DNA of 64,000 nucleotides, from contig NZ_CP049935.1 of the NCBI RefSeq assembly GCF_011383005.1, forward strand, positions 186,001-250,000. Direction: 5' to 3'. The notes beneath the pieces are model-generated. The model was not told the DNA's origin and made no database searches. It saw only the letters and a program-made list of their open reading frames with translations. Made by a program: the position numbers and the translations under genes. Each line of letters starts with the position of its first letter. Within the stretch, counting starts at the first letter, position 1. The stretch is from Phycicoccus sp. HDW14. Lineage in GTDB: Bacteria > Actinomycetota > Actinomycetes > Actinomycetales > Dermatophilaceae. This document shows positions 1 through 64,000 of the stretch, in pieces.

Positions 1-64
1 CCCCTGTGGCAGGGCCTGCTTCGGCCCGATCACCACGACTCCACCACCACACCAGGAGCAGCAC

Positions 65-781
65 ATGAAGCGCAGCAAGTCCTACCGCGCCGCGACCGAG
101 AAGATCGACGCGGACAAGGTCTACGCCCCCCTCGAGGCGATCCGCATCGCCAAGGACGTCGCGTCGGCCAAGTACGACGAGACCGTCGAGGTCGCGTTCC
201 GCCTCGGCGTCGACCCCCGCAAGGCCGACCAGATGGTCCGCGGCACGGTCAACCTCCCGCACGGCACGGGCAAGACCGCCCGCGTCCTCGTCTTCGCCAA
301 CGGCGACAAGGCCGAGGCGGCCACCGCGGCCGGTGCCGACTTCGTCGGCTCCGACGACCTCCTCGAGAAGGTCGCCGGCGGCTGGCTCGACTTCGACGCC
401 GTCGTCGCGACCCCGGACCTCATGGGCAAGGTCGGCCGGCTCGGCAAGGTCCTCGGCCCGCGCGGTCTCATGCCCAACCCGAAGACCGGCACGGTCACGA
501 TGGACACCGCCAAGGCCGTGTCCGACATCAAGGGCGGCAAGATCGAGTTCCGCGTCGACAAGCACGCGAACCTCCACTTCATCATCGGCAAGGCCTCCTT
601 CGACGAGAAGTCCCTCGTCGAGAACTACGCCACCGCCCTCGAGGAGGTGCTCCGGCTCAAGCCGGCCGCCTCCAAGGGCCGGTACATCACCAAGGCGACC
701 CTGTCGACGACGATGGGCCCGGGCATCCCGCTCGACGCCAGCAAGACCCGCAACCTCACCGAGGAGTCCGTGGAGGCCTGA
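65..781 (+). CDS. rplA: 50S ribosomal protein L1
   Basis: L1 forms the mobile stalk beside the ribosomal E site and helps release deacylated tRNA. The 238-residue product has the usual family length and contains the L1 signature [11 protein letters not shown] in its central part. The ATG follows an AGGAGCAGCAC stretch, a good ribosome-binding site. In related genomes rplK lies directly upstream; here the window begins 64 bases before rplA, so rplK is presumably just outside. The next gene on this strand is a lipoprotein rather than rplJ, and a strong hairpin closes the rplA transcript. Identification is secure. Confidence 0.97.
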
Positions 782-799
782 GCCCCCGCCCTCGCGCAC

Positions 800-833
800 C
801 GGGCCCGCCGTCCCCCACGGGGCGGCGGGCCCG
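800..833 (+). terminator. Intrinsic-type terminator after rplA
   Basis: An 11-bp perfect GC stem (arms 800-810 and 823-833) lies 19 bases past the rplA stop. There is no long T-run, as is common for actinobacterial terminators; the sequence TTCGCG follows directly. Confidence 0.7.
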
Positions 834-972
834 TTCGCGTCGCGACGATGGTGACGAGAGGGTCACGACCGCGGAACCGGGTCATCCCCACCCACGTCGG
901 ACCCGTACGCTGGCACCACGCGGCGGCCGCCACGGCCCCGCTCCCACGACGACCTCACGGGGGAAGTTCCGT

Positions 973-1788
973 ATGAAGCGCACCATCGTCACCGCCCTGG
1001 CCCTGTCCGGGGCCCTCGCCCTCGGGGCCTGCGGCTCCACGACCGCCGACACCGGCACCGGCAGCAAGGCCGGCACCTCGCAGGAGGCCCCCGCGGCCGC
1101 CGTCAAGGTCGGCGACACCGTCGACCTCGCCGAGCTCGCGACGAAGAGCTCGGCCGCCGTCAAGGACAAGGGCAGCGCCCACATGACGATGGACCTGGGG
1201 GCAGAGGGCAAGGCCGAGGCCGACGTCGACTACAGCGGCACCTCGCCGAAGATGGCCATGACGATGACCGTCTCGGGCGAGAAGCTCGACCTGGTCTACG
1301 TCGACAAGGTCATGTACATGGGCGGCGCGAGCTTCGCCCAGATGGCCGGCGGCAAGAAGTGGATCAAGATCGACCCCAACGGCAAGGACCAGATGTCCCA
1401 GATGATGGGTCCGATGCTCGGCCAGATGGAGTCGAGCATGTCCAACCCCGCCGAGCAGCTCAAGGGCTTCGAGGGCGCCAAGGCCACGGTCAAGTCGATC
1501 GAGGGCGGCAACACCACCTACACGGTCAAGCTCACCAAGGAGCAGCTCGCCGCGGCGGTCAAGAAGCAGGCGGCCGGGGTCCCCGGGCTCACCGAGGAGT
1601 CGCTCAAGCAGATGCCCGACGGCATGACCTACGACCTGACCTTCGACAAGGACCAGCTGCCCCTGACGATGAGCATGGACGTCAGCGGCCAGGCCCTGAA
1701 GATGACCTACTCCAAGTGGGGCGAGCCGGTCAGCATCAAGGCCCCCGCGGCCTCCGAGGTCGGCACCTTCGAGCTCCCCACGAGCTGA
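973..1788 (+). CDS. LppX/LprG-like lipoprotein
   Basis: A 271-residue predicted lipoprotein. The first 20 residues form a type II signal peptide ending in lipobox LGAC, with Cys20 as the lipidation site. The mature part is rich in Met, Lys and Asp, with alternating-strand stretches such as [19 protein letters not shown], and resembles the LppX/LprAFG and DUF6612-like lipoproteins whose beta-barrel half can carry lipids. Function is inferred only from this fold resemblance. It is transcribed alone between rplA and rplJ. A TACGCT hexamer near 906 may be its -10 box. The ATG at 973 follows GGGGGAAG. Exact family membership is uncertain. Confidence 0.75.
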
Positions 1789-1851
1789 CACCCCGCACGC
1801 ACGAGCAGCACCGCCGCGGCGCCCCGGGACCTCCCGGGGCGCCGCAGCGAT

Positions 1852-1881
1852 TTGGGAGCGGGGCGGGCCGTCCCGTACGCT
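1852..1881 (+). promoter_or_regulatory. rplJ-rplL promoter
   Basis: TTGGGA (1852-1857), an 18-base spacer and TACGCT (1876-1881). It is preceded by CGATT, as at the rpsL and rpsJ promoters in this window. Transcription should start near 1888. Confidence 0.65.
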
Positions 1882-2092
1882 GGTCCACGACCGAAGACCG
1901 CCGGTGGTCACGTGCACCCGCACGAGACCGAAGGCCCCGCCGAGAGCGGGCGACCAGCGCAGGCCACGAAGTACCGGAAGCGACCGGTGGCGTCATGCCC
2001 CCGCCGCGCCCCGAGCCCCGTGCCCTGCGCCGGGGCTCTCTCTCGTTCCCGGGTCCTTCACGGGCGGTCCGACCCGACGGAAGGAGGCCCGA
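1882..2092 (+). promoter_or_regulatory. L10-type leader RNA of rplJL with attenuator hairpin
   Basis: About 200 untranslated bases precede rplJ. In bacteria this position usually carries the L10 leader, to which the L10-L12 complex binds to repress its own operon. Segments such as CCGAAGACCGCCGG and ACCAGCGCAGGCCACGAAG look like its paired core, but I have not folded it. Near the end, GAGCCCCG (2013-2020) pairs perfectly with CGGGGCTC (2031-2038), followed by TCTCTCGTT, which suggests a transcription attenuator. AAGGAGG at 2081-2087 is the rplJ ribosome-binding site. No protein gene is seen in 1789-2092. Confidence 0.55.
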
Positions 2093-2713
2093 ATGTCACG
2101 TGCCGACAAGGTTTCGGCGATCGCCGAGCTCTCGGAGAAGTTCAAGAGCTCCAACGCCGCCGTCCTCACGGAGTACCGGGGACTCTCGGTGGCGCAGATC
2201 ACCGAGCTGCGCAACACCCTGCGTGGCAACGCGACCTACGCCGTGGTCAAGAACACGCTGACCCAGCTCGCTGCCAAGGACGCCGGGGTGACCGCGTTCG
2301 ACGGTCAGCTCGTCGGCCCGTCCGCGATCGCCTTCGTCGAGGGCGACCCCGTGGAGGCGGCCAAGGGTCTGCGCGACTTCGCCAAGGCCAACCCCCTCCT
2401 GGTGATCAAGGGCGGTGTGCTCGAGGGCAAGTCCCTCTCCGCCGCCGAGATCACCAAGCTCGCGGACCTCGAGTCCCGCGAGGTGCTCCTCGCCAAGCTG
2501 GCCGGCGCCATGAACGCCTCGCTCAGCCAGGCCGTCTACCTCTTCGCCGCTCCGCTCTCCCAGGCCGCCCGCGCGGTCGAGGCGCTGCGGGCCAAGGTCG
2601 AGACCGAGGGCCCGGCGGCCACCGCCGACGCCCCGGCCGAGGCCGCGCCGGAGACCCCCGCCGAGGCCGATGCCGAGGCCACCGACGTCGCCGAGGGTGG
2701 CGACGAGAGCTGA
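2093..2713 (+). CDS. rplJ: 50S ribosomal protein L10
   Basis: L10 anchors L7/L12 dimers to the GTPase-associated centre of the 50S subunit. The product is 206 residues. The conserved part (about 1-170) begins [17 protein letters not shown] and includes the [10 protein letters not shown] segment. The last 35 or so residues are an Ala/Glu/Pro-rich acidic tail, longer than in many homologues and probably disordered. The ATG follows a strong AAGGAGG site. It is cotranscribed with rplL 65 bases downstream. Confidence 0.97.
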
Positions 2714-2778
2714 CCCCCGGGTCCGCTCACCACTCAACCGCCACTCACGGCACCACGCAGCAACGAAAGGACGCCATC

Positions 2779-3168
2779 ATGGCCAAGCTCAGCACCGACG
2801 AGCTCCTTGACGCCTTCAAGGAGATGACCCTCATCGAGCTCTCCGAGTTCGTCAAGCAGTTCGAGGACACCTTCAACGTCACCGCCGCCGCGCCCGTCGC
2901 GGTCGCCGGTGCCGCCGCCCCGGCCGCCGGTGGCGGCGACGACGCCCCGGCCGAGCAGGACGAGTTCGACGTCGTCCTCGAGGCCGCCGGCGACAAGAAG
3001 ATCGCCGTCATCAAGGAGGTCCGCGCGCTGACCTCCCTCGGTCTCAAGGAGGCCAAGGACCTCGTCGACGGCGCCCCGAAGCCCGTCCTCGAGAAGGTCG
3101 ACAAGGCCGCGGCCGAGAAGGCCAAGGAGCAGCTCGAGGGCGCCGGCGCCACCGTCACCCTCAAGTGA
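2779..3168 (+). CDS. rplL: 50S ribosomal protein L7/L12
   Basis: L7/L12 is the multicopy stalk protein that recruits IF2, EF-Tu, EF-G and release factors. The 129-residue product has all three expected parts: an N-terminal dimerisation helix (about 1-35), an Ala/Gly/Pro hinge (about 38-58) and the C-terminal globular domain beginning at [10 protein letters not shown] and ending ATVTLK. A GAAAGGA site lies upstream of the ATG. A strong hairpin follows, so the operon ends here. Confidence 0.98.
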
Positions 3169-3203
3169 CATCGTCCCCGTGAGGGGATGACGCCACGCCC
3201 TAC

Positions 3204-3231
3204 GGGGCCCGACCGTTCGCGGTCGGGCCCC
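3204..3231 (+). terminator. Terminator after rplL
   Basis: An 11-bp perfect stem (3204-3214 with 3221-3231) and loop GTTCGC. It separates rplJL from the Mce locus. The 223 bases from there to 3455 hold no gene I can support; an AT-richer patch at about 3335-3355 may contain the Mce promoter. Confidence 0.75.
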
Positions 3232-3454
3232 GTTCGCGTGCCCGGGGTCGACCAATCCGTCCGACCGGCCCACGCCGAACCCTCGTCCGTGGCACCCTGT
3301 CCCGCACCGCGGGCGGGACGGGGGGCACCTGAGAAAAGCCATAGGTCACCAAAGCACCGTCGTCGCGGTCGACATGGTCTGATGGTCCGCGGCCCGGCTA
3401 CCGACAGGTAACTTCCGGGCGGGGCAGGTGGCGACGACGGCTGGGAAGGGCGAC

Positions 3455-4426
3455 ATGGGTGTCGAGATCGCGGTGAGCGGGCTGACCAAGCGCTTCGGCA
3501 GCCAGCTCATCTGGGACGACGTCACGCTCACCCTGCCGGCGGGCGAGATCTCGGTCCTGCTCGGCCCCTCGGGCACCGGCAAGTCGGTCTTCCTCAAGAC
3601 CCTCGTCGGCCTCATCCGCCCCGACGCCGGCTCGATCGTCATCGAGGGCCAGGACGTCGTGCAGCTGCGCGGCGACGACCTCTACGAGGTCCGCAAGCTC
3701 TTCGGGGTGCTCTTCCAGGACGGCGCGCTGTTCGGCTCGATGAGCCTGTTCGACAACGTCGCCTTCCCGCTGCGCGAGCACACGAGGAAGGGCGAGAAGG
3801 AGATCGGCGACATCGTCCGCGAGAAGATGGAGCTGGTCGGCCTCGCGGGCGCCGAAGGCAAGCTGCCCGGCGAGATCTCCGGGGGGATGCGCAAGCGCGC
3901 CGGCCTGGCCCGCGCCCTCGTCCTCGACCCGCAGATCCTCCTCATCGACGAGCCCGACTCCGGCCTCGACCCCGTGCGCACGAGCTACATCAACCAGCTC
4001 TTCGTCGACCTCAACGCCCAGATCGACGCGACCTTCCTCATCGTCACGCACGACATCAACACCGCCCGGACGGTGCCCGACAACATCGGCCTGCTCTACC
4101 ACCGGCACCTCGCGATGTTCGGGCCGCGCGAGATGCTCCTGTCGTCCGAGGAGCCGGTCGTCCGGCAGTTCCTCAACGCCCAGACCATCGGCCCGATCGG
4201 CATGTCCGAGGAGAAGGACGCCGACGAGCTGGCCGCCGAGTCCGGCCAGGAGCTGCCGCCGCTGCCGCCCATCCCGCTCCAGCTGCCCACGAGCGACGGC
4301 ACGCCGCGGCGGGCCGAGCGTGAGGCGGGGGAGTGGTGCCGCGCCCAGGGCGTCACCCCGCCGCCCGGCAGCTTCGCCTCCACCACGGCCGGGATCGTCG
4401 GGGTGGCGCAGGGGGCCGAGGCATGA
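3455..4426 (+). CDS. Mce-system ABC transporter ATPase (Mkl/MlaF family)
   Basis: This is the ATPase that powers Mce lipid importers. The 323-residue product has Walker A GPSGTGKS (37-44), the signature ISGGMRKRAGLARA and Walker B ILLIDEPDSGLD followed by the VTHD switch histidine. The text LFGVLFQDGALFGSM and the FGPREMLLSSEEPVVRQFLN region closely match mycobacterial Mkl as I remember it. A Pro-rich tail follows. The start at ATG 3455 is favoured because GGAAGGG lies just upstream and the N-terminus MGVEIAV matches Mkl; GTG 3428 in the same frame is an alternative. It overlaps the next gene by four bases (ATGA). Confidence 0.93.
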   Translation: MGVEIAVSGLTKRFGSQLIWDDVTLTLPAGEISVLLGPSGTGKSVFLKTLVGLIRPDAGSIVIEGQDVVQLRGDDLYEVRKLFGVLFQDGALFGSMSLFDNVAFPLREHTRKGEKEIGDIVREKMELVGLAGAEGKLPGEISGGMRKRAGLARALVLDPQILLIDEPDSGLDPVRTSYINQLFVDLNAQIDATFLIVTHDINTARTVPDNIGLLYHRHLAMFGPREMLLSSEEPVVRQFLNAQTIGPIGMSEEKDADELAAESGQELPPLPPIPLQLPTSDGTPRRAEREAGEWCRAQGVTPPPGSFASTTAGIVGVAQGAEA

Positions 4427-5190
4427 CCGTGGTCACCAACGGCCTGCGGCAGGCCGGCTCCTTCTTCGGGCTCGTCGTCGACGTCGCGAAGGCCGTCCCG
4501 AAGCGCCCGTTCCAGCTCAAGGAGTTCATCCAGCAGGCGTGGTTCGTCGCGTCGGTCACCATCGTGCCGACCGCCCTGGTCTCGATCCCGTTCGGCGCGG
4601 TCATCGCCCTCCAGCTCGGCACGCTGACCCGCCAGCTCGGGGCGCAGTCCTTCACCGGTGCCGCCTCCGTGCTCGCCGTCGTCCGCGAGGCCTCGCCGCT
4701 CGTCACCGCCCTGCTCGTCGCGGGGGCCGGCGGCTCGGCCATCTGCGCCGACCTCGGGTCGCGCAAGATCCGCGAGGAGATCGACGCGATGGAGGTCCTG
4801 GGCATCGCGCCGATCCAGCGCCTCGTCGTGCCCCGGGTCCTCGCGACGATGCTCGTCGCCGCGCTGCTCAACGGGCTCGTGTCCGTGGTCGGTGTCGCGG
4901 GCGGCTACGTCTTCAACGTCATGGTGCAGGGCGGCACCCCGGGCGCCTACCTCGCCTCGTTCACCGCGCTGGCCCAGATCGCCGACCTCGTCACCTCGGA
5001 GATCAAGGCGCTGCTCTTCGGGGCGATCGCCGCCCTCGTCGCCTCGTACAAGGGCCTGACCGCCGGGGGCGGCCCCAAGGGTGTCGGGGACGCCGTCAAC
5101 CAGGCCGTCGTCATCACCTTCATGTTCCTGTTCGTCGTCAACTTCGTCATCTCGGCCGTGTACTTCCAAGTCGTGCCGCAGAAGATCTGA
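4423..5190 (+). CDS. YrbE/MlaE-family permease, first subunit
   Basis: One of the two integral membrane permeases of the Mce importer; 255 residues with about five to six hydrophobic helices. The MlaE-family cytoplasmic loop that contacts the ATPase is visible as SRKIREEIDAMEVLGI, followed by the conserved PRVLA. The start codon overlaps the ATPase stop (ATGA). It corresponds to the YrbEA position in mycobacterial mce operons. Placement and sequence agree, so the family call is firm; the transported lipid is unknown. Confidence 0.92.
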   Translation: MTVVTNGLRQAGSFFGLVVDVAKAVPKRPFQLKEFIQQAWFVASVTIVPTALVSIPFGAVIALQLGTLTRQLGAQSFTGAASVLAVVREASPLVTALLVAGAGGSAICADLGSRKIREEIDAMEVLGIAPIQRLVVPRVLATMLVAALLNGLVSVVGVAGGYVFNVMVQGGTPGAYLASFTALAQIADLVTSEIKALLFGAIAALVASYKGLTAGGGPKGVGDAVNQAVVITFMFLFVVNFVISAVYFQVVPQKI

Positions 5191-5195
5191 CGCCG

Positions 5196-6023
5196 ATGTC
5201 ACGCCTCTCCGCCGCCTCCCGCGCCCCGCTGCGGCTCCTCGACGAGCTGAGCGCGCAGATGCGCTTCTACGTCGCCTCGGTCCGCTGGGTCCCGCGCACG
5301 GTGCGCCGCTACCGCAAGGAGGTCTTCCGGCTGCTCGCCGAGGTCTCCCTCGGCACCGGGGCGCTGAGCGTCATCGGCGGCACGGTCGGGGTGCTGACCT
5401 TCCTCGCCTTCTTCACCGGCTCGCAGGTCGGCCTCCAGGGCTACAGCTCGCTCGACCAGCTCGGGACCGGTGCGTTCGCGGGCTTCGTCTCGGCCTACCT
5501 CAACACCCGCGAGATCGCCCCGCTCGTCGCCGGCCTCGCGCTCGCGGCCACGGTCGGCTGCGGGTTCACCGCCCAGCTCGGCGCGATGCGGATCAGCGAG
5601 GAGGTCGACGCCCTCGAGGTCATGGGCATCCCGAGCCTGCCGTTCCTCGTCACCACCCGGATGATCGCCGGCTTCGTCGCCGTCATCCCGCTCTACGTGC
5701 TCGGTCTGCTCTCGTCGTACGCGGCGACGCGGTTCATCGTCACCGACTACTTCGGGCAGTCCAAGGGCACCTACGACCACTACTTCCACCTGTTCCTGCC
5801 ACCGGGGGACATCCTCTGGTCGTTCGTGAAGGTGCTGATCTTCGCGGTCGTCATCATCGGCATCCACTGCTACTACGGCTACACCGCGAGCGGCGGCCCG
5901 GCGGGTGTCGGCGTGGCCGTGGGCCGGGCCGTGCGCACCTCGATCGTCGCGGTCAACCTCGTCGACTTCTTCCTCAGCCTGGCCATCTGGGGGGCCACGA
6001 CGACGGTGAGGATCGCCGGATGA
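5196..6023 (+). CDS. YrbE/MlaE-family permease, second subunit
   Basis: The partner permease (YrbEB position), 275 residues. It carries the coupling loop AMRISEEVDALEVMGIPSLP and several hydrophobic segments, including FVKVLIFAVVIIGIHCYYGY near the end, a stretch that typifies YrbEB proteins. It begins five bases after the first permease and overlaps the following Mce gene by ATGA. The two permeases probably form a heterodimer with the ATPase dimer beneath. Confidence 0.92.
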   Translation: MSRLSAASRAPLRLLDELSAQMRFYVASVRWVPRTVRRYRKEVFRLLAEVSLGTGALSVIGGTVGVLTFLAFFTGSQVGLQGYSSLDQLGTGAFAGFVSAYLNTREIAPLVAGLALAATVGCGFTAQLGAMRISEEVDALEVMGIPSLPFLVTTRMIAGFVAVIPLYVLGLLSSYAATRFIVTDYFGQSKGTYDHYFHLFLPPGDILWSFVKVLIFAVVIIGIHCYYGYTASGGPAGVGVAVGRAVRTSIVAVNLVDFFLSLAIWGATTTVRIAG

Positions 6024-7314
6024 CGGGCCTCCTCGGGGGCTGCGGGAACGCGCGTACGGCGTCGCGTTCCTCCTCGTCGTCGCGCTCGGGGTCACCCTGT
6101 CGATCGCCACGTTCGAGAAGGTGTTCACCGACGTCGTCACCGTCTCGCTGCGCGCCGACCGGATCGGCAGCCAGATGCAGGAGTCGGCCGACGTCAAGAT
6201 CCGCGGCGTCATCGTCGGCGAGGTCCGCTCGATCCGCTCCGGCCCCGAGGGGGCGACGCTCACCCTCGCCCTCGACCCCGCGTCGGTCGACCTCATCCCC
6301 GCGAAGGTCAGTGCCCGGCTGCTGCCCAAGACGCTGTTCGGCGAGCGGTTCGTCGACCTCGTGGCGCCGCAGGGTGCGGCCGGCCGGGCCATCCGCGAGG
6401 GCGACGTCATCCCCCAGGACCGCACGACCGTGGCCATCGAGCTCGAGCGGGTCTTCGACGAGCTGCTGCCCCTGCTGCGCACCGTCAAGCCCGAGAAGCT
6501 CGCCGCGACCCTCAACGCCCTGGCCACCGCGCTCGACGGCCGCGGCACGAAGCTCGGCGAGAACCTCGTCCTCGTCAACCGGTACTTCACCGAGCTCAAC
6601 CCGCAGATGCCGCTCATCCAGGCCGACATCAGCGGGCTCGCCGACCTCGCGAGCACCTACGCCGACGCCGCCCCGAACCTGCTGCGGGCGGCCGATGCCC
6701 TGCGCACGACGAACGCGACGATCGTCGAGAAGAAGGACCAGCTCGCCGGGTTCCTCGCGGGCACGGCCGGCTTCGCGAACACGACCGCGGAGTTCCTCGA
6801 GAAGAACGACGACCGGATCATCCAGGTCGGGCGGGTGCAGCGCCCGACCCTCGCCGTGCTCGCCAAGCACGCGCCGGTCTACCCGTGCCTGGCCAAGGGG
6901 CTGGTCAACTGGATCCCGCGGGCCGAGGGGATCTTCAGCAACGGGCAGTTCCACATCACCCTCGAGACGCCGCCCCAGCGCAACGGCTACCGCCCCGGCC
7001 AGGAGCCGGCGTGGAACGACGACCGCGGGCCCAGCTGCCGCGGCCTGCCCAACCCCGGTGGCAGCCAGGCCAACCCGCGCGGAGGCGCCTCGTTCGCCGA
7101 CGGCAGCGGGGGTGGCGCGCGCTCGGCCCTGCCCTCGGCCCTCCTGGCACCCACCGGCCTCGCGGTCGGCAACGTCGACTCGGGCCTGGCCGGCACCGAG
7201 GCCGAGCAGCAGGTCGTGGCCATCGCGCTCGCGTCCGAGGGTGGCGGCGAGCCGTCGGCCCTGACGACGCTGCTCGCCGGGCCGATGCTCCGCGGCAGGG
7301 TGGTGAACCAGTGA
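6020..7314 (+). CDS. Mce family protein, MceA position (frame break near the start)
   Basis: First of six Mce substrate-binding proteins. The start ATG at 6020 overlaps the permease stop. The N-terminal membrane anchor reads correctly only if one G is added to the G-run at 6035-6039, giving a start of about MTGLLGGLRERAYGVAF and then a hydrophobic helix ending near SIATFEKVF. From 6121 onward the frame is open to 7314. The MCE domain is visible as SADVKIRGVIVGEVRSI, followed by a helical region and a C-terminal Gly/Pro-rich tail. The restored length is about 431 residues. The break is most likely a sequence error, since downstream coding is intact. Confidence 0.88.
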
Positions 7315-8342
7315 GGACCACCTCGAGCCTCGTCAAGCTCATCGCCTTCGTCGTCGTCACGGTGCTCGCCACCGGCATCCTCGCCGCGACCATCGCCAAC
7401 GTCCTGCCCGGCGACAAGGCGTCGTACAAGGCCGTCTTCACCGACGTCACCGGCCTGTCCGCGGGCCAGGACGTGCGCATCGCCGGCGTGCGGGTCGGCA
7501 CCGTCACCGACATCGCCGTGGCCCGCGACCGGGTCCACGCCGAGGTCACGTTCGACGTGCTGCGCTCGACGAGCCTGACCCGCGGCACGGCGGCGACCAT
7601 CAAGTACCGCAACCTCGTCGGCGAGCGCTACGTCGCGCTGACCCAGGAGCCCGGCAACGCCGCCCCGCTGCCCGAGGACGGCACGATCCCGGTCGAGCGC
7701 ACGCACCCTGCGCTCGACCTCACGGTGCTCTTCAACGGGTTCAAGCCGCTGTTCGCCGCGCTGTCGCCCCAGGACGTCAACGAGCTGTCGGCACAGGTCA
7801 TCTCGGTGCTGCAGGGCGAGGGCGGCGACATCAACAGCCTCCTCGGGCAGACCGCCTCGCTGACCACGGCGCTCGCCGACCGCGACGAGGTCATCGGCCG
7901 CACCATCGACAACCTCACGACGGTGCTCACGACGGTCGAGGCCAACGACACCGCGTTCAAGGACCTGCTGACCCAGCTGCAGCGCTTCGTCTCGGGCCTG
8001 TCGGCCGACCGGAAGGCCATCGGGGACTCGCTGACCAACATCAACCGGCTCACCGGAGACACGGCGAGCCTGCTCCAGGCCGGCCGCCCCGACCTCAAGG
8101 CCGACATCAAGAACCTCGGCCACCTCGCCGGCACGCTGAACGAGCCGGCGAACACGAAGGAGTTCGAGCGCTTCATCGGCCAGGCCCCGACGAAGATCTC
8201 GACGATCACCCGGACGGCGACCTACGGCTCGTGGTTCAACTTCTACCTCTGCCGGTTCGACGTCCAGAACCTGCTGCTCCCCACCGGCAAGACCCCGGGC
8301 AACCTCGGGTACGACGTGGCCGCCGCGAGGTGCAAGGGATGA
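7311..8342 (+). CDS. Mce family protein, MceB position
   Basis: A 343-residue Mce protein starting at a GTG that overlaps the previous stop (GTGA). It has an N-terminal membrane anchor (LIAFVVVTVLATGILAATIA), an MCE domain around QDVRIAGVRVGTVTDIAV, and then a long helical segment expected to form part of the hydrophobic lipid tunnel in the hexamer. The C-terminus ends with two cysteines, in NFYLCRFDV and AAARCKG. Position and sequence place it second in the A-F series. Confidence 0.9.
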   Translation: MRTTSSLVKLIAFVVVTVLATGILAATIANVLPGDKASYKAVFTDVTGLSAGQDVRIAGVRVGTVTDIAVARDRVHAEVTFDVLRSTSLTRGTAATIKYRNLVGERYVALTQEPGNAAPLPEDGTIPVERTHPALDLTVLFNGFKPLFAALSPQDVNELSAQVISVLQGEGGDINSLLGQTASLTTALADRDEVIGRTIDNLTTVLTTVEANDTAFKDLLTQLQRFVSGLSADRKAIGDSLTNINRLTGDTASLLQAGRPDLKADIKNLGHLAGTLNEPANTKEFERFIGQAPTKISTITRTATYGSWFNFYLCRFDVQNLLLPTGKTPGNLGYDVAAARCKG

Positions 8343-9322
8343 GGTGGCGCCGCTCCGGTCCGCCGCGGGACCGCAACACCGTCAGGCTCGGCATCGTCGG
8401 CCTCGTGGTCGTCGCCGTGCTCATGGTGCTGGCCTTCAACGCCTCCAGCCTGCCGCTCATCGGGGGCGGTGACCGCTACAGCGCGGCCTTCTCCGAGGCC
8501 GGCGGCCTGCGCGACGGTGACGACGTGCGCATCGCCGGGGTGAAGGTCGGCGACGTCACGGGCGTCGACCTCGAGGGCTCGCACGTGCGCGTCGACTTCC
8601 GCGTCACCGGCGACGTGGCCTTCGGGCCGAGCACGGCGGCGTCGGTGCGCATCAAGACCCTCCTCGGCGAGAAGTACGTGGCCCTCGAGCCGCGGGGGAC
8701 GGGGCAGATGAAGGAGGGGACGCAGATCCCGCTGAACCGCACCGTCTCCTCCTACGACGTCATCACCGCCTTCTCCGACCTCACCCGCACGACCGAGCAG
8801 ATCGACACCCAACAGCTGGCCCGGTCGCTCGACGTGCTCGCGACCGAGTTCAAGGACACCCCCGATAACGTCCGCACCGCCCTCGACGGCCTGAGCCGGC
8901 TCTCGGCGACCATCGCCGGCCGGGACGAGAAGCTGCGCGACCTGCTGCGCTCGGCGAACTCGGTGACGGGCACGGTCGCCGAGCAGAACAAGGTCGTCGA
9001 CACCCTCATCAAGGACGCCGACCTGCTCGTCGCCGAGCTCGAGACCCGGCGCGAGGCCATCCACACGCTCTTCACGAACACCAGCGCGCTGGCCCAGCAG
9101 GTGACGGGACTGGTGCAGGACAACCGGGCCCAGCTGAAGCCGGCCCTCACCCAGCTCAAGGGCGTGCTCGCGACGCTGCAGAAGCACGAGGCCGACCTCA
9201 AGAAGACGATCGCCGCGATGGCCCCGTTCACCCGGCTCTTCGCCAACACCCTCGGCACCGGGCCATGGTTCGACACCTACATCCAGAACCTCACGAACCC
9301 GATCGGTGGGGTCGGACGATGA
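8339..9322 (+). CDS. Mce family protein, MceC position
   Basis: A 327-residue Mce protein beginning at an ATG overlapping the previous stop. A short Arg-rich cytosolic start is followed by the anchor LGIVGLVVVAVLMVLAFNA and an MCE domain around DDVRIAGVKVGDVTGV. A helical region rich in Leu, Thr and Asp follows. The protein ends shortly after GPWFDTYIQNLTNPIGG; a WF-type segment at this point also occurs in the preceding Mce protein. The next gene overlaps by ATGA. Confidence 0.9.
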   Translation: MRWRRSGPPRDRNTVRLGIVGLVVVAVLMVLAFNASSLPLIGGGDRYSAAFSEAGGLRDGDDVRIAGVKVGDVTGVDLEGSHVRVDFRVTGDVAFGPSTAASVRIKTLLGEKYVALEPRGTGQMKEGTQIPLNRTVSSYDVITAFSDLTRTTEQIDTQQLARSLDVLATEFKDTPDNVRTALDGLSRLSATIAGRDEKLRDLLRSANSVTGTVAEQNKVVDTLIKDADLLVAELETRREAIHTLFTNTSALAQQVTGLVQDNRAQLKPALTQLKGVLATLQKHEADLKKTIAAMAPFTRLFANTLGTGPWFDTYIQNLTNPIGGVGR

Positions 9323-10494
9323 GGCGGCCCACGCTCCGGGTGCCCGAGCGGCTCCGCGGCCTGCCGCGCTGGGCCGGCGTCGTGGCCGGTGTCGTCGCGG
9401 TGGCCCTCGTCGCCGCGGCCGTCGTCCTCTGGCCGCGCACCGAGCCGGTGCGGGTCAGCGCCGACTTCGTCCGCGCGGTCGGGCTCTTCCCGGGCTCGGA
9501 CGTGCGCATCCTCGGGGTCAAGGTCGGGGAGGTCACCGACGTGCGGCCGTCCGGCGACCACGTCCGCGTCGACCTCGAGTTCACCTCCGAGCACCCGGTG
9601 CCGGCCGACGCGCAGGCCGCGGTCGTCGCCCCGTCGCTCGTCAGCGACCGGTACGTCCAGCTCCTGCCGGTGTTCACGAAGGGCGCCCGGATGCGCACCG
9701 GCGCGCACATCCCGCTCGAGCGCACCGCGGTGCCCGTCGAGCTGGACCGGGTGAGCCAGAGCCTCGACGACCTCATGGTCGCGCTCGGGCCGAAGGGGGC
9801 CAACGCCGACGGCGCGCTGTCGCGGGTGCTCGAGACCGGGGCGGCCAACCTCGACGGCAACGGCCAGAGCCTCCACGACACCACCGTCAACCTCTCCCGC
9901 GCGGTGCAGACCTTCTCCGAGGGCCGGGGCGACCTCTTCTCGACGGTGAAGAACCTCAACACCTTCACCGAGACCCTCGCGGCGAACGACCAGCAGGTCC
10001 GCCGGCTCAACACCAACCTCGCGTCGGTGACCACGGCCCTCGACAGCGAGCGCGACGACCTGTCCGCCGCCCTCGCCAACCTCGCCGTCGCCCTCGACCA
10101 GATCACCTCGTTCGTCAAGGACAACCGGGCCCTGCTCAAGGACGACGTCGCGAGGCTCACCGACGTCACGGGCGCCGTCGTCGACGAGCGCAAGGCCCTC
10201 GCCGAGACCCTCGACGACGCGCCGGTCGCCCTCTCCAACCTCCAGCTGGCCTACGATCCGAAGAACGGCACCCTCGACACCCGGGCCACGATCCAGGGCA
10301 CCGACACGCCGGGCCTGCTGCTCTGCTCGATCATCACCGGCCCGACCGGCACGGGGAACACCGACCTCTGCAAGGACTCCGGCCTGCTCGACCTCAAGCT
10401 GCCCGACCTCCTCGGCCGGCTCACCGGCTCGTCCGGTGCCTCGCCCGGCCTGCTGGGCGGCGCCGACCCGACCCTGGGAGGGCTGCTCGGATGA
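9319..10494 (+). CDS. Mce family protein, MceD position
   Basis: A 391-residue Mce protein. The ATG at 9319 overlaps the previous stop; an upstream in-frame codon at 9265 exists but would overlap the previous gene by almost 60 bases. The anchor is VVAGVVAVALVAAAVVLW, and the MCE domain lies around SDVRILGVKVGEVTDV. A long helical part is followed by a Gly/Leu-rich C-terminal tail. It overlaps the following lipoprotein gene by ATGA. Confidence 0.9.
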   Translation: MRRPTLRVPERLRGLPRWAGVVAGVVAVALVAAAVVLWPRTEPVRVSADFVRAVGLFPGSDVRILGVKVGEVTDVRPSGDHVRVDLEFTSEHPVPADAQAAVVAPSLVSDRYVQLLPVFTKGARMRTGAHIPLERTAVPVELDRVSQSLDDLMVALGPKGANADGALSRVLETGAANLDGNGQSLHDTTVNLSRAVQTFSEGRGDLFSTVKNLNTFTETLAANDQQVRRLNTNLASVTTALDSERDDLSAALANLAVALDQITSFVKDNRALLKDDVARLTDVTGAVVDERKALAETLDDAPVALSNLQLAYDPKNGTLDTRATIQGTDTPGLLLCSIITGPTGTGNTDLCKDSGLLDLKLPDLLGRLTGSSGASPGLLGGADPTLGGLLG

Positions 10495-11719
10495 ACCGCA
10501 CCCGCACCCGCACCGCGGCGACCGCGCTGCTCAGCGTCCTCGCCCTCGTCGTCCTCGCCGGATGCTCGAGCGTCTACGACCTCCCGCTGCCCGGCGGGCC
10601 GCGCGCCGAGGGGCGCCAGATCACCGTCGAGGCCGAGTTCGCCGACGTCCTCGACCTCGTGCCGCGCTCGTCGGTCAAGGTCGACGAGGTGACCGTCGGC
10701 GAGGTCACCGGCGTCGCGCTCGACGGCTGGACCGCCCGCGTGACGATGCGCATCCCGGCCGCGAGCACGCTCCCCGACGACACCCGCGCCGAGCTCAAGC
10801 AGACCTCGCTCCTCGGCGAGAAGTACATCGCCCTCGAGCGCCCCGAGAGCGGCGGCACCGGCACCCTCGCCGACGGCGACCTCATCCCCCTGGCCCGCAC
10901 CGGGCGCAACCCCGAGGTCGAGGAGGTCCTCTCGGCGCTCTCGATGCTGCTCAACGGCGGCGGGGTCGGCCAGCTGAAGATCATCGAGTCCGAGCTGAAC
11001 GACGCGATGCGCGGCAACCACGAGGAGATCGACAGCCTCATCACCCAGCTCGACACCTTCGTCGGCGGCCTCGACGAGCAGAAGGCCGAGATCATCCGGG
11101 CCATCGACGGCATCGACCGGCTCAGCGCCTCGCTCGCGGAGCGCAAGGACCAGCTCGCGGCCGTGCTCCAGGAGCTGCCGAAGGGGCTGGCGATCCTCGC
11201 CGACCAGCGCGAGCAGCTGACCTCGATGCTCACGGCCCTCAGCCGGCTCGGGAAGGTCGGCAGCACGGTCATCGAGGCCTCGCGCGACGACGTCCTGGCG
11301 AACCTCGCGGCGCTCAAGCCGGTGCTCGCGCAGCTGAACAAGGCCGGCGACGACCTGCCGAGGTCGCTCCAGCTGCTGCTGACCTACCCGTTCCCCGACT
11401 CCTCGCTGCAGGCCATCAAGGGCGACTACACGAACCTGCGCGTCACGGCCGACCTCGACCTGCGCCACCTCACCCTGCCGACGCCGACCGGGCTGCCGAG
11501 CCTGCCGATCCCGACGACCCTGCCGACGCTGCCCATCCCGAGCCTCCCGGTCCCCACCATCACCGTGCCCCTGCCCAGCCTCCCGCTGCCGACGAAGAGC
11601 CTGCCGCTGCCGACGAAGTCGGGTGGCCCGCTCTGCCCGCCGATCTGCATCGGCAGCGCCGCGGCCACCTCGGGCGAGGACACGTCGTGGACCACCCTCT
11701 ACACCGGGGGCAGCCGTGA
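10491..11719 (+). CDS. Mce family lipoprotein, MceE position (frame break at 3' end)
   Basis: The fifth Mce protein carries a lipoprotein signal peptide with lipobox LAGC (Cys25), as is typical of MceE. The MCE domain is around SVKVDEVTVGEVTGVAL. After the helical region comes a low-complexity tail of LP-T/S-LP-x-P repeats (about 11478-11620) and a Cys-Pro-Pro-x-Cys segment. As printed, the frame runs past the next gene. Adding one G to the run at 11706-11710 gives a stop at 11717-11719 and a GTGA overlap with the next gene, the same junction style as elsewhere in the operon. About 409 residues when restored. Confidence 0.87.
11577..11618 (+). repeat. 21-bp tandem duplication in the Pro-rich tail of the MceE-like gene
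   Basis: Two adjacent 21-base units (11577-11597 and 11598-11618) differ at one base and encode SLPLPTK twice. They sit inside a longer stretch of degenerate LP-rich repeats. Confidence 0.85.
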
Positions 11720-12978
11720 TCCGCCGGCTCACCAAGGTCCAGCTCGCGCTGTTCCTCGTCATCACGATCGTGGCCACCTCCTACCTGTCGGCGCGCTACG
11801 TCGGCCTCACCGAGCGGGTCCTCGGCGGCGGCCCGACCGTCGTCGCCGACCTCCAGAGCTCCGGCGGCATCTTCGAGGGCGCCGAGGTCACCTACCGCGG
11901 CGTGCGCGTCGGCCGGGTCTCCGAGCTCAGCCTCAGCGCCGACGGCGTCCGGGTCCACGCCCGCCTCGACCGGGGCACCGAGGTCCCCGAGGACACCCTC
12001 GCCGTCGTCGAGAACCGCTCGGCCGTGGGGGAGCAGTACCTCGACCTGCAGCCCCGCTCCGACGGGTCGCCCTACCTTGCCGACGGTGACGTCATCGCCC
12101 GCGAGAACACCGCGACACCGCTGCGGGTCGACCAGCTGCTGCTCGACGTCGACCGCACCGTCCGCTCGGTGCCCAAGGACGACCTCAGCACCGTCGTCGA
12201 CGAGCTCGGCACCGGCTTCGAGGGCACCGGCGACGACCTCGGCCGGCTCATCGACAACGGAGATGCGTTGACCCGCAGCGCGATCCAGGCGCTGCCCGAC
12301 ACCATCGCCCTGCTGAAGTCGGGCAAGGTCGTCCTCGACACGCAGCGCGACACGGCCTCGCAGATCAAGGACTTCTCCGGCGACCTGGCCCGCATCTCCG
12401 AGACCCTCAAGGCCTCCGACCCCGACCTGCGGGTCGTCCTCGACCGCGGCACGGTGGCGTCCAAGGAGCTCGAGGGCGTCGTCAAGGAGAACCGCGAGTC
12501 GCTCGGCACGCTCATCGCCAACCTCGTGACGATCGGACAGGTCACGAGCGCCCGGGTCGACGGCATCGACCAGCTGCTCATCACCTATCCCGAGGTGGTC
12601 GCCGGCGGCTACACGGTGGTGCCCGGCGACGGGTCCGCGCACTTCGGCCTCCAGCTCGCCCAGTCGCCCGCGCCCTGCACGAAGGGCTACGGCGGCACGA
12701 CGAGGACGGACCCGAACAAGACCTTCGGCCTGCCGCCGGTGAACACCGCCGCGCGCTGCACCCTGCCGCGCGGCTCGGCCTCGACCGTGCGCGGGGCGCA
12801 GAACGCCCCCGGAGCCCGCCCGGCCGGCAGCGCGAGCTACGCGATCGCCTATGGTTCCGACCCGGTGCCGCTCGGGACCACGGCCTACGGAGCGCCCACC
12901 CGCGTCGTGGCACCGCTCGCTCCCGCCGGAAGCGCCGCGGGGTCGTGGTCCTGGATCATGGAGGAGGCAGCCCGATGA
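11716..12978 (+). CDS. Mce family protein, MceF position
   Basis: A 420-residue Mce protein starting at GTG 11716. The N-terminal anchor is VQLALFLVITIVATSYLSA and the MCE domain is around AEVTYRGVRVGRVSEL. The helical region ends near ITYPEVVAGGYTVVPGDG, followed by a polar tail with two cysteine-containing segments. It completes a canonical A-to-F set and overlaps the first Mce-associated gene by ATGA. Confidence 0.9.
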   Translation: MIRRLTKVQLALFLVITIVATSYLSARYVGLTERVLGGGPTVVADLQSSGGIFEGAEVTYRGVRVGRVSELSLSADGVRVHARLDRGTEVPEDTLAVVENRSAVGEQYLDLQPRSDGSPYLADGDVIARENTATPLRVDQLLLDVDRTVRSVPKDDLSTVVDELGTGFEGTGDDLGRLIDNGDALTRSAIQALPDTIALLKSGKVVLDTQRDTASQIKDFSGDLARISETLKASDPDLRVVLDRGTVASKELEGVVKENRESLGTLIANLVTIGQVTSARVDGIDQLLITYPEVVAGGYTVVPGDGSAHFGLQLAQSPAPCTKGYGGTTRTDPNKTFGLPPVNTAARCTLPRGSASTVRGAQNAPGARPAGSASYAIAYGSDPVPLGTTAYGAPTRVVAPLAPAGSAAGSWSWIMEEAAR

Positions 12979-13460
12979 CGCGCACGGTGCGCCTGCTGTG
13001 GGCGCTCGTGGCCCTCGTCGTGCTCGCGACGGTGGTGCTCGCGGCGACCCGCGGACGGGCCTGGTACGACGCCCGGCAGGTGCAGCAGGCCCAGCGCGAG
13101 GCGCTCGCGGCCGGCCGCCAGCTCGCGGTGAACTTCGCGACGCTCGACTACCGCAAGGTCGACGAGGACACCGACCGGGTCAAGCAGGGGGCGACCGGCG
13201 AGTTCCTCGACAGCTACACGACGAGTCTCACCGACCTGCGCAAGGTCGTCACCGACAACAGGTCGACCTCGCGGGTCGAGCGGGCCGAGGCCGCGCTGGT
13301 CTCCGGCGACCGCGACTCGGCCCAGGTCATCGTCGGGGTCGTCGCGCCGACGTCGAACAGCAACGCCCCGGACGGCGAGACCAAGACCTACCGGATCAAG
13401 CTCGGCCTGCGCGAGGTCGGCGGCACGTGGAAGGTGGAGCGCCTTGAGTTCGTCGGATGA
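12975..13460 (+). CDS. Mce-associated membrane protein
   Basis: A 161-residue protein with one N-terminal membrane helix (LLWALVALVVLATVVLAAT) and an extracytoplasmic domain of the kind found at the end of actinobacterial mce operons (Mam or Mas proteins). Such proteins are thought to stabilise the Mce complex; the exact role is not shown by the sequence. It starts within the stop of the MceF-like gene and overlaps the next gene by ATGA. Confidence 0.82.
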   Translation: MTRTVRLLWALVALVVLATVVLAATRGRAWYDARQVQQAQREALAAGRQLAVNFATLDYRKVDEDTDRVKQGATGEFLDSYTTSLTDLRKVVTDNRSTSRVERAEAALVSGDRDSAQVIVGVVAPTSNSNAPDGETKTYRIKLGLREVGGTWKVERLEFVG

Positions 13461-14231
13461 CCGCCGCCGCCCCCGGGTGGCCGGCCAGCGCCGCCGGCAC
13501 GGCCGGCCCGCGGCGGGCCCGAGGCTCCGGGGGCGACCCCCGAGGTGACGCCGGAGGTCTCCGGACCGGCCGCCGCCGCCCCCTCCGAGGCGCCCACTCC
13601 CGAACCCGCGCAGACCGACGCCGTCGGGACCGAGCCCGCCGGGACCGAGCCCGTCGTCGAGGAGGCCGACGACACCTCGGGCGCAGACGCGGACGCCGAC
13701 ACCGATCCCGACATCGACCCCGCTGGGCACTCGGGGCAGCGGACCCGTCGACGCCTGCCCGCCGGGGCCGGTGCGCCGCTGGCCGCCCTCGTGCTCGCCC
13801 TGGTCGCCCTCGCCCTCGTGCTCAGCGTCTCGCTGCGCGACCCGCACGCCCGCGAGGCCGACGCCCGGGCGGCGACGGCCGCGGCCCGCTCCAGCCTCGA
13901 GCAGCTGTTGTCCTACAGCTACCAGACCCTCGACCAGCAGGCCGCCGCCAACGCCGCGCTCCTGACCGGAGCCTTCAAGGGCGAGTACGCCAAGACGATG
14001 AGCACGACGATCGCGCCGGTGGCCGTCAAGGACGAGGTCACGGTGCGGGCGCGCAGCTACGAGGCGGGCGTCATGGGGCAGACCCCGGACACCGTCACCG
14101 TGCAGGTCTTCCTCAACCAGGCCAAGACCGCCAAGGGCGAGGAGCAGCCCTCCGTGGACCAGAACCGGGTCATCGCGACGATGCGCCGGGTCGACGGCCG
14201 GTGGCTCATCGAGAAGCTCTCGGCGTACTGA
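13457..14231 (+). CDS. Second Mce-associated membrane protein (5' end disturbed)
   Basis: Reliable coding begins by 13545 and runs to 14231: an acidic Pro/Ala/Glu-rich segment, a membrane helix (APLAALVLALVALALVLSV) and a Mce-associated extracytoplasmic domain ending RWLIEKLSAY. An ATG at 13457 overlaps the preceding stop as elsewhere in the operon. Reaching the main frame from it requires two extra bases, plausibly one in the C-run 13470-13474 and one in the G or C runs between 13515 and 13533. Alternatively translation starts at GTG 13545. Restored length from 13457 would be about 258 residues. The start is therefore uncertain; the body is not. Confidence 0.7.
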
Positions 14232-14557
14232 CGAGGCCACCGGTCACGCACGCGGCACGCCCGAATTCCCCGGATCGCTTGACGGGAGGGGGGCGGGGGC
14301 CATCCTGTTCGCGTCGCCCGCTCGCGCGGGACGGCCGCACCGGGAGCCGAGGGGCTTGACGCGGTTGGACGGTGCTGCCTTCTTCGGGTATGCTATCTCT
14401 TTGCGCTGCCCCTAACCTTCCCCCGCTCGTCGATGAGCCGTTCCACCGCCATGCCCCCGGCTGTCCCGGGAGACCTGCGCGTGGAGTGGTCCATGACGGT
14501 CGGTCCGGTCGGGAGCCGCCAGCCCGCACGTCAGACCAGGCCTGGAAGGAACTCTCC
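14232..14557 (+). promoter_or_regulatory. rpoB upstream region and leader
   Basis: A 326-base gene-free stretch. The first 130 bases hold nothing recognisable. The rpoB promoter is at 14365-14394. The remaining 160 bases form an untranslated leader that ends in GGAAGGA (14544-14550) before the TTG start codon. Confidence 0.6.
14365..14394 (+). promoter_or_regulatory. rpoBC promoter
   Basis: TTGGAC (14365-14370), an 18-base spacer and TATGCT (14389-14394), the best -10 in the window. The architecture matches the ribosomal-protein promoters here. Confidence 0.7.
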
Positions 14558-17500
14558 TTGGCTGCCTCGCGCACCACGTCGAATCCCATGAACTCCGCCC
14601 GGACGGCTTCGGGCCGTCTGTCCTTCGCCAAGATCCGGGAGCCCCTCGAGGTCCCCGACCTCCTGGCCCTCCAGACCGAGAGCTTCGACTGGCTGCTCGG
14701 GAACGAGCGCTGGCAGGAGCGCGTCGCCGCCGCCCTGGAGGCCGGCCGCGACGACGTCCCCGAGCGCTCCGGCCTCGAGGAGATCTTCGAGGAGATCTCG
14801 CCCATCGAGGACTTCAGCGGCTCGATGTCGCTGAGCTTCCGCGACCACCGCTTCGAGGACGTCAAGTACTCGATCGAGGACTGCAAGGAGCGCGACCAGA
14901 CCTACTCCGCGCCCCTGTTCGTCACCGCGGAGTTCATGAACAACACCACCGGTGAGATCAAGAGCCAGACGGTCTTCATGGGCGACTTCCCGCTCATGAC
15001 CGAGCGCGGCACCTTCATCATCAACGGCACCGAGCGCGTCGTCGTCTCCCAGCTGGTCCGCAGCCCGGGCGTCTACTTCGAGCGCACCCCCGACAAGACG
15101 TCCGACAAGGACATCTACTCGGCCAAGGTCATCCCGAGCCGCGGTGCGTGGCTCGAGTTCGAGATCGACAAGCGCGACATGGTCGGCGTCCGCGTCGACC
15201 GCAAGCGCAAGCAGTCGGTCACCGTGCTGCTCAAGGCCCTCGGCATGACCGAGGCCGAGATCCTCGAGCAGTTCGGCGAGTACGAGTCGATGCGGCTCAC
15301 CCTGGAGAAGGACAACACGACCGACCAGGACGACGCGCTGCTCGACATCTACCGCAAGCTGCGTCCGGGCGAGCCGCCGACCAAGGAGGCCGCGCAGACC
15401 CTGCTCGACAACCTCTACTTCAACGGCAAGCGCTACGACCTGGCCAAGGTCGGCCGGTACAAGATCAACAAGAAGCTCGGCATCGACAGCGAGCTGAGCC
15501 ACTCGACCCTCGCCATCGAGGACGTCGTCGCGACGATCAAGTACATCGTGGCCCTGCACGCCGGCGAGGAGACCCTCCCGGGCCAGCGCAAGGGCGAGGC
15601 CGTCGACGTGCGCGTCGAGACCGACGACATCGACCACTTCGGCAACCGTCGCCTGCGCAACGTCGGCGAGCTCATCCAGAACCAGGTCCGCACCGGCCTG
15701 TCCCGGATGGAGCGCGTCGTCCGCGAGCGGATGACGACCCAGGACGTCGAGGCGATCACGCCGCAGACGCTCATCAACATCCGCCCGGTCGTGGCGTCCA
15801 TCAAGGAGTTCTTCGGCACCAGCCAGCTCTCCCAGTTCATGGACCAGAACAACCCGCTCGCCGGCCTGACGCACAAGCGTCGCCTGTCGGCGCTCGGCCC
15901 GGGTGGTCTCTCCCGCGACCGCGCCGGCATGGAGGTCCGCGACGTCCACCCGTCGCACTACGGCCGCATGTGCCCGATCGAGACCCCTGAGGGCCCGAAC
16001 ATCGGCCTCATCGGCTCGCTCGCGTCCTACGGGCGGATCAACTCCTTCGGCTTCATCGAGACCCCGTACCGCAAGGTCACCGAGGGGCGCGTCACCGACG
16101 AGATCCACTACCTGTCGGCCGACGAGGAGGACGAGCACGTCATCGCCCAGGCCAACGCCACGCTGACCGACGACGGCCAGCGCTTCGCTCACGAGCGCGT
16201 GCTCGTGCGCGTCAAGGGCGGCGAGGTCGAGTACATCCCGGGCGACGACGTCGACTACATCGACGTCTCCCCCGCCAGATGGTCTCGGCGGCCACCGCGC
16301 TCATCCCGTTCCTCGAGCACGACGACGCCAACCGTGCCCTCATGGGCTCGAACATGCAGCGCCAGGCCGTCCCGCTCGTGCGGGCCGAGGCCCCGCTCGT
16401 CGGCACCGGCATGGAGTACCGCGCCGCGGTCGACTCCGGTGACGTCGTCGTCGCCGAGAAGGCCGGCGTCGTCACGGAGGTCTCCGCCGACCTCGTCACC
16501 GTCGCCGGTGACGACGGCACGACCCGCACCTACCGGATCGCCAAGTTCGACCGCTCGAACCAGGGCAACAGCTACAACCAGGTCGTGCGCGTCGACGAGG
16601 GCCAGCGGCTCGAGGCCGGCCAGCTCATCGCCGACGGTCCCGCGACCGAGGGCGGCGAGATGGCGCTCGGGCGCAACCTGCTCGTGGCGTTCATGCCGTG
16701 GGAGGGCCACAACTACGAGGACGCGATCATCCTCAGCCAGCGCCTGGTGCAGGACGACGTCCTCTCCTCGATCCACATCGAGGAGCACGAGGTCGACGCG
16801 CGCGACACCAAGCTCGGCCCCGAGGAGATCACCCGGGACATCCCGAACGTCTCCGAGGACGTCCTGGCCGACCTCGACGAGCGCGGCATCATCCGCATCG
16901 GTGCCGAGGTCCGCGACGGCGACCTGCTCGTCGGCAAGGTCACGCCCAAGGGCGAGACCGAGCTGACCCCGGAGGAGCGCCTGCTGCGCGCCATCTTCGG
17001 CGAGAAGGCCCGCGAGGTCCGCGACACCTCCCTCAAGGTCCCCCACGGCGAGACCGGCACCGTCATCGGCGTCAAGGTCTTCGACAAGGACGAGGGCGAC
17101 GAGCTGCCCCCGGGTGTCAACCAGCTGGTCCGCGTCTACGTCGCGAACAAGCGGAAGATCACCGACGGTGACAAGCTCGCCGGCCGTCACGGCAACAAGG
17201 GTGTCATCTCCAAGATCCTCCCGGTCGAGGACATGCCCTTCCTCGAGGACGGCACGCCCGTCGACGTCGTCCTCAACCCGCTCGGTGTCCCCGGCCGCAT
17301 GAACGTCGGCCAGATCCTCGAGCTGCACCTCGGCTGGGCCGCCAGCCGCGGCTGGGAGATCGAGGGCACGCCCGAGTGGGCCGAGCTCATCCCGCAGGAC
17401 GCGCGCCAGGCCCCGGCCGGCACGCGTGTCGCCTCGCCGGTCTTCGACGGCGTGCGCGAGGACGAGATCATCGGCCTCCTGGACTCGACGACCAAGACGC

Positions 17501-18045
17501 GCGACGGCGTGCGGCTCATCGACGGCACGGGCAAGTCCCGGCTGTTCGACGGCCGCTCCGGCGAGCCGTTCCCGGAGCCGGTCTCGGTCGGCTACATGTA
17601 CATCCTCAAGCTGCACCACCTCGTGGACGACAAGATCCACGCGCGCAGCACGGGTCCCTACTCGATGATCACCCAGCAGCCGCTCGGCGGTAAGGCCCAG
17701 TTCGGTGGCCAGCGCTTCGGTGAGATGGAGGTCTGGGCCCTCGAGGCGTACGGCGCGGCCTACGCGCTCCAGGAGCTGCTCACGATCAAGTCCGACGACG
17801 TCAACGGCCGCGTGAAGGTCTACGAGGCCATCGTCAAGGGCGACAACATCCCCGAGCCCGGCATCCCCGAGTCCTTCAAGGTGCTCATCAAGGAGATGCA
17901 GTCCCTCTGCCTCAACGTGGAGGTGCTGTCCAGCGACGGCTCCACCATCGAGATGCGCGAGGCGGAGGACGACGTCTTCCGTGCCGCCGAGGAGCTCGGC
18001 ATCGACCTGTCCCGGCGCGAGCCGAGCAGCGTCGAAGAGGTCTGA
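14558..18045 (+). CDS. rpoB: RNA polymerase beta subunit (one-base frame break inside)
   Basis: The catalytic beta subunit of RNA polymerase, about 1162 residues when restored. The TTG start at 14558 fits the actinobacterial N-terminus MAASRT and has GGAAGGA upstream. The rifampicin region begins at Ser422; Asp429, His439 and Ser444 (equivalents of M. tuberculosis D435, H445, S450) are the sensitive-type residues. After DVDYIDVSP the frame shifts: the C-run 16269-16273 has five bases where six are needed for the expected P-R-Q-M-V-S. Coding then continues intact to 18045. An essential gene cannot be truly broken here, so a sequence error is inferred. A hairpin separates it from rpoC. Confidence 0.95.
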
Positions 18046-18053
18046 CAGGTGCA

Positions 18054-18082
18054 GGGCCGGGACGCCCCGTGCGTCCCGGCCC
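18054..18082 (+). terminator. Hairpin between rpoB and rpoC
   Basis: An 11-bp perfect stem (18054-18064 with 18072-18082) starting nine bases after the rpoB stop. It may be a partial terminator or an RNA processing site in the rpoBC transcript. Confidence 0.5.
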
Positions 18083-18146
18083 GCCACCCACCGTCACACC
18101 ACCGGTCAGACCACAGACGCAAGTCAGTAACGAAAGAAGGAACCAC

Positions 18147-22034
<3,888 letters not shown>

Positions 22035-22050
22035 GTCGCCGCTCCGCCGC

Positions 22051-22093
22051 ACGGGCGGGCACCACGGTGGGAGACCACCGGGTGCCCGCCCGT
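22051..22093 (+). terminator. Terminator after rpoC
   Basis: Long GC hairpin: 22051-22070 pairs with 22075-22093, with one bulged A and a GAGA loop. Confidence 0.8.
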
Positions 22094-22131
22094 CGGCGTT
22101 CCGGGCGGCGCGGCCCGGCGAACGGGCGCCC

Positions 22132-22137
22132 TAGGGT
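22132..22137 (+). promoter_or_regulatory. -10 box, probable leaderless start
   Basis: TAGGGT lies six bases before the ATG at 22144. Transcription would begin at or near the start codon, giving a leaderless mRNA, which is common in actinobacteria. Confidence 0.5.
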
Positions 22138-22143
22138 GACCGG

Positions 22144-22839
22144 ATGAGCGAGCCGCCGGTGACGCTGGCCCGCGAGGACACCCCGTCGGGCGAGGTGGCG
22201 CTGCGCCGGCGCGACGGCGTGCTCGAGCTCGTCGTCGACGGCGCCTTCGCGATGGACACCGTCGACACCTCCACCGAGGTGCTGCTCGCCACCGAGGCGC
22301 TGCGCCGCCACCGCGCGCCGGCCCGCGTGCTCGTCGGCGGCCTGGGGCTGGGCTTCACCACCCGGGCGGTGCTCGAGGACCCCCGGGTCCGCCACGTCGA
22401 CGTCGTCGAGCTCGCCGAGCCGCTCGTGCGCTGGGCCCGCGGCGGGGTGGTCGACGAGCTGGCCGGTCTCGAGGGCCCCTGCTGCGCCCTCCACGTCGCC
22501 GACGTCGCCGACGTGCTGCGCGGGTCCGGCCCGCCGAACGGCCCGTGGGACGTCGTGCTCCTCGACGTCGACAACGGCCCCGACTTCCTCGTGCACGCCG
22601 GCAACGCCGCACTGTACGAGGCGGACTCGCTCGCCCGGGCCCGCGAGGTGCTGGCCCCCGGCGGCCTGCTCGTCGTCTGGTCCTCGCACCGGGCTCCCCG
22701 CCTGCTGGCCGCCCTCCAGGAGGTTGCCGGCCCGGGGGAGGCCGCCCGCGAGGTCGTCCTCCCGGTGCACCGGGACGGACGGGACCTCGACTACGCGCTG
22801 TACTCGTTCGCGCGGGCCCCCGCCGCCGGGGGAGGATGA
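22144..22839 (+). CDS. Spermidine-synthase-like (SpeE-fold) protein
   Basis: A 231-residue Rossmann-fold protein related to SpeE-type aminopropyl- or methyl-transferases. The nucleotide-binding glycine loop is seen as VLVGGLGLGFTTRAVL, followed by the acidic VDVVELAEP strand end and the LLDVDNGPDF segment where true SpeE has its catalytic aspartate region. Because the polyamine-pocket residues are not clearly present, a polyamine substrate should not be assumed. No ribosome-binding site is visible, which fits a leaderless transcript. It lies five bases upstream of an acetyltransferase gene and is probably cotranscribed with it. Confidence 0.72.
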   Translation: MSEPPVTLAREDTPSGEVALRRRDGVLELVVDGAFAMDTVDTSTEVLLATEALRRHRAPARVLVGGLGLGFTTRAVLEDPRVRHVDVVELAEPLVRWARGGVVDELAGLEGPCCALHVADVADVLRGSGPPNGPWDVVLLDVDNGPDFLVHAGNAALYEADSLARAREVLAPGGLLVVWSSHRAPRLLAALQEVAGPGEAAREVVLPVHRDGRDLDYALYSFARAPAAGGG

Positions 22840-22843
22840 CCCG

Positions 22844-23377
22844 GTGCGCACCGACCTCGTCATCCGTCCCGAACGACCCGAGGACGCCGAGGCGGTCCGC
22901 GAGCTGGTGCGGGCGGCCTTCGCCGGCACGGAGTACTCGGACGGACGCCCGGAGTCCGCGCTCGTCGACGCGCTGCGGGCCGACGGTGACGTCCTCCCGG
23001 CGCTGACCTTCGTCGCCGAGCTCGACGGCAGGGTCGTCGGGTCGGTCGTCTGCAGCCGGGCGACGATGGGGGAGGGGACCTCGGTCGGGCTGGGGCCCCT
23101 GGCGGTCGACCCCGGGTACCAGGCCCAGGGCATCGGCTCGGCGCTCGTCGCCTCGGTCGTCGCCACGGCCGAGCAGCGCGCGGAGCCGAGCATCGTCCTG
23201 CTCGGCGACCCCGGGTACTACGGGGCCTTCGGGTTCGAGACCGCCGCCCCGCTCGGCATCGGGTCGCCCGGGCCCTGGGAGGACCGCTTCTTCCAGGTGC
23301 TGACCCTGCGGGCCTGGCGCCCCGAGCTCGCCGGCCCGTTCCGCTACGCGCCCGCCTTCGAGGCCCTCGAGGGCTGA
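22844..23377 (+). CDS. GNAT-family N-acetyltransferase
   Basis: A 177-residue acetyl-CoA-dependent acetyltransferase. The acetyl-CoA-binding motif A is visible as LGPLAVDPGYQAQGIGSALV, followed by a conserved LLGDPGYYGAFGF segment typical of the YhbS-like subgroup. The start is the GTG at 22844, with GGGGGAGGA upstream; the nearby ATG at 22836 is out of frame. The substrate cannot be told from the sequence. It forms a two-gene unit with the SpeE-like gene. Confidence 0.82.
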   Translation: MRTDLVIRPERPEDAEAVRELVRAAFAGTEYSDGRPESALVDALRADGDVLPALTFVAELDGRVVGSVVCSRATMGEGTSVGLGPLAVDPGYQAQGIGSALVASVVATAEQRAEPSIVLLGDPGYYGAFGFETAAPLGIGSPGPWEDRFFQVLTLRAWRPELAGPFRYAPAFEALEG

Positions 23378-23718
23378 CGCGGGGAACAGCCGACCGCCCC
23401 GGGGGCGTTGGACACCGTGGACGAGCAGGGTCGACGCAGGGGAACCGATTTGGAGGGCCCGTGCGCAGGCCGGTACCCTTGACTGCTGTGTCTGGCTAGG
23501 TCCGGACCCAGGAGTCGCATCCGCTGCCGAGAGGCGACGGGGACGGCCTCGCCCACCTCCTGCCGGGCGCCCCGCACACCATCCTCCGGGGTGGTGCATG
23601 GGGAGTGCAGGGAGGAGCAGCCGGCACGACACACCCGAACGCGGGGGTCGCCGCCGGTCATGACAAGGAGCCACGGCGCCGCTGCCGTGGCTTGACCAGA
23701 CAAGACGAAGGACTCAGG
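23378..23718 (+). promoter_or_regulatory. rpsL upstream region, promoter and long leader
   Basis: A 341-base gene-free stretch. The promoter is at 23450-23479, leaving an untranslated leader of about 235 bases. Close to the start codon a perfect 9-bp hairpin (23669-23677 with 23684-23692) could hold a protein-binding or attenuation site. GAAGGA at 23707-23712 is the ribosome-binding site. Confidence 0.55.
23450..23479 (+). promoter_or_regulatory. rpsL (str operon) promoter
   Basis: TTGGAG (23450-23455), an 18-base spacer and TACCCT (23474-23479), with CCGAT in front as at the rpsJ promoter. Confidence 0.65.
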
Positions 23719-24092
23719 TTGCCTACCATCAACCAGCTGGTGCGCAAGGGCCGGCAGGACAAGGCCGTCAAGGCCAAGACCCCTGCCCTCAAGGGCTCGC
23801 CGCAGCGCCGCGGTGTGTGCACGCGTGTGTACACCACCACCCCAAGAAGCCGAACTCCGCCCTCCGCAAGGTCGCCCGCGTGCGCCTCACGAGCGGCATC
23901 GAGGTCACCGCCTACATCCCCGGTGTCGGCCACAACCTCCAGGAGCACTCGATGGTGCTCGTCCGCGGCGGTCGCGTGAAGGACCTGCCCGGCGTGCGCT
24001 ACAAGATCATCCGTGGCGCCCTCGACACCCAGGGCGTGAAGAACCGTCAGCAGGCGCGCAGCCGCTACGGCGCGAAGAAGGGCAAGAGCTGA
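23719..24092 (+). CDS. rpsL: 30S ribosomal protein S12 (one-base frame break inside)
   Basis: S12 sits at the decoding centre and controls translational accuracy. It starts at TTG 23719 ([15 protein letters not shown]). The frame breaks in the C-run 23840-23843, which needs five bases to give the invariant [13 protein letters not shown]. The remainder is intact in the next frame from about 23844 to the stop at 24092. Restored length is 124 residues, exactly usual. Lys43 and the VKDLPG lysine, common sites of streptomycin resistance, are wild type. The break is inferred to be a sequence error. Confidence 0.95.
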
Positions 24093-24562
24093 TGCCGCGC
24101 AAGGGTCCCGCTCCGAAGCGGCCGCTCGTCACCGACCCGGTGCACCAGTCGCCGCTGGTGACCTCGCTCGTCAACAAGGTCCTCCTCGACGGCAAGAAGT
24201 CCACCGCCGAGCGCATCGTCTACGGCGCGCTCGAGGGCTGCCGCGAGAAGACCGGCACCGACCCGGTGCAGACGCTCAAGCGCGCGCTCGACAACATCAA
24301 GCCGACCCTCGAGGTCAAGTCCCGCCGCGTCGGCGGTGCGACCTACCAGGTCCCGATCGAGGTCAAGCCGAACCGCGCGACGACCCTGTCGCTGCGCTGG
24401 CTCGTCGGCTACTCCCGTCAGCGTCGCGAGAAGACGATGACCGAGCGCCTCATGAACGAGATCCTCGACGCGTCCAACGGCCTCGGCGCCGCGGTGAAGC
24501 GTCGCGAGGACACCCACAAGATGGCCGAGTCCAACAAGGCCTTCGCGCACTACCGCTGGTGA
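24092..24562 (+). CDS. rpsG: 30S ribosomal protein S7
   Basis: S7 nucleates assembly of the 30S head and contacts mRNA and E-site tRNA. The 156-residue product begins [17 protein letters not shown] and ends AHYRW, matching the actinobacterial family length. Its ATG overlaps the rpsL stop by one base, so translation is probably coupled. fusA follows after about 106 bases. Confidence 0.97.
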
Positions 24563-24668
24563 CACCCGCCGGGGAGCCGCGCCGCACCACGGCCGGCTCC
24601 CCGGGGCACCGGTGGCAACCGCCGCACCACACCGCACCACCCGAAGCGACGAGACGAGAGCACTGAAC

Positions 24669-26783
24669 GTGGCACAGGACGTCCTGACGGACCTCACGAA
24701 GGTCCGCAACATCGGCATCATGGCGCACATCGACGCCGGCAAGACCACGGCGACCGAGCGCATCCTCTTCTACACCGGTGTCAACCGGAAGATGGGCGAG
24801 ACGCACGACGGCGCCTCGACCACCGACTGGATGGAGCAGGAGAAGGAGCGGGGGATCACCATCACCTCCGCCGCGGTCACCTCCTTCTGGGAGGGGTCGC
24901 AGATCAACATCATCGACACCCCGGGTCACGTCGACTTCACGGTCGAGGTCGAGCGCTCCCTGCGCGTCCTCGACGGCGCCGTCGCCGTCTTCGACGGCAA
25001 GGAGGGCGTCGAGCCCCAGTCCGAGACCGTCTGGCGCCAGGCCGACAAGTACGACGTCCCCCGGATCTGCTTCATCAACAAGATGGACAAGCTCGGAGCG
25101 GACTTCTACTTCACCGTCGACACCATCAAGGACCGCCTCGGCGCCGAGCCGCTCGTGCTCCAGCTGCCGATCGGTGCCGAGAACGACTTCGTCGGGGTCA
25201 TCGACCTCGTCTACATGCGCGCCCTCGTGTGGCCCGGCGACGCCAAGGGTGACGTCACCCTCGGTGCGAAGTACGAGATCCAGGAGATCCCGGCCGACCT
25301 CGCCGAGAAGGCGGCGGAGTACCGCCACCACCTCGTCGAGCGCGTGGCCGAGGCCGACGACGCCCTCATGGAGAAGTACCTCGACGGCGGCGAGCTGACC
25401 CCCGAGGAGATCAAGGCCGGCATCCGCGCCCTGACCATCTCCTCCGAGCTCTACCCCGTGCTCTGCGGCTCCGCGTTCAAGAACCGCGGCGTCCAGCCGA
25501 TGCTCGACGCGGTCGTCGACTACCTCCCCTCGCCCCTCGACGTGGCCGCCATGGAGGGCCACGCCCCGGGCAACGAGGAGGAGAAGGTCCTGCGCAAGCC
25601 GAGCAAGGACGAGCCGTTCTCGGCGCTGGCCTTCAAGGTCGCCTCGCACCCGTTCTTCGGCACGCTCACCTTCATCCGCGTGTACTCCGGCCACATCTCG
25701 GCCGGCACCCAGGTGCTCAACAGCACCAAGGTGAAGAAGGAGCGCATCGGCAAGCTCTTCCAGATGCACGCCAACAAGGAGAACCCGGTCGAGGACGCGA
25801 TGGCGGGGCACATCTACGCCGCCATCGGCCTCAAGGCCACGACCACCGGCGACACGCTCTGCGACATCGCGGCGCCCGTCGTCCTCGAGTCGATGACCTT
25901 CCCGGAGCCGGTCATCCAGGTCGCCATCGAGCCCAAGACCAAGGGCGACCAGGAGAAGCTCGGCACGGCGATCCAGAAGCTCGCCGAGGAGGACCCGACC
26001 TTCCAGGTGCACCTCGACGAGGACACCGGCCAGACGATCATCGCCGGCATGGGCGAGCTCCACCTCGACATCCTCGTCGACCGCATGCGCCGCGAGTTCA
26101 AGGTCGAGGCCAACGTCGGCAAGCCGCAGGTCGCCTACCGCGAGACCATCAAGCGCGCCCTCGACCGCTTCGACTACACCCACAAGAAGCAGACGGGTGG
26201 CTCCGGCCAGTTCGCGAAGATCCAGATCGCGCTCGCGCCCCTCGACACCGCCGACGGCGAGCTCTACGAGTTCGAGAACAAGGTCACCGGTGGTCGCGTG
26301 CCGCGCGAGTACATCCCGTCGGTCGACGCGGGCATCCAGGACGCGATGCAGTACGGCGTCCTCGCCGGGTACCCGCTGGTCGGCATCAAGGCCACGCTGC
26401 TCGACGGTGCGGCCCACGACGTCGACTCCTCGGAGATGGCGTTCAAGATCGCCGGATCGATGGCGCTCAAGGAGGCCGTCCGCAAGTGCGAGCCGGTCCT
26501 CCTCGAGCCGATGATGGCCGTCGAGGTGCGCACGCCCGAGGACTACATGGGCGAGGTCATCGGCGACATCAACGCACGCCGTGGCCAGATCCAGGCCATG
26601 GAGGACATCAGCGGCGCCAAGATCGTGCGCGGTGTCGTCCCGCTGTCGGAGATGTTCGGCTACGTCGGCGACCTGCGGTCCAAGACCCAGGGCCGCGCGA
26701 ACTACTCGATGGAGTTCGACTCCTACGCCGAGGTCCCCAAGTCGGTGGCCGAGGAGATCATCAAGAAGACGCGGGGCGAGTGA
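24669..26783 (+). CDS. fusA: Elongation factor G
   Basis: The ribosomal translocase GTPase, 704 residues. The GTP-binding elements are visible: P-loop AHIDAGKTT (19-27), DTPGHVDF and NKMD. The frame is intact throughout, ending in KKTRGE. The start is the GTG at 24669 ([19 protein letters not shown]), preceded by GACGAGAG; an open in-frame extension upstream has no family support. It is the third gene of the str operon. Confidence 0.97.
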
Positions 26784-26901
26784 CCGCTAGACTGGTCGCT
26801 GGTCTCGGTAGAGAAGCATCCACACCCCATCCCCAATGACACGCCACGTCCTGCCCGGTCGTAACGGCGTTCCACCAGAAGAGTCCTGAGGAGGACATCA
26901 A

Positions 26902-28098
<1,197 letters not shown>

Positions 28099-28125
28099 CC
28101 TGACGCCGGTCCGCGACCGGCACCC

Positions 28126-28167
28126 CGAAGGGCCCCGCTCCACCACCAGGTGGGACGGGGCCCTTCG
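28126..28167. terminator. Terminator between tuf and the convergent exported-protein gene
   Basis: A 12-bp perfect stem (28126-28137 with 28156-28167) with further pairing inside. It probably serves tuf on the plus strand and the gene at 28187-29044 on the minus strand. Confidence 0.8.
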
Positions 28168-28186
28168 TCGTGCGTGGTGACCTCGG

Positions 28187-29044
28187 TCAGCAGGTGAGCG
28201 ACACGTAGAAGTAGGTGTCCTCGGAGGCGCCGGTCGCGGTGTTGCGGACGTACACCGTCACCGTGTTGGGGTCGGCGCTGAAGCCGTTGTCGACGGTGAT
28301 CTCGCGCGACGCGGAGAAGATGATGTCGGTGCCGGCGGCCGCGCAGCGCTCGACGTCGCGGTTGAACGTCACGGTGTACACGCCGGTCGAGCTCTTCGCC
28401 GAGCTGACCACGCCGGAGGCGGTGCTGGAGTAGACACCCCCACCCGGCTCGATGGCGGCGTAGAGGGGCTTGACGTAGTAGCCGGCGACGTCGGCGAAGA
28501 TGTGCGCCGCGCCGGGGGTCTTGACGGTGAACTGCCCGGAGCCGTTGACGGGCATGGTCACCATGTTGGCCACCGGACCGGACGGGTTGAAGTTCACGAG
28601 GGAGGCCAGGGGCTCGGCCGTGCCGGTCGCCCAGCCCTTGAGGTCGCTCGTCGAGCCGTTGCGCGAGATGGCGCCGAGGTTGAGCTGCACCGAGGTGGCC
28701 ACGTCGGGGATGTTGCAGGTGCCGGCCTTGCCACCCTGCACGGCGTAGCTGGCCAGCGTGGCGTCGAAGGTCCGCTGGCCGGCGACGAGGGCGCCTCCCG
28801 ACACGCGGGTGTCGATGATGCGGCACGGGGCGACGGCGACGAAGCGCACCTCGGAGCCGGGCGGGAAGAGCGCGGAGACCGCGGCCACACCCGGGGCGAC
28901 CCCCGCGGCCTTGGCGCTGCTGCGCGGGTTGGGCGAGGGGGTGCCCGCCGCGACGGCCGCGGTGGCGGAGAGGGTGAGGGCGGCCGCACAGGCCGTGGCG
29001 AGGAGTCCGAGCGCCGGGCGGCGCAGACGGGAGGTCGTGCTCAT
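28187..29044 (-). CDS. Exported protein with a PCRIIDTR-type cell-surface domain
   Basis: A 285-residue secreted protein. A signal peptide spans about residues 1-32 (LLATACAAALTLSATAAVAA). The mature part begins with a low-complexity linker, then contains VAPCRIIDTRVSGG, CNIPDVATSVQLNLG and a final HIFADVAGYYV. This series of motifs is widespread in actinobacterial and planctomycete surface proteins but has no assigned function. The last third resembles a small beta domain with two cysteines. GAAAGG lies upstream of the ATG. It stands beside the LysR gene on the same strand, with an 89-base gap holding no other gene. Confidence 0.7.
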   Translation of the reverse strand: MSTTSRLRRPALGLLATACAAALTLSATAAVAAGTPSPNPRSSAKAAGVAPGVAAVSALFPPGSEVRFVAVAPCRIIDTRVSGGALVAGQRTFDATLASYAVQGGKAGTCNIPDVATSVQLNLGAISRNGSTSDLKGWATGTAEPLASLVNFNPSGPVANMVTMPVNGSGQFTVKTPGAAHIFADVAGYYVKPLYAAIEPGGGVYSSTASGVVSSAKSSTGVYTVTFNRDVERCAAAGTDIIFSASREITVDNGFSADPNTVTVYVRNTATGASEDTYFYVSLTC

Positions 29045-29133
29045 GGGGGGCACCTTTCGTGGGGTGGGGCGGCGAGGACCCGCCGTTGCGCGAGAAGAGC
29101 GCTCCCCGGTCCCCCTGATACGCGCCCCCGTGC

Positions 29134-30051
29134 TCAGGCCCGGTCGAGCCGCTCGCCGGCCACCCGGAGCAGCTCCTCGCGCACCCGCCCGATGGCGGGG
29201 GAGGGGGCCATCGTCCGGCGCCAGGTCATCATGACGCGACGGGTCGGGACCGGGTCGGTGACCGGCACGGGGACGACCGAGGCCGGCAGCTCCTCGCGAC
29301 CCAGCCGGGGCACCAGCCCGACGCAGACCCCCTCGGAGACGAGCCCGACCTGAGACGAGAACTCCATCGCGCGGTGCCGGATGTCGGGCCGCCGGCCGTG
29401 CAGGTCGAACATGTGGGTCAGCCAGCCGTCGCACACCGAGCCGGGGGGCGCGCAGACCCACGGCTCGTCGGCGAACGCCGTGGCGTCGACGGGTCCGCGG
29501 CCGGCGAGCGGGTGGTCGGCGGGGACGAGGACGTCGGCCGTGTCGGTGCCGAGCGCCAGCACCTCGAGGTGCTCGGGGAAGGGCAGCGGTAGCTCGCCCC
29601 AGTTGTGCACGAGCGCGGCGTCGGCCGACCCGCCGGCGACGAGGTCGATCGCCTCGTGCGGGTCGTGCTCGACGACCGTGACCTCGAGGAGCGGCTCGGT
29701 GTCGGCCAGCGCGCGCAGGGTCGGGGCGACGAGGCCGCGCACGGCGGTCGAGAACGCCACGAGCCGGACCGCCCCGCTCACCGGTCCGCCGGCGACCCGT
29801 CCGAGCCCCGACTCCAGGGCCTCGAGCCGGTCGAGGATCTCGGCCCCCTCGTCGACGAGGTGGCGCCCGAGCTCGGTGAGCATCACACCGCGCCCGACCC
29901 GCTCGAGCACCGCGCCGCCCACCCGTCGCTCGAGGCGCTTGACCTGTTGGGAGACGGCCGACGGGGTGTACCCGAGGTGCGAGGCCGCGCCACCGATCGA
30001 CCCGGTGCGGCGGACGGCGCTGAGCGTCACGAGGTGGTCGACGTCGATCAT
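29134..30051 (-). CDS. LysR-family transcriptional regulator
   Basis: A 305-residue regulator. The N-terminal winged helix-turn-helix covers about residues 1-60 (GSIGGAASHLGYTPSAVSQQVKRLER). The rest is the two-lobed periplasmic-binding-like ligand domain. It is divergent from the EamA transporter gene 73 bases away, the usual arrangement for a LysR regulator and its target. A palindrome overlapping its own start codon is a plausible autoregulatory operator. The ligand is unknown. Confidence 0.88.
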   Translation of the reverse strand: MIDVDHLVTLSAVRRTGSIGGAASHLGYTPSAVSQQVKRLERRVGGAVLERVGRGVMLTELGRHLVDEGAEILDRLEALESGLGRVAGGPVSGAVRLVAFSTAVRGLVAPTLRALADTEPLLEVTVVEHDPHEAIDLVAGGSADAALVHNWGELPLPFPEHLEVLALGTDTADVLVPADHPLAGRGPVDATAFADEPWVCAPPGSVCDGWLTHMFDLHGRRPDIRHRAMEFSSQVGLVSEGVCVGLVPRLGREELPASVVPVPVTDPVPTRRVMMTWRRTMAPSPAIGRVREELLRVAGERLDRA

Positions 30052-30065
30052 GTAGCGACGCTACA
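30051..30065. promoter_or_regulatory. Palindromic operator candidate for the LysR regulator
   Basis: TGTAGC-GAC-GCTACA is a perfect 6-3-6 palindrome covering the first base of the LysR start codon. It lies between the divergent LysR and EamA genes, where LysR operators usually occur. Confidence 0.5.
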
Positions 30066-30124
30066 CGAAACGGCGCACGAACCGTTGCTGGTGCTGAACG
30101 GTCGGGGCGAGCAGGATGGACCGC

Positions 30125-31051
30125 ATGCCCCTGCGCGACGTCCTCTCCGCCGTGCTCGTCATGGTCATCTGGGGGATGAACTTCGTCGTCATCGACCGGG
30201 GCCTCGAGGGTGTGCCACCGCTGGTGTTCGTCGCGGTGCGCTTCGCCGTGGTCCTCCTCGCCCTGCCGTTCGTCGCCCGCCCGCAGGCCCCGCTGAGCCG
30301 GGTCCTGACCGTCGGGGTGTTCATGAGCCTCGGGCAGTTCGGGCTCCTCTACACGGCGCTGGCGGTCGGGATGCCGCCCGGGCTGGCCTCGTTGGTCCTC
30401 CAGGCGCAGGCGGTCATCACCGTCGTGCTCGCCGCCCTCGTGCTGGGGGAGCGGCCCCTGCGTGTCCAGCTGCTCGGGGTGGGGGTCGGCGTCCTCGGTC
30501 TCGGTGTCGTCGCCCTCGGCCGCGGGGGCAGCGTCCCGGCCGTCGCCGCCGTGCTCTGCGTCCTCGCGGCCGCGTCGTGGGCGACCGGCAACGTCCTGGT
30601 CCGCCGGCTCGGCGTCCCGGGTGGCCTGGGGCTCACGGTCTGGTCGGCGCTCGTCGTGCCGCTCCCGTTGCTGGCCCTGGCCTGCGCCGTCGACGGACCG
30701 GCGGAGGTGGGGCGGGCATTGACCCACCTGTCGCTCGTCAACTGGGCCTCGACGGCCTACACCGCCGTGCTCGCGAGCCTCGTGGGGTACGGCATCTGGA
30801 ACCGCCTGCTGCACCGCCACCCCGCCTCCGAGGTCGCGCCCTTCACCCTGCTGGTGCCGCCGGTGGGCATGCTCACCGCGTGGCTCGCCGACGGGGAGGT
30901 GCCGACCGCGCTGGCCCTGCTCGGGGGAGCGGCCCTCATCGCGGGCGTCGCCCTCGTCACCCTGGGTCCGAGGATCCGACGCCGGCCGGCCGCCGTACCG
31001 TCCGCAGCGGCGGACACGTCGTCCCCCGGGGCGTCGACTCCGCCGGCCTGA
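30125..31051 (+). CDS. EamA/DMT-superfamily transporter
   Basis: A 308-residue inner-membrane protein with about ten hydrophobic helices in two EamA repeats, as in drug/metabolite exporters such as RhtA or YdcZ-like proteins. The N-terminus MPLRDVLSAVLVMVIWGMNFV contains the typical WGxNF motif. ATG 30125 is preferred, with AGGATGG six bases upstream; ATG 30116 in frame is an alternative. The C-terminal 25 residues form a polar Ala/Pro/Ser tail. It is probably controlled by the divergent LysR protein. The exported compound is unknown. Confidence 0.85.
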   Translation: MPLRDVLSAVLVMVIWGMNFVVIDRGLEGVPPLVFVAVRFAVVLLALPFVARPQAPLSRVLTVGVFMSLGQFGLLYTALAVGMPPGLASLVLQAQAVITVVLAALVLGERPLRVQLLGVGVGVLGLGVVALGRGGSVPAVAAVLCVLAAASWATGNVLVRRLGVPGGLGLTVWSALVVPLPLLALACAVDGPAEVGRALTHLSLVNWASTAYTAVLASLVGYGIWNRLLHRHPASEVAPFTLLVPPVGMLTAWLADGEVPTALALLGGAALIAGVALVTLGPRIRRRPAAVPSAAADTSSPGASTPPA

Positions 31052-31539
31052 GGCCTGGCGGGGTGGGCCGCTCCATCCGCACACCTGCGCGTCATCCGCA
31101 CACCCCGGAGGGCGAGCGCCTGACCGTGAGGTGTGCGCCTGCCGTCAGATCGGCCGGCCCGTGCCCGGTGTCGGCGCCGGCGACGCGCCACGTGATCGGC
31201 GGTGCCGGCCGACCGGGGAGGGCGGGTGTATCGCCCGATTTGGACGAGGGCCCGGGGCTCTGGCACACTGGCTGGGTTGCTTGGCGTGCGTGAGCGACCC
31301 GCGAGGGTCGTCTGCGCCCACCGCGACGAGGTACTCGCACCGCCTTCTCGGCGGGGCGGCTCGGTTCGCGAAGTGCCAGGCCCCGGTTCCACCGGGACAG
31401 CCGAACCCACGGATGAGGCACGGGAGACCGTGCGCCACCCGGACTGCGGAGAAAGGGCGACACGCCCGACCGCGGGGGTCGGAGGTCCAGGAACCGGCCT
31501 TTGACAGATGGACGGCGAGTAGAGAGACGGGAACGTCAG
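31052..31539 (+). promoter_or_regulatory. rpsJ upstream region, promoter and long leader
   Basis: A 488-base stretch with no convincing gene. The promoter is at 31240-31269, so the S10 mRNA leader is about 264 bases. Small hairpins such as CCGCC-TTCT-CGGCGG (near 31340) are visible. In Escherichia coli the S10 leader is the target of L4 autoregulation; whether that applies here is unknown. Confidence 0.5.
31240..31269 (+). promoter_or_regulatory. S10 operon promoter
   Basis: TTGGAC (31240-31245), an 18-base spacer and CACACT (31264-31269), preceded by CCGAT exactly as at rpsL. Confidence 0.6.
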
Positions 31540-31848
31540 ATGGCGGGACAGAAGATCCGCATCCGCTTGAAGTCGTATGACCACGAGGTCATCGACAGCT
31601 CGGCGCGCAAGATCGTCGACACGGTCACGCGGGCCGGAGCGACCGTGGTCGGCCCCGTGCCGCTCCCGACGGAGAAGAACGTCTTCTGCGTCATCCGGTC
31701 GCCGCACAAGTACAAGGACAGCCGCGAGCACTTCGAGATGCGCACCCACAAGCGCCTCATCGACATCATCGACCCGACGCCCAAGGCCGTCGACTCGCTG
31801 ATGCGTCTCGACCTCCCGGCTGACGTCAACATCGAGATCAAGCTCTGA
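31540..31848 (+). CDS. rpsJ: 30S ribosomal protein S10
   Basis: S10 is a 30S head protein and, as NusE, a partner of the antitermination factor NusB. The 102-residue product ([19 protein letters not shown]) has standard length and sequence. It opens the S10 operon; rplC follows eight bases later. The start chosen is ATG 31540, about 18 bases after an AGAGAGACGGGA stretch. Confidence 0.97.
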
Positions 31849-31856
31849 GGCTCGCG

Positions 31857-32513
31857 ATGACCACCACTGCCACGAAGACCCAGAAGGGTCTGCTGGGCAC
31901 CAAGCTCGGCATGACCCAGGTGTGGGACGAGAACAACCGACTCGTGCCCGTCACCGTCATCCAGGCCGGCCCGAACGTCGTGACCCAGGTCCGCGCCGCC
32001 GAGGCCGACGGCTACGCCGCCGTGCAGCTCGGCTACGGCGCGATCGACCCCCGCAAGGTCACCAAGCCGCTCACCGGCCACTTCGAGAAGGCCGGCGTCA
32101 CGCCGCGCCGCCACCTCGTCGAGATCCGCACCGCGGACGCCGGCGAGTACGCGCTCGGCCAGGAGCTCGGCGCCGACACCTTCGAGGTCGGCCAGTCCGT
32201 CGACGCCACCGCCACGACCAAGGGCAAGGGCTTCGCCGGCGTCATGAAGCGTCACGGCTTCCACGGCGTCAGCTCCTCCCACGGTGCGCACAAGAACCAC
32301 CGCAAGCCCGGCTCGATCGGTGGCTGCGCCACCCCGGGCCGCGTGTTCAAGGGCATGCGGATGGCCGGTCGCATGGGCGGCGTGCGCCACACCACGCAGA
32401 ACCTCACGATCCACGCCGTGGACGCCGAGAAGGGCCTGCTGCTGCTCAAGGGTGCCGTCCCCGGTCCCCGCGGCGCGGTCGTCCTCGTCCGCTCGGCCGC
32501 GAAGGGGGCCTGA
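31857..32513 (+). CDS. rplC: 50S ribosomal protein L3
   Basis: L3 is an early assembly protein reaching towards the peptidyl-transferase centre. The 218-residue product contains [15 protein letters not shown] at the start and the loop [22 protein letters not shown]. The glutamine methylated in enterobacterial L3 is a glycine here. It lies between rpsJ and rplD in the usual order. Confidence 0.97.
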
Positions 32514-32514
32514 C

Positions 32515-33483
32515 ATGGCTACCAACACCCTCGACGTCACCCTCCCCGCGGAGATCTTCGACGTCCAGACCAACGTGCCGCTGATCCACCAGGTCGTCGT
32601 CGCGCAGCTCGCCGCCGCCCGCCAGGGCACGCACGCGACGAAGACGCGTGGCGAGGTCCGCGGTGGCGGTCGCAAGCCGTACCGCCAGAAGGGCACCGGC
32701 CGCGCCCGTCAGGGCTCGACCCGTGCGCCGCAGTTCGCCGGTGGTGGCACCGTCCACGGCCCGCAGCCGCGTGACTACGCCCAGCGCACCCCCAAGAAGA
32801 TGAAGGCCGCCGCCCTGCGCGGTGCCCTCTCCGACCGGGCGCGCCACGGCCGCATCCACGTCATCGACGTCATCGCCTCCGGCGACGCGCCCTCGACGAA
32901 GGCGGCCCGCGAGCTGTTCGCCGGTCTCACCGAGCGTCCCAACGTGCTCGTCGTCCTCGACCGCAGCGACATCGTCTCGATGAAGTCGGTCCGCAACCTC
33001 GCCGAGGTGCACGTGCTCGCGGTCGACCAGCTCAACACCTACGACGTGCTGTGCGCCGACGACGTGGTCTTCACCAAGGCCGCCTACGAGGTCTTCACCG
33101 GCGAGACGGTCCAGGCCGCCGCACCGGCCAAGAAGGCCCCGGCGAAGAAGGCCCCCGCCAAGAAGGCCGCGGAGCCCGAGGTCGCCGAGGCGGCTCCGGC
33201 CGCCGACCTGCCCAAGGGTGCGGTCGCCGCGCTCGAGGACGGCAGCGCCCCCGACGGCTACACCGTCAAGGGCAACGCCGACTCCGGCAAGTACCACGAG
33301 CCCGACGGCCAGTGGTACGAGCAGACCGTCGCCGAGTTCTGGTTCAAGACGGCCGCGGCGGCCGAGAAGGCCGGCTTCACCAAGGCCGGCGCCAAGGCTG
33401 ATGTGCCGGGCCCCGCTGACGGTGCCGCCAAGGGCGACGCAGTCGACGTTGCCGGTACCGAGAATGGGGAGGACGAGAAGTGA
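32515..33483 (+). CDS. rplD: 50S ribosomal protein L4 with an added C-terminal domain
   Basis: L4 lines the nascent-peptide tunnel and can repress its own operon. Residues 1 to about 205 are ordinary L4, including the tunnel loop [15 protein letters not shown]. The protein then continues to residue 322, some 100 residues longer than usual: a Lys/Ala-Pro linker ([19 protein letters not shown]), a compact domain at about 232-292 ([24 protein letters not shown]) and an acidic tail. The compact domain recurs almost unchanged in L17 of this genome. It resembles a small module I recall being called the sunset domain, also seen in some secreted nucleases. The overlap with rplW is GTGA. Confidence 0.95.
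33208..33390 (+). repeat. L4 copy of the 61-residue domain shared with L17
   Basis: Encodes L4 residues 232-292. By direct comparison 47 of 61 residues match the L17 copy at 54885-55068, and one stretch of more than 40 bases is identical. Confidence 0.9.
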
Positions 33484-33779
33484 GCCAGGGCAAGAACCCC
33501 CGCGACATCCTGATCGCTCCGGTCGTGTCCGAGAAGTCCTACGGGCTCCTCGACGAGGGCAAGTACACCTTCATCGTCGACCCGCGCTCGAACAAGACCG
33601 AGATCAAGATCGCCGTCGAGAACGTCTTCGGCGTCAAGGTCGACTCCGTCCACACGATGAACCGCAAGGGCAAGGCCCGTCGCACGCGGTTCGGCATCGG
33701 CAAGCGCAAGGACACCAAGCGCGCGATCGTCACCCTCCGCGAGGGCTCGATCGACATCTTCGGCAGCGCCGGCGCCTGA
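33480..33779 (+). CDS. rplW: 50S ribosomal protein L23
   Basis: L23 lies at the tunnel exit and binds trigger factor and SRP. The 99-residue product has the usual actinobacterial size and begins [20 protein letters not shown]. The GTG start overlaps the rplD stop (GTGA), so translation is probably coupled. rplB follows after 21 bases. Confidence 0.96.
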
Positions 33780-33800
33780 GGAACTGAGGACTGACAACAC

Positions 33801-34637
33801 ATGGGTATCCGTAAGTACAAGCCGACGACGCCGGGGCGTCGCGGGTCGAGCGTGGCCGACTTCGTCGAGGTCACCCGCTCCACCCCCGAGAAGTCCCTCG
33901 TCCGCCCGCTGACCAAGAGCGGTGGCCGCAACAACAACGGCCGCATCACCACCCGTCACATCGGTGGGGGCCACAAGCGCGCCTACCGCGTGATCGACTT
34001 CCGTCGTCACGACAAGGACGGCGTGCCCGCGAAGGTCGCGCACATCGAGTACGACCCGAACCGCACCGCGCGCATCGCGCTGCTGCACTACGCCGACGGC
34101 GAGAAGCGCTACATCCTCGCGCCGCGCGGCCTGGAGCAGGGCGCGACCATCGAGAACGGTCCGGGTGCCGACATCAAGCCGGGCAACACCCTGCCGCTGC
34201 GCAACATCCCGACCGGTACGGTCATCCACGCCGTCGAGCTCAAGCCCGGTGGCGGCGCGAAGATCGCCCGCTCCGCCGGTGTGCGCGTGCAGCTCGTCGC
34301 CAAGGACGGCCCCTATGCGCAGCTGCGCATGCCGTCCGGTGAGATCCGCAACGTCGACGTGCGCTGCCGCGCCACCGTCGGCGAGGTCGGCAACGCCGAG
34401 CAGTCGAACATCAACTGGGGCAAGGCCGGCCGCATGCGCTGGAAGGGCAAGCGCCCGACCGTCCGCGGTGTCGTCATGAACCCGGTCGACCACCCGCACG
34501 GTGGTGGTGAGGGTCGCACGTCCGGTGGACGCCACCCGGTGTCCCCCTGGGGCAAGCCCGAGGGCCGCACCCGCCGCCCCGGCAAGCCGAGCGACAAGCT
34601 CATCGTCCGTCGTCGCCGTACTGGCAAGAAGCGCTGA
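33801..34637 (+). CDS. rplB: 50S ribosomal protein L2
   Basis: L2 is needed for subunit association and peptidyl-transferase activity. The 278-residue product includes the signature [18 protein letters not shown] with the conserved histidine, and ends in a basic RRRRTGKKR-like tail. Length and sequence are standard. Confidence 0.98.
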
Positions 34638-34649
34638 TAGGAGCCTGGA

Positions 34650-34931
34650 ATGCCTCGTAGCCTGAAGAAGGGCCCCTTCATCGACGACCACCTTCAGAAG
34701 AAGGTGGATATCCAGAACGAAGCGGGCACCAAGAACGTCATCAAGACCTGGTCGCGCCGGTCGGTCATCTCGCCCGACATGCTCGGTCACACCCTCGCCG
34801 TCCACGACGGCCGCAAGCACGTGCCGGTGTTCGTCACCGAGGCGATGGTCGGGCACAAGCTCGGCGAGTTCGCGCCGACCCGCACCTTCAAGGGTCACGT
34901 GAAGGACGACAAGAAGGGGCGTCGTCGCTGA
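34650..34931 (+). CDS. rpsS: 30S ribosomal protein S19
   Basis: S19 binds the 30S head with S13. The 93-residue product begins [15 protein letters not shown] and ends KKGRRR. A GGAG site precedes the ATG. Its stop overlaps the rplV start by one base. Confidence 0.97.
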
Positions 34932-35331
34932 TGGCCGCCGAGACCACCACCACCGTCGAGTCGCGGGCGGTCGCCCGCCACACGCGGATCACGCCGATGA
35001 AGGCCCGCCGGGTCGTCGACCTCATCCGCGGCAAGGCCGCCCCGAGGCCGTGTCCGTCCTGCGCTTCGCCCCCCAGGCGGCCAGCGAGCAGGTCCTCAAG
35101 GTCCTCGAGTCGGCCATCGCCAACGCGCGGGTCAAGGCCGACAAGACGGCCGAGCGCTTCGACGAGCGCGAGCTCTTCGTCAGCGCGGCCTTCGTCGACG
35201 AGGGCCCCACCATGAAGCGTTTCCGTCCGCGCGCGCAGGGTCGCGCCGGCCGCATCAACAAGCGCACGAGCCACATCACCGTGGTCGTCGCTCCCAAGCC
35301 CGCCAAGACCACGAACGGAGGCACCCGCTGA
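34931..35331 (+). CDS. rplV: 50S ribosomal protein L22 (one-base frame break inside)
   Basis: L22 lines the nascent-chain tunnel. The first part ([30 protein letters not shown], cited here in part) is in frame from 34931. After RGKAAP the frame is lost in the C-run 35040-35043, which needs five bases to give the expected [17 protein letters not shown]. The next frame then continues to the stop at 35331. Restored length is about 133 residues. The overlap with rpsC is one base. As an essential gene it is judged whole, with a sequence error. Confidence 0.94.
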
Positions 35332-36131
35332 TGGGTCAGAAGGTCAACCCGCACGGCTTCCGTCTCGGGATCACCACGGAGCACAAGAGCCGTTGGTTCG
35401 CCGACTCCACCAAGGAGGGTCAGCGCTACCGCGACTACGTCAAGGAGGACGTGGCGATCCGCAAGCTCATGTCCACGGGCATGGACCGCGCCGGCATCGC
35501 CCGCGTCGACATCGAGCGCACCCGTGACCGGGTCCGCGTCGACATCCACACCGCGCGTCCGGGCATCGTCATCGGCCGCCGCGGCGCCGAGGCCGACCGT
35601 ATCCGCGGCGAGCTCGAGAAGCTCACCGGCAAGCAGGTCCAGCTGAACATCCTCGAGGTCAAGAACCCCGAGGTCGAGGCCCAGCTCGTCGCGCAGGGCA
35701 TCGCCGAGCAGCTGTCGGCCCGCGTCTCGTTCCGTCGCGCCATGCGCAAGGGCATGCAGTCGGCCACCCGCGCCGGCGCCAAGGGCATCCGCGTCCAGGT
35801 CTCCGGCCGCCTCGGCGGCGCGGAGATGAGCCGTACCGAGTTCTACCGCGAGGGGCGCGTGCCGCTGCACACCCTCCGCGCGCAGATCGACTACGGCCTG
35901 TACGAGGCCAAGACCACGTTCGGTCGCATCGGCGTCAAGGTGTGGATCTACAAGGGCGACATGACCGCTCGCGAGCTCGCGGCCCAGCAGGCCACCGCTC
36001 CGCGCCAGGGTCGTGGCCCGCGTCGTGACGGCGCCGACCGTCCGGCCCGTGCCCGTCGCACCGACGCCCCCGCCGCCGCGCAGGCCCCGGCCGAGCAGGC
36101 CGCGGCCGCTCCGAGCACCGAGGAGTCCTGA
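35331..36131 (+). CDS. rpsC: 30S ribosomal protein S3
   Basis: S3 forms part of the mRNA entry channel. The 266-residue product has the KH-domain loop [18 protein letters not shown] and the S3 C-terminal domain ending near VWIYKGDM. A basic Arg/Ala/Pro-rich tail of about 50 residues follows, as in other actinobacteria. rplP begins one base after its stop. Confidence 0.97.
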
Positions 36132-36132
36132 C

Positions 36133-36552
36133 ATGTTGATCCCCCGTCGGGTCAAGCACCGCAAGCAGCACCACCCGGGTCGCTCGGGCGCTGCCAAGGG
36201 TGGTACGACCATCGCGTTCGGCGACTACGGCATCCAGGCCCTCGAGCCCGCCTACGTCACGAACCGCCAGATCGAGTCCGCGCGTATCGCGATGACCCGC
36301 TACATCAAGCGTGGCGGAAAGGTCTGGATCAACATCTACCCGGACCGTCCGCTCACCAAGAAGCCCGCCGAGACCCGCATGGGTTCCGGCAAGGGCTCGC
36401 CGGAGTGGTGGATCGCGAACGTCAAGCCGGGCCGTGTCATGTTCGAGCTCTCCGGTGTCCCGGAGGACGTCGCGCGCGAGGCCCTGCGCCTCGCGATGCA
36501 CAAGCTGCCGATGAAGTGCCGCTTCGTCCGGCGTGAGGGTGGTGACTTCTGA
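36133..36552 (+). CDS. rplP: 50S ribosomal protein L16
   Basis: L16 helps shape the A-site tRNA pocket of the 50S subunit. The 139-residue product begins [19 protein letters not shown] and contains [20 protein letters not shown], both family hallmarks. Its stop overlaps the rpmC start. Confidence 0.97.
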
Positions 36553-36788
36553 TGGCAGTCGGTTCCAAGGACCTGACCTCCAAGGAGCTGCGGGGCCTCG
36601 ACGACGAGCGCCTCGTCGACGAGCTCCGCAAGGCCAAGGAGGAGCTGTTCAACCTCCGGTTCCAGTCGGCCACCGGCCAGCTGGACAACCACGGCCGGCT
36701 CCGCGCCGTCCGCAAGGACATCGCCCGGATCTACACCGAGATGCGCGAGCGCGAGCTGGGCATCGGCGTGAAGGGTGAGGCCAAGTGA
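36552..36788 (+). CDS. rpmC: 50S ribosomal protein L29
   Basis: L29 is a two-helix protein near the tunnel exit. The 78-residue product has the characteristic [15 protein letters not shown] segment. The one-base overlap upstream and the GTGA overlap downstream indicate coupled translation with rplP and rpsQ. Confidence 0.96.
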
Positions 36789-37075
36789 GCAACGAGAAGG
36801 ACGAGACCGTGACCGCGACCATCGACCGCAGCTACCGCAAGACCCGCCAGGGCTACGTGGTCAGCGACAAGATGGACAAGACCGTCGTCGTCGAGGTCGA
36901 GGACCGCGTGAAGCACGCCCTCTACGGCAAGGTGCTGCGCCGCTCGAGCAAGGTCAAGGCGCACGACGAGGCCAACGCCGCCGGCGTCGGCGACCGCGTC
37001 CTCATCATGGAGACCCGGCCGCTGTCCGCCACGAAGCGCTGGCGCGTCGTCGAGATCCTCGAGAAGGCCAAGTAA
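36785..37075 (+). CDS. rpsQ: 30S ribosomal protein S17
   Basis: S17 is a primary 16S rRNA-binding OB-fold protein. The 96-residue product contains [20 protein letters not shown]. Starts at GTG 36785 within the rpmC stop. A 79-base gap with no gene follows before rplN. Confidence 0.96.
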
Positions 37076-37154
37076 GCCTCTGCCGCAAGGCAACCCAGTC
37101 AGTTCGGCCAGGCTCGCCCCGGCGAGAACCAGCACGACGAGTAGGAGTTAGACA

Positions 37155-37523
37155 GTGATCCAGCAGGAGTCGCGACTGCGTGTCGCCGACAACACCGGTG
37201 CGAAGGAGATCCTCTGCATCCGTGTTCTCGGCGGTTCCGGTCGCCGGTACGCCGGCATCGGCGACACCATCGTCGCCACCGTCAAGGACGCGATCCCCGG
37301 CGGGAACGTCAAGAAGGGTGACGTCGTCAAGGCCGTCATCGTGCGGACGAAGAAGGAGCGCCGTCGTGCCGACGGTTCCTACATCAAGTTCGACGAGAAC
37401 GCCGCCGTCATCCTCCGCAACGACGGGGACCCGCGCGGTACCCGCATCTTCGGCCCCGTGGGCCGCGAGCTGCGCGAGAAGAAGTTCATGAAGATCATCA
37501 GCCTGGCCCCGGAGGTGCTCTGA
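37155..37523 (+). CDS. rplN: 50S ribosomal protein L14
   Basis: L14 lies at the subunit interface and binds the silencing factor RsfS. The 122-residue product begins [18 protein letters not shown] and contains the [20 protein letters not shown] signature. The start is a GTG after a TAGGAG site. Length is standard. Confidence 0.97.
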
Positions 37524-37526
37524 CCC

Positions 37527-37868
37527 ATGGCGAAGATCAAGAAGGGCGACACCGTCCAGGTGCTCGCCGGCAAGGACAAGGGCAGCACGGGCAAGGTCAT
37601 CGCGGTCAACCGTGAGACCGACCGCGTCACCGTCGAGGGTGTCAACCGGGTCACCCGGCACACCAAGGCGGGCGAGTCCAACCGTGGCAGCCGCACCGGT
37701 GGCCTCATCGTCCAGGAGGCGCCGATCCACGTGAGCAACGTCGCGATCGTCGACCCCTCGGACAAGAAGCCGACCCGGATGAAGACCCGCGTCGAGACCG
37801 TCGAGCGGGACGGGCGCCAGAAGGCGACCCGCGTCCGCGTCGGCGTGCGCTCGGGCAAGGACCTGTGA
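37527..37868 (+). CDS. rplX: 50S ribosomal protein L24
   Basis: L24 initiates 50S assembly. The KOW motif is visible at the N-terminus ([20 protein letters not shown]) and the segment VNRVTRHTK follows. Length 113 residues. It starts three bases after rplN. Confidence 0.96.
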
Positions 37869-37873
37869 GAGAG

Positions 37874-38434
37874 ATGGCTGACACCGCTACCACGCCGCGC
37901 CTCAAGACGCGCTACCAGGACGAGATCAAGGGCTCCCTGCGTGAGCAGTTCGCGTACGCGAACGTCATGCAGGTCCCGGGCGTCGTCAAGGTCGTCGTCA
38001 ACATGGGCGTCGGTGACGCCGCCAAGGACAGCAAGCTCATCGAGGGTGCCGTCCGCGACCTCACCGCCATCACCGGCCAGAAGCCGGTCGTCACGAAGGC
38101 CCGCAAGTCCATCGCGCAGTTCAAGCTGCGCGAGGGCATGCCGATCGGTGCGCACGCCACGCTGCGCGGCGACCGCATGTGGGAGTTCCTCGACCGCCTC
38201 GTGACCGTCGCGCTCCCGCGCATCCGTGACTTCCGCGGCCTCTCGCCGCGCCAGTTCGACGGGCGGGGCAACTACACCTTCGGTCTCACGGAGCAGTCGA
38301 TGTTCCACGAGATCGACCAGGACCGCATCGACCGGGTCCGCGGCATGGACATCACGATCGTGACGACCGCGACGAACGACGACGAGGGACGCGCGCTGCT
38401 CAAGGCGCTCGGCTTCCCGTTCAAGGAGAACTGA
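37874..38434 (+). CDS. rplE: 50S ribosomal protein L5
   Basis: L5 binds 5S rRNA and contacts the P-site tRNA. The 186-residue product contains [19 protein letters not shown] and [21 protein letters not shown] 37874 ([17 protein letters not shown]) is preferred with GAGAGAG upstream; GTG 37865 in frame overlaps the rplX stop and is an alternative. Confidence 0.97.
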
Positions 38435-38436
38435 GC

Positions 38437-38622
38437 ATGGCCAAGACCGCCCTCGTCAACAAGGCGAACAAGAAGCCGAAGTTCACTGTCCGCGGCTACA
38501 CCCGCTGCCAGCGCTGCGGCCGTCCGCACTCGGTCTACCGCAAGTTCGGCCTCTGCCGGATCTGCCTCCGGGAGATGGCCCACGCGGGCGAGCTCCCGGG
38601 CGTGACCAAGTCCAGCTGGTAA
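38437..38622 (+). CDS. rpsN: 30S ribosomal protein S14, zinc-binding type Z
   Basis: A 61-residue short S14 with the four zinc ligands Cys24, Cys27, Cys40 and Cys43 (CQRC and CRIC). This is the C-plus form found in the spc operon of actinobacteria and Firmicutes; it helps assemble the 30S head. It starts two bases after the rplE stop. Confidence 0.97.
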
Positions 38623-38733
38623 GTCCTCACCCCGCCGCCTCGCGCGGCACCCCATCCACAGACCATCTACAGCGCAGGTCCGCCGGAGAAACCGTCCGGA
38701 GGAAACCGTGCTGAGAGAGGGCGGAGAAGCCCA

Positions 38734-39132
38734 ATGACCATGACCGACCCGATCGCGGACATGTTGACCCGCGTCCGGAACGCCAACTCGGCGCACAAGG
38801 ACGACGTCTCCATGCCGTTCTCCAAGCTCAAGAGCCACATCGCCGAGATCCTCGAGGCCGAGGGCTACATCGGCGGCTGGACCGTCGAGGACGCCGAGGT
38901 GGGCAAGACCCTCACCGTCCAGCTCAAGTACGGCCCCAACCGGGAGCGCTCGATCGCCGGCCTGCGCCGCGTCAGCAAGCCCGGTCTGCGCGTCTACGCC
39001 AAGTCGACCAACCTTCCCAAGGTGCTCGGCGGGCTCGGCGTCGCGATCATCTCGACCTCCTCCGGCCTGCTGACCGATCGTCAGGCCGCCAACAAGGGTG
39101 TGGGTGGGGAAGTCCTCGCCTACGTCTGGTAA
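38734..39132 (+). CDS. rpsH: 30S ribosomal protein S8
   Basis: S8 organises the 16S central domain and in enterobacteria represses the spc operon. The 132-residue product begins [20 protein letters not shown] and ends GGEVLAYVW, as expected. ATG 38734 follows GAGAAGCC; ATG 38740 is a close alternative. The 111-base gap before it carries no gene. Confidence 0.97.
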
Positions 39133-39144
39133 GGGGTAGCTGAC

Positions 39145-39681
39145 ATGTCGCGAATCGGACGACTCCCCGTCACCGTCCCCTCCGGTGTCGACGTGACCAT
39201 CGCCGGTCAGACCGTCACCGTCAAGGGCCCCAAGGGCGAGCTCACCCACACCGTCGCCGAGCCGATCACCATCGAGCAGGCCGACGGCACCCTCGAGGTC
39301 AAGCGTCCCGACGACGAGCGCACCTCGCGCTCGCTCCACGGCCTGACCCGCTCGCTCATCAACAACATGGTGCTCGGTGTGACCGAGGGCTACGAGAAGA
39401 AGCTCGAGATCCACGGCACCGGGTACCGCGTGCTGGCCAAGGGCTCCAACCTCGAGTTCGCCCTGGGCTACTCGCACTCCATCACCGTCGAGCCCCCGTC
39501 GGGCATCACGTTCGCGGTCGAGAACCAGACCCGGTTCTCGGTCCAGGGCATCGACAAGCAGCTCGTCGGCGAGGTCGCCGCGAACATCCGCAAGCTCCGC
39601 AAGCCCGACCCGTACAAGGGCAAGGGCGTCCGCTACGCGGGCGAGCACATCCGCCGCAAGGTCGGAAAGGCTGGTAAGTAA
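39145..39681 (+). CDS. rplF: 50S ribosomal protein L6
   Basis: L6 lies near the sarcin-ricin loop and factor-binding site. The 178-residue product contains [20 protein letters not shown] and the C-terminal signature [20 protein letters not shown]. Standard length, 12 bases after rpsH. Confidence 0.97.
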
Positions 39682-39684
39682 CCG

Positions 39685-40059
39685 ATGGCTCTGATCGTCA
39701 AGCGCGCCAAGGGCAAGTCGGCCGCACGCGTCCGCCGTCACACCCGCGTCCGCAAGCAGGTCGCCGGCACCGCCGTGCGTCCCCGCCTCGTGGTGTCGCG
39801 GTCCTCGCGCCACGTCTTCGTCCAGGTCGTCGACGACACCGTGGGCAAGACCGTCGCGTCCGCCTCGACGATGGAGGCCGACGTGCGCTCCCTCGAGGGT
39901 GACAAGCGGGACAAGGCCAAGAAGGTCGGTGAGCTCGTCGCCGAGCGCGCCAAGGCCGCCGGTGTCGAGGCCGTCGTGTTCGACCGCGGCGGCAACCGCT
40001 ACCACGGTCGCGTCGCCGCCATCGCGGACGGCGCTCGGGAAGGCGGGCTGGCCCTGTGA
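39685..40059 (+). CDS. rplR: 50S ribosomal protein L18
   Basis: L18 carries 5S rRNA to the large subunit. The 124-residue product has [20 protein letters not shown] and the terminal [20 protein letters not shown] segment. It begins three bases after rplF. Confidence 0.97.
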
Positions 40060-40105
40060 CCCACGCTGCCCGCACCACCACGAACGTCGAGAAGAGGAAC
40101 ATCTG

Positions 40106-40753
40106 ATGCCAGGACCCCAGCGTCGAGGCACCGGAGCCACGGCCGGCTCCGCCGAGCGCGGCGACCGCCGCGGCGGCCGTGACGGCGGCCGCGGAGGCCG
40201 CGACTCCCGCGAGGCCGAGAAGAGCCAGTACCTGGAGCGCGTCGTCACGATCAACCGTGTCGCCAAGGTCGTCAAGGGTGGTCGTCGCTTCAGCTTCACC
40301 GCCCTCGTCGTCGTCGGCGACGGTGACGGCACCGTCGGTGTCGGCTACGGCAAGGCCAAGGAGGTGCCCGCGGCGATCGCCAAGGGTGTCGAGGAGGCGA
40401 AGAAGAACTTCTTCCGCGTCCCGCGCATCCAGGGCACCATCCCCCACCCCGTCCAGGGTGAGGCCGCTGCCGGTGTCGTCATGCTCCGCCCCGCCAGCCC
40501 CGGTACCGGTGTCATCGCCGGTGGCCCGGTGCGTGCGGTGCTCGAGTGCGCCGGCATCCACGACGTGCTGTCCAAGAGCCTCGGCTCCGACAACGCGATC
40601 AACATCGTCCACGCGGTCGTCGCGGCCCTCCAGGGCCTCGAGCGCCCCGAGGCCGTCGCCGCCCGTCGCGGGCTGCCGGTCGACCGGGTCGCGCCCGCCG
40701 CGATGCTCCGCGCCCAGGCCGCCGGCCTGGCCGAGGCCAAGGCCGGTGCGTGA
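40106..40753 (+). CDS. rpsE: 30S ribosomal protein S5 with a Gly/Arg-rich N-terminus
   Basis: S5 contributes to decoding fidelity and mRNA unwinding. The family body starts near [20 protein letters not shown] and ends in the AEAKAGA tail; total 215 residues. The first 35 residues form an RGG-like segment ([18 protein letters not shown]) that is longer and more repetitive than in many homologues. The ATG follows GAAGAGGAA. It overlaps rpmD by one base. Confidence 0.97.
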
Positions 40754-40935
40754 TGGGGCGCCTCAAGGTCACCCAGACCCGGTCCGGGATCGGTGGGAAG
40801 CAGAACCAGCGTGAGACGCTGCGCTCCCTCGGTCTGAAGCGCATCGGCGACGTCGTCGTCAAGGAGGACCGTCCCGAGATCCGCGGGATGGTCAAGACGG
40901 TTCCGCACCTCGTGACCGTCGAGGAGGTTGAGTGA
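40753..40935 (+). CDS. rpmD: 50S ribosomal protein L30
   Basis: A 60-residue L30 ([20 protein letters not shown]), present in actinobacteria between rpsE and rplO. The ATG overlaps the rpsE stop by one base. Length and position are typical. Confidence 0.96.
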
Positions 40936-40937
40936 GC

Positions 40938-41429
40938 ATGGCCGACACCACGAAGGCCACGAAGGCCGCTGCGTCCGAGGGCGCCCCGGCGCTCAAGGTG
41001 CACCACCTGCGCCCTGCGCCCGGCGCCAAGTCCGCCAAGATCCGCGTCGGTCGCGGTGAGGGTGGCAAGCGCGGCAAGACCGCCGGTCGCGGCACCAAGG
41101 GCACCAAGGCCCGCTACCAGGTGCGCCCCGGCTTCCAGGGCGGCACCACGCCGCTGCACATGCGGTTCCCGAAGCTGCGCGGCTTCAAGAACCCGTTCAA
41201 GACCGAGTACCAGGTCGTCAACCTCGACAAGCTGGCGTCGCTCTACCCCCAGGGTGGCGACGTGACCGTCGAGGACCTGGTCGCCAAGGGTGCCGTCCGC
41301 GACGGCCACCCGGTCAAGGTGCTCGGCACCGGCGAGATCGACGTCAAGGTCTCCGTGACCGCCGACGCGTTCTCGACCAGCGCCAAGGAGAAGATCGAGG
41401 CGGCGGGCGGCTCGGCGACGACCGCCTGA
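40938..41429 (+). CDS. rplO: 50S ribosomal protein L15
   Basis: L15 is a late-assembly protein of the large subunit. The 163-residue product includes [20 protein letters not shown] and [21 protein letters not shown] 40938 is used; GTG 40932, overlapping the rpmD stop, is an equally possible start. The operon segment is closed by a hairpin before secY. Confidence 0.96.
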
Positions 41430-41450
41430 CCCCGCTCGATGACCGCGTGT

Positions 41451-41492
41451 CGCAGGGCCGGCTCCGGGACTCACCCCGGACCCGGCCCTGCG
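41451..41492 (+). terminator. Terminator between rplO and secY
   Basis: An 18-bp stem (41451-41468 with 41475-41492) containing one mismatch. It sits 21 bases after rplO and implies that secY has its own promoter. Confidence 0.75.
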
Positions 41493-41539
41493 CCGCGTTC
41501 ACCCCACCCGCCCGCCTCGGCCCGTGCCGGGGCACCGGG

Positions 41540-41545
41540 TATGTT
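41540..41545 (+). promoter_or_regulatory. Candidate -10 box of secY
   Basis: TATGTT lies 54 bases before the secY start and just after the terminator. No good -35 is visible. Confidence 0.4.
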
Positions 41546-41599
41546 GTGACGGATCGCTGACGACGTGGCCACACCCCCGGCCGCACCCTGGAGGACCCT

Positions 41600-42913
41600 G
41601 TGCTCACCGCTTTCGGCCGCGCGTTCAAGACGCCCGACCTGCGCAGGAAGCTGCTGTTCACCCTGTTCATCATCGTGGTGTTCCGGCTGGGCTCGCACGT
41701 GCCCACCCCCGGCGTCAGCTACCCGGCGGTGCAGCAGTGCATCAAGGGCGCCGACAACAGCAACCAGCTGCTCGGCCTGATCAACCTCTTCAGCGGCGGC
41801 GCGCTGCTCCAGCTGTCGATCTTCGCGCTGGGGATCATGCCGTACATCACGGCGAGCATCATCGTCCAGCTGCTCACCGTCGTCATCCCGCGGTTCGAGG
41901 CTCTCAAGAAGGAGGGCCAGGCCGGTCAGACGAAGATGACGCAGTACACGCGCTACCTGACGATCGGGCTGGCGGTCCTCCAGAGCTCGACGCTCATCAC
42001 CTTCGCGCAGAACCCCTCGACGCTGTTCAACAACCCGTCGTGCACGAACATCCTGTCCGACAGCTCGGTCGTCACGATCCTCATCATGGTGCTGACGATG
42101 ACCGCCGGTACGGGCGTCATCATGTGGATGGGTGAGCTCGTCACCGACAAGGGCGTCGGCAACGGCATGTCGCTGCTGATCTTCACCTCGATCGCGGCGC
42201 AGTTCCCGTCCTCGCTGTGGCAGATCCAGCAGCGCTCCGGCTTCGGCACCTTCCTCGGCGTCATCGCCCTCGGGTTCGTCGTCATCGCGCTCGTCGTGTT
42301 CGTCGAGCAGAGTCAGCGCCGCATCCCGGTCCAGTACGCCAAGCGGATGGTCGGGCGCCGGGTCTACGGCGGCACCTCCACGTACATCCCGCTCAAGGTG
42401 AACATGGCCGGTGTCATCCCGGTCATCTTCGCGAGCTCGCTGCTGACGCTGCCCACGCTCGTCGCGCAGTTCAACCAGGGCGCCAACGGGGTCAACCCGG
42501 GCTGGGTCGACTGGATCCAGGCCCACCTCGTGCGCGGTGACCACCCGTACTACATGGCCCTCTACACGGGCCTCATCCTCTTCTTCACGTTCTTCTACGT
42601 GTCGATCACGTTCAACCCCACCGAAGTCGCCGACAACATGAAGAAGTACGGCGGCTTCATCCCGGGTATCCGCGCCGGGCGACCCACGGCCGAGTACCTC
42701 AACTACGTCCTGACCCGGATCACCGTGCCCGGCGCGATCTACCTCGCGCTGATCTCGCTCCTCCCGCTCGTCGCGCTGGTCCTGGTCGATGCGAACCAGA
42801 ACTTCCCCTTCGGTGGCACCTCGATCCTCATCATCGTGGGTGTCGGCCTGGAGACGGTGAAGCAGATCGAGGCCCAGCTGCAGCAGCGTCACTATGAAGG
42901 GTTCCTCCGCTGA
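41600..42913 (+). CDS. secY: Protein translocase subunit SecY
   Basis: SecY is the membrane channel of the Sec pathway. The 437-residue product shows ten hydrophobic segments; recognisable parts include [12 protein letters not shown] near the start and [30 protein letters not shown] before the last helices. The GTG start follows GGAGGACCCT. Its stop overlaps the adk start by one base. Confidence 0.97.
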
Positions 42914-43473
42914 TGCGACTCATCATCCTCGGGCCGCCCGGTGCCGGTAAGGGCACGCAGGCGTCCCGGATCGCCGAGCACTTCGGCATCCCGGCCATCT
43001 CGACCGGGGACATCTTCCGGGCCAACATCAAGGACGAGACCGAGCTCGGTCTGCAGGTCAAGGAGATCCTCGCCTCGGGCGGGTACGTCTCCGACGAGAT
43101 CACCAACGCCATCGTCGAGGACCGCCTCGGCCAGGACGACTGCGCACGGGGCTTCCTCCTCGACGGCTACCCGCGCACCCTCGCCCAGGTCGAGGCGCTC
43201 GACTCCGTGCTCGCCGCCCACGGGGGCGCGCTCGACCACGTCCTCGAGCTGACCGTCGACGACGACGTGGTCGTCGGGCGGCTGCTCAAGCGGGCCGAGA
43301 CCGAGGGTCGTTCCGACGACACCGAGGAGGTCATCCGGGACCGGATGGCCATCTACCACCGCGAGACGCGTCCGCTGTCGGAGACCTACCGGTCGCGCGG
43401 CCTGCTCGTCGAGGTCGACGGCGACGGAGCTGTCGACGACGTGACGCAGCGGATCACCACCGCCCTCACCTGA
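42913..43473 (+). CDS. adk: Adenylate kinase
   Basis: Catalyses ATP + AMP to 2 ADP. The 186-residue product has P-loop GPPGAGKGT (7-15), the AMP-binding STGDIFR and the lid-adjacent DGYPRT motif. It is the short-lid type without zinc cysteines, typical of actinobacteria. In most actinobacteria map follows directly; here a palindrome-flanked nuclease gene separates them. Confidence 0.97.
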
Positions 43474-43506
43474 CCCGCGGAGCCGCCCTGATCCGGGCGG
43501 CCCCCA

Positions 43507-43574
43507 CCCGTCGAAAGTACAGAACACGCCGTCTGCGCCTCTTGCCAGACGGCGTGTTCTGTACTTTCGACGGG
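43507..43574. repeat. Palindromic element 1 (29-bp perfect inverted repeat)
   Basis: Arms 43507-43535 and 43546-43574 are perfect reverse complements around a 10-base loop. The arm core is GTCGAAAGTACAGAACACGC. It begins 33 bases after the adk stop and ends 52 bases before the nuclease gene. The same arm sequence recurs at 44566-44635. It may end adk transcription, but it looks like a dispersed repeat rather than an ordinary terminator. Confidence 0.9.
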
Positions 43575-43626
43575 GTTCTGTGGAGAACTCGGCGGGCGAG
43601 CCGGTCGAACCCGCGACCCTGCCTCC

Positions 43627-44565
43627 ATGCGCCCCTCAGACCTGCCTGCGAGCTTGGGCACAGGCGCCTTCAGCACGAGCGCGGCCCGGGCGGCCGGGGT
43701 GCCGTCGAGCAGGTTGCGCCGTTCGGACTTGCACCACCCCACCCGAGGGGCCCACGTCCGCACCGTGCCTTCGGTACTCGTCGACCGCGCTGCGGCCTAC
43801 CTCGCGGGACTGCCGGACGGCCGTGCGTTCTCGCACCTGACAGCGGCCCGCCTGCACGGGCTCCCGCTCCCGGCTCACCTCGAGCGGGAGGCAGACGACG
43901 GGCCATTGCACGTGATGGCCCGCACCACCGCCGGACACACGCGTCGTGGCGGATGCACCGGACACCGCGGACTGGAGTGGCGGACTTCGACCGACGTCCA
44001 CGGTCTGCCGGTGGTCTCGCCCGAGGACACGTGGTGCGACCTCGGCGAGCTCGGTCGGCGGCGGGTCTGTGTTGACGACCTCGTCGTCCTTGGCGACGCC
44101 GTCGTGGCACCGGTCGCCTCCCTGCGCGACGCAGCGTGGCAGCTGAGAGGCCCCATGGAGAGCCGGGTCCGACCGCGCGGCAAGGTGATGCTCGTGGAGG
44201 CGCTCAGCCTGATACGTCCCGGGGTGCGGTCGCCGATGGAGTCGCGGGCACGTCTCATGTTCGTGCGGACCGGCTTCCCCGAGCCCGAGGTGAATGGGGA
44301 CCTCACGGACCGCGCCGGGGAGTGGCTGGCTGAGGGCGACCTCGTCTGGCGGGATCGACGGGTCGTCGGTGAGTACCAGGGCTCCGACCACGCCTCGCGC
44401 CGGCGTCGCAGCCGTGACGCGTCGCGCCGGACCTCGCTCGAGGGCGAGGGCTGGACCGTCCTCGAGATCTGGGCCGAGGACGTCCTCGTGGGAGGCCGAC
44501 GGACGGCGTGCCTGCTCCGGTTCGCACACGAGCTCGGCATCGACCCCCGACACCTGGACCTCTGA
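43627..44565 (+). CDS. DUF559/AbiEi-like predicted endonuclease-domain protein
   Basis: A 312-residue protein of a type that is multicopy in many actinobacteria. The N-terminal part (about 1-70) resembles the winged-helix region of AbiEi-type antitoxin-like proteins, with AFSHLTAARLHGLPLP after it. The last 80 residues resemble a Vsr/DUF559 nuclease fold: Asp238 in EGDLVWRD, Glu249 and Gln251 in VVGEYQG, and a final GWTVLEIWAEDVL. Lack of the usual aspartate or lysine pair leaves activity uncertain. Codons are less biased than in the flanking ribosomal genes. The stop abuts palindrome 2 exactly. No defence or toxin role is shown; the family functions are poorly known. Confidence 0.7.
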   Translation: MRPSDLPASLGTGAFSTSAARAAGVPSSRLRRSDLHHPTRGAHVRTVPSVLVDRAAAYLAGLPDGRAFSHLTAARLHGLPLPAHLEREADDGPLHVMARTTAGHTRRGGCTGHRGLEWRTSTDVHGLPVVSPEDTWCDLGELGRRRVCVDDLVVLGDAVVAPVASLRDAAWQLRGPMESRVRPRGKVMLVEALSLIRPGVRSPMESRARLMFVRTGFPEPEVNGDLTDRAGEWLAEGDLVWRDRRVVGEYQGSDHASRRRRSRDASRRTSLEGEGWTVLEIWAEDVLVGGRRTACLLRFAHELGIDPRHLDL

Positions 44566-44635
44566 CCCCGTCGAAGGTACAGAACACGCCGTGCCGTCAC
44601 GGGAGCGGACGGCGCGTTCTGTACTTTCGACGGGG
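44566..44635. repeat. Palindromic element 2, related to element 1
   Basis: Arms 44566-44592 and 44609-44635 match at 25 of 27 positions around a 16-base loop. The arm core GTCGAAGGTACAGAACACGC differs by one base from that of element 1. It starts on the base after the nuclease stop codon. Confidence 0.88.
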
Positions 44636-44693
44636 TGTGGGGGAGCGGGTGGGGAGGGGGCGGGTGGGATGTGGGGGAGCGGTGCGGCGCGGG

Positions 44694-44699
44694 TAGGGT
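44694..44699 (+). promoter_or_regulatory. -10 box of map, probable leaderless or very short leader
   Basis: TAGGGT lies eight bases before the map ATG, so transcription should start at or close to the start codon. Confidence 0.45.
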
Positions 44700-44707
44700 T
44701 CCGCGGC

Positions 44708-45562
44708 ATGGGACTGTTCAGCCGTGACCGCTGCGAGGGCAAGACGGCCGAGCAGCTGGCGATGATGCGCACCGCCGGCCTGCTCGTCGGGCGCACCCTC
44801 GAGCTGGTCGTCGCGGCGGTCCGCCCGGGCGTGACCACCCTCGAGCTCGACGCCCTCGCCGAGGCCCACATCCGCGACCACGGCGGCATCCCCAACTTCC
44901 AGCTCGTCCCCGGCTACCGGCACACCCTCTGCACGAGCGTCAACGACGAGATCGTGCACGGCATCCCGGGCCCGCGCGTGCTCGCCGCCGGCGACCTGCT
45001 CTCCATCGACTGCGGGGCCGAGGTCGCGGGCTGGAACGGCGACTCCGCCGTCACCGTCGTCGTCGGCGGACCCGAGGCCGCCCGCCCCGAGGACCTCGCG
45101 CTCAGCGAGGACACCGAGGCCTCGCTCTGGGCCGGCATCGCCGCGCTGACGGTCGGGGCGCCGCTCTACGCCGTGGGCGCCGCGGTCGAGGACGCCGTCG
45201 TCGACGCCGGCACCCGGCGCGGGCGCGAGTACGGCATCGTCGAGGACTACGTCGGCCACGGCATCGGCACCTCGATGCACATGGACCCGCAGGTGCCCAA
45301 CTACCGCATCCAGGGCCGCAGCCCCCGCGTGCCCGACGGCATGACCATCTGCATCGAGCCGATGGTCACCCTCGGCGACCAGGACAACACGATCCTCGAG
45401 GACGAGTGGACCGTCGTCACGCGCGACGGCTCGCGGGCCGCGCACTGGGAGCACTCGGTGGCGGTCACCTCGGCCGGCACGTGCGTGCTCACGGCGATCG
45501 ACGGCGGCCGCGAGCGGCTGGCGTCCCTCGGCGTCGCGTACGCCGACATCACCCCCGCCTGA
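44708..45562 (+). CDS. map: Methionine aminopeptidase, type I
   Basis: Removes the initiator methionine from nascent proteins. The 284-residue product has the metal-ligand segments SIDCGAEVAGWNGDSAV (two aspartates), GHGIGTSMHMDP (histidine), CIEPM and WEHSVAVT (glutamates). The substrate histidine is in TSVNDEIVHGIP. The ATG at 44708 is chosen on family length and the promoter eight bases before it. It normally sits next to adk and infA in this gene order. Confidence 0.95.
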   Translation: MGLFSRDRCEGKTAEQLAMMRTAGLLVGRTLELVVAAVRPGVTTLELDALAEAHIRDHGGIPNFQLVPGYRHTLCTSVNDEIVHGIPGPRVLAAGDLLSIDCGAEVAGWNGDSAVTVVVGGPEAARPEDLALSEDTEASLWAGIAALTVGAPLYAVGAAVEDAVVDAGTRRGREYGIVEDYVGHGIGTSMHMDPQVPNYRIQGRSPRVPDGMTICIEPMVTLGDQDNTILEDEWTVVTRDGSRAAHWEHSVAVTSAGTCVLTAIDGGRERLASLGVAYADITPA

Positions 45563-45674
45563 CCTCGGGCGACGTCCCGGCCGTCCCCACCGGGTGACCG
45601 ATCTCTCGGTGAGGTCGGCCCTGCGCGTGGCTAGGGTTGAGGGTGGCCCAAGACCACCGACCGAGGAGAGCTCG

Positions 45675-47488
45675 ATGACCACGTCGTCGCCTCCGCACGA
45701 CCTCATGCCGCTCGCCGACGGGTTCGACCCGCGCACCCGCGAGGACTGGCTCGGCCTCGTCGCCGACGTCCTCAACAAGCGCCGTGCCGAGGACGACCGC
45801 CTCGACCCCGACGCCGCCGGGCAGGCCCTCGTCACCGCCCTCGACGGCGGCCTGGCCACCGACGGCCTCTACCTGCGCGAGGACCGCGCACTCGGGCGTC
45901 CCGGCGCGATGCCGTTCACGCGCGGCCGCGTCGTGCGCGACGGCACGATGCCGTGGGACGTCCGCCAGCTGCACGACGACCCGGATGCCGGCCGCTCCGG
46001 TGAGGCGGTGCTCGACGACCTCGAGCACGGCGTCACGTCGGTGTGGGTGCACGTGGGGGAGGACGGCGTCGCCTCCGCCGACCTCGCCACGGTGCTCGCC
46101 GACGTGCGGCTCGACCTCGCCCCCGTCGTCGTCAGCTCCTCCACCGACCAGCCGGGCGCCGCCCGCGCCCTGCTCGACGTCGTCGGCGACCGGCCGACGA
46201 CGGGCGGCAACCTCGGCATCGACCCCGTCGGAGCCGCCCTGCGCACCGGCACCGCTCCGGACCTCGAGCCGCTCGCCGACCTCGTCCGTGCGGCCGCCGA
46301 CCACGACGGCTGGCGGGCGGTCACCGTCGACGCGCGCGTGCTGCACGACGCCGGCGGCAGCGAGGTCGACGCGCTCGCCGTCGCCGTCGCCACCGGCGTC
46401 GCGTACCTGCGCTACCTCGAGGCCGCTGGGCTCGAACCGGCAGAAGCGTTCCCGCACATCGAGTTCCGCGTCAGTGCCACCGCCGACCAGTTCCTCACCG
46501 CGGCCGTGCTCCGCGCCCTGCGGCGCGTCTGGGCCCGGGTCGGAGAGGCCGTCGGCGTCCCCGAGGCCGACCGCGGCGCCCGCACCCACGCCGTCACCAG
46601 CCTGCGGATGGCCACTCGCGAGGACCCGTTCGTCAACGTCCTGCGCAACACCCTCGCCACGTTCGGCGCATCGATCGGAGACGCCGACGCCATCACGGTG
46701 CTGCCCCACGACACCGTCTCCGGGTTGCCGGAACGGTTCTCGCGCAGGCTCGCCCGCAACACCCAGATCCTCCTCGCCGCCGAGTCCAACGTCGGTCGGG
46801 TCACCGATCCCGGTGGCGGCTCGTGGTACCTGGAGTCGCTGACCGACGAGGTCGCACAGCACGCGTGGGCCCGGTTCCAGGAGGTCGAGCGCGCCGGTGG
46901 CGTCCTCGACGCCCTCGCCTCCGGCCTGCTCCGCGAGTGGGTCGACACCGCCACGGCCGAGCGCGAGCGGCTCATCGCCACCCGCCGCCGCCCACTGACC
47001 GGCGTCTCGATGTTCCCGAACCTCGCCGACACCGCGGCCGAGCGTCGACCCCGCGCCCCCTGACCAGTGGCGACGCCGCCTTCGCCCCGCGTCGGGACGC
47101 CGCCGCCTTCGAGGCACTGCGCGACCGGGCCCGCACCCTCGAGCACCCCGCCGTCACCGTCCGCACGCTCGGCGCCCAGCGCGACTTCGGTGCCCGGCAG
47201 GGGTTCGTCGCCAACCTTCTCGCCTCGGGCGGCATCGCCACGACCGACGAGGTCACGCCGACCGCCGTCCTCGCCAGCAGCAGGGCGCAGTACCAGGAGC
47301 ACGGCCGCGCGGCCGTCGAGGAGCTCCGCGCCGCCGGGGCCGGTCGAGTGCTCGTCGCCGGTCGCGCCGCGGAGCTCGGCGACGCCGACCTCGTCGACGG
47401 CGAGCTCTTCGACGGGATGGACGTCGTCGCGTTCCTCGGCGAGTTGCTCGACGACCTCGGCGCCCCGGCGGAAGGAGACCCCCGATGA
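45675..47488 (+). CDS. mutA: Methylmalonyl-CoA mutase small subunit (one-base frame break inside)
   Basis: The non-catalytic small subunit of the B12-dependent mutase that interconverts methylmalonyl-CoA and succinyl-CoA. The main frame runs from ATG 45675 (after GAGGAGAG) through [19 protein letters not shown] and [30 protein letters not shown]. It stops early at 47063. One extra C in the run 47056-47060 restores the C-terminal domain ([20 protein letters not shown] onward) to 47488. About 604 residues when restored. TAGGGT near 45635 may be the promoter. Overlaps mutB by ATGA. A sequence error is inferred. Confidence 0.9.
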
Positions 47489-49645
47489 CCGGAGTCCCGG
47501 ACTTCACCACCCTCGACCTCGGCCCCGGCACCCCGGACGCCGCGACCGGGACCACCACCGACACCACCGACCCCTGGCTCACCCCCGAGCAGATCCCCGT
47601 CAAGGCGGTCTACACCGAGGACGACCTCGCCGGCCTCGACTTCCTCGACACCGTGCCCGGCGCCCCGCCGTTCCTGCGCGGCCCGTACCCGACGATGTAC
47701 ACGACCCAGCCGTGGACCATCCGCCAGTACGCGGGCTTCAGCACCGCCGAGGAGTCCAACGCCTTCTACCGCCGCAACCTCGCGGCCGGCCAGAAGGGCC
47801 TGAGCGTCGCCTTCGACCTCGCGACCCACCGCGGCTACGACTCCGACCACCCCGCGTCGCCGGCGACGTCGGGATGGCCGGAGTGGCCATCGACTCGATC
47901 TACGACATGCGCACCCTCTTCGACGGCATCCCGCTCGACCAGATGTCGGTGTCGATGACGATGAACGGCGCCGTCATCCCGGTGCTCGCGCTCTACGTCG
48001 TCGCGGCCGAGGAGCAGGGGGTGAAGGCGGAGCAGCTGACCGGGACCATCCAGAACGACATCCTCAAGGAGTTCATGGTCCGCAACACCTACATCTACCC
48101 GCCCGAGCCCTCGATGCGGATCATCAGCGACATCTTCGCCTTCACCAGCCAGGAGATGCCGCGCTTCAACTCGATCTCGATCTCCGGGTACCACATGCAG
48201 GAGGCCGGGGCCACGCAGGACCTCGAGCTGGCCTACACCCTCGCCGACGGCGTCGAGTACCTGCGGGCCGGCCAGGCGGTGGGCCTCGACGTCGACCGCT
48301 TCGCCCCGCGCCTGTCCTTCTTCTGGGCGATCGGGATGAACTTCTACATGGAGGTCGCCAAGATGCGGGCCGCGCGCCTGCTCTGGGCCCGCCTCGTGCG
48401 CGAGCAGGGCGCGCAGAACCCGAAGTCGCTCAGCCTGCGCACGCACAGCCAGACCTCCGGGTGGAGCCTCACCGCCCAGGACGTCTTCAACAACGTCGTG
48501 CGCACCTGCATCGAGGCGATGGCCGCGACGCAGGGGCACACGCAGTCCCTCCACACCAACGCCCTCGACGAGGCGATCGCGCTGCCGACCGACTTCTCGG
48601 CCCGCATCGCCCGCAACACCCAGCTGGTCCTCCAGCAGGAGTCGGGCACGACGCGCACCATCGACCCGTGGGCCGGCTCGGCCTACGTCGAGCGGCTGAC
48701 CCACGACCTCGCCCAGCGCGCGTGGCAGCACATCGAGGAGGTCGAGGCCGCCGGCGGGATGGCCAAGGCGATCGAGGCCGGCATCCCGAAGATGCGCATT
48801 GAGGAGGCGGCCGCCCGCACCCAGGCGCGCATCGACTCCGGCCACCAGCCGGTCATCGGCGTCAACACCTACGTCGTCGACGTCGACGAGCCGATCGAGG
48901 TCCTCAAGGTCGACAACGCCGCCGTGCGGGCCAGCCAGGTCGCCAAGCTCGAGCGGCTGCGCGCCGAGCGCGACGAGGACGCCTGCCGTGCCGCCCTGTC
49001 CCGGATGACCGAGGCCGCCCGCGCCGGGTCCGACGGCACCCCCGAGACCAACCTGCTCGCCCTGGCCATCGAGGCCGCGCGCGCCAAGGCCACCGTCGGC
49101 GAGATGTCGCTGGCCATGGAGGAGGCGTTCGGCCGCTACACCGCCCAGATCCGTACGATCGGGGGCGTGTACAGCGCCGAGGCGGGGGAGGACGCCACCG
49201 TCCGCGAGGCCCAGGCCGCCGTCGAGGCGTTCGAGGAGGCCCAGGGCCGCCGGCCGCGCATCCTCGTCGCCAAGATGGGCCAGGACGGCCACGACCGCGG
49301 GCAGAAGGTCATCGCCACCGCGTTCGCCGACCTCGGCTTCGACGTCGACGTGGGCCCGCTGTTCCAGACGCCGGAGGAGGTCGCCCGCCAGGCCGTCGAG
49401 GCCGACGTGCACGTCGTGGGCGTCAGCTCGCTGGCCGCCGGCCACCTCACCCTCGTGCCGGCCCTGCGCAAGGCCCTCGACGACCTCGGCCGCGAGGACC
49501 TGATGATCGTCGTCGGCGGGGTCATCCCCGACCAGGACCACGAGGCCCTGCGGGCGGCCGGCGCCGACGACATCTACCCCCGGGCACCGTCATCAGCAAG
49601 GCGGCCCTGGCCCTCGTCGGCGAGCTGCGCGAGCGGCTCGGGTGA
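47485..49645 (+). CDS. mutB: Methylmalonyl-CoA mutase large subunit (two frame breaks)
   Basis: The catalytic subunit, about 720 residues when restored. The TIM-barrel part includes [20 protein letters not shown] and [14 protein letters not shown]. The C-terminal cobalamin domain has the DxHxxG motif (Asp601, His603, Gly606) that binds B12 base-off. Two one-base losses are evident: C-run 47850-47853 (expected [16 protein letters not shown]) and C-run 49577-49581 (expected [16 protein letters not shown]). With both repaired the frame ends at 49645 and overlaps meaB by GTGA. Errors in the sequence are more likely than decay, because all other motifs are intact. Confidence 0.92.
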
Positions 49646-50652
49646 GCGGTCCGGTCCCGGTCGCGGAACTCGTCGCCGGGGTGCGGGCCGGCGAGCGCCG
49701 GCAGGTGGCGCGGGCCATCACGCTCCTGGAGTCGCGGCGCCCGGACCACCGCGAGCAGGCCCGCGAGCTGCTCGCGGCGCTGGCCGACCGCACCGGCGGG
49801 GCCGTGCGGGTGGGCATCAGCGGGGTGCCGGGCGCCGGCAAGTCGACCTTCATCGACACCCTCGGGGTGCGGCTCATCGAGCAGGGGCACCGGGTGGCCG
49901 TCGTCGCCGTCGACCCCAGCTCGCGGCGGACCGGCGGCTCGATCCTCGGCGACCGCACCCGGATGGGCCGGCTCGCCGCGTCCGACGCCGCGTTCGTGCG
50001 GCCGAGCCCGTCGGGGCGCCAGCTCGGGGGAGTGGCCCGGGCGACGCGCGAGTCGATGCTCGTGCTCGAGGCCGCCGGCTTCGACGTCGTCGTCGTCGAG
50101 ACCGTCGGGGTCGGCCAGAACGAGGTCGCCGTCTCCGAGATGGTCGACACCTTCCTGCTGCTCACCCTCGCCCGGGCCGGCGACCAGCTGCAGGGCATCA
50201 AGCGCGGCATCCTCGAGCTCGCCGACGTCATCGCCGTCAACAAGGCCGACGGCGACGGCGAGCTGCCGGCCAAGGGCGCGGCCCGCGAGCTGGCCGGCGC
50301 GATGCGGATGATGATGCCCGGCCGCGACGTGCGCCGGCCCCCGGTGCTCACCTGCTCGGCCCTGACCGGCGACGGCCTCGACGAGGTGTGGCGGGCCGTC
50401 CTCGAGCACCGGGCCTACCTCGAGGAGCACCACACCCTCGCGGGGCGGCGTGCGCAGCAGCAGGAGGACTGGATGTGGGCCCTCGTCGACGCCGAGCTGA
50501 CCGACGGGGTCCGCTCCTCGCCCTCGGTGCGGGCCGAGCGGGCCGAGGTCGAGGCGCGCGTGCGCTCCGGCGAGCTGAGCGCGGTCGACGGGACGGCCCG
50601 CATCCTCGCGCTCTACACCGCCGACCTGCGGGCCACGGATTCCGAAGGCTGA
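49642..50652 (+). CDS. meaB: Methylmalonyl-CoA mutase-associated GTPase MeaB
   Basis: A G3E-family GTPase that loads and protects the B12 cofactor of the mutase (also called ArgK). The 336-residue product has P-loop GVPGAGKST (61-69), [22 protein letters not shown], the Walker-B-like [13 protein letters not shown] and NKAD. It is translationally coupled to mutB and ends the three-gene unit. Confidence 0.95.
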
Positions 50653-51084
50653 CGGGCTTCATCAGCCGTTCGGCCGATGCCGACTACGCCGGTCGGGTCG
50701 TGCTGGTCGTCCGATCCGGCAGGTCGGAGCACACGGGATGGCCCCGTGGGGACCCGGCAGGGCATCGTGGATTCCGCACCCGGTGATCCGGACCATCCGG
50801 TCCGACCCTGTCCATCGGGCGCAGAGCCCGGGATCCACCCCCTGCACGGAGACCGGCTCGCCCTAGTCCACCGGGTCGGCCAACCCTGCAACGGCCGGCC
50901 CGGTGGACTGTTTTCTGCCCCCGTCCCACCGATTTCGTGGCGGCCCCCTCCTGCCGTACCATTGAACGTCGGTCACGTGTGCGTTCCTGCATGGGTGCAA
51001 GCCTGCGCGGAGCAGCACGGGGCCGATTTCCATGAGCCAGCCCGACTCCAAGCGAGGGCTGGCCGCACGGCGGATTGAGAGGGT
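50653..51084 (+). promoter_or_regulatory. infA upstream region and promoter
   Basis: A 432-base stretch with no supported gene. The infA promoter lies at 50934-50962: TTCGTG, a 17-base spacer and TACCAT, again preceded by CCGAT. A leader of about 115 bases follows. Confidence 0.5.
50934..50962 (+). promoter_or_regulatory. infA-rpmJ promoter
   Basis: CCGATTTCGTG at the -35 position and TACCAT (50957-50962) at -10. It aligns with the rpsL and rpsJ promoters base for base in the CCGATTT part. Confidence 0.5.
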
Positions 51085-51306
51085 ATGGCCAAGAAGGACG
51101 GCGTCATCGAGATCGAGGGCACGATCGTCGAGGCACTCCCGAACGCGATGTTCCGGGTTGAGCTGACGAACGGTCACAAGGTGCTCGCGCACATCTCCGG
51201 CAAGATGCGACAGCACTACATCCGGATCCTCCCCGAGGACCGCGTGGTGGTGGAGCTGAGCCCGTACGACCTGACCCGCGGCCGCATCGTCTTCCGCTAC
51301 CGCTGA
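51085..51306 (+). CDS. infA: Translation initiation factor IF-1
   Basis: IF-1 blocks the A site during initiation. The 73-residue OB-fold protein begins [20 protein letters not shown] and ends GRIVFRYR, a complete normal IF-1. rpmJ follows after 32 bases. Confidence 0.98.
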
Positions 51307-51338
51307 AGTCCACACATCGAACAGACAGCAAAGGCGAC

Positions 51339-51452
51339 ATGAAGGTTCAGCCGAGCGTCAAGAAGATCTGTGACAAGTGCAAGGTGATCCGCCGCAACGG
51401 CCGGGTCATGGTGATCTGCGAGAACCTGCGCCACAAGCAGCGCCAGGGCTGA
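51339..51452 (+). CDS. rpmJ: 50S ribosomal protein L36
   Basis: A 37-residue zinc-ribbon protein starting [20 protein letters not shown]. The zinc ligands are Cys11, Cys14, Cys27 and His32, the C-plus form. An AAAGGCGAC sequence precedes the ATG. Confidence 0.97.
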
Positions 51453-51678
51453 CGCGAGTCAGACGCAGCACCGCCTCGCGAGAGGCCGCACGAGGTCACC
51501 GATCCTCGAGCAGACGCACCACCAGAAGCACGCAGCACCCGACCCCCGACGGGCCACCTGGAACAGCAGGTGGGCGCGGGACGTCACCCCCGGCCCGGAG
51601 GCCGGGGACCGGACCAGGATGGGCCGGACCGGTGTTGTGCCAGACCTCCGGACAACCAGAAAAGGAAACCATCCACAG
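51453..51678 (+). promoter_or_regulatory. Structured leader upstream of rpsM
   Basis: A 226-base gap with at least three hairpins: GCCTC-GCGA-GAGGC (near 51474), CCACCTG/CAGGTGG (51554-51573) and a perfect 8-bp stem CCCCGGCC/GGCCGGGG (51588-51607). In Escherichia coli the leader at this position binds S4 to regulate the alpha operon. AAAGGAAA before rpsM is the ribosome-binding site. Confidence 0.45.
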
Positions 51679-52056
51679 ATGGCACGTCTCATGGGCGTCG
51701 ACCTCCCGCGCGACAAGCGCGCCGAGGTCGCACTGACCTACATCTTCGGAGTCGGCAAGACCAGCTCGCAGAAGGCGCTCGCGGCGACCGGGGTCAGCCC
51801 CGACACCCGCGTCAAGGACCTCGGTGACGAGGACCTCGTCAAGCTGCGCGACTGGATCGAGGAGAACCTCAAGGTCGAGGGTGACCTGCGGCGCGAGGTC
51901 GCCGCGGACATCCGCCGCAAGGTCGAGATCGGGTCCTACGAGGGCCTGCGTCACCGTCGCGGCCTGCCCGTTCGCGGGCAGCGCACCAAGACCAACGCGC
52001 GGACCCGCAAGGGCCCCAAGCGCACCGTGGCCGGCAAGAAGAAGGCCGGTAAGTGA
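51679..52056 (+). CDS. rpsM: 30S ribosomal protein S13
   Basis: S13 forms intersubunit bridges and touches the P-site tRNA. The 125-residue product begins [20 protein letters not shown] and has the conserved [20 protein letters not shown] motif and a Lys-rich tail. Standard length. Confidence 0.97.
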
Positions 52057-52114
52057 CCTGCGCCTGACGCAGCTCACCCCGCCTCCGCTCCCGAAGACTC
52101 AGTAGGAGAAACAC

Positions 52115-52519
52115 ATGCCTCCCAAGGGCCGCACGACCGGCGCCAAGAAGGTGCGCCGCAAGGAGAAGAAGAACGTCGCGGTGGGCCAGGCCCACATCAA
52201 GAGCACGTTCAACAACACGATCATCTCGATCACCGACCCCACCGGGGCCGTCATCAGCTGGGCCTCGGCCGGGCAGGTCGGCTTCAAGGGCTCGCGCAAG
52301 TCCACGCCGTTCGCGGCGCAGACGGCCGCCGAGGCCGCTGCGCGTCGTGCCATGGAGCACGGCATGCGCAAGGTGGACGTCTTCGTCAAGGGTCCGGGGT
52401 CCGGTCGCGAGACCGCCATCCGCTCCCTGACCGCCGCCGGCCTCGAGGTCGGCTCGATCCAGGACGTCACCCCCCAGCCGCACAACGGTGTCCGCCCGCC
52501 CAAGCGCCGCCGCGTCTGA
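52115..52519 (+). CDS. rpsK: 30S ribosomal protein S11
   Basis: S11 lies on the 30S platform. The 134-residue product contains [20 protein letters not shown] and ends in [13 protein letters not shown], as in all S11 proteins. A TAGGAG site precedes the ATG. Confidence 0.97.
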
Positions 52520-52556
52520 GCGACCGACAGACTTCGCGAAAGGTAACTGAGAGAAC

Positions 52557-53165
52557 ATGGCCCGTTACACCGGACCCATCACGAAGAAGTCGCGTCGCCT
52601 CAAGACCGACCTCGTCGGTGGTGACAAGAACTTCGACCTCCGCCCGTTCCCGCCCGGCCAGCACGGCCGTCGCCGGATGCAGGAGAAGGAGTACCTCACC
52701 CAGCTGCAGGAGAAGCAGAAGGCCCGCTTCACCTACGGCGTCATGGAGAAGCAGTTCCGTCGGTACTACAAGGAGGCGGCCAACCGCCCCGGCAAGACCG
52801 GCGAGAACATCCTGACGATCCTCGAGTCCAGGCTCGACAACGTCGTCTACCGCGCCGGCCTGGCCCGCACCCGTCGTGCGGCCCGCCAGCTGGTCACGCA
52901 CGGTCACTTCGAGGTCAACGGCGTGCGCGTCGACGTCCCGAGCTACCGCGTCGAGCAGTACGACATCGTCACCGTGCGCAAGCAGTCGGTCGAGACCTTC
53001 CCGATCCAGCTCGCGCGCGAGACCTACGGCGACCGGCCCACCCCGGCCTGGCTGCAGGTCGTCCCGGGCTCCCTCCAGGTGCTCGTCCACCAGCTGCCGA
53101 CCCGTGCGCAGATCGACACGGTGCTCACCGAGCAGCTCATCGTCGAGTACTACTCGAAGAACTGA
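52557..53165 (+). CDS. rpsD: 30S ribosomal protein S4
   Basis: S4 starts 30S assembly. The 202-residue product begins MARYTGPITKKSRRLKTDL and lacks the N-terminal zinc cysteines (C-minus form). The S4 RNA-binding domain is visible as LDNVVYRAGLARTRRAARQL. In other bacteria it also regulates this operon. Confidence 0.97.
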   Translation: MARYTGPITKKSRRLKTDLVGGDKNFDLRPFPPGQHGRRRMQEKEYLTQLQEKQKARFTYGVMEKQFRRYYKEAANRPGKTGENILTILESRLDNVVYRAGLARTRRAARQLVTHGHFEVNGVRVDVPSYRVEQYDIVTVRKQSVETFPIQLARETYGDRPTPAWLQVVPGSLQVLVHQLPTRAQIDTVLTEQLIVEYYSKN

Positions 53166-53311
53166 CCGGGACGGGACGCCGCGCGCCGAGCGCGTGCGGC
53201 GTCCCCGACCGTGGGTGGCCCCACGGACCGATGTGAGGCCACCGGCGGGAGGCGACTCCCGCGTTTCACGAGGCGTCATATGGCGGTCGCCCGTGGGAAG
53301 GAAGTATCACC

Positions 53312-54345
53312 GTGCTCATCGCACAGCGTCCCGTCCTCAGTGAGGACGTCGTCTCCGACTCCCGGAGCCGTTTCGTCATCGAGCCCCTCGAGCCCGGCTT
53401 CGGCTACACGCTCGGCAACTCGATGCGCCGCACCCTGCTCTCGAGCATCCCGGGTGCCGCGGTCACGAGCATCCGCGTCGACGGCGTGCTCCACGAGTTC
53501 TCCACGATCCCCGGGGTCAAGGAGGACGTCACCGAGATCATCCTCAACATCAAGAGCCTCGTCGTCTCCTCGGAGCACGACGAGCCGGTCGTGATGTACC
53601 TGCGCAAGCAGGGCGCCGGCGCGGTCACCGCGGCCGACATCGCCCCGCCGGCCGGGGTCGAGGTCCACAACCCCGACCTGCACATCGCGACGCTCAACGA
53701 CAAGGGCACCGTCGAGATGGAGCTGACCGTCGAGCGCGGTCGCGGCTACGTCTCCGCCGTGCAGAACAAGGCCGGCGACCAGGAGATCGGCCGCATCCCG
53801 GTCGACTCCATCTACAGCCCGGTCCTCAACGTCACCTACAAGGTCGAGGCCACCCGCGTCGAGCAGCGCACCGACTTCGACCGTCTCGTCGTCGACGTCG
53901 AGACCAAGTCCTCGATGGCCCCGCGCGACGCGCTCGCCTCGGCCGGCAAGACCCTCGTCGAGCTGTTCGGCCTGGCCCGTGAGCTCAACGTCGAGGCCGA
54001 GGGCATCGACATGGGCCCCTCGCCCACCGACGCCGCCCTGGCCGCCGACCTGGCGCTGCCGATCGAGGACCTCGACCTCACCGTCCGGTCCTACAACTGC
54101 CTCAAGCGCGAGGGCATCCACACCGTGGGTGAGCTCGTGGGCCGCAGCGAGGCCGACCTGCTCGACATCCGCAACTTCGGGGCGAAGTCGATCGACGAGG
54201 TCAAGGCCAAGCTCGCCGGCATGGGCCTGGCGCTCAAGGACAGCCCCCCGGGTTCGACCCGAGCCTCATCGCCGACCGCTACGACGACTTCACCTTCGGT
54301 GAGGGCGAGGACGACTCGGCGTTCGCCGAGGACGAGCAGCTCTGA
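53312..54345 (+). CDS. rpoA: RNA polymerase alpha subunit (one-base frame break near 3' end)
   Basis: Alpha assembles the core polymerase and its C-terminal domain contacts activators and UP elements. The assembly domain includes [20 protein letters not shown]; the C-terminal domain includes [20 protein letters not shown]. The frame breaks after DSPPG: one C or G is missing in the runs 54244-54252. Restored, the end reads [20 protein letters not shown] and so on to the stop at 54345, about 344 residues. The GTG start at 53312 follows GGAAGGAAG. A sequence error is inferred. Confidence 0.95.
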
Positions 54346-54383
54346 ACCACGCCTCCAGGCACGTTTAACCAAGGAGATCAACA

Positions 54384-55103
54384 ATGCCTACCCCCACCAA
54401 GGGTCCCCGTCTCGGAGGCGGCCCGGCTCACGAGCGGCTGATCCTGGCCAACCTCGCGACCTCGCTCTTCGAGCACGACTCGATCACGACCACCGAGGCC
54501 AAGGCCAAGCGCCTGCGCCCGCTGGCCGAGCGCATGGTGACCTTCGCCAAGCGCGGTGACCTCTCGGCCCGTCGCCGGGTCATGACGGTCGTCCGCGACA
54601 AGGGCGTCGTCCACCGCCTCTTCGTCGAGATCGCGCCCGACATGGCCGAGCGCAACGGCGGCTACACCCGCATCACGAAGATCGGTGCGCGCAAGGGCGA
54701 CAACGCCCCCATGGCGGTCATCGAGCTCGTCCGCGAGCCCGTCGCCAAGAAGGCCACCGTCAAGGAGGCCGAGGCGGCCACCAAGCGTTCGGCCAAGGAC
54801 CGGAAGGCCGCCGAGGCCGAGGTCGAGGCGGCTCCCGTCGAGGACACCACCGAGGACACCACCGAGGAGACCGCGGCCGTCGAGCTGCCCGAGGGTGCCG
54901 TCGCCGCGACCGAGGACGGCTCGGCCCCCGAGGGCTACACCGTCAAGGGCAACGCCGACTCCGGCAAGTACCACGTCGAGGGTTCGCAGTGGTACGACCA
55001 GACGGTCGCCGAGTTCTGGTTCGAGAGCGCGGAGGCCGCCGAGGCCGCCGGCTTCGAGCCGGCCGGTGGCGCCGAGAAGCAGCAGGTCGAGGACGAGGCC
55101 TGA
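54384..55103 (+). CDS. rplQ: 50S ribosomal protein L17 with an added C-terminal domain
   Basis: Residues 1 to about 120 are normal L17 ([20 protein letters not shown]), a tunnel-exit protein. The chain continues to residue 239: an acidic Glu/Ala/Thr linker, then a compact domain at about 168-228 ([30 protein letters not shown]) and a short acidic tail. The compact domain is the same as that on L4 of this genome. Long C-terminal tails on L17 are known in actinobacteria; the paired domain on L4 is the unusual point. A clear AAGGAG site precedes the ATG. Confidence 0.95.
54885..55068 (+). repeat. L17 copy of the 61-residue domain shared with L4
   Basis: Encodes L17 residues 168-228. It matches the L4 copy (33208-33390) at 47 of 61 residues by eye, with no gaps. 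Confidence 0.9.
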
Positions 55104-55127
55104 GCCTCGCCCCACCGGATGCCGGTG

Positions 55128-55158
55128 ACGGCCCCTCCCGCTCGCGGGAGGGGGCCGT
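55128..55158 (+). terminator. Terminator after rplQ
   Basis: GC-rich hairpin (55128-55140 with 55145-55158) with one bulged base, 24 bases after the rplQ stop. Confidence 0.75.
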
Positions 55159-55242
55159 CCCGCGTCTGACCCGCCGTGGGTGCGGAAGTGGTCGCTGTGG
55201 CAGCCACGTCCGCACTCACTGCGAGGCTGTCCGGGCGCTGGC

Positions 55243-55248
55243 TAGGCT
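55243..55248 (+). promoter_or_regulatory. -10 box of truA, probable leaderless start
   Basis: TAGGCT lies six bases before the truA GTG. No ribosome-binding site is visible. Confidence 0.45.
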
Positions 55249-55254
55249 GGCCGG

Positions 55255-56097
55255 GTGACCGTGCGCCTCCGCCTCGACCTCGGGTACGACGGCACGGACT
55301 TCGCCGGGTGGGCCGCCCAGCCCGGGCTGCGCACGGTCGAGGGGGTGCTCTCCGAGGGCCTCGGGACGGTGCTGCGGGCCGGTGGGCCGGTGCGGCTCAC
55401 GGTGGCCGGGCGCACCGACGCCGGGGTGCACGCCCGCGGCCAGGTGGCGCACGCCGACGTCGACGAGGGCGCCTTCGCGCGACTGCCGGGGCGCTCGGAC
55501 CGCGCTCCGGAGGTGGCCGCGGTGGCCCGGCTGGCCGGGGTGCTGCCGGACGATGTCGTCGTCCGGCGGGTGTCGGTGGCCCCGGAGGGATTCGACGCAA
55601 GGTTCTCGGCGCTGCGGCGTCGCTACCTCTACCGGGTCTGCGACGACCCCGCCGCCCTCGACCCGCTGCGCCGGCGCGACACCGTCGTCGTGCGCGACCG
55701 GCTCGACGCGGAGGCGATGGACGAGGCGGCCGGGCGGCTCGTGGGGCTGCGCGACTTCGCCGCCTTCTGCAAGCGGCGCGAGGGCGCCACCACGGTGCGG
55801 ACGCTGCTCGGCTACTCCTGGCGTCGGGCCGACGACGGCGTCCTCGAGGGCACGGTGGTCGCGGACGCGTTCTGCCACAGCATGGTCCGCGCGCTCGTGG
55901 GGGCGGTCGTGCCGGTGGGGGAGGGGCGGGAGCCGGCCGGGTGGCCCGAGGAGGTCCTGACGGCCGGTGTGCGTGACCCGCGCGTCAAGGTGATGCCGGC
56001 GCACGGGCTCTCCCTCGAGGAGGTCGTCTACCCCGATGACCACGCGCTCGCGTCCCGCGCCGAGGAGGCCCGCGCCACCCGGACCCTCCCGGGCTGA
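55255..56097 (+). CDS. truA: tRNA pseudouridine(38-40) synthase TruA
   Basis: Isomerises uridines 38-40 in the tRNA anticodon arm. The 280-residue product has the catalytic motif GRTDAGVHA with Asp55, and later FDARFSALRRRYLYR and FCHSMVRALVGAVVPVG. GTG 55255 is chosen because the reading frame begins with the family start VRLRLDLGYDGTDFAGWA; GTG 55261 is possible. truA follows rplQ in many bacteria. Confidence 0.95.
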   Translation: MTVRLRLDLGYDGTDFAGWAAQPGLRTVEGVLSEGLGTVLRAGGPVRLTVAGRTDAGVHARGQVAHADVDEGAFARLPGRSDRAPEVAAVARLAGVLPDDVVVRRVSVAPEGFDARFSALRRRYLYRVCDDPAALDPLRRRDTVVVRDRLDAEAMDEAAGRLVGLRDFAAFCKRREGATTVRTLLGYSWRRADDGVLEGTVVADAFCHSMVRALVGAVVPVGEGREPAGWPEEVLTAGVRDPRVKVMPAHGLSLEEVVYPDDHALASRAEEARATRTLPG

Positions 56098-56109
56098 GCG
56101 CGCACCGCC

Positions 56110-56115
56110 TACGGT
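56110..56115 (+). promoter_or_regulatory. -10 box, probable leaderless start
   Basis: TACGGT lies six bases before the ATG at 56122, the same spacing as at 22132 and 55243. Confidence 0.4.
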
Positions 56116-56121
56116 GGGGCG

Positions 56122-56520
56122 ATGGCCCATCCCGCCCGGTTCGACGACGACGACCCGATCCTGGCGCGCGTGCGCGGCATCGCCCTGGCCCTGCCCGGCG
56201 CCGCCGAGAAGATCAGCCACGGCCGACCGACCTTCTTCTCCCAGAAGGTCTTCGCGATCTTCGGTGGGGTCGTCAAGGGCGACCACGGGTCCGACGCCCT
56301 GCGGCAGTCGCTCGTCTTCCTTCCCGAGGCCGACGAACGGCCGGCCCTCCTCGAGGACCCGCGCGTCGTCGTCCCCGGCTACGAGGGCGCCTACGGCTGG
56401 CTCGCCCTCGACCTGCGCGGCGACGTCGACTGGGACGAGGTCGCCGAGCTCGTCGAGTCCTCCTACCGCGCGACCGCCCCCGCCCGGCTCGTCGCCGAGC
56501 TCGACTCCCGCGACGACTGA
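56122..56520 (+). CDS. MmcQ/YjbR-family protein
   Basis: A 132-residue protein of the YjbR/MmcQ (CyaY-like fold) group, thought to bind DNA or act as small regulators; the role is not established. Visible features are ALPGAAEKISHGRPTFF near the start, FAIFGGVVKGDH, and a final WDEVAELVESSYRATAPARL helix. It appears to have its own promoter. A palindrome follows 49 bases downstream. Confidence 0.75.
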   Translation: MAHPARFDDDDPILARVRGIALALPGAAEKISHGRPTFFSQKVFAIFGGVVKGDHGSDALRQSLVFLPEADERPALLEDPRVVVPGYEGAYGWLALDLRGDVDWDEVAELVESSYRATAPARLVAELDSRDD

Positions 56521-56569
56521 CCTCCACACCCCGACCCAGGGCCCGACCTCGACCTCCTGACCCCGACTG

Positions 56570-56630
56570 ATTGCCCGAAACCCACCTCGACCGGCCCCGT
56601 GGACGGCCCGGAAGGTGGGTTCTGCGCAAT
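56570..56630. repeat. Palindromic element 3 (imperfect inverted repeat)
   Basis: 18-base arms (56570-56587 and 56613-56630) match at 15 positions, with the inner AACCCACCT/AGGTGGGTT perfect. It lies between the YjbR-like gene and the ABC-F gene. The arm sequence differs from elements 1 and 2. Confidence 0.75.
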
Positions 56631-56674
56631 AAGTGGGTGAAGTGGCGGCGGGGAATCCGGGAGGATGGTCGCTC

Positions 56675-58369
56675 GTGGGACACCTCGACATCGGCGCCGT
56701 CGGCTACTCGCTGCCCGACGGGCGCCCGCTGCTGCGCGAGGTGAACCTGCGCGTCGGTGACGGCGCCAAGACCGCGCTCATCGGCCCGAACGGCACCGGC
56801 AAGACGACGCTGCTGCGCATCCTCGCCGGCGACCTCACCGGCCACGAGGGGGCAGTGACCCGCAGCGGCGGCCTCGGGGTGATGCGCCAGTTCATCGGGA
56901 AGGTCCGCGACGACACGACCGTGCGCGACCTGCTCGTCTCGGTCGCCCCCGAGCCGGTGCGCCTGGCGGCCGAGGCGGTCGACCGCACCGAGCTGGCGAT
57001 GATGGAGCGCGAGTCCGAGCAGGACCAGCTCGACTACGCGCAGGCCCTCGCCGACTGGGGCGACGTCGGCGGCTACGAGTGGGAGACCCTCTGGGACGTC
57101 TGCACGGTCGCGGCGATCGGCGTCCCCTTCGAGCAGGCGCAGTGGCGCAAGGTCTCGACGCTCTCGGGCGGGGAGCAGAAGCGGCTCGTCCTCGAGGCGC
57201 TGCTGCGCGGCCCCGACGAGGTGCTGCTGCTCGACGAGCCCGACAACTACCTCGACGTCCCCGCCAAGCGCTGGCTCGAGGAGCGCCTCGTCGAGTCGCC
57301 CAAGACCGTGCTGTTCGTCAGCCACGACCGCGAGCTGCTCGACCGGGTCGCCACGCGCATCGCGACGCTCGAGCCGGGCACCGCGGGGAACAGCGTGTGG
57401 GTGCACCCGGGCCGGTTCTCGACCTACGAGCAGGCGCGCATCGACCGCAACGACCGGCTCGACGAGCTGCGCCGGCGCTGGGACGAGGAGCACGTCAAGC
57501 TCAAGGAGCTGGTCCTCATGTACCGCCAGAAGGCGGCGTACAACGACGGGCTGGCCTCGCGCCTGCGGGCGGCCGAGACCCGGCTGCGCAAGTTCGTCGA
57601 GGCCGGACCGCCCGAGGCCGTGCCGCTGCGCCAGCAGGTGACGATGAGGCTCACCGGCGGGCGGACGGCCAAGCGAGCCATCGTGACGACCGGCCTCGAG
57701 CTGCGGGTCGACGGGCACCGTCTCGTCGAGCCGTTCGACACCGAGATCTGGTTCGGCGAGCGGGTCGGTGTGCTCGGCAGCAACGGCTCGGGCAAGTCGC
57801 ACTTCCTGCGGCTGCTGGCCGCGGGCGGCAGCGACCCCGACCGCGAGCACCAGCCGGTCGGCGACATCCGTCCGCAGCCGGTCGAGCACGCGGGCCGGGT
57901 CGTCCTCGGCTCGCGGGTGCGCCCGGGCTGGTTCGCCCAGACCCACGACCACGCCTCGCTGCACGGGCGCACGCTCCTGGAGATCCTGCACCGGGGCGAC
58001 GAGCACCGGGCCGGGATGCCGCGCGACCTCGCCGCCCGGGCCCTCGACCGCTACGGCCTCGCGCGGGCCTCCGAGCAGACCTTCGACTCGCTCTCGGGCG
58101 GCCAGCAGGCGCGGCTGCAGATCCTCCTCCTGGAGCTCTCGGGGGCGACCCTGCTGCTGCTCGACGAGCCGACCGACAACCTCGACCTGCACTCGGCCGA
58201 GGCGCTCGAGGACGCGCTCGCCGCCTTCGAGGGCACGGTGGTCGCCGTGACCCACGACCGCTGGTTCGCCCGCGGCCTCGACCGGTTCCTCGTCTTCCGC
58301 GCAGACGGTACGGTGGCGGCCACCGACGAGCCGGTCTGGGACGAGGGCCGGGTCCGTCGCCCGAGATGA
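56675..58369 (+). CDS. ABC-F family ATPase
   Basis: A soluble twin-ATPase protein of the ABC-F group, which act on ribosomes rather than as transporters. The first domain has P-loop GPNGTGKTT (37-45), LSGGEQKR and VLLLDEPDNYLD; the second has GSNGSGKSH, LSGGQQAR and LLLLDEPTDNLD. A charged helical linker (DELRRRWDEEHVKLKELVLM) joins them. There are no membrane helices. GTG 56675 is chosen, with GGGAGGA upstream. 564 residues. A housekeeping EttA-like role or antibiotic protection cannot be separated on sequence alone. Its stop overlaps an ATG of the next gene. Confidence 0.88.
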   Translation: MGHLDIGAVGYSLPDGRPLLREVNLRVGDGAKTALIGPNGTGKTTLLRILAGDLTGHEGAVTRSGGLGVMRQFIGKVRDDTTVRDLLVSVAPEPVRLAAEAVDRTELAMMERESEQDQLDYAQALADWGDVGGYEWETLWDVCTVAAIGVPFEQAQWRKVSTLSGGEQKRLVLEALLRGPDEVLLLDEPDNYLDVPAKRWLEERLVESPKTVLFVSHDRELLDRVATRIATLEPGTAGNSVWVHPGRFSTYEQARIDRNDRLDELRRRWDEEHVKLKELVLMYRQKAAYNDGLASRLRAAETRLRKFVEAGPPEAVPLRQQVTMRLTGGRTAKRAIVTTGLELRVDGHRLVEPFDTEIWFGERVGVLGSNGSGKSHFLRLLAAGGSDPDREHQPVGDIRPQPVEHAGRVVLGSRVRPGWFAQTHDHASLHGRTLLEILHRGDEHRAGMPRDLAARALDRYGLARASEQTFDSLSGGQQARLQILLLELSGATLLLLDEPTDNLDLHSAEALEDALAAFEGTVVAVTHDRWFARGLDRFLVFRADGTVAATDEPVWDEGRVRRPR

Positions 58370-58380
58370 GCGAGGACGAC

Positions 58381-58953
58381 ATGGCCCCATCCACACCTGC
58401 CGAGCGGCACCGCGAGATCGCGGCGGTCTTCGCCGACCGCGTGCGCGGCACCACCGACTGGGACGTGCCGGCGCCCGTGGAGGGCTGGGACGCGCGCGGC
58501 GTCGTCGAGCACCTGACCACGTGGTACCCCGCCTTCCTCGCCGGCTCGGGGGTCGACTTCCCGCCGCAGCCGAGCGCCGCCGACGACCCGGTCGCGGCCT
58601 GGGACGGGCACACCGCGGCCGTCCAGGCCCTCCTCGACGACCCGGCCGTCGCCGACGCACCCATCGACAACCCGCACATCGGGTCGATGACGCTGGCGCA
58701 GGCGACCGACATGATCTACACGACCGACGTCTTCCTGCACACCTGGGACCTCGCCCGGGCCACCGGCCAGGACGACCGGATGGACCCGCAGGTCTGCGCG
58801 GGCCTCGTCGAGGGGATGGCCGGGGTCGAGGACGCCATGCGCTCCTCCGGCCAGTACGGTCCGCGGGTGCCCGTTCCCGACGATGCCGACCCCCAGACCC
58901 GGCTGCTCGGGTTCATCGGCCGCGACCCGTCCTGGACGCCGCCCGCAGGGTAA
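58381..58953 (+). CDS. DinB-like maleylpyruvate-isomerase-fold protein (TIGR03086-type)
   Basis: A 190-residue protein of the mycothiol-dependent or DinB-like four-helix family common in actinobacteria. Typical segments are VEGWDARGVVEHLTTWYPAF near the start and TTDVFLHTWDLARATGQDDRMD, which carry the histidines expected to bind a metal. The true substrate is unknown. ATG 58381 has GAGCGAGG upstream; ATG 58366 in frame overlaps the ABC-F stop and is an alternative. It is probably cotranscribed with the ABC-F gene. Confidence 0.75.
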   Translation: MAPSTPAERHREIAAVFADRVRGTTDWDVPAPVEGWDARGVVEHLTTWYPAFLAGSGVDFPPQPSAADDPVAAWDGHTAAVQALLDDPAVADAPIDNPHIGSMTLAQATDMIYTTDVFLHTWDLARATGQDDRMDPQVCAGLVEGMAGVEDAMRSSGQYGPRVPVPDDADPQTRLLGFIGRDPSWTPPAG

Positions 58954-58985
58954 AGAGTTCGTCAGTTGTCGGCACCGGGGGTTCA

Positions 58986-59010
58986 TGTAAAGCGTTTTCG
59001 CACCTAGGTT
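58986..59010 (+). promoter_or_regulatory. CRE/LacI-type operator and -10 box before the amylase gene
   Basis: TGTAAAGCGTTTTCGCA (58986-59002) resembles the catabolite or LacI-family operator core AANCGNT and is unusually AT-rich for this genome. It is followed by TAGGTT (59005-59010), a likely -10. A repressor bound here would block the promoter. Confidence 0.5.
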
Positions 59011-59069
59011 GCGAGGCGCACGACCCGAGCCGGCCGGCGCCCCGCGTCGACACACCCCGAGGAGCACCG

Positions 59070-62000
59070 ATGCTTCGTCCCCGTCGACGCCTGACCGCCC
59101 TCGCCGCCGGAGCCGCCCTCGTGGCCGCCCCGCTCGTCGCGACCGCCACCCCCGCGGCGGCCGCCACCGCCGCGGTCGCGCTGGTGGGCAGCCTGCAGTC
59201 CGAGCTCGGGTGCGCCGCCGACTGGGACCCAGCGTGCGACGCCACCGAGCTGGTCCAGGAGGGCGACACCGCCCGGTGGAGCGCCACCTTCCGCGTCCCG
59301 GCGGGCAGCTACGACCTCAAGGTCGCCCTCGACGACTCGTGGGACGTCAACTACGGGGCCGGCGGCAAGCTCAACGGCGCGAACATCCCGCTGGTGCTCC
59401 AGGGACCGGCGGCCCTGCGGTTCGCCTACGACGACGGCACCCACGCGCTGACCATCACGCCCGTGCGGCTCGCCGGGGGCACGACCGGGTCCGACCGACG
59501 CCTCGCCGAGGACTCGCTGCGCTCGAGCCTGACGCGGGAGCGGTTCTACTTCGTCATGGCCGACCGGTTCGCCAACGGCTCGCGCGCCAACGACACCGGG
59601 GGCCTGACGGGCGGGCCGCTCACCACCGGCCTCGACCCCACGAACAAGGGCTTCTACCACGGGGGTGACCTCAAGGGCCTGACGAGCAAGCTCGACTACA
59701 TCAAGGGCATGGGCACGACCGCCATCTGGCTGACGCCGAGCTTCACGAACAAGCCGGTGCAGGGCAAGCCGGGGGAGGAGAGCGCCGGCTACCACGGGTA
59801 CTGGATCACCGACTTCACGAAGGTCGACCCGCACCTCGGCACCAACGCGGAGATGAAGGCGCTCATCGACGCCGCCCACAAGAAGGGCATGAAGGTCTTC
59901 TTCGACATCATCACGAACCACACCGCGGACGTCATCGACTACAAGGAGGGGCTCTACACCTACCGCACCAAGGCGAAGTACCCGTACAAGGACGCGAGCG
60001 GGAAGCCCTTCGACGACCGCGAGCACGTCAACGCCGCCTTCCCGCCGCTCGACGCGGGGGTCTCCTTCCCCTACACCCCGTTCCTCCACGCCGGTGACGC
60101 GGACGCCAAGACCCCGGCGTGGCTCAACGACGTGACGAAGTACCACAACCGCGGCGACTCGACCTTCGCCGGCGAGTCCTCGACGTACGGCGACTTCTCC
60201 GGCCTCGACGACCTGTTCACCGAGCAGCCCGACGTCGTCAAGGGCATGGGCGACATCTACAAGACGTGGGTCGACTTCGGCATCGACGGCTTCCGCATCG
60301 ACACCGTCAAGCACGTGAACCTCGAGTTCTGGCAGAAGTTCATCCCCGACATCCTCGGGGAGGCCAAGCGGGTCAAGAACAAGGACTTCTTCGCGTTCGG
60401 GGAGGTCTTCGACGGCAACCCGGCCGTGATGTCCGAGTACACGACCGCCGGCAAGCTCCAGGCCACCCTCGACTTCGGGTTCCAGCAGCAGGGCGTCGAC
60501 TTCGCCAAGGGCAAGTCGGCGAAGACCCTCGCCGACTTCTTCGCCAAGGACGACTGGTACACGGACGCCGACAGCAACGCCTACCAGCTGCCGACCTTCC
60601 TCGGGAACCACGACATGGGACGCGTCGCGATGTTCCTCAAGGCTGACGGGCAGAGCGAGGCCGAGCACCTGAAGCGCGTCGAGTTCGCCGACTCGCTGAT
60701 GTACGCCGTGCGCGGCAACCCGGTGACCTACTACGGCGACGAGCAGGGCTTCGTCGGCACCGGCGGCGACCAGCTGGCCCGCGAGGACATGTTCGCGAGC
60801 AAGGTGGCCGTCTACAACGGCGAGGACGTGCTCGGCGGCCCCGAGGGCTCGCGCGACCGCTACTCCACGACGCACCCGATCTACCGCCACCTCGCGGCCC
60901 TCGCCCGCCTGCGCGCCCAGAACCCGGTGCTCGCCGACGGCGCGCAGGTGCAGCGCTACGCCGACGACGGCGCGGGCATCTTCGCGATCTCCCGGGTCGG
61001 GTCGAGCGACCGCGGCGGTGGCCGCGACGACCGGCACGGCTCCTCGAAGCCGCGCGAGTACCTCGTCGCGGCCAACAACAGCACGACGGCGAAGTCGGCG
61101 ACCTTCGACACCTGGACGCCGAACGGCGCCTTCCTGCCGCTGTCCGGCTCGAGCGCCGTCCTGCGCACGAAGGCCGACGGGAAGGTGACGGTCACCGTCC
61201 CGCCGCTCACCGTCGCCGTCTGGAAGGCCACCTCCCCGATCAGCACCCGCGTCGCGGCCCCGACGGTGTCGATGGACCTGGCCCCCGGCTCCGGCGTCCA
61301 CGACCGGGCCGAGGTCTCGGCGAGCGTCGACAGCGGCACGCTGGCCCAGGCCACCTTCTGGTACCGGCCGGTCGGCACGAAGCGCTGGCAGCTGCTGGGC
61401 ACCGACGACAACGCCCCGTACCGGGTCTTCCACGACGTGCGCGGCATCGCCAAGGGCACGCCCCTGGAGTACCGCGTGGTCGTCGAGGACGCCGGGGGCC
61501 GGGTCGCGGCCGCGGGGTCCTGGGCCACCGTCGTGGCACAGCCGTCGGCCACCGTGCCGCAGAACGGCGACCGGGCGGCGACCCAGCCCACCTCGGTGAC
61601 CATCGCCGGCACGCTCGACAGCGAGCTGGGGTGCAGCGCCGACTGGCAGCCCGAGTGCACGAACGCCCAGATGACCCTCGACACCGAGTCCGGCACGTGG
61701 CGCAAGGCGGTCACCCTGCCGGCGGGTCCGTACTCGTACAAGGCCGCGCTCGACGGGTCGTGGACGGAGAACTACGGCGCCGGCGGCGTGCGCGGCGGCG
61801 CGAACATCGACGTCGAGACCACCGACGGCAAGGTCACGTTCTACTACGACCCCACGACGCACTGGGTCACCTCCGACGAGCAGGGCCCGATCGTCGTCGC
61901 GGGCGGTGACTTCCAGTCCGAGCTCGGGTGCGCCGCCGACTGGTCGGCGACGTGCCTGCGACCCTGGCTGCAGGACCCGGACGGTGACGGGATCTTCGCC

Positions 62001-62198
62001 CTCGTGCTCACCGGCATCCCGCCGGGGACCTACCAGTTCAAGATCGCCCAGGACCTGTCCTGGGACGTCAACTACGGCGACGGCGGGGTCCCGAACGGCG
62101 CGAACATGAGCGTCACCGTCCCCGGGGCCGGCGCCCGGACGACGTTCCTCTACGACTCGCGGACCCACGAGACGACGGTGACGAGCGCCGTCGGCTGA
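59070..62198 (+). CDS. Secreted GH13 alpha-amylase/pullulanase-like enzyme with three repeated modules
   Basis: A 1042-residue exported glycoside hydrolase. A signal peptide (about 1-32) is followed by a module of about 100 residues with SELGC, DSWDVNYGAGG and GAN motifs. The GH13 domain then shows DIITNHT, GFRIDTVKH (nucleophile Asp411), FAFGEVF (acid/base Glu445) and LGNHDMG (Asp515). A fibronectin-like region follows near residues 730-830. Two more copies of the first module, each with a Cys pair (SELGCSADWQPEC and SELGCAADWSATC), end the protein. These modules resemble X25-type domains of bacterial pullulanases and probably bind alpha-glucan. The ATG follows GAGGAGC. Alpha-1,4 versus alpha-1,6 specificity is not resolved. 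Confidence 0.9.
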   Translation: MLRPRRRLTALAAGAALVAAPLVATATPAAAATAAVALVGSLQSELGCAADWDPACDATELVQEGDTARWSATFRVPAGSYDLKVALDDSWDVNYGAGGKLNGANIPLVLQGPAALRFAYDDGTHALTITPVRLAGGTTGSDRRLAEDSLRSSLTRERFYFVMADRFANGSRANDTGGLTGGPLTTGLDPTNKGFYHGGDLKGLTSKLDYIKGMGTTAIWLTPSFTNKPVQGKPGEESAGYHGYWITDFTKVDPHLGTNAEMKALIDAAHKKGMKVFFDIITNHTADVIDYKEGLYTYRTKAKYPYKDASGKPFDDREHVNAAFPPLDAGVSFPYTPFLHAGDADAKTPAWLNDVTKYHNRGDSTFAGESSTYGDFSGLDDLFTEQPDVVKGMGDIYKTWVDFGIDGFRIDTVKHVNLEFWQKFIPDILGEAKRVKNKDFFAFGEVFDGNPAVMSEYTTAGKLQATLDFGFQQQGVDFAKGKSAKTLADFFAKDDWYTDADSNAYQLPTFLGNHDMGRVAMFLKADGQSEAEHLKRVEFADSLMYAVRGNPVTYYGDEQGFVGTGGDQLAREDMFASKVAVYNGEDVLGGPEGSRDRYSTTHPIYRHLAALARLRAQNPVLADGAQVQRYADDGAGIFAISRVGSSDRGGGRDDRHGSSKPREYLVAANNSTTAKSATFDTWTPNGAFLPLSGSSAVLRTKADGKVTVTVPPLTVAVWKATSPISTRVAAPTVSMDLAPGSGVHDRAEVSASVDSGTLAQATFWYRPVGTKRWQLLGTDDNAPYRVFHDVRGIAKGTPLEYRVVVEDAGGRVAAAGSWATVVAQPSATVPQNGDRAATQPTSVTIAGTLDSELGCSADWQPECTNAQMTLDTESGTWRKAVTLPAGPYSYKAALDGSWTENYGAGGVRGGANIDVETTDGKVTFYYDPTTHWVTSDEQGPIVVAGGDFQSELGCAADWSATCLRPWLQDPDGDGIFALVLTGIPPGTYQFKIAQDLSWDVNYGDGGVPNGANMSVTVPGAGARTTFLYDSRTHETTVTSAVG

Positions 62199-62241
62199 GG
62201 TCGCGCCGGCGGGTGACGACCGGCCGCGGCGGGTCAGCGGG

Positions 62242-62904
62242 TCAGCGGCCCAGGACCACGTCGGCGCCGTCGAGGCGCACGGCGAAGCCCGCGGGCGTCA
62301 CGCGCACCTCGCGCAGCACCATGCCCTCCGGCACGGCGGGCACGTCCTGCCGGAGGGTGACCAGGCCGCGGGCGACGGCGCTCGCCGCGGCGTCGACGAA
62401 CGACGGGCCACCGAGCTCGACGGTCTCGGGCTCGATGAGGAGGCCGCCGCCGTCGGCCACCACGCGGCCGGTCGCGCGCACGGTGACGTCGCGGCCGAGG
62501 ACCGTCGCGGTGCGCTCGACGCCCGCCAGCCCTCCGGCCGCCGGGAAGAGGCGCACGCCCGCGCCCACCTGGGCGGCGACGACGTCGAAGGGAAGGGTCG
62601 CCGTGAGGTCGAGGCGCTGGGCCCGCAGCCCGGCCGGGCCGAACCGCACGCCGGTGCCGCTCGCCCGGACGTCGGCGAGCGACCCCTCCTGCGCGAGCAC
62701 GTCCTTGCTGTCGAGCGCGACGGTGCCCAGCCAGGTCTCGTCGGCGGCGAGGTCGGCCGGCCGCGACGGCGCCGTGGTGGGTCGTGGGGAGGCGGGGGCC
62801 GCGGTCGTGGGGTCGACGCCCGAGCCCAGGGAGAGCAGGAGGGCGCCCGCGCCGAGGGCGAGGACGACGAGGGTGGTCAGGACGCCGAGGAGGAAGCGCT
62901 TCAC
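62242..62904 (-). CDS. LmeA-like phospholipid-binding protein (DUF2993)
   Basis: A 220-residue protein with one N-terminal membrane or signal helix (LLGVLTTLVVLALGAGALLL), a Pro/Thr-rich linker and a DUF2993 domain. In mycobacteria LmeA takes part in lipomannan elongation and binds phospholipids. The family match rests on the pattern of strands such as VRFGPAGLRAQRLDLTATLPF and the terminal VRVTPAGFAVRLDGADV. It converges on the amylase gene, 43 bases apart, and overlaps the start of no known gene; its start overlaps the end region of the MftD-like gene by spacing only (four bases apart). Confidence 0.72.
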   Translation of the reverse strand: MKRFLLGVLTTLVVLALGAGALLLSLGSGVDPTTAAPASPRPTTAPSRPADLAADETWLGTVALDSKDVLAQEGSLADVRASGTGVRFGPAGLRAQRLDLTATLPFDVVAAQVGAGVRLFPAAGGLAGVERTATVLGRDVTVRATGRVVADGGGLLIEPETVELGGPSFVDAAASAVARGLVTLRQDVPAVPEGMVLREVRVTPAGFAVRLDGADVVLGR

Positions 62905-62908
62905 CCGG

Positions 62909-64000
62909 TCAGGGTGTCACGCGGGCACCACCGAGCGTCCGGGCGAAGCCGTCGGGCACGAGCACGTCGTCCGGGGTGAGGTCGTGCACCGACGCCTTCG
63001 CCAGCCCCAGGAGGGCCGAGGAGATGCCGCCGGACAGGATGTCGAGGACGTTCTCGACGCCGGCCTGCCCGTTGGCCGCGAGGCCCCACAGGTAGGCCCG
63101 GCCGATCATCACGGCCCGGGCGCCGAGGGCGAGGGCCTTGACGACGTCGCCGCCGCGGCGGATGCCCGAGTCGAAGACCACCTCGACGTCGTGGCCCACC
63201 GCCTCGGCGATGCCGGGCAGCATCCGGATCGCGCCGGGGATGCCGTCGAGGTTGTTGCCGCCGTGCGTCGAGACCGAGATGGCGGTGACGCCGGCGTCGA
63301 CGGCCCGGCGGGCGTCGTCGACCCGGCAGATGCCCTTGAGCATGAACGGGCCACCCCACACCTCGCGCATCCAGGCGATGTCCTCCCAGGAGGGTGGCGG
63401 CGTGGTCATCCACTCGCCGTAGGCGCCGAAGAACGTGGGGCCCTTCTGCCCGGGGCGGCCATGTTCGGGGTGGTGAGGTCGGGCAGCGCACCGGAGCGGA
63501 CGAAGTCGAGCAGCCAGCGCGGGCGGCGCAGCACCTCGGGGGCGAAGGACATCATCGCCCTCGGCGTCAGGGCTTCGGGGATGGTCGGGCTGCCCCAGTC
63601 GCGGCCGTGCGAGAAGGTCCAGTCGAGCGTGGCGATGATACCCTTGGCGCCGGCCGCCCGGGCCCGGTCGAAGCGCTGCTCGATGGTGTCGCGACCGCCG
63701 GACCAGTAGATCTGGAAGAAGGTCCGGTCGTTGACGGCCGTCACCTCCTCGATGCTGCTCGAGCCGAACGAGCTGAGGCCGATCGCCGTGCCCCGGGCCG
63801 CGGCCGCCCGGGCGACGGCCACCTCGCCCTCGGGGTGCACGGCCTGGACCCCGGTGGGGGAGATGATGACGGGCAGCGCGAGGTCGACCCCCATGACCGA
63901 CGTCGCGAGCGAGCGCTCCGCCGGACCGCCCGCCACGTGCGGTGCGAACCCGAGCTCGGAGAACGCGGCGATGTTGTCCTCGTAGGTCAGGCCGCGCTCG
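62909..64000 (-). CDS. mftD: MftD-like FMN-dependent alpha-hydroxy-acid oxidase family protein (partial, one frame break)
   Basis: The C-terminal 360 or so residues of an FMN-dependent enzyme whose 5' end lies beyond the window. The text TYEDNIAAFSELGFAPHV, VISPTGVQAVHPEGEVAVAR, TFFQIYWSGGRD, HGGNNLDGIPGAI and IGRAYLWGLAANGQAGVENV agrees closely with mycobacterial MftD (LldD1), the flavoprotein that finishes pre-mycofactocin, as I remember it. Lactate dehydrogenase or oxidase relatives are the alternative. One base is missing in the C-run 63450-63452 (plus strand); with it restored NMAAPGQKGPTFFGAYGEW joins the two halves. mftE and mftF are not downstream; mftA-C could lie to the right. Confidence 0.75.
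   Translation of the reverse strand, partial: RARPDLRGQHRRVLRARVRTARGGRSGGALARDVGHGGRPRAARHHLPHRGPGRAPRGRGGRRPGGRGPGHGDRPQLVRLEQHRGGDGRQRPDLLPDLLVRRSRHHRAALRPGPGGRRQGYHRHARLDLLARPRLGQPDHPRSPDAEGDDVLRPRGAAPPALAARLRPLRCAARPHHPEHGRPGQKGPTFFGAYGEWMTTPPPSWEDIAWMREVWGGPFMLKGICRVDDARRAVDAGVTAISVSTHGGNNLDGIPGAIRMLPGIAEAVGHDVEVVFDSGIRRGGDVVKALALGARAVMIGRAYLWGLAANGQAGVENVLDILSGGISSALLGLAKASVHDLTPDDVLVPDGFARTLGGARVTP

Follow-up and report, generated by a model that had tools for sequence, protein, structure and literature searches.

What does a nuclease-like gene do between adk and map, enclosed on both sides by almost identical palindromes, and are the enzyme and the palindromes parts of one system? 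The question is raised by a short segment of the 64,000-nucleotide stretch of DNA analysed here (the window), which corresponds to positions 186001–250000 of the genome of Phycicoccus sp. HDW14 (G000; 4.07 Mb, single contig). We consider it probable that the gene and its palindromes form a nuclease-linked repetitive palindrome system, which would work like a REP/RAYT pair with an unrelated enzyme.

The nuclease gene and its palindromes between adk and map

The gene is located at 43627–44565 on the plus strand and, as judged from the ORF, Pfam and the predicted structure, encodes a 312-residue fusion of an AbiEi-like half and a DUF559 (Vsr-like) nuclease half. Its position between adk and map, as given by a first-pass annotation of this DNA, is confirmed by the flanking plus-strand ORFs at 42913–43473 and 44708–45562, which were named adk and map, respectively, from similar annotated records. 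The designation DUF559/AbiEi-like also holds, as the protein passes the cut-off of DUF559 (PF04480; 24.5 bits versus 20.6) and the AbiEi fold is recognised by structure comparison; two other family members, L100 and L130, gave no Pfam match at E ≤ 0.01. In the AlphaFold2 model (pLDDT 93), the presumed palindrome-binding half, comprising residues 1–198 (43627–44220), resembles the AbiEi antitoxin 6y8q_A (residues 2–197; Z 11.3, rmsd 5.5, 177 residues) and Rv2827c (1zel_B; residues 1–198, Z 8.1), and its residues 49–192 resemble the nucleotidyltransferase-like toxin MenT1 (8an5_B, Z 9.5). The nuclease half, comprising residues 199–312 (44221–44562), is similar in fold to the homing endonuclease I-Bth0305I (3r3p_A; residues 202–305, Z 11.9, 95 residues at an rmsd of 2.7) and to Vsr (1cw0_A; residues 200–306, Z 9.7), and also resembles mitoribosomal proteins (9g6k, Z 10.4). 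Residues E205, D238, E249, H255 and D264 of this half are unchanged in all 48 core proteins of the family defined below, and Q251 in 46 of the 48; we take these conserved positions to be the catalytic residues. Together with a dN/dS of 0.15–0.26 among four genes of the type found here (dS about 0.8–1.1), this shows that the nuclease is intact and constrained.

The upstream palindrome (43507–43574, no strand assigned) consists of 29-nt arms that are 100% complementary around a 10-nt loop, in agreement with the perfect 29-bp palindrome annotated before, and its 23-nt core arms are located at 43510–43532 and 43549–43571, with 52 nt separating the palindrome from the start codon. The downstream palindrome (44567–44634, no strand assigned) has its core arms at 44570–44592 and 44609–44631, while the hairpin scan delimits its arms as 44565–44592 and 44609–44636 (28 nt, 93% complementary, 16-nt loop). 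It had been described as a 27-bp palindrome directly on the stop codon; the palindrome is there, but it contains two mismatches and begins one base after the TGA of the ORF. The common core of about 23 bases with a single difference was seen correctly, since corresponding 23-nt arms of the two palindromes differ by one base on the left and by one on the right; we call this arm sequence type A. The two are the top-scoring hairpins of the 64-kb window (scores 29 and 20, the next best 14), and the maximum in six first-order Markov resamples of the window was 14. Against Rfam, the minus strand of the hairpin gave two matches that did not reach the gathering score and were taken as chance. Elsewhere in the window, a GC-rich hairpin, GCAGGGCCGGCTCCGG, is present at 41451–41492 between rplO- and secY-like ORFs, and it recurs about 2.1–2.3 kb before the nuclease gene in six genomes, including this one; it is perhaps a terminator or attenuator.

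Among 11 relatives of the same genus, a gene of the family is found at the adk–map site in five (G002, G003, G005, G009 and G011), with the adk side alone visible in G002, where the contig ends at the right palindrome. The site of G008 retains about 45 codons of the 3′ part of the gene together with a decayed palindrome, that of G001 is empty, those of G004 and G010 hold an ORF (without a Pfam match in G010), and those of G006 (L319) and G007 (L326, 729–1852) hold a different gene on the opposite strand. As the cassette is present in five of the 11 relatives and the contents of the site differ, the insertion is old in the genus and the site variable, so that the idea of a private insertion in this genome had to be abandoned. 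An empty site thus exists in G001; a target duplication was not recognised in the comparisons of sister and relative sites, whose flanks are diverged to a degree at which short duplications could escape. The gene in G007 is assigned to AbiEi_4 by Pfam, with a nuclease-like stretch at its C-terminus by eye, and it has similar palindromes on both sides (ACGCAGGACTTCGGATGCCACGC and ACGCAGAAGTTCGGCCGGCACGC); it perhaps represents a second family with the same palindrome habit. Relatives of the protein were not found in phages, plasmids gave one match of 32%, eight stretches of viral contigs matched a pattern with no relative of the protein among them, and in the DNA search of plasmids the best 10 of 48 matches lay over adk- or map-like genes or in unannotated sequence. 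Thus, no carrier element was found in the plasmid, phage and viral-contig searches.

Palindromes around the genes of the family

Relatives were gathered by protein sequence alone, from 46 of 58 genomes at E ≤ 1e-5 and from 52 named loci, and we take the named relatives to be Dermatophilaceae/Intrasporangiaceae. The resulting 93 loci comprised 90 with the gene, 71 of them distinct and 68 left after three near-identical ones were removed. The core of the family, defined by a score of at least 180 bits against any member of A2 together with at least 80% of the length, numbers 48 genes, of which 44 remained after four lying too near a contig end were set aside. Hairpins stand on both sides of 29 of these 44 genes (26 of them as matched pairs), on one side of 10 and on neither side of five, compared with 59 of 1,020 random 200-nt segments of the same loci. 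The five genes without a hairpin weigh against the reading preferred here; the hairpin scan misses imperfect palindromes. Strong hairpins (score at least 16) were found upstream of 24 and downstream of 22 of the 44 genes versus nine of the 1,020 segments. The upstream palindrome ends 50–72 nt before the start codon in 26 of the 35 core genes having one, and the start of the downstream palindrome falls within the range from 20 nt ahead of the projected gene end to 40 nt past it in 28 of 39. Among the 20 non-core genes (19 evaluable), hairpins occur on both sides of five, on one side of eight and on neither side of six.

Moreover, the two palindromes of a gene match each other and differ between loci, with arm sequences ranging from the type in the window to quite different ones (for example at L130, L131, L134 and L178). 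For 36 two-sided genes, upstream and downstream partners gave a mean score of 38.4 versus 10.0 for swapped pairs; the own partner was the best for 27 of the 36, and none of 20,000 permutations, which treat related genes as independent, was as good. Furthermore, the palindromes diverge along with the protein. Among the 33 genes with matched palindromes, protein distance and palindrome similarity are correlated with a Spearman coefficient of −0.49 (0 of 1,000 permutations), the AbiEi half giving −0.55 and the nuclease half −0.37 (at most two of 1,000 permutations), so that the distance of the AbiEi half tracks the palindromes best. This Mantel test was run without L103, L110 and L168, which are core and two-sided and have unmatched palindromes, the upstream hairpin of L103 being a poly-G/C artefact.

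The possibility that all DUF559 genes have such palindromes was also considered and rejected. A matched pair was found at one of 30 other actinobacterial DUF559 loci (those of the 44 listed matches that were available as loci, five of them with short ORFs, the choice of the ORF being crude), and therefore the palindrome habit belongs to a branch and not to DUF559 at large. The single exception, L293 (G072:C1:412936), is a distant actinobacterial DUF559 gene with near-identical palindromes of 48–50 nt on both sides; the habit may have several origins or may be old.

Dispersed copies, palindrome types and their exchange between species

The palindromes are not confined to the adk–map site. The DNA search of the HDW14 genome revealed 13 palindrome places (26 matches, both strands), all of which consist of two 23-nt arms with a 16-nt spacing. 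Their alignment reveals covariation, in that 92.6% of the cells are paired and eight pairs are changed on both sides versus 4.4 in shuffles, a lenient test as the copies are related. A covariance model raised the count to at least 26 places at E ≤ 2.2e-4, which is a lower bound since 150 of 10,973 first-look candidates were scored, and the arm search added type-C places beyond these. A genome-wide arm count and a test of whether the copies always flank such genes had been proposed as checks: the copies are dispersed, but 23 of the 26 have no gene of this kind beside them. None of 23 solo copies falls within a called ORF (crude ORF calls; L223 and the additional type-C places stand outside this count), which indicates that the palindromes are extragenic. 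Three arm types are distinguished, namely type A of the window, type B (TCGAACGACGAGAACATGCCG) and type C (TCGAGAGGAGGCAACACGCAG).

The sole other family gene found in this genome, at 538839–539773 (G000:C1), is about 50% identical to that of the window and has type-C palindromes on both sides. It matches in two overlapping frames and therefore looks frame-shifted, by a real frame shift or a sequencing error. Type C is nonetheless plentiful in the genome (23 arms) with several nearly identical copies, which weighs against the preferred reading. There is thus a single gene copy per type in this genome, one of type A and one of type C. In the same-genus relatives, too, each gene type has one copy, and a type can have up to about 30 palindromes in a genome. 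Near-identical palindrome copies are few overall, which gives little sign of present activity.

When arms were counted in 12 genomes (two arms making a palindrome, with 0–1 hits for reversed-pattern controls), the numbers followed the resident gene types in most cases, with clear exceptions; they include a few chance hits as well as cross-hits of other types, such as those obtained in G001, G006 and G007 when type A was sought. Type-A arms number 28, 59, 15 and 24 in G000, G003, G005 and G002, respectively, where the gene is present; among the genomes lacking it, G009 has 28 and seven others have 2–10, partly of other types. For type B, there are 23 and 21 arms in G009 and G011, which have the gene, and 20, 15 and 6 in G002, G000 and G005, which lack it, with 0–2 in the others. 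For type C, the genomes with a type-C gene or a close one have 23 (G000, with the frame-shifted gene), 28 (G009), 26 (G006) and 22 (G007) arms, G011 with a broken gene has eight and G005, whose related gene has differing arms, has two; where the gene is absent, 10 were counted in G001 (all of one variant), eight in G002 and none in four genomes. The arms without a cognate gene, namely type A in G009 and type B in G000, G002 and G005, weigh against the preferred reading and are read as relics of a former resident. Decay of palindromes that have lost their gene is weakly visible, since exact type-B arms make up seven of 36 where the gene is present (its own flanks excluded) versus three of 41 where it is absent.

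Some observations on the type-C search stand by themselves. The ten arms of G001 share one identical variant, TCGAGATCGGGCAACACGCAG, at L315–L317 and seven further places, some of them near contig ends; the three copies read are all palindromes, and the variant is perhaps a recently spread type. At L322 (G009:C1:3927323–3927467), two type-C palindromes are arranged in tandem, their starts 85 nt apart. In G006, type-C-like palindromes at L312, L313 and L314 (C1, near 1404561, 1690000 and 2540724) are split near the centre by the same element of about 1.2 kb, which encodes a 390-residue transposase with HTH_38 and rve domains (Pfam) and is presumably IS30-like. This insertion sequence seems to target type-C-like palindromes in that genome.

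The comparison of the sister genomes G003 and G009 (adk and map together 96% identical, tree support 100) bears on turnover. Along adk they are 88–100% identical, and over the first 750 nt past the right palindrome 90–100%, whereas the cassette and the sequence just to the left of it are 24–76% identical. The cassette palindromes are of type A′ in G003 and of type B in G009. Moreover, the gene tree places G009 with G011 (support 100), apart from the four type-A genes (97), in contradiction to the tree of the flanking genes. Since the cassette is diverged between similar flanks and the gene tree runs against the flanking genes, we conclude that the cassette was exchanged in place; ordinary recombination across adk–map would look the same as an exchange of the homing type. 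The flanking-gene tree and the adk and map identities rest on partial coverage of map, in which the pieces compared look orthologous, and the support of that tree is 42–58 at several nodes, 80–84 at two, and 100 both for G003 with G009 and for G000 with G005 against the rest.

Exchange is also indicated at solo sites. At six of the nine positions where G009 has a solo type-B palindrome, the one found in G003 is of type A′; of the other three, one has type B beside an A′ copy shared by both genomes, one has no palindrome in G003, and one has a decayed B-like hairpin in G003. The outgroup G000 has type B at two of the six switched sites (266929 and 2044220), and thus it was G003 that changed there; at two other switched sites (1145535 and 3785189) G000 has type A, its comparison covering four of the six. 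Palindrome identity between the sisters is 69% at the six switched sites versus 86% at five sites of the same type, and the flank identities are 0.75/0.72 and 0.80/0.81, respectively, by simple global alignment. As the flanks are somewhat more diverged at the switched sites, the exchange was not always clean. Judging from the tandem site with B and A′, a new type may arrive next to an old one, and the old one is then lost. In addition, two A′ copies of G003, separated by 388 nt, are identical but for one position, and the second of them lies where G009 has no palindrome. Of the 12 solo type-A sites of G000 in the query, 11 were aligned (L019 aligns poorly), and an A-type palindrome was present at seven of 10 in G003, three of 10 in G005 (one of them half decayed) and two of eight in G009, which has type B at two more of its eight. 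The nearest relative, G005, therefore shares the fewest of these sites after allowing for the own type of G009, and the more distant G003 shares more, which weighs against the preferred reading; loss in G005 or repeated gain would account for it.

A possible mechanism, its alternatives and known systems

Matched flanks, co-divergence with the protein, dispersed copies, differing types at orthologous sites, cassette exchange and an intact, constrained nuclease are shown at the sequence level, and from these we infer that the palindromes are bound and cut and that the enzyme causes their spread. The AbiEi-like half would bind the arms (about 23 nt) of its own palindrome type, including those of the copy before its own gene, two such arms in inverted order making a palindrome of about 62 nt, and the Vsr/I-Bth0305I-like half would nick or cut at or beside palindromic sites. 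Repair of the cut would then bring in a copy of the cognate palindrome, and in this way cognate palindromes would spread between genes and displace other types, while types without their nuclease would decay or be overwritten. The palindrome–gene–palindrome cassette could also be exchanged as a whole.

Other readings have to be weighed against this. The palindromes could be operators, through the upstream copy of which the AbiEi-like half represses its own gene, the other copies being a small regulon or architectural binding sites and the nuclease half doing something else. This agrees with the AbiEi fold, with the 50–72 nt between palindrome and start codon in 26 of 35 core genes, and with the 23-bp inverted repeats through which AbiEi and Rv2827c are reported to autoregulate (PMC7319586). 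It agrees poorly with the second copy behind the stop codon, the different arm types at orthologous sites of the sisters and the conserved nuclease residues, and also with the location of the 23 solo copies, of which 17 are within 35 nt of a stop codon, seven lie between convergent genes and four between divergent ones (crude ORF calls). We regard it as unlikely, though an operator role may additionally be true of the upstream copy.

It is improbable that the cassette itself is mobile and ends in the palindromes, the solo copies being scars left by deletion of the gene through recombination between its two palindromes, in the manner of solo LTRs. The cassette exchange at adk–map speaks for such scars, and so does the remnant with a decayed palindrome in G008; one copy per gene type per genome faces up to about 30 palindromes, however, corresponding sites bear different types in the sisters, and of the 71 loci searched this adk–map site of G008 was the one with a gene remnant, whereas a clean deletion would leave none. 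The reading as a composite transposon was likewise made less likely, and not refuted outright, by the one copy of each gene type and the scarcity of remnants of the gene.

We find it quite improbable that the palindromes serve as transcription terminators or as 3′ hairpins of mRNAs and owe their number to ordinary gene conversion, with the gene as a bystander. Their frequent location near stop codons and between convergent genes (17 and 7 of 23, respectively) is what terminators would show, but the matched pairs that accompany a single gene family across many lineages, the co-divergence with the protein and the copies before the gene are left unexplained, and a plain terminator reading does not predict that the type of arm mostly corresponds to the resident gene. 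It is highly improbable that the system is a device for defence or addiction whose nuclease attacks foreign palindrome types or DNA without the sites of the host, as the AbiEi-like half, the PADLOC match of one member (L130) to AbiEi (E 7.3e-7) and the different types at the same sites are opposed by the persistence of type B beside the type-A gene in G000, by the absence of a toxin gene adjoining the gene of the window and by insignificant PADLOC matches of its protein.

For the nuclease-linked palindrome system preferred here, the closest kind by behaviour is the REP/RAYT pair, in which a gene is reported to be flanked by its own palindromic repeat and the repeat to be dispersed between genes (PMC3116915, PMC3733652). 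As there, each gene type has a single copy, its own repeat lies on both sides (29 of 44 core genes, 26 matched) and the copies are extragenic. The enzyme is different, being by Pfam and fold an AbiEi–Vsr/DUF559 fusion and not an HUH tyrosine transposase, and so are the repeats: REPs are short (20–40 bp) and carry on one side an unpaired tag, GTAG or a similar one, whereas the palindromes here are about 62–68 nt long and occur in tens of copies, with 23-nt core arms, 29 paired positions and ends that lack GTAG. Since the defining enzyme and repeat differ, the system is no member of that class. The first-pass suggestion of a mobile or selfish module resembling REP/RAYT with a different protein family therefore survives in the layout, the dispersed copies and the in-place exchange, and fails as regards a private insertion. 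CGTC-tagged REPs, reported to be dispersed extragenic palindromes without a dedicated transposase and with stems of 8–9 bp (PMC3733652), were compared by length and layout; they share the dispersed extragenic position and differ by their short stems.

With the Vsr-like (EDxHD) homing endonuclease I-Bth0305I, the system shares the fold of the nuclease half and the conserved acidic residues, and the in-place exchange of the cassette would fit homing as it would ordinary recombination; it differs in that the gene stands free, includes an AbiEi half and lies between palindromes also found without it. The AbiE type IV toxin–antitoxin systems (AbiEi/Rv2827c) have the same N-terminal fold and inverted repeats of about 23 nt before the gene, and the 23-bp repeats that AbiEi and Rv2827c are reported to bind (PMC7319586) equal the arm length of the window palindrome. 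Here, no AbiEii toxin gene adjoins, the neighbours being adk and map, a nuclease half is present instead, and the repeats also occur behind the gene and around the genome. In the open-access literature, no paper with both DUF559 and AbiEi was found, and titles and abstracts gave no REP-like palindromes with a Vsr-like nuclease.

We tentatively assume, at somewhat less than even chances, that these are ‘homing palindromes’, a counterpart of REP/RAYT that arose independently in Actinomycetota, in which type-specific AbiEi–Vsr nucleases spread and overwrite non-coding 60-nt repeats and rival types compete for intergenic sites, the winner following the resident cassette and this cassette being exchanged between species in its turn. 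In the open-access literature covered, dispersed palindromes with a dedicated enzyme are tied to HUH transposases. A second, unrelated type of enzyme, if true, would mean that the partnership of palindrome and enzyme arose more than once, and would provide a candidate mover for repeats without a known transposase. Furthermore, the family offers a natural series of nuclease–palindrome pairs with co-varying specificity, which would be useful for reading the recognition rule, and the different types at orthologous sites would make the spread of such repeats directly testable.
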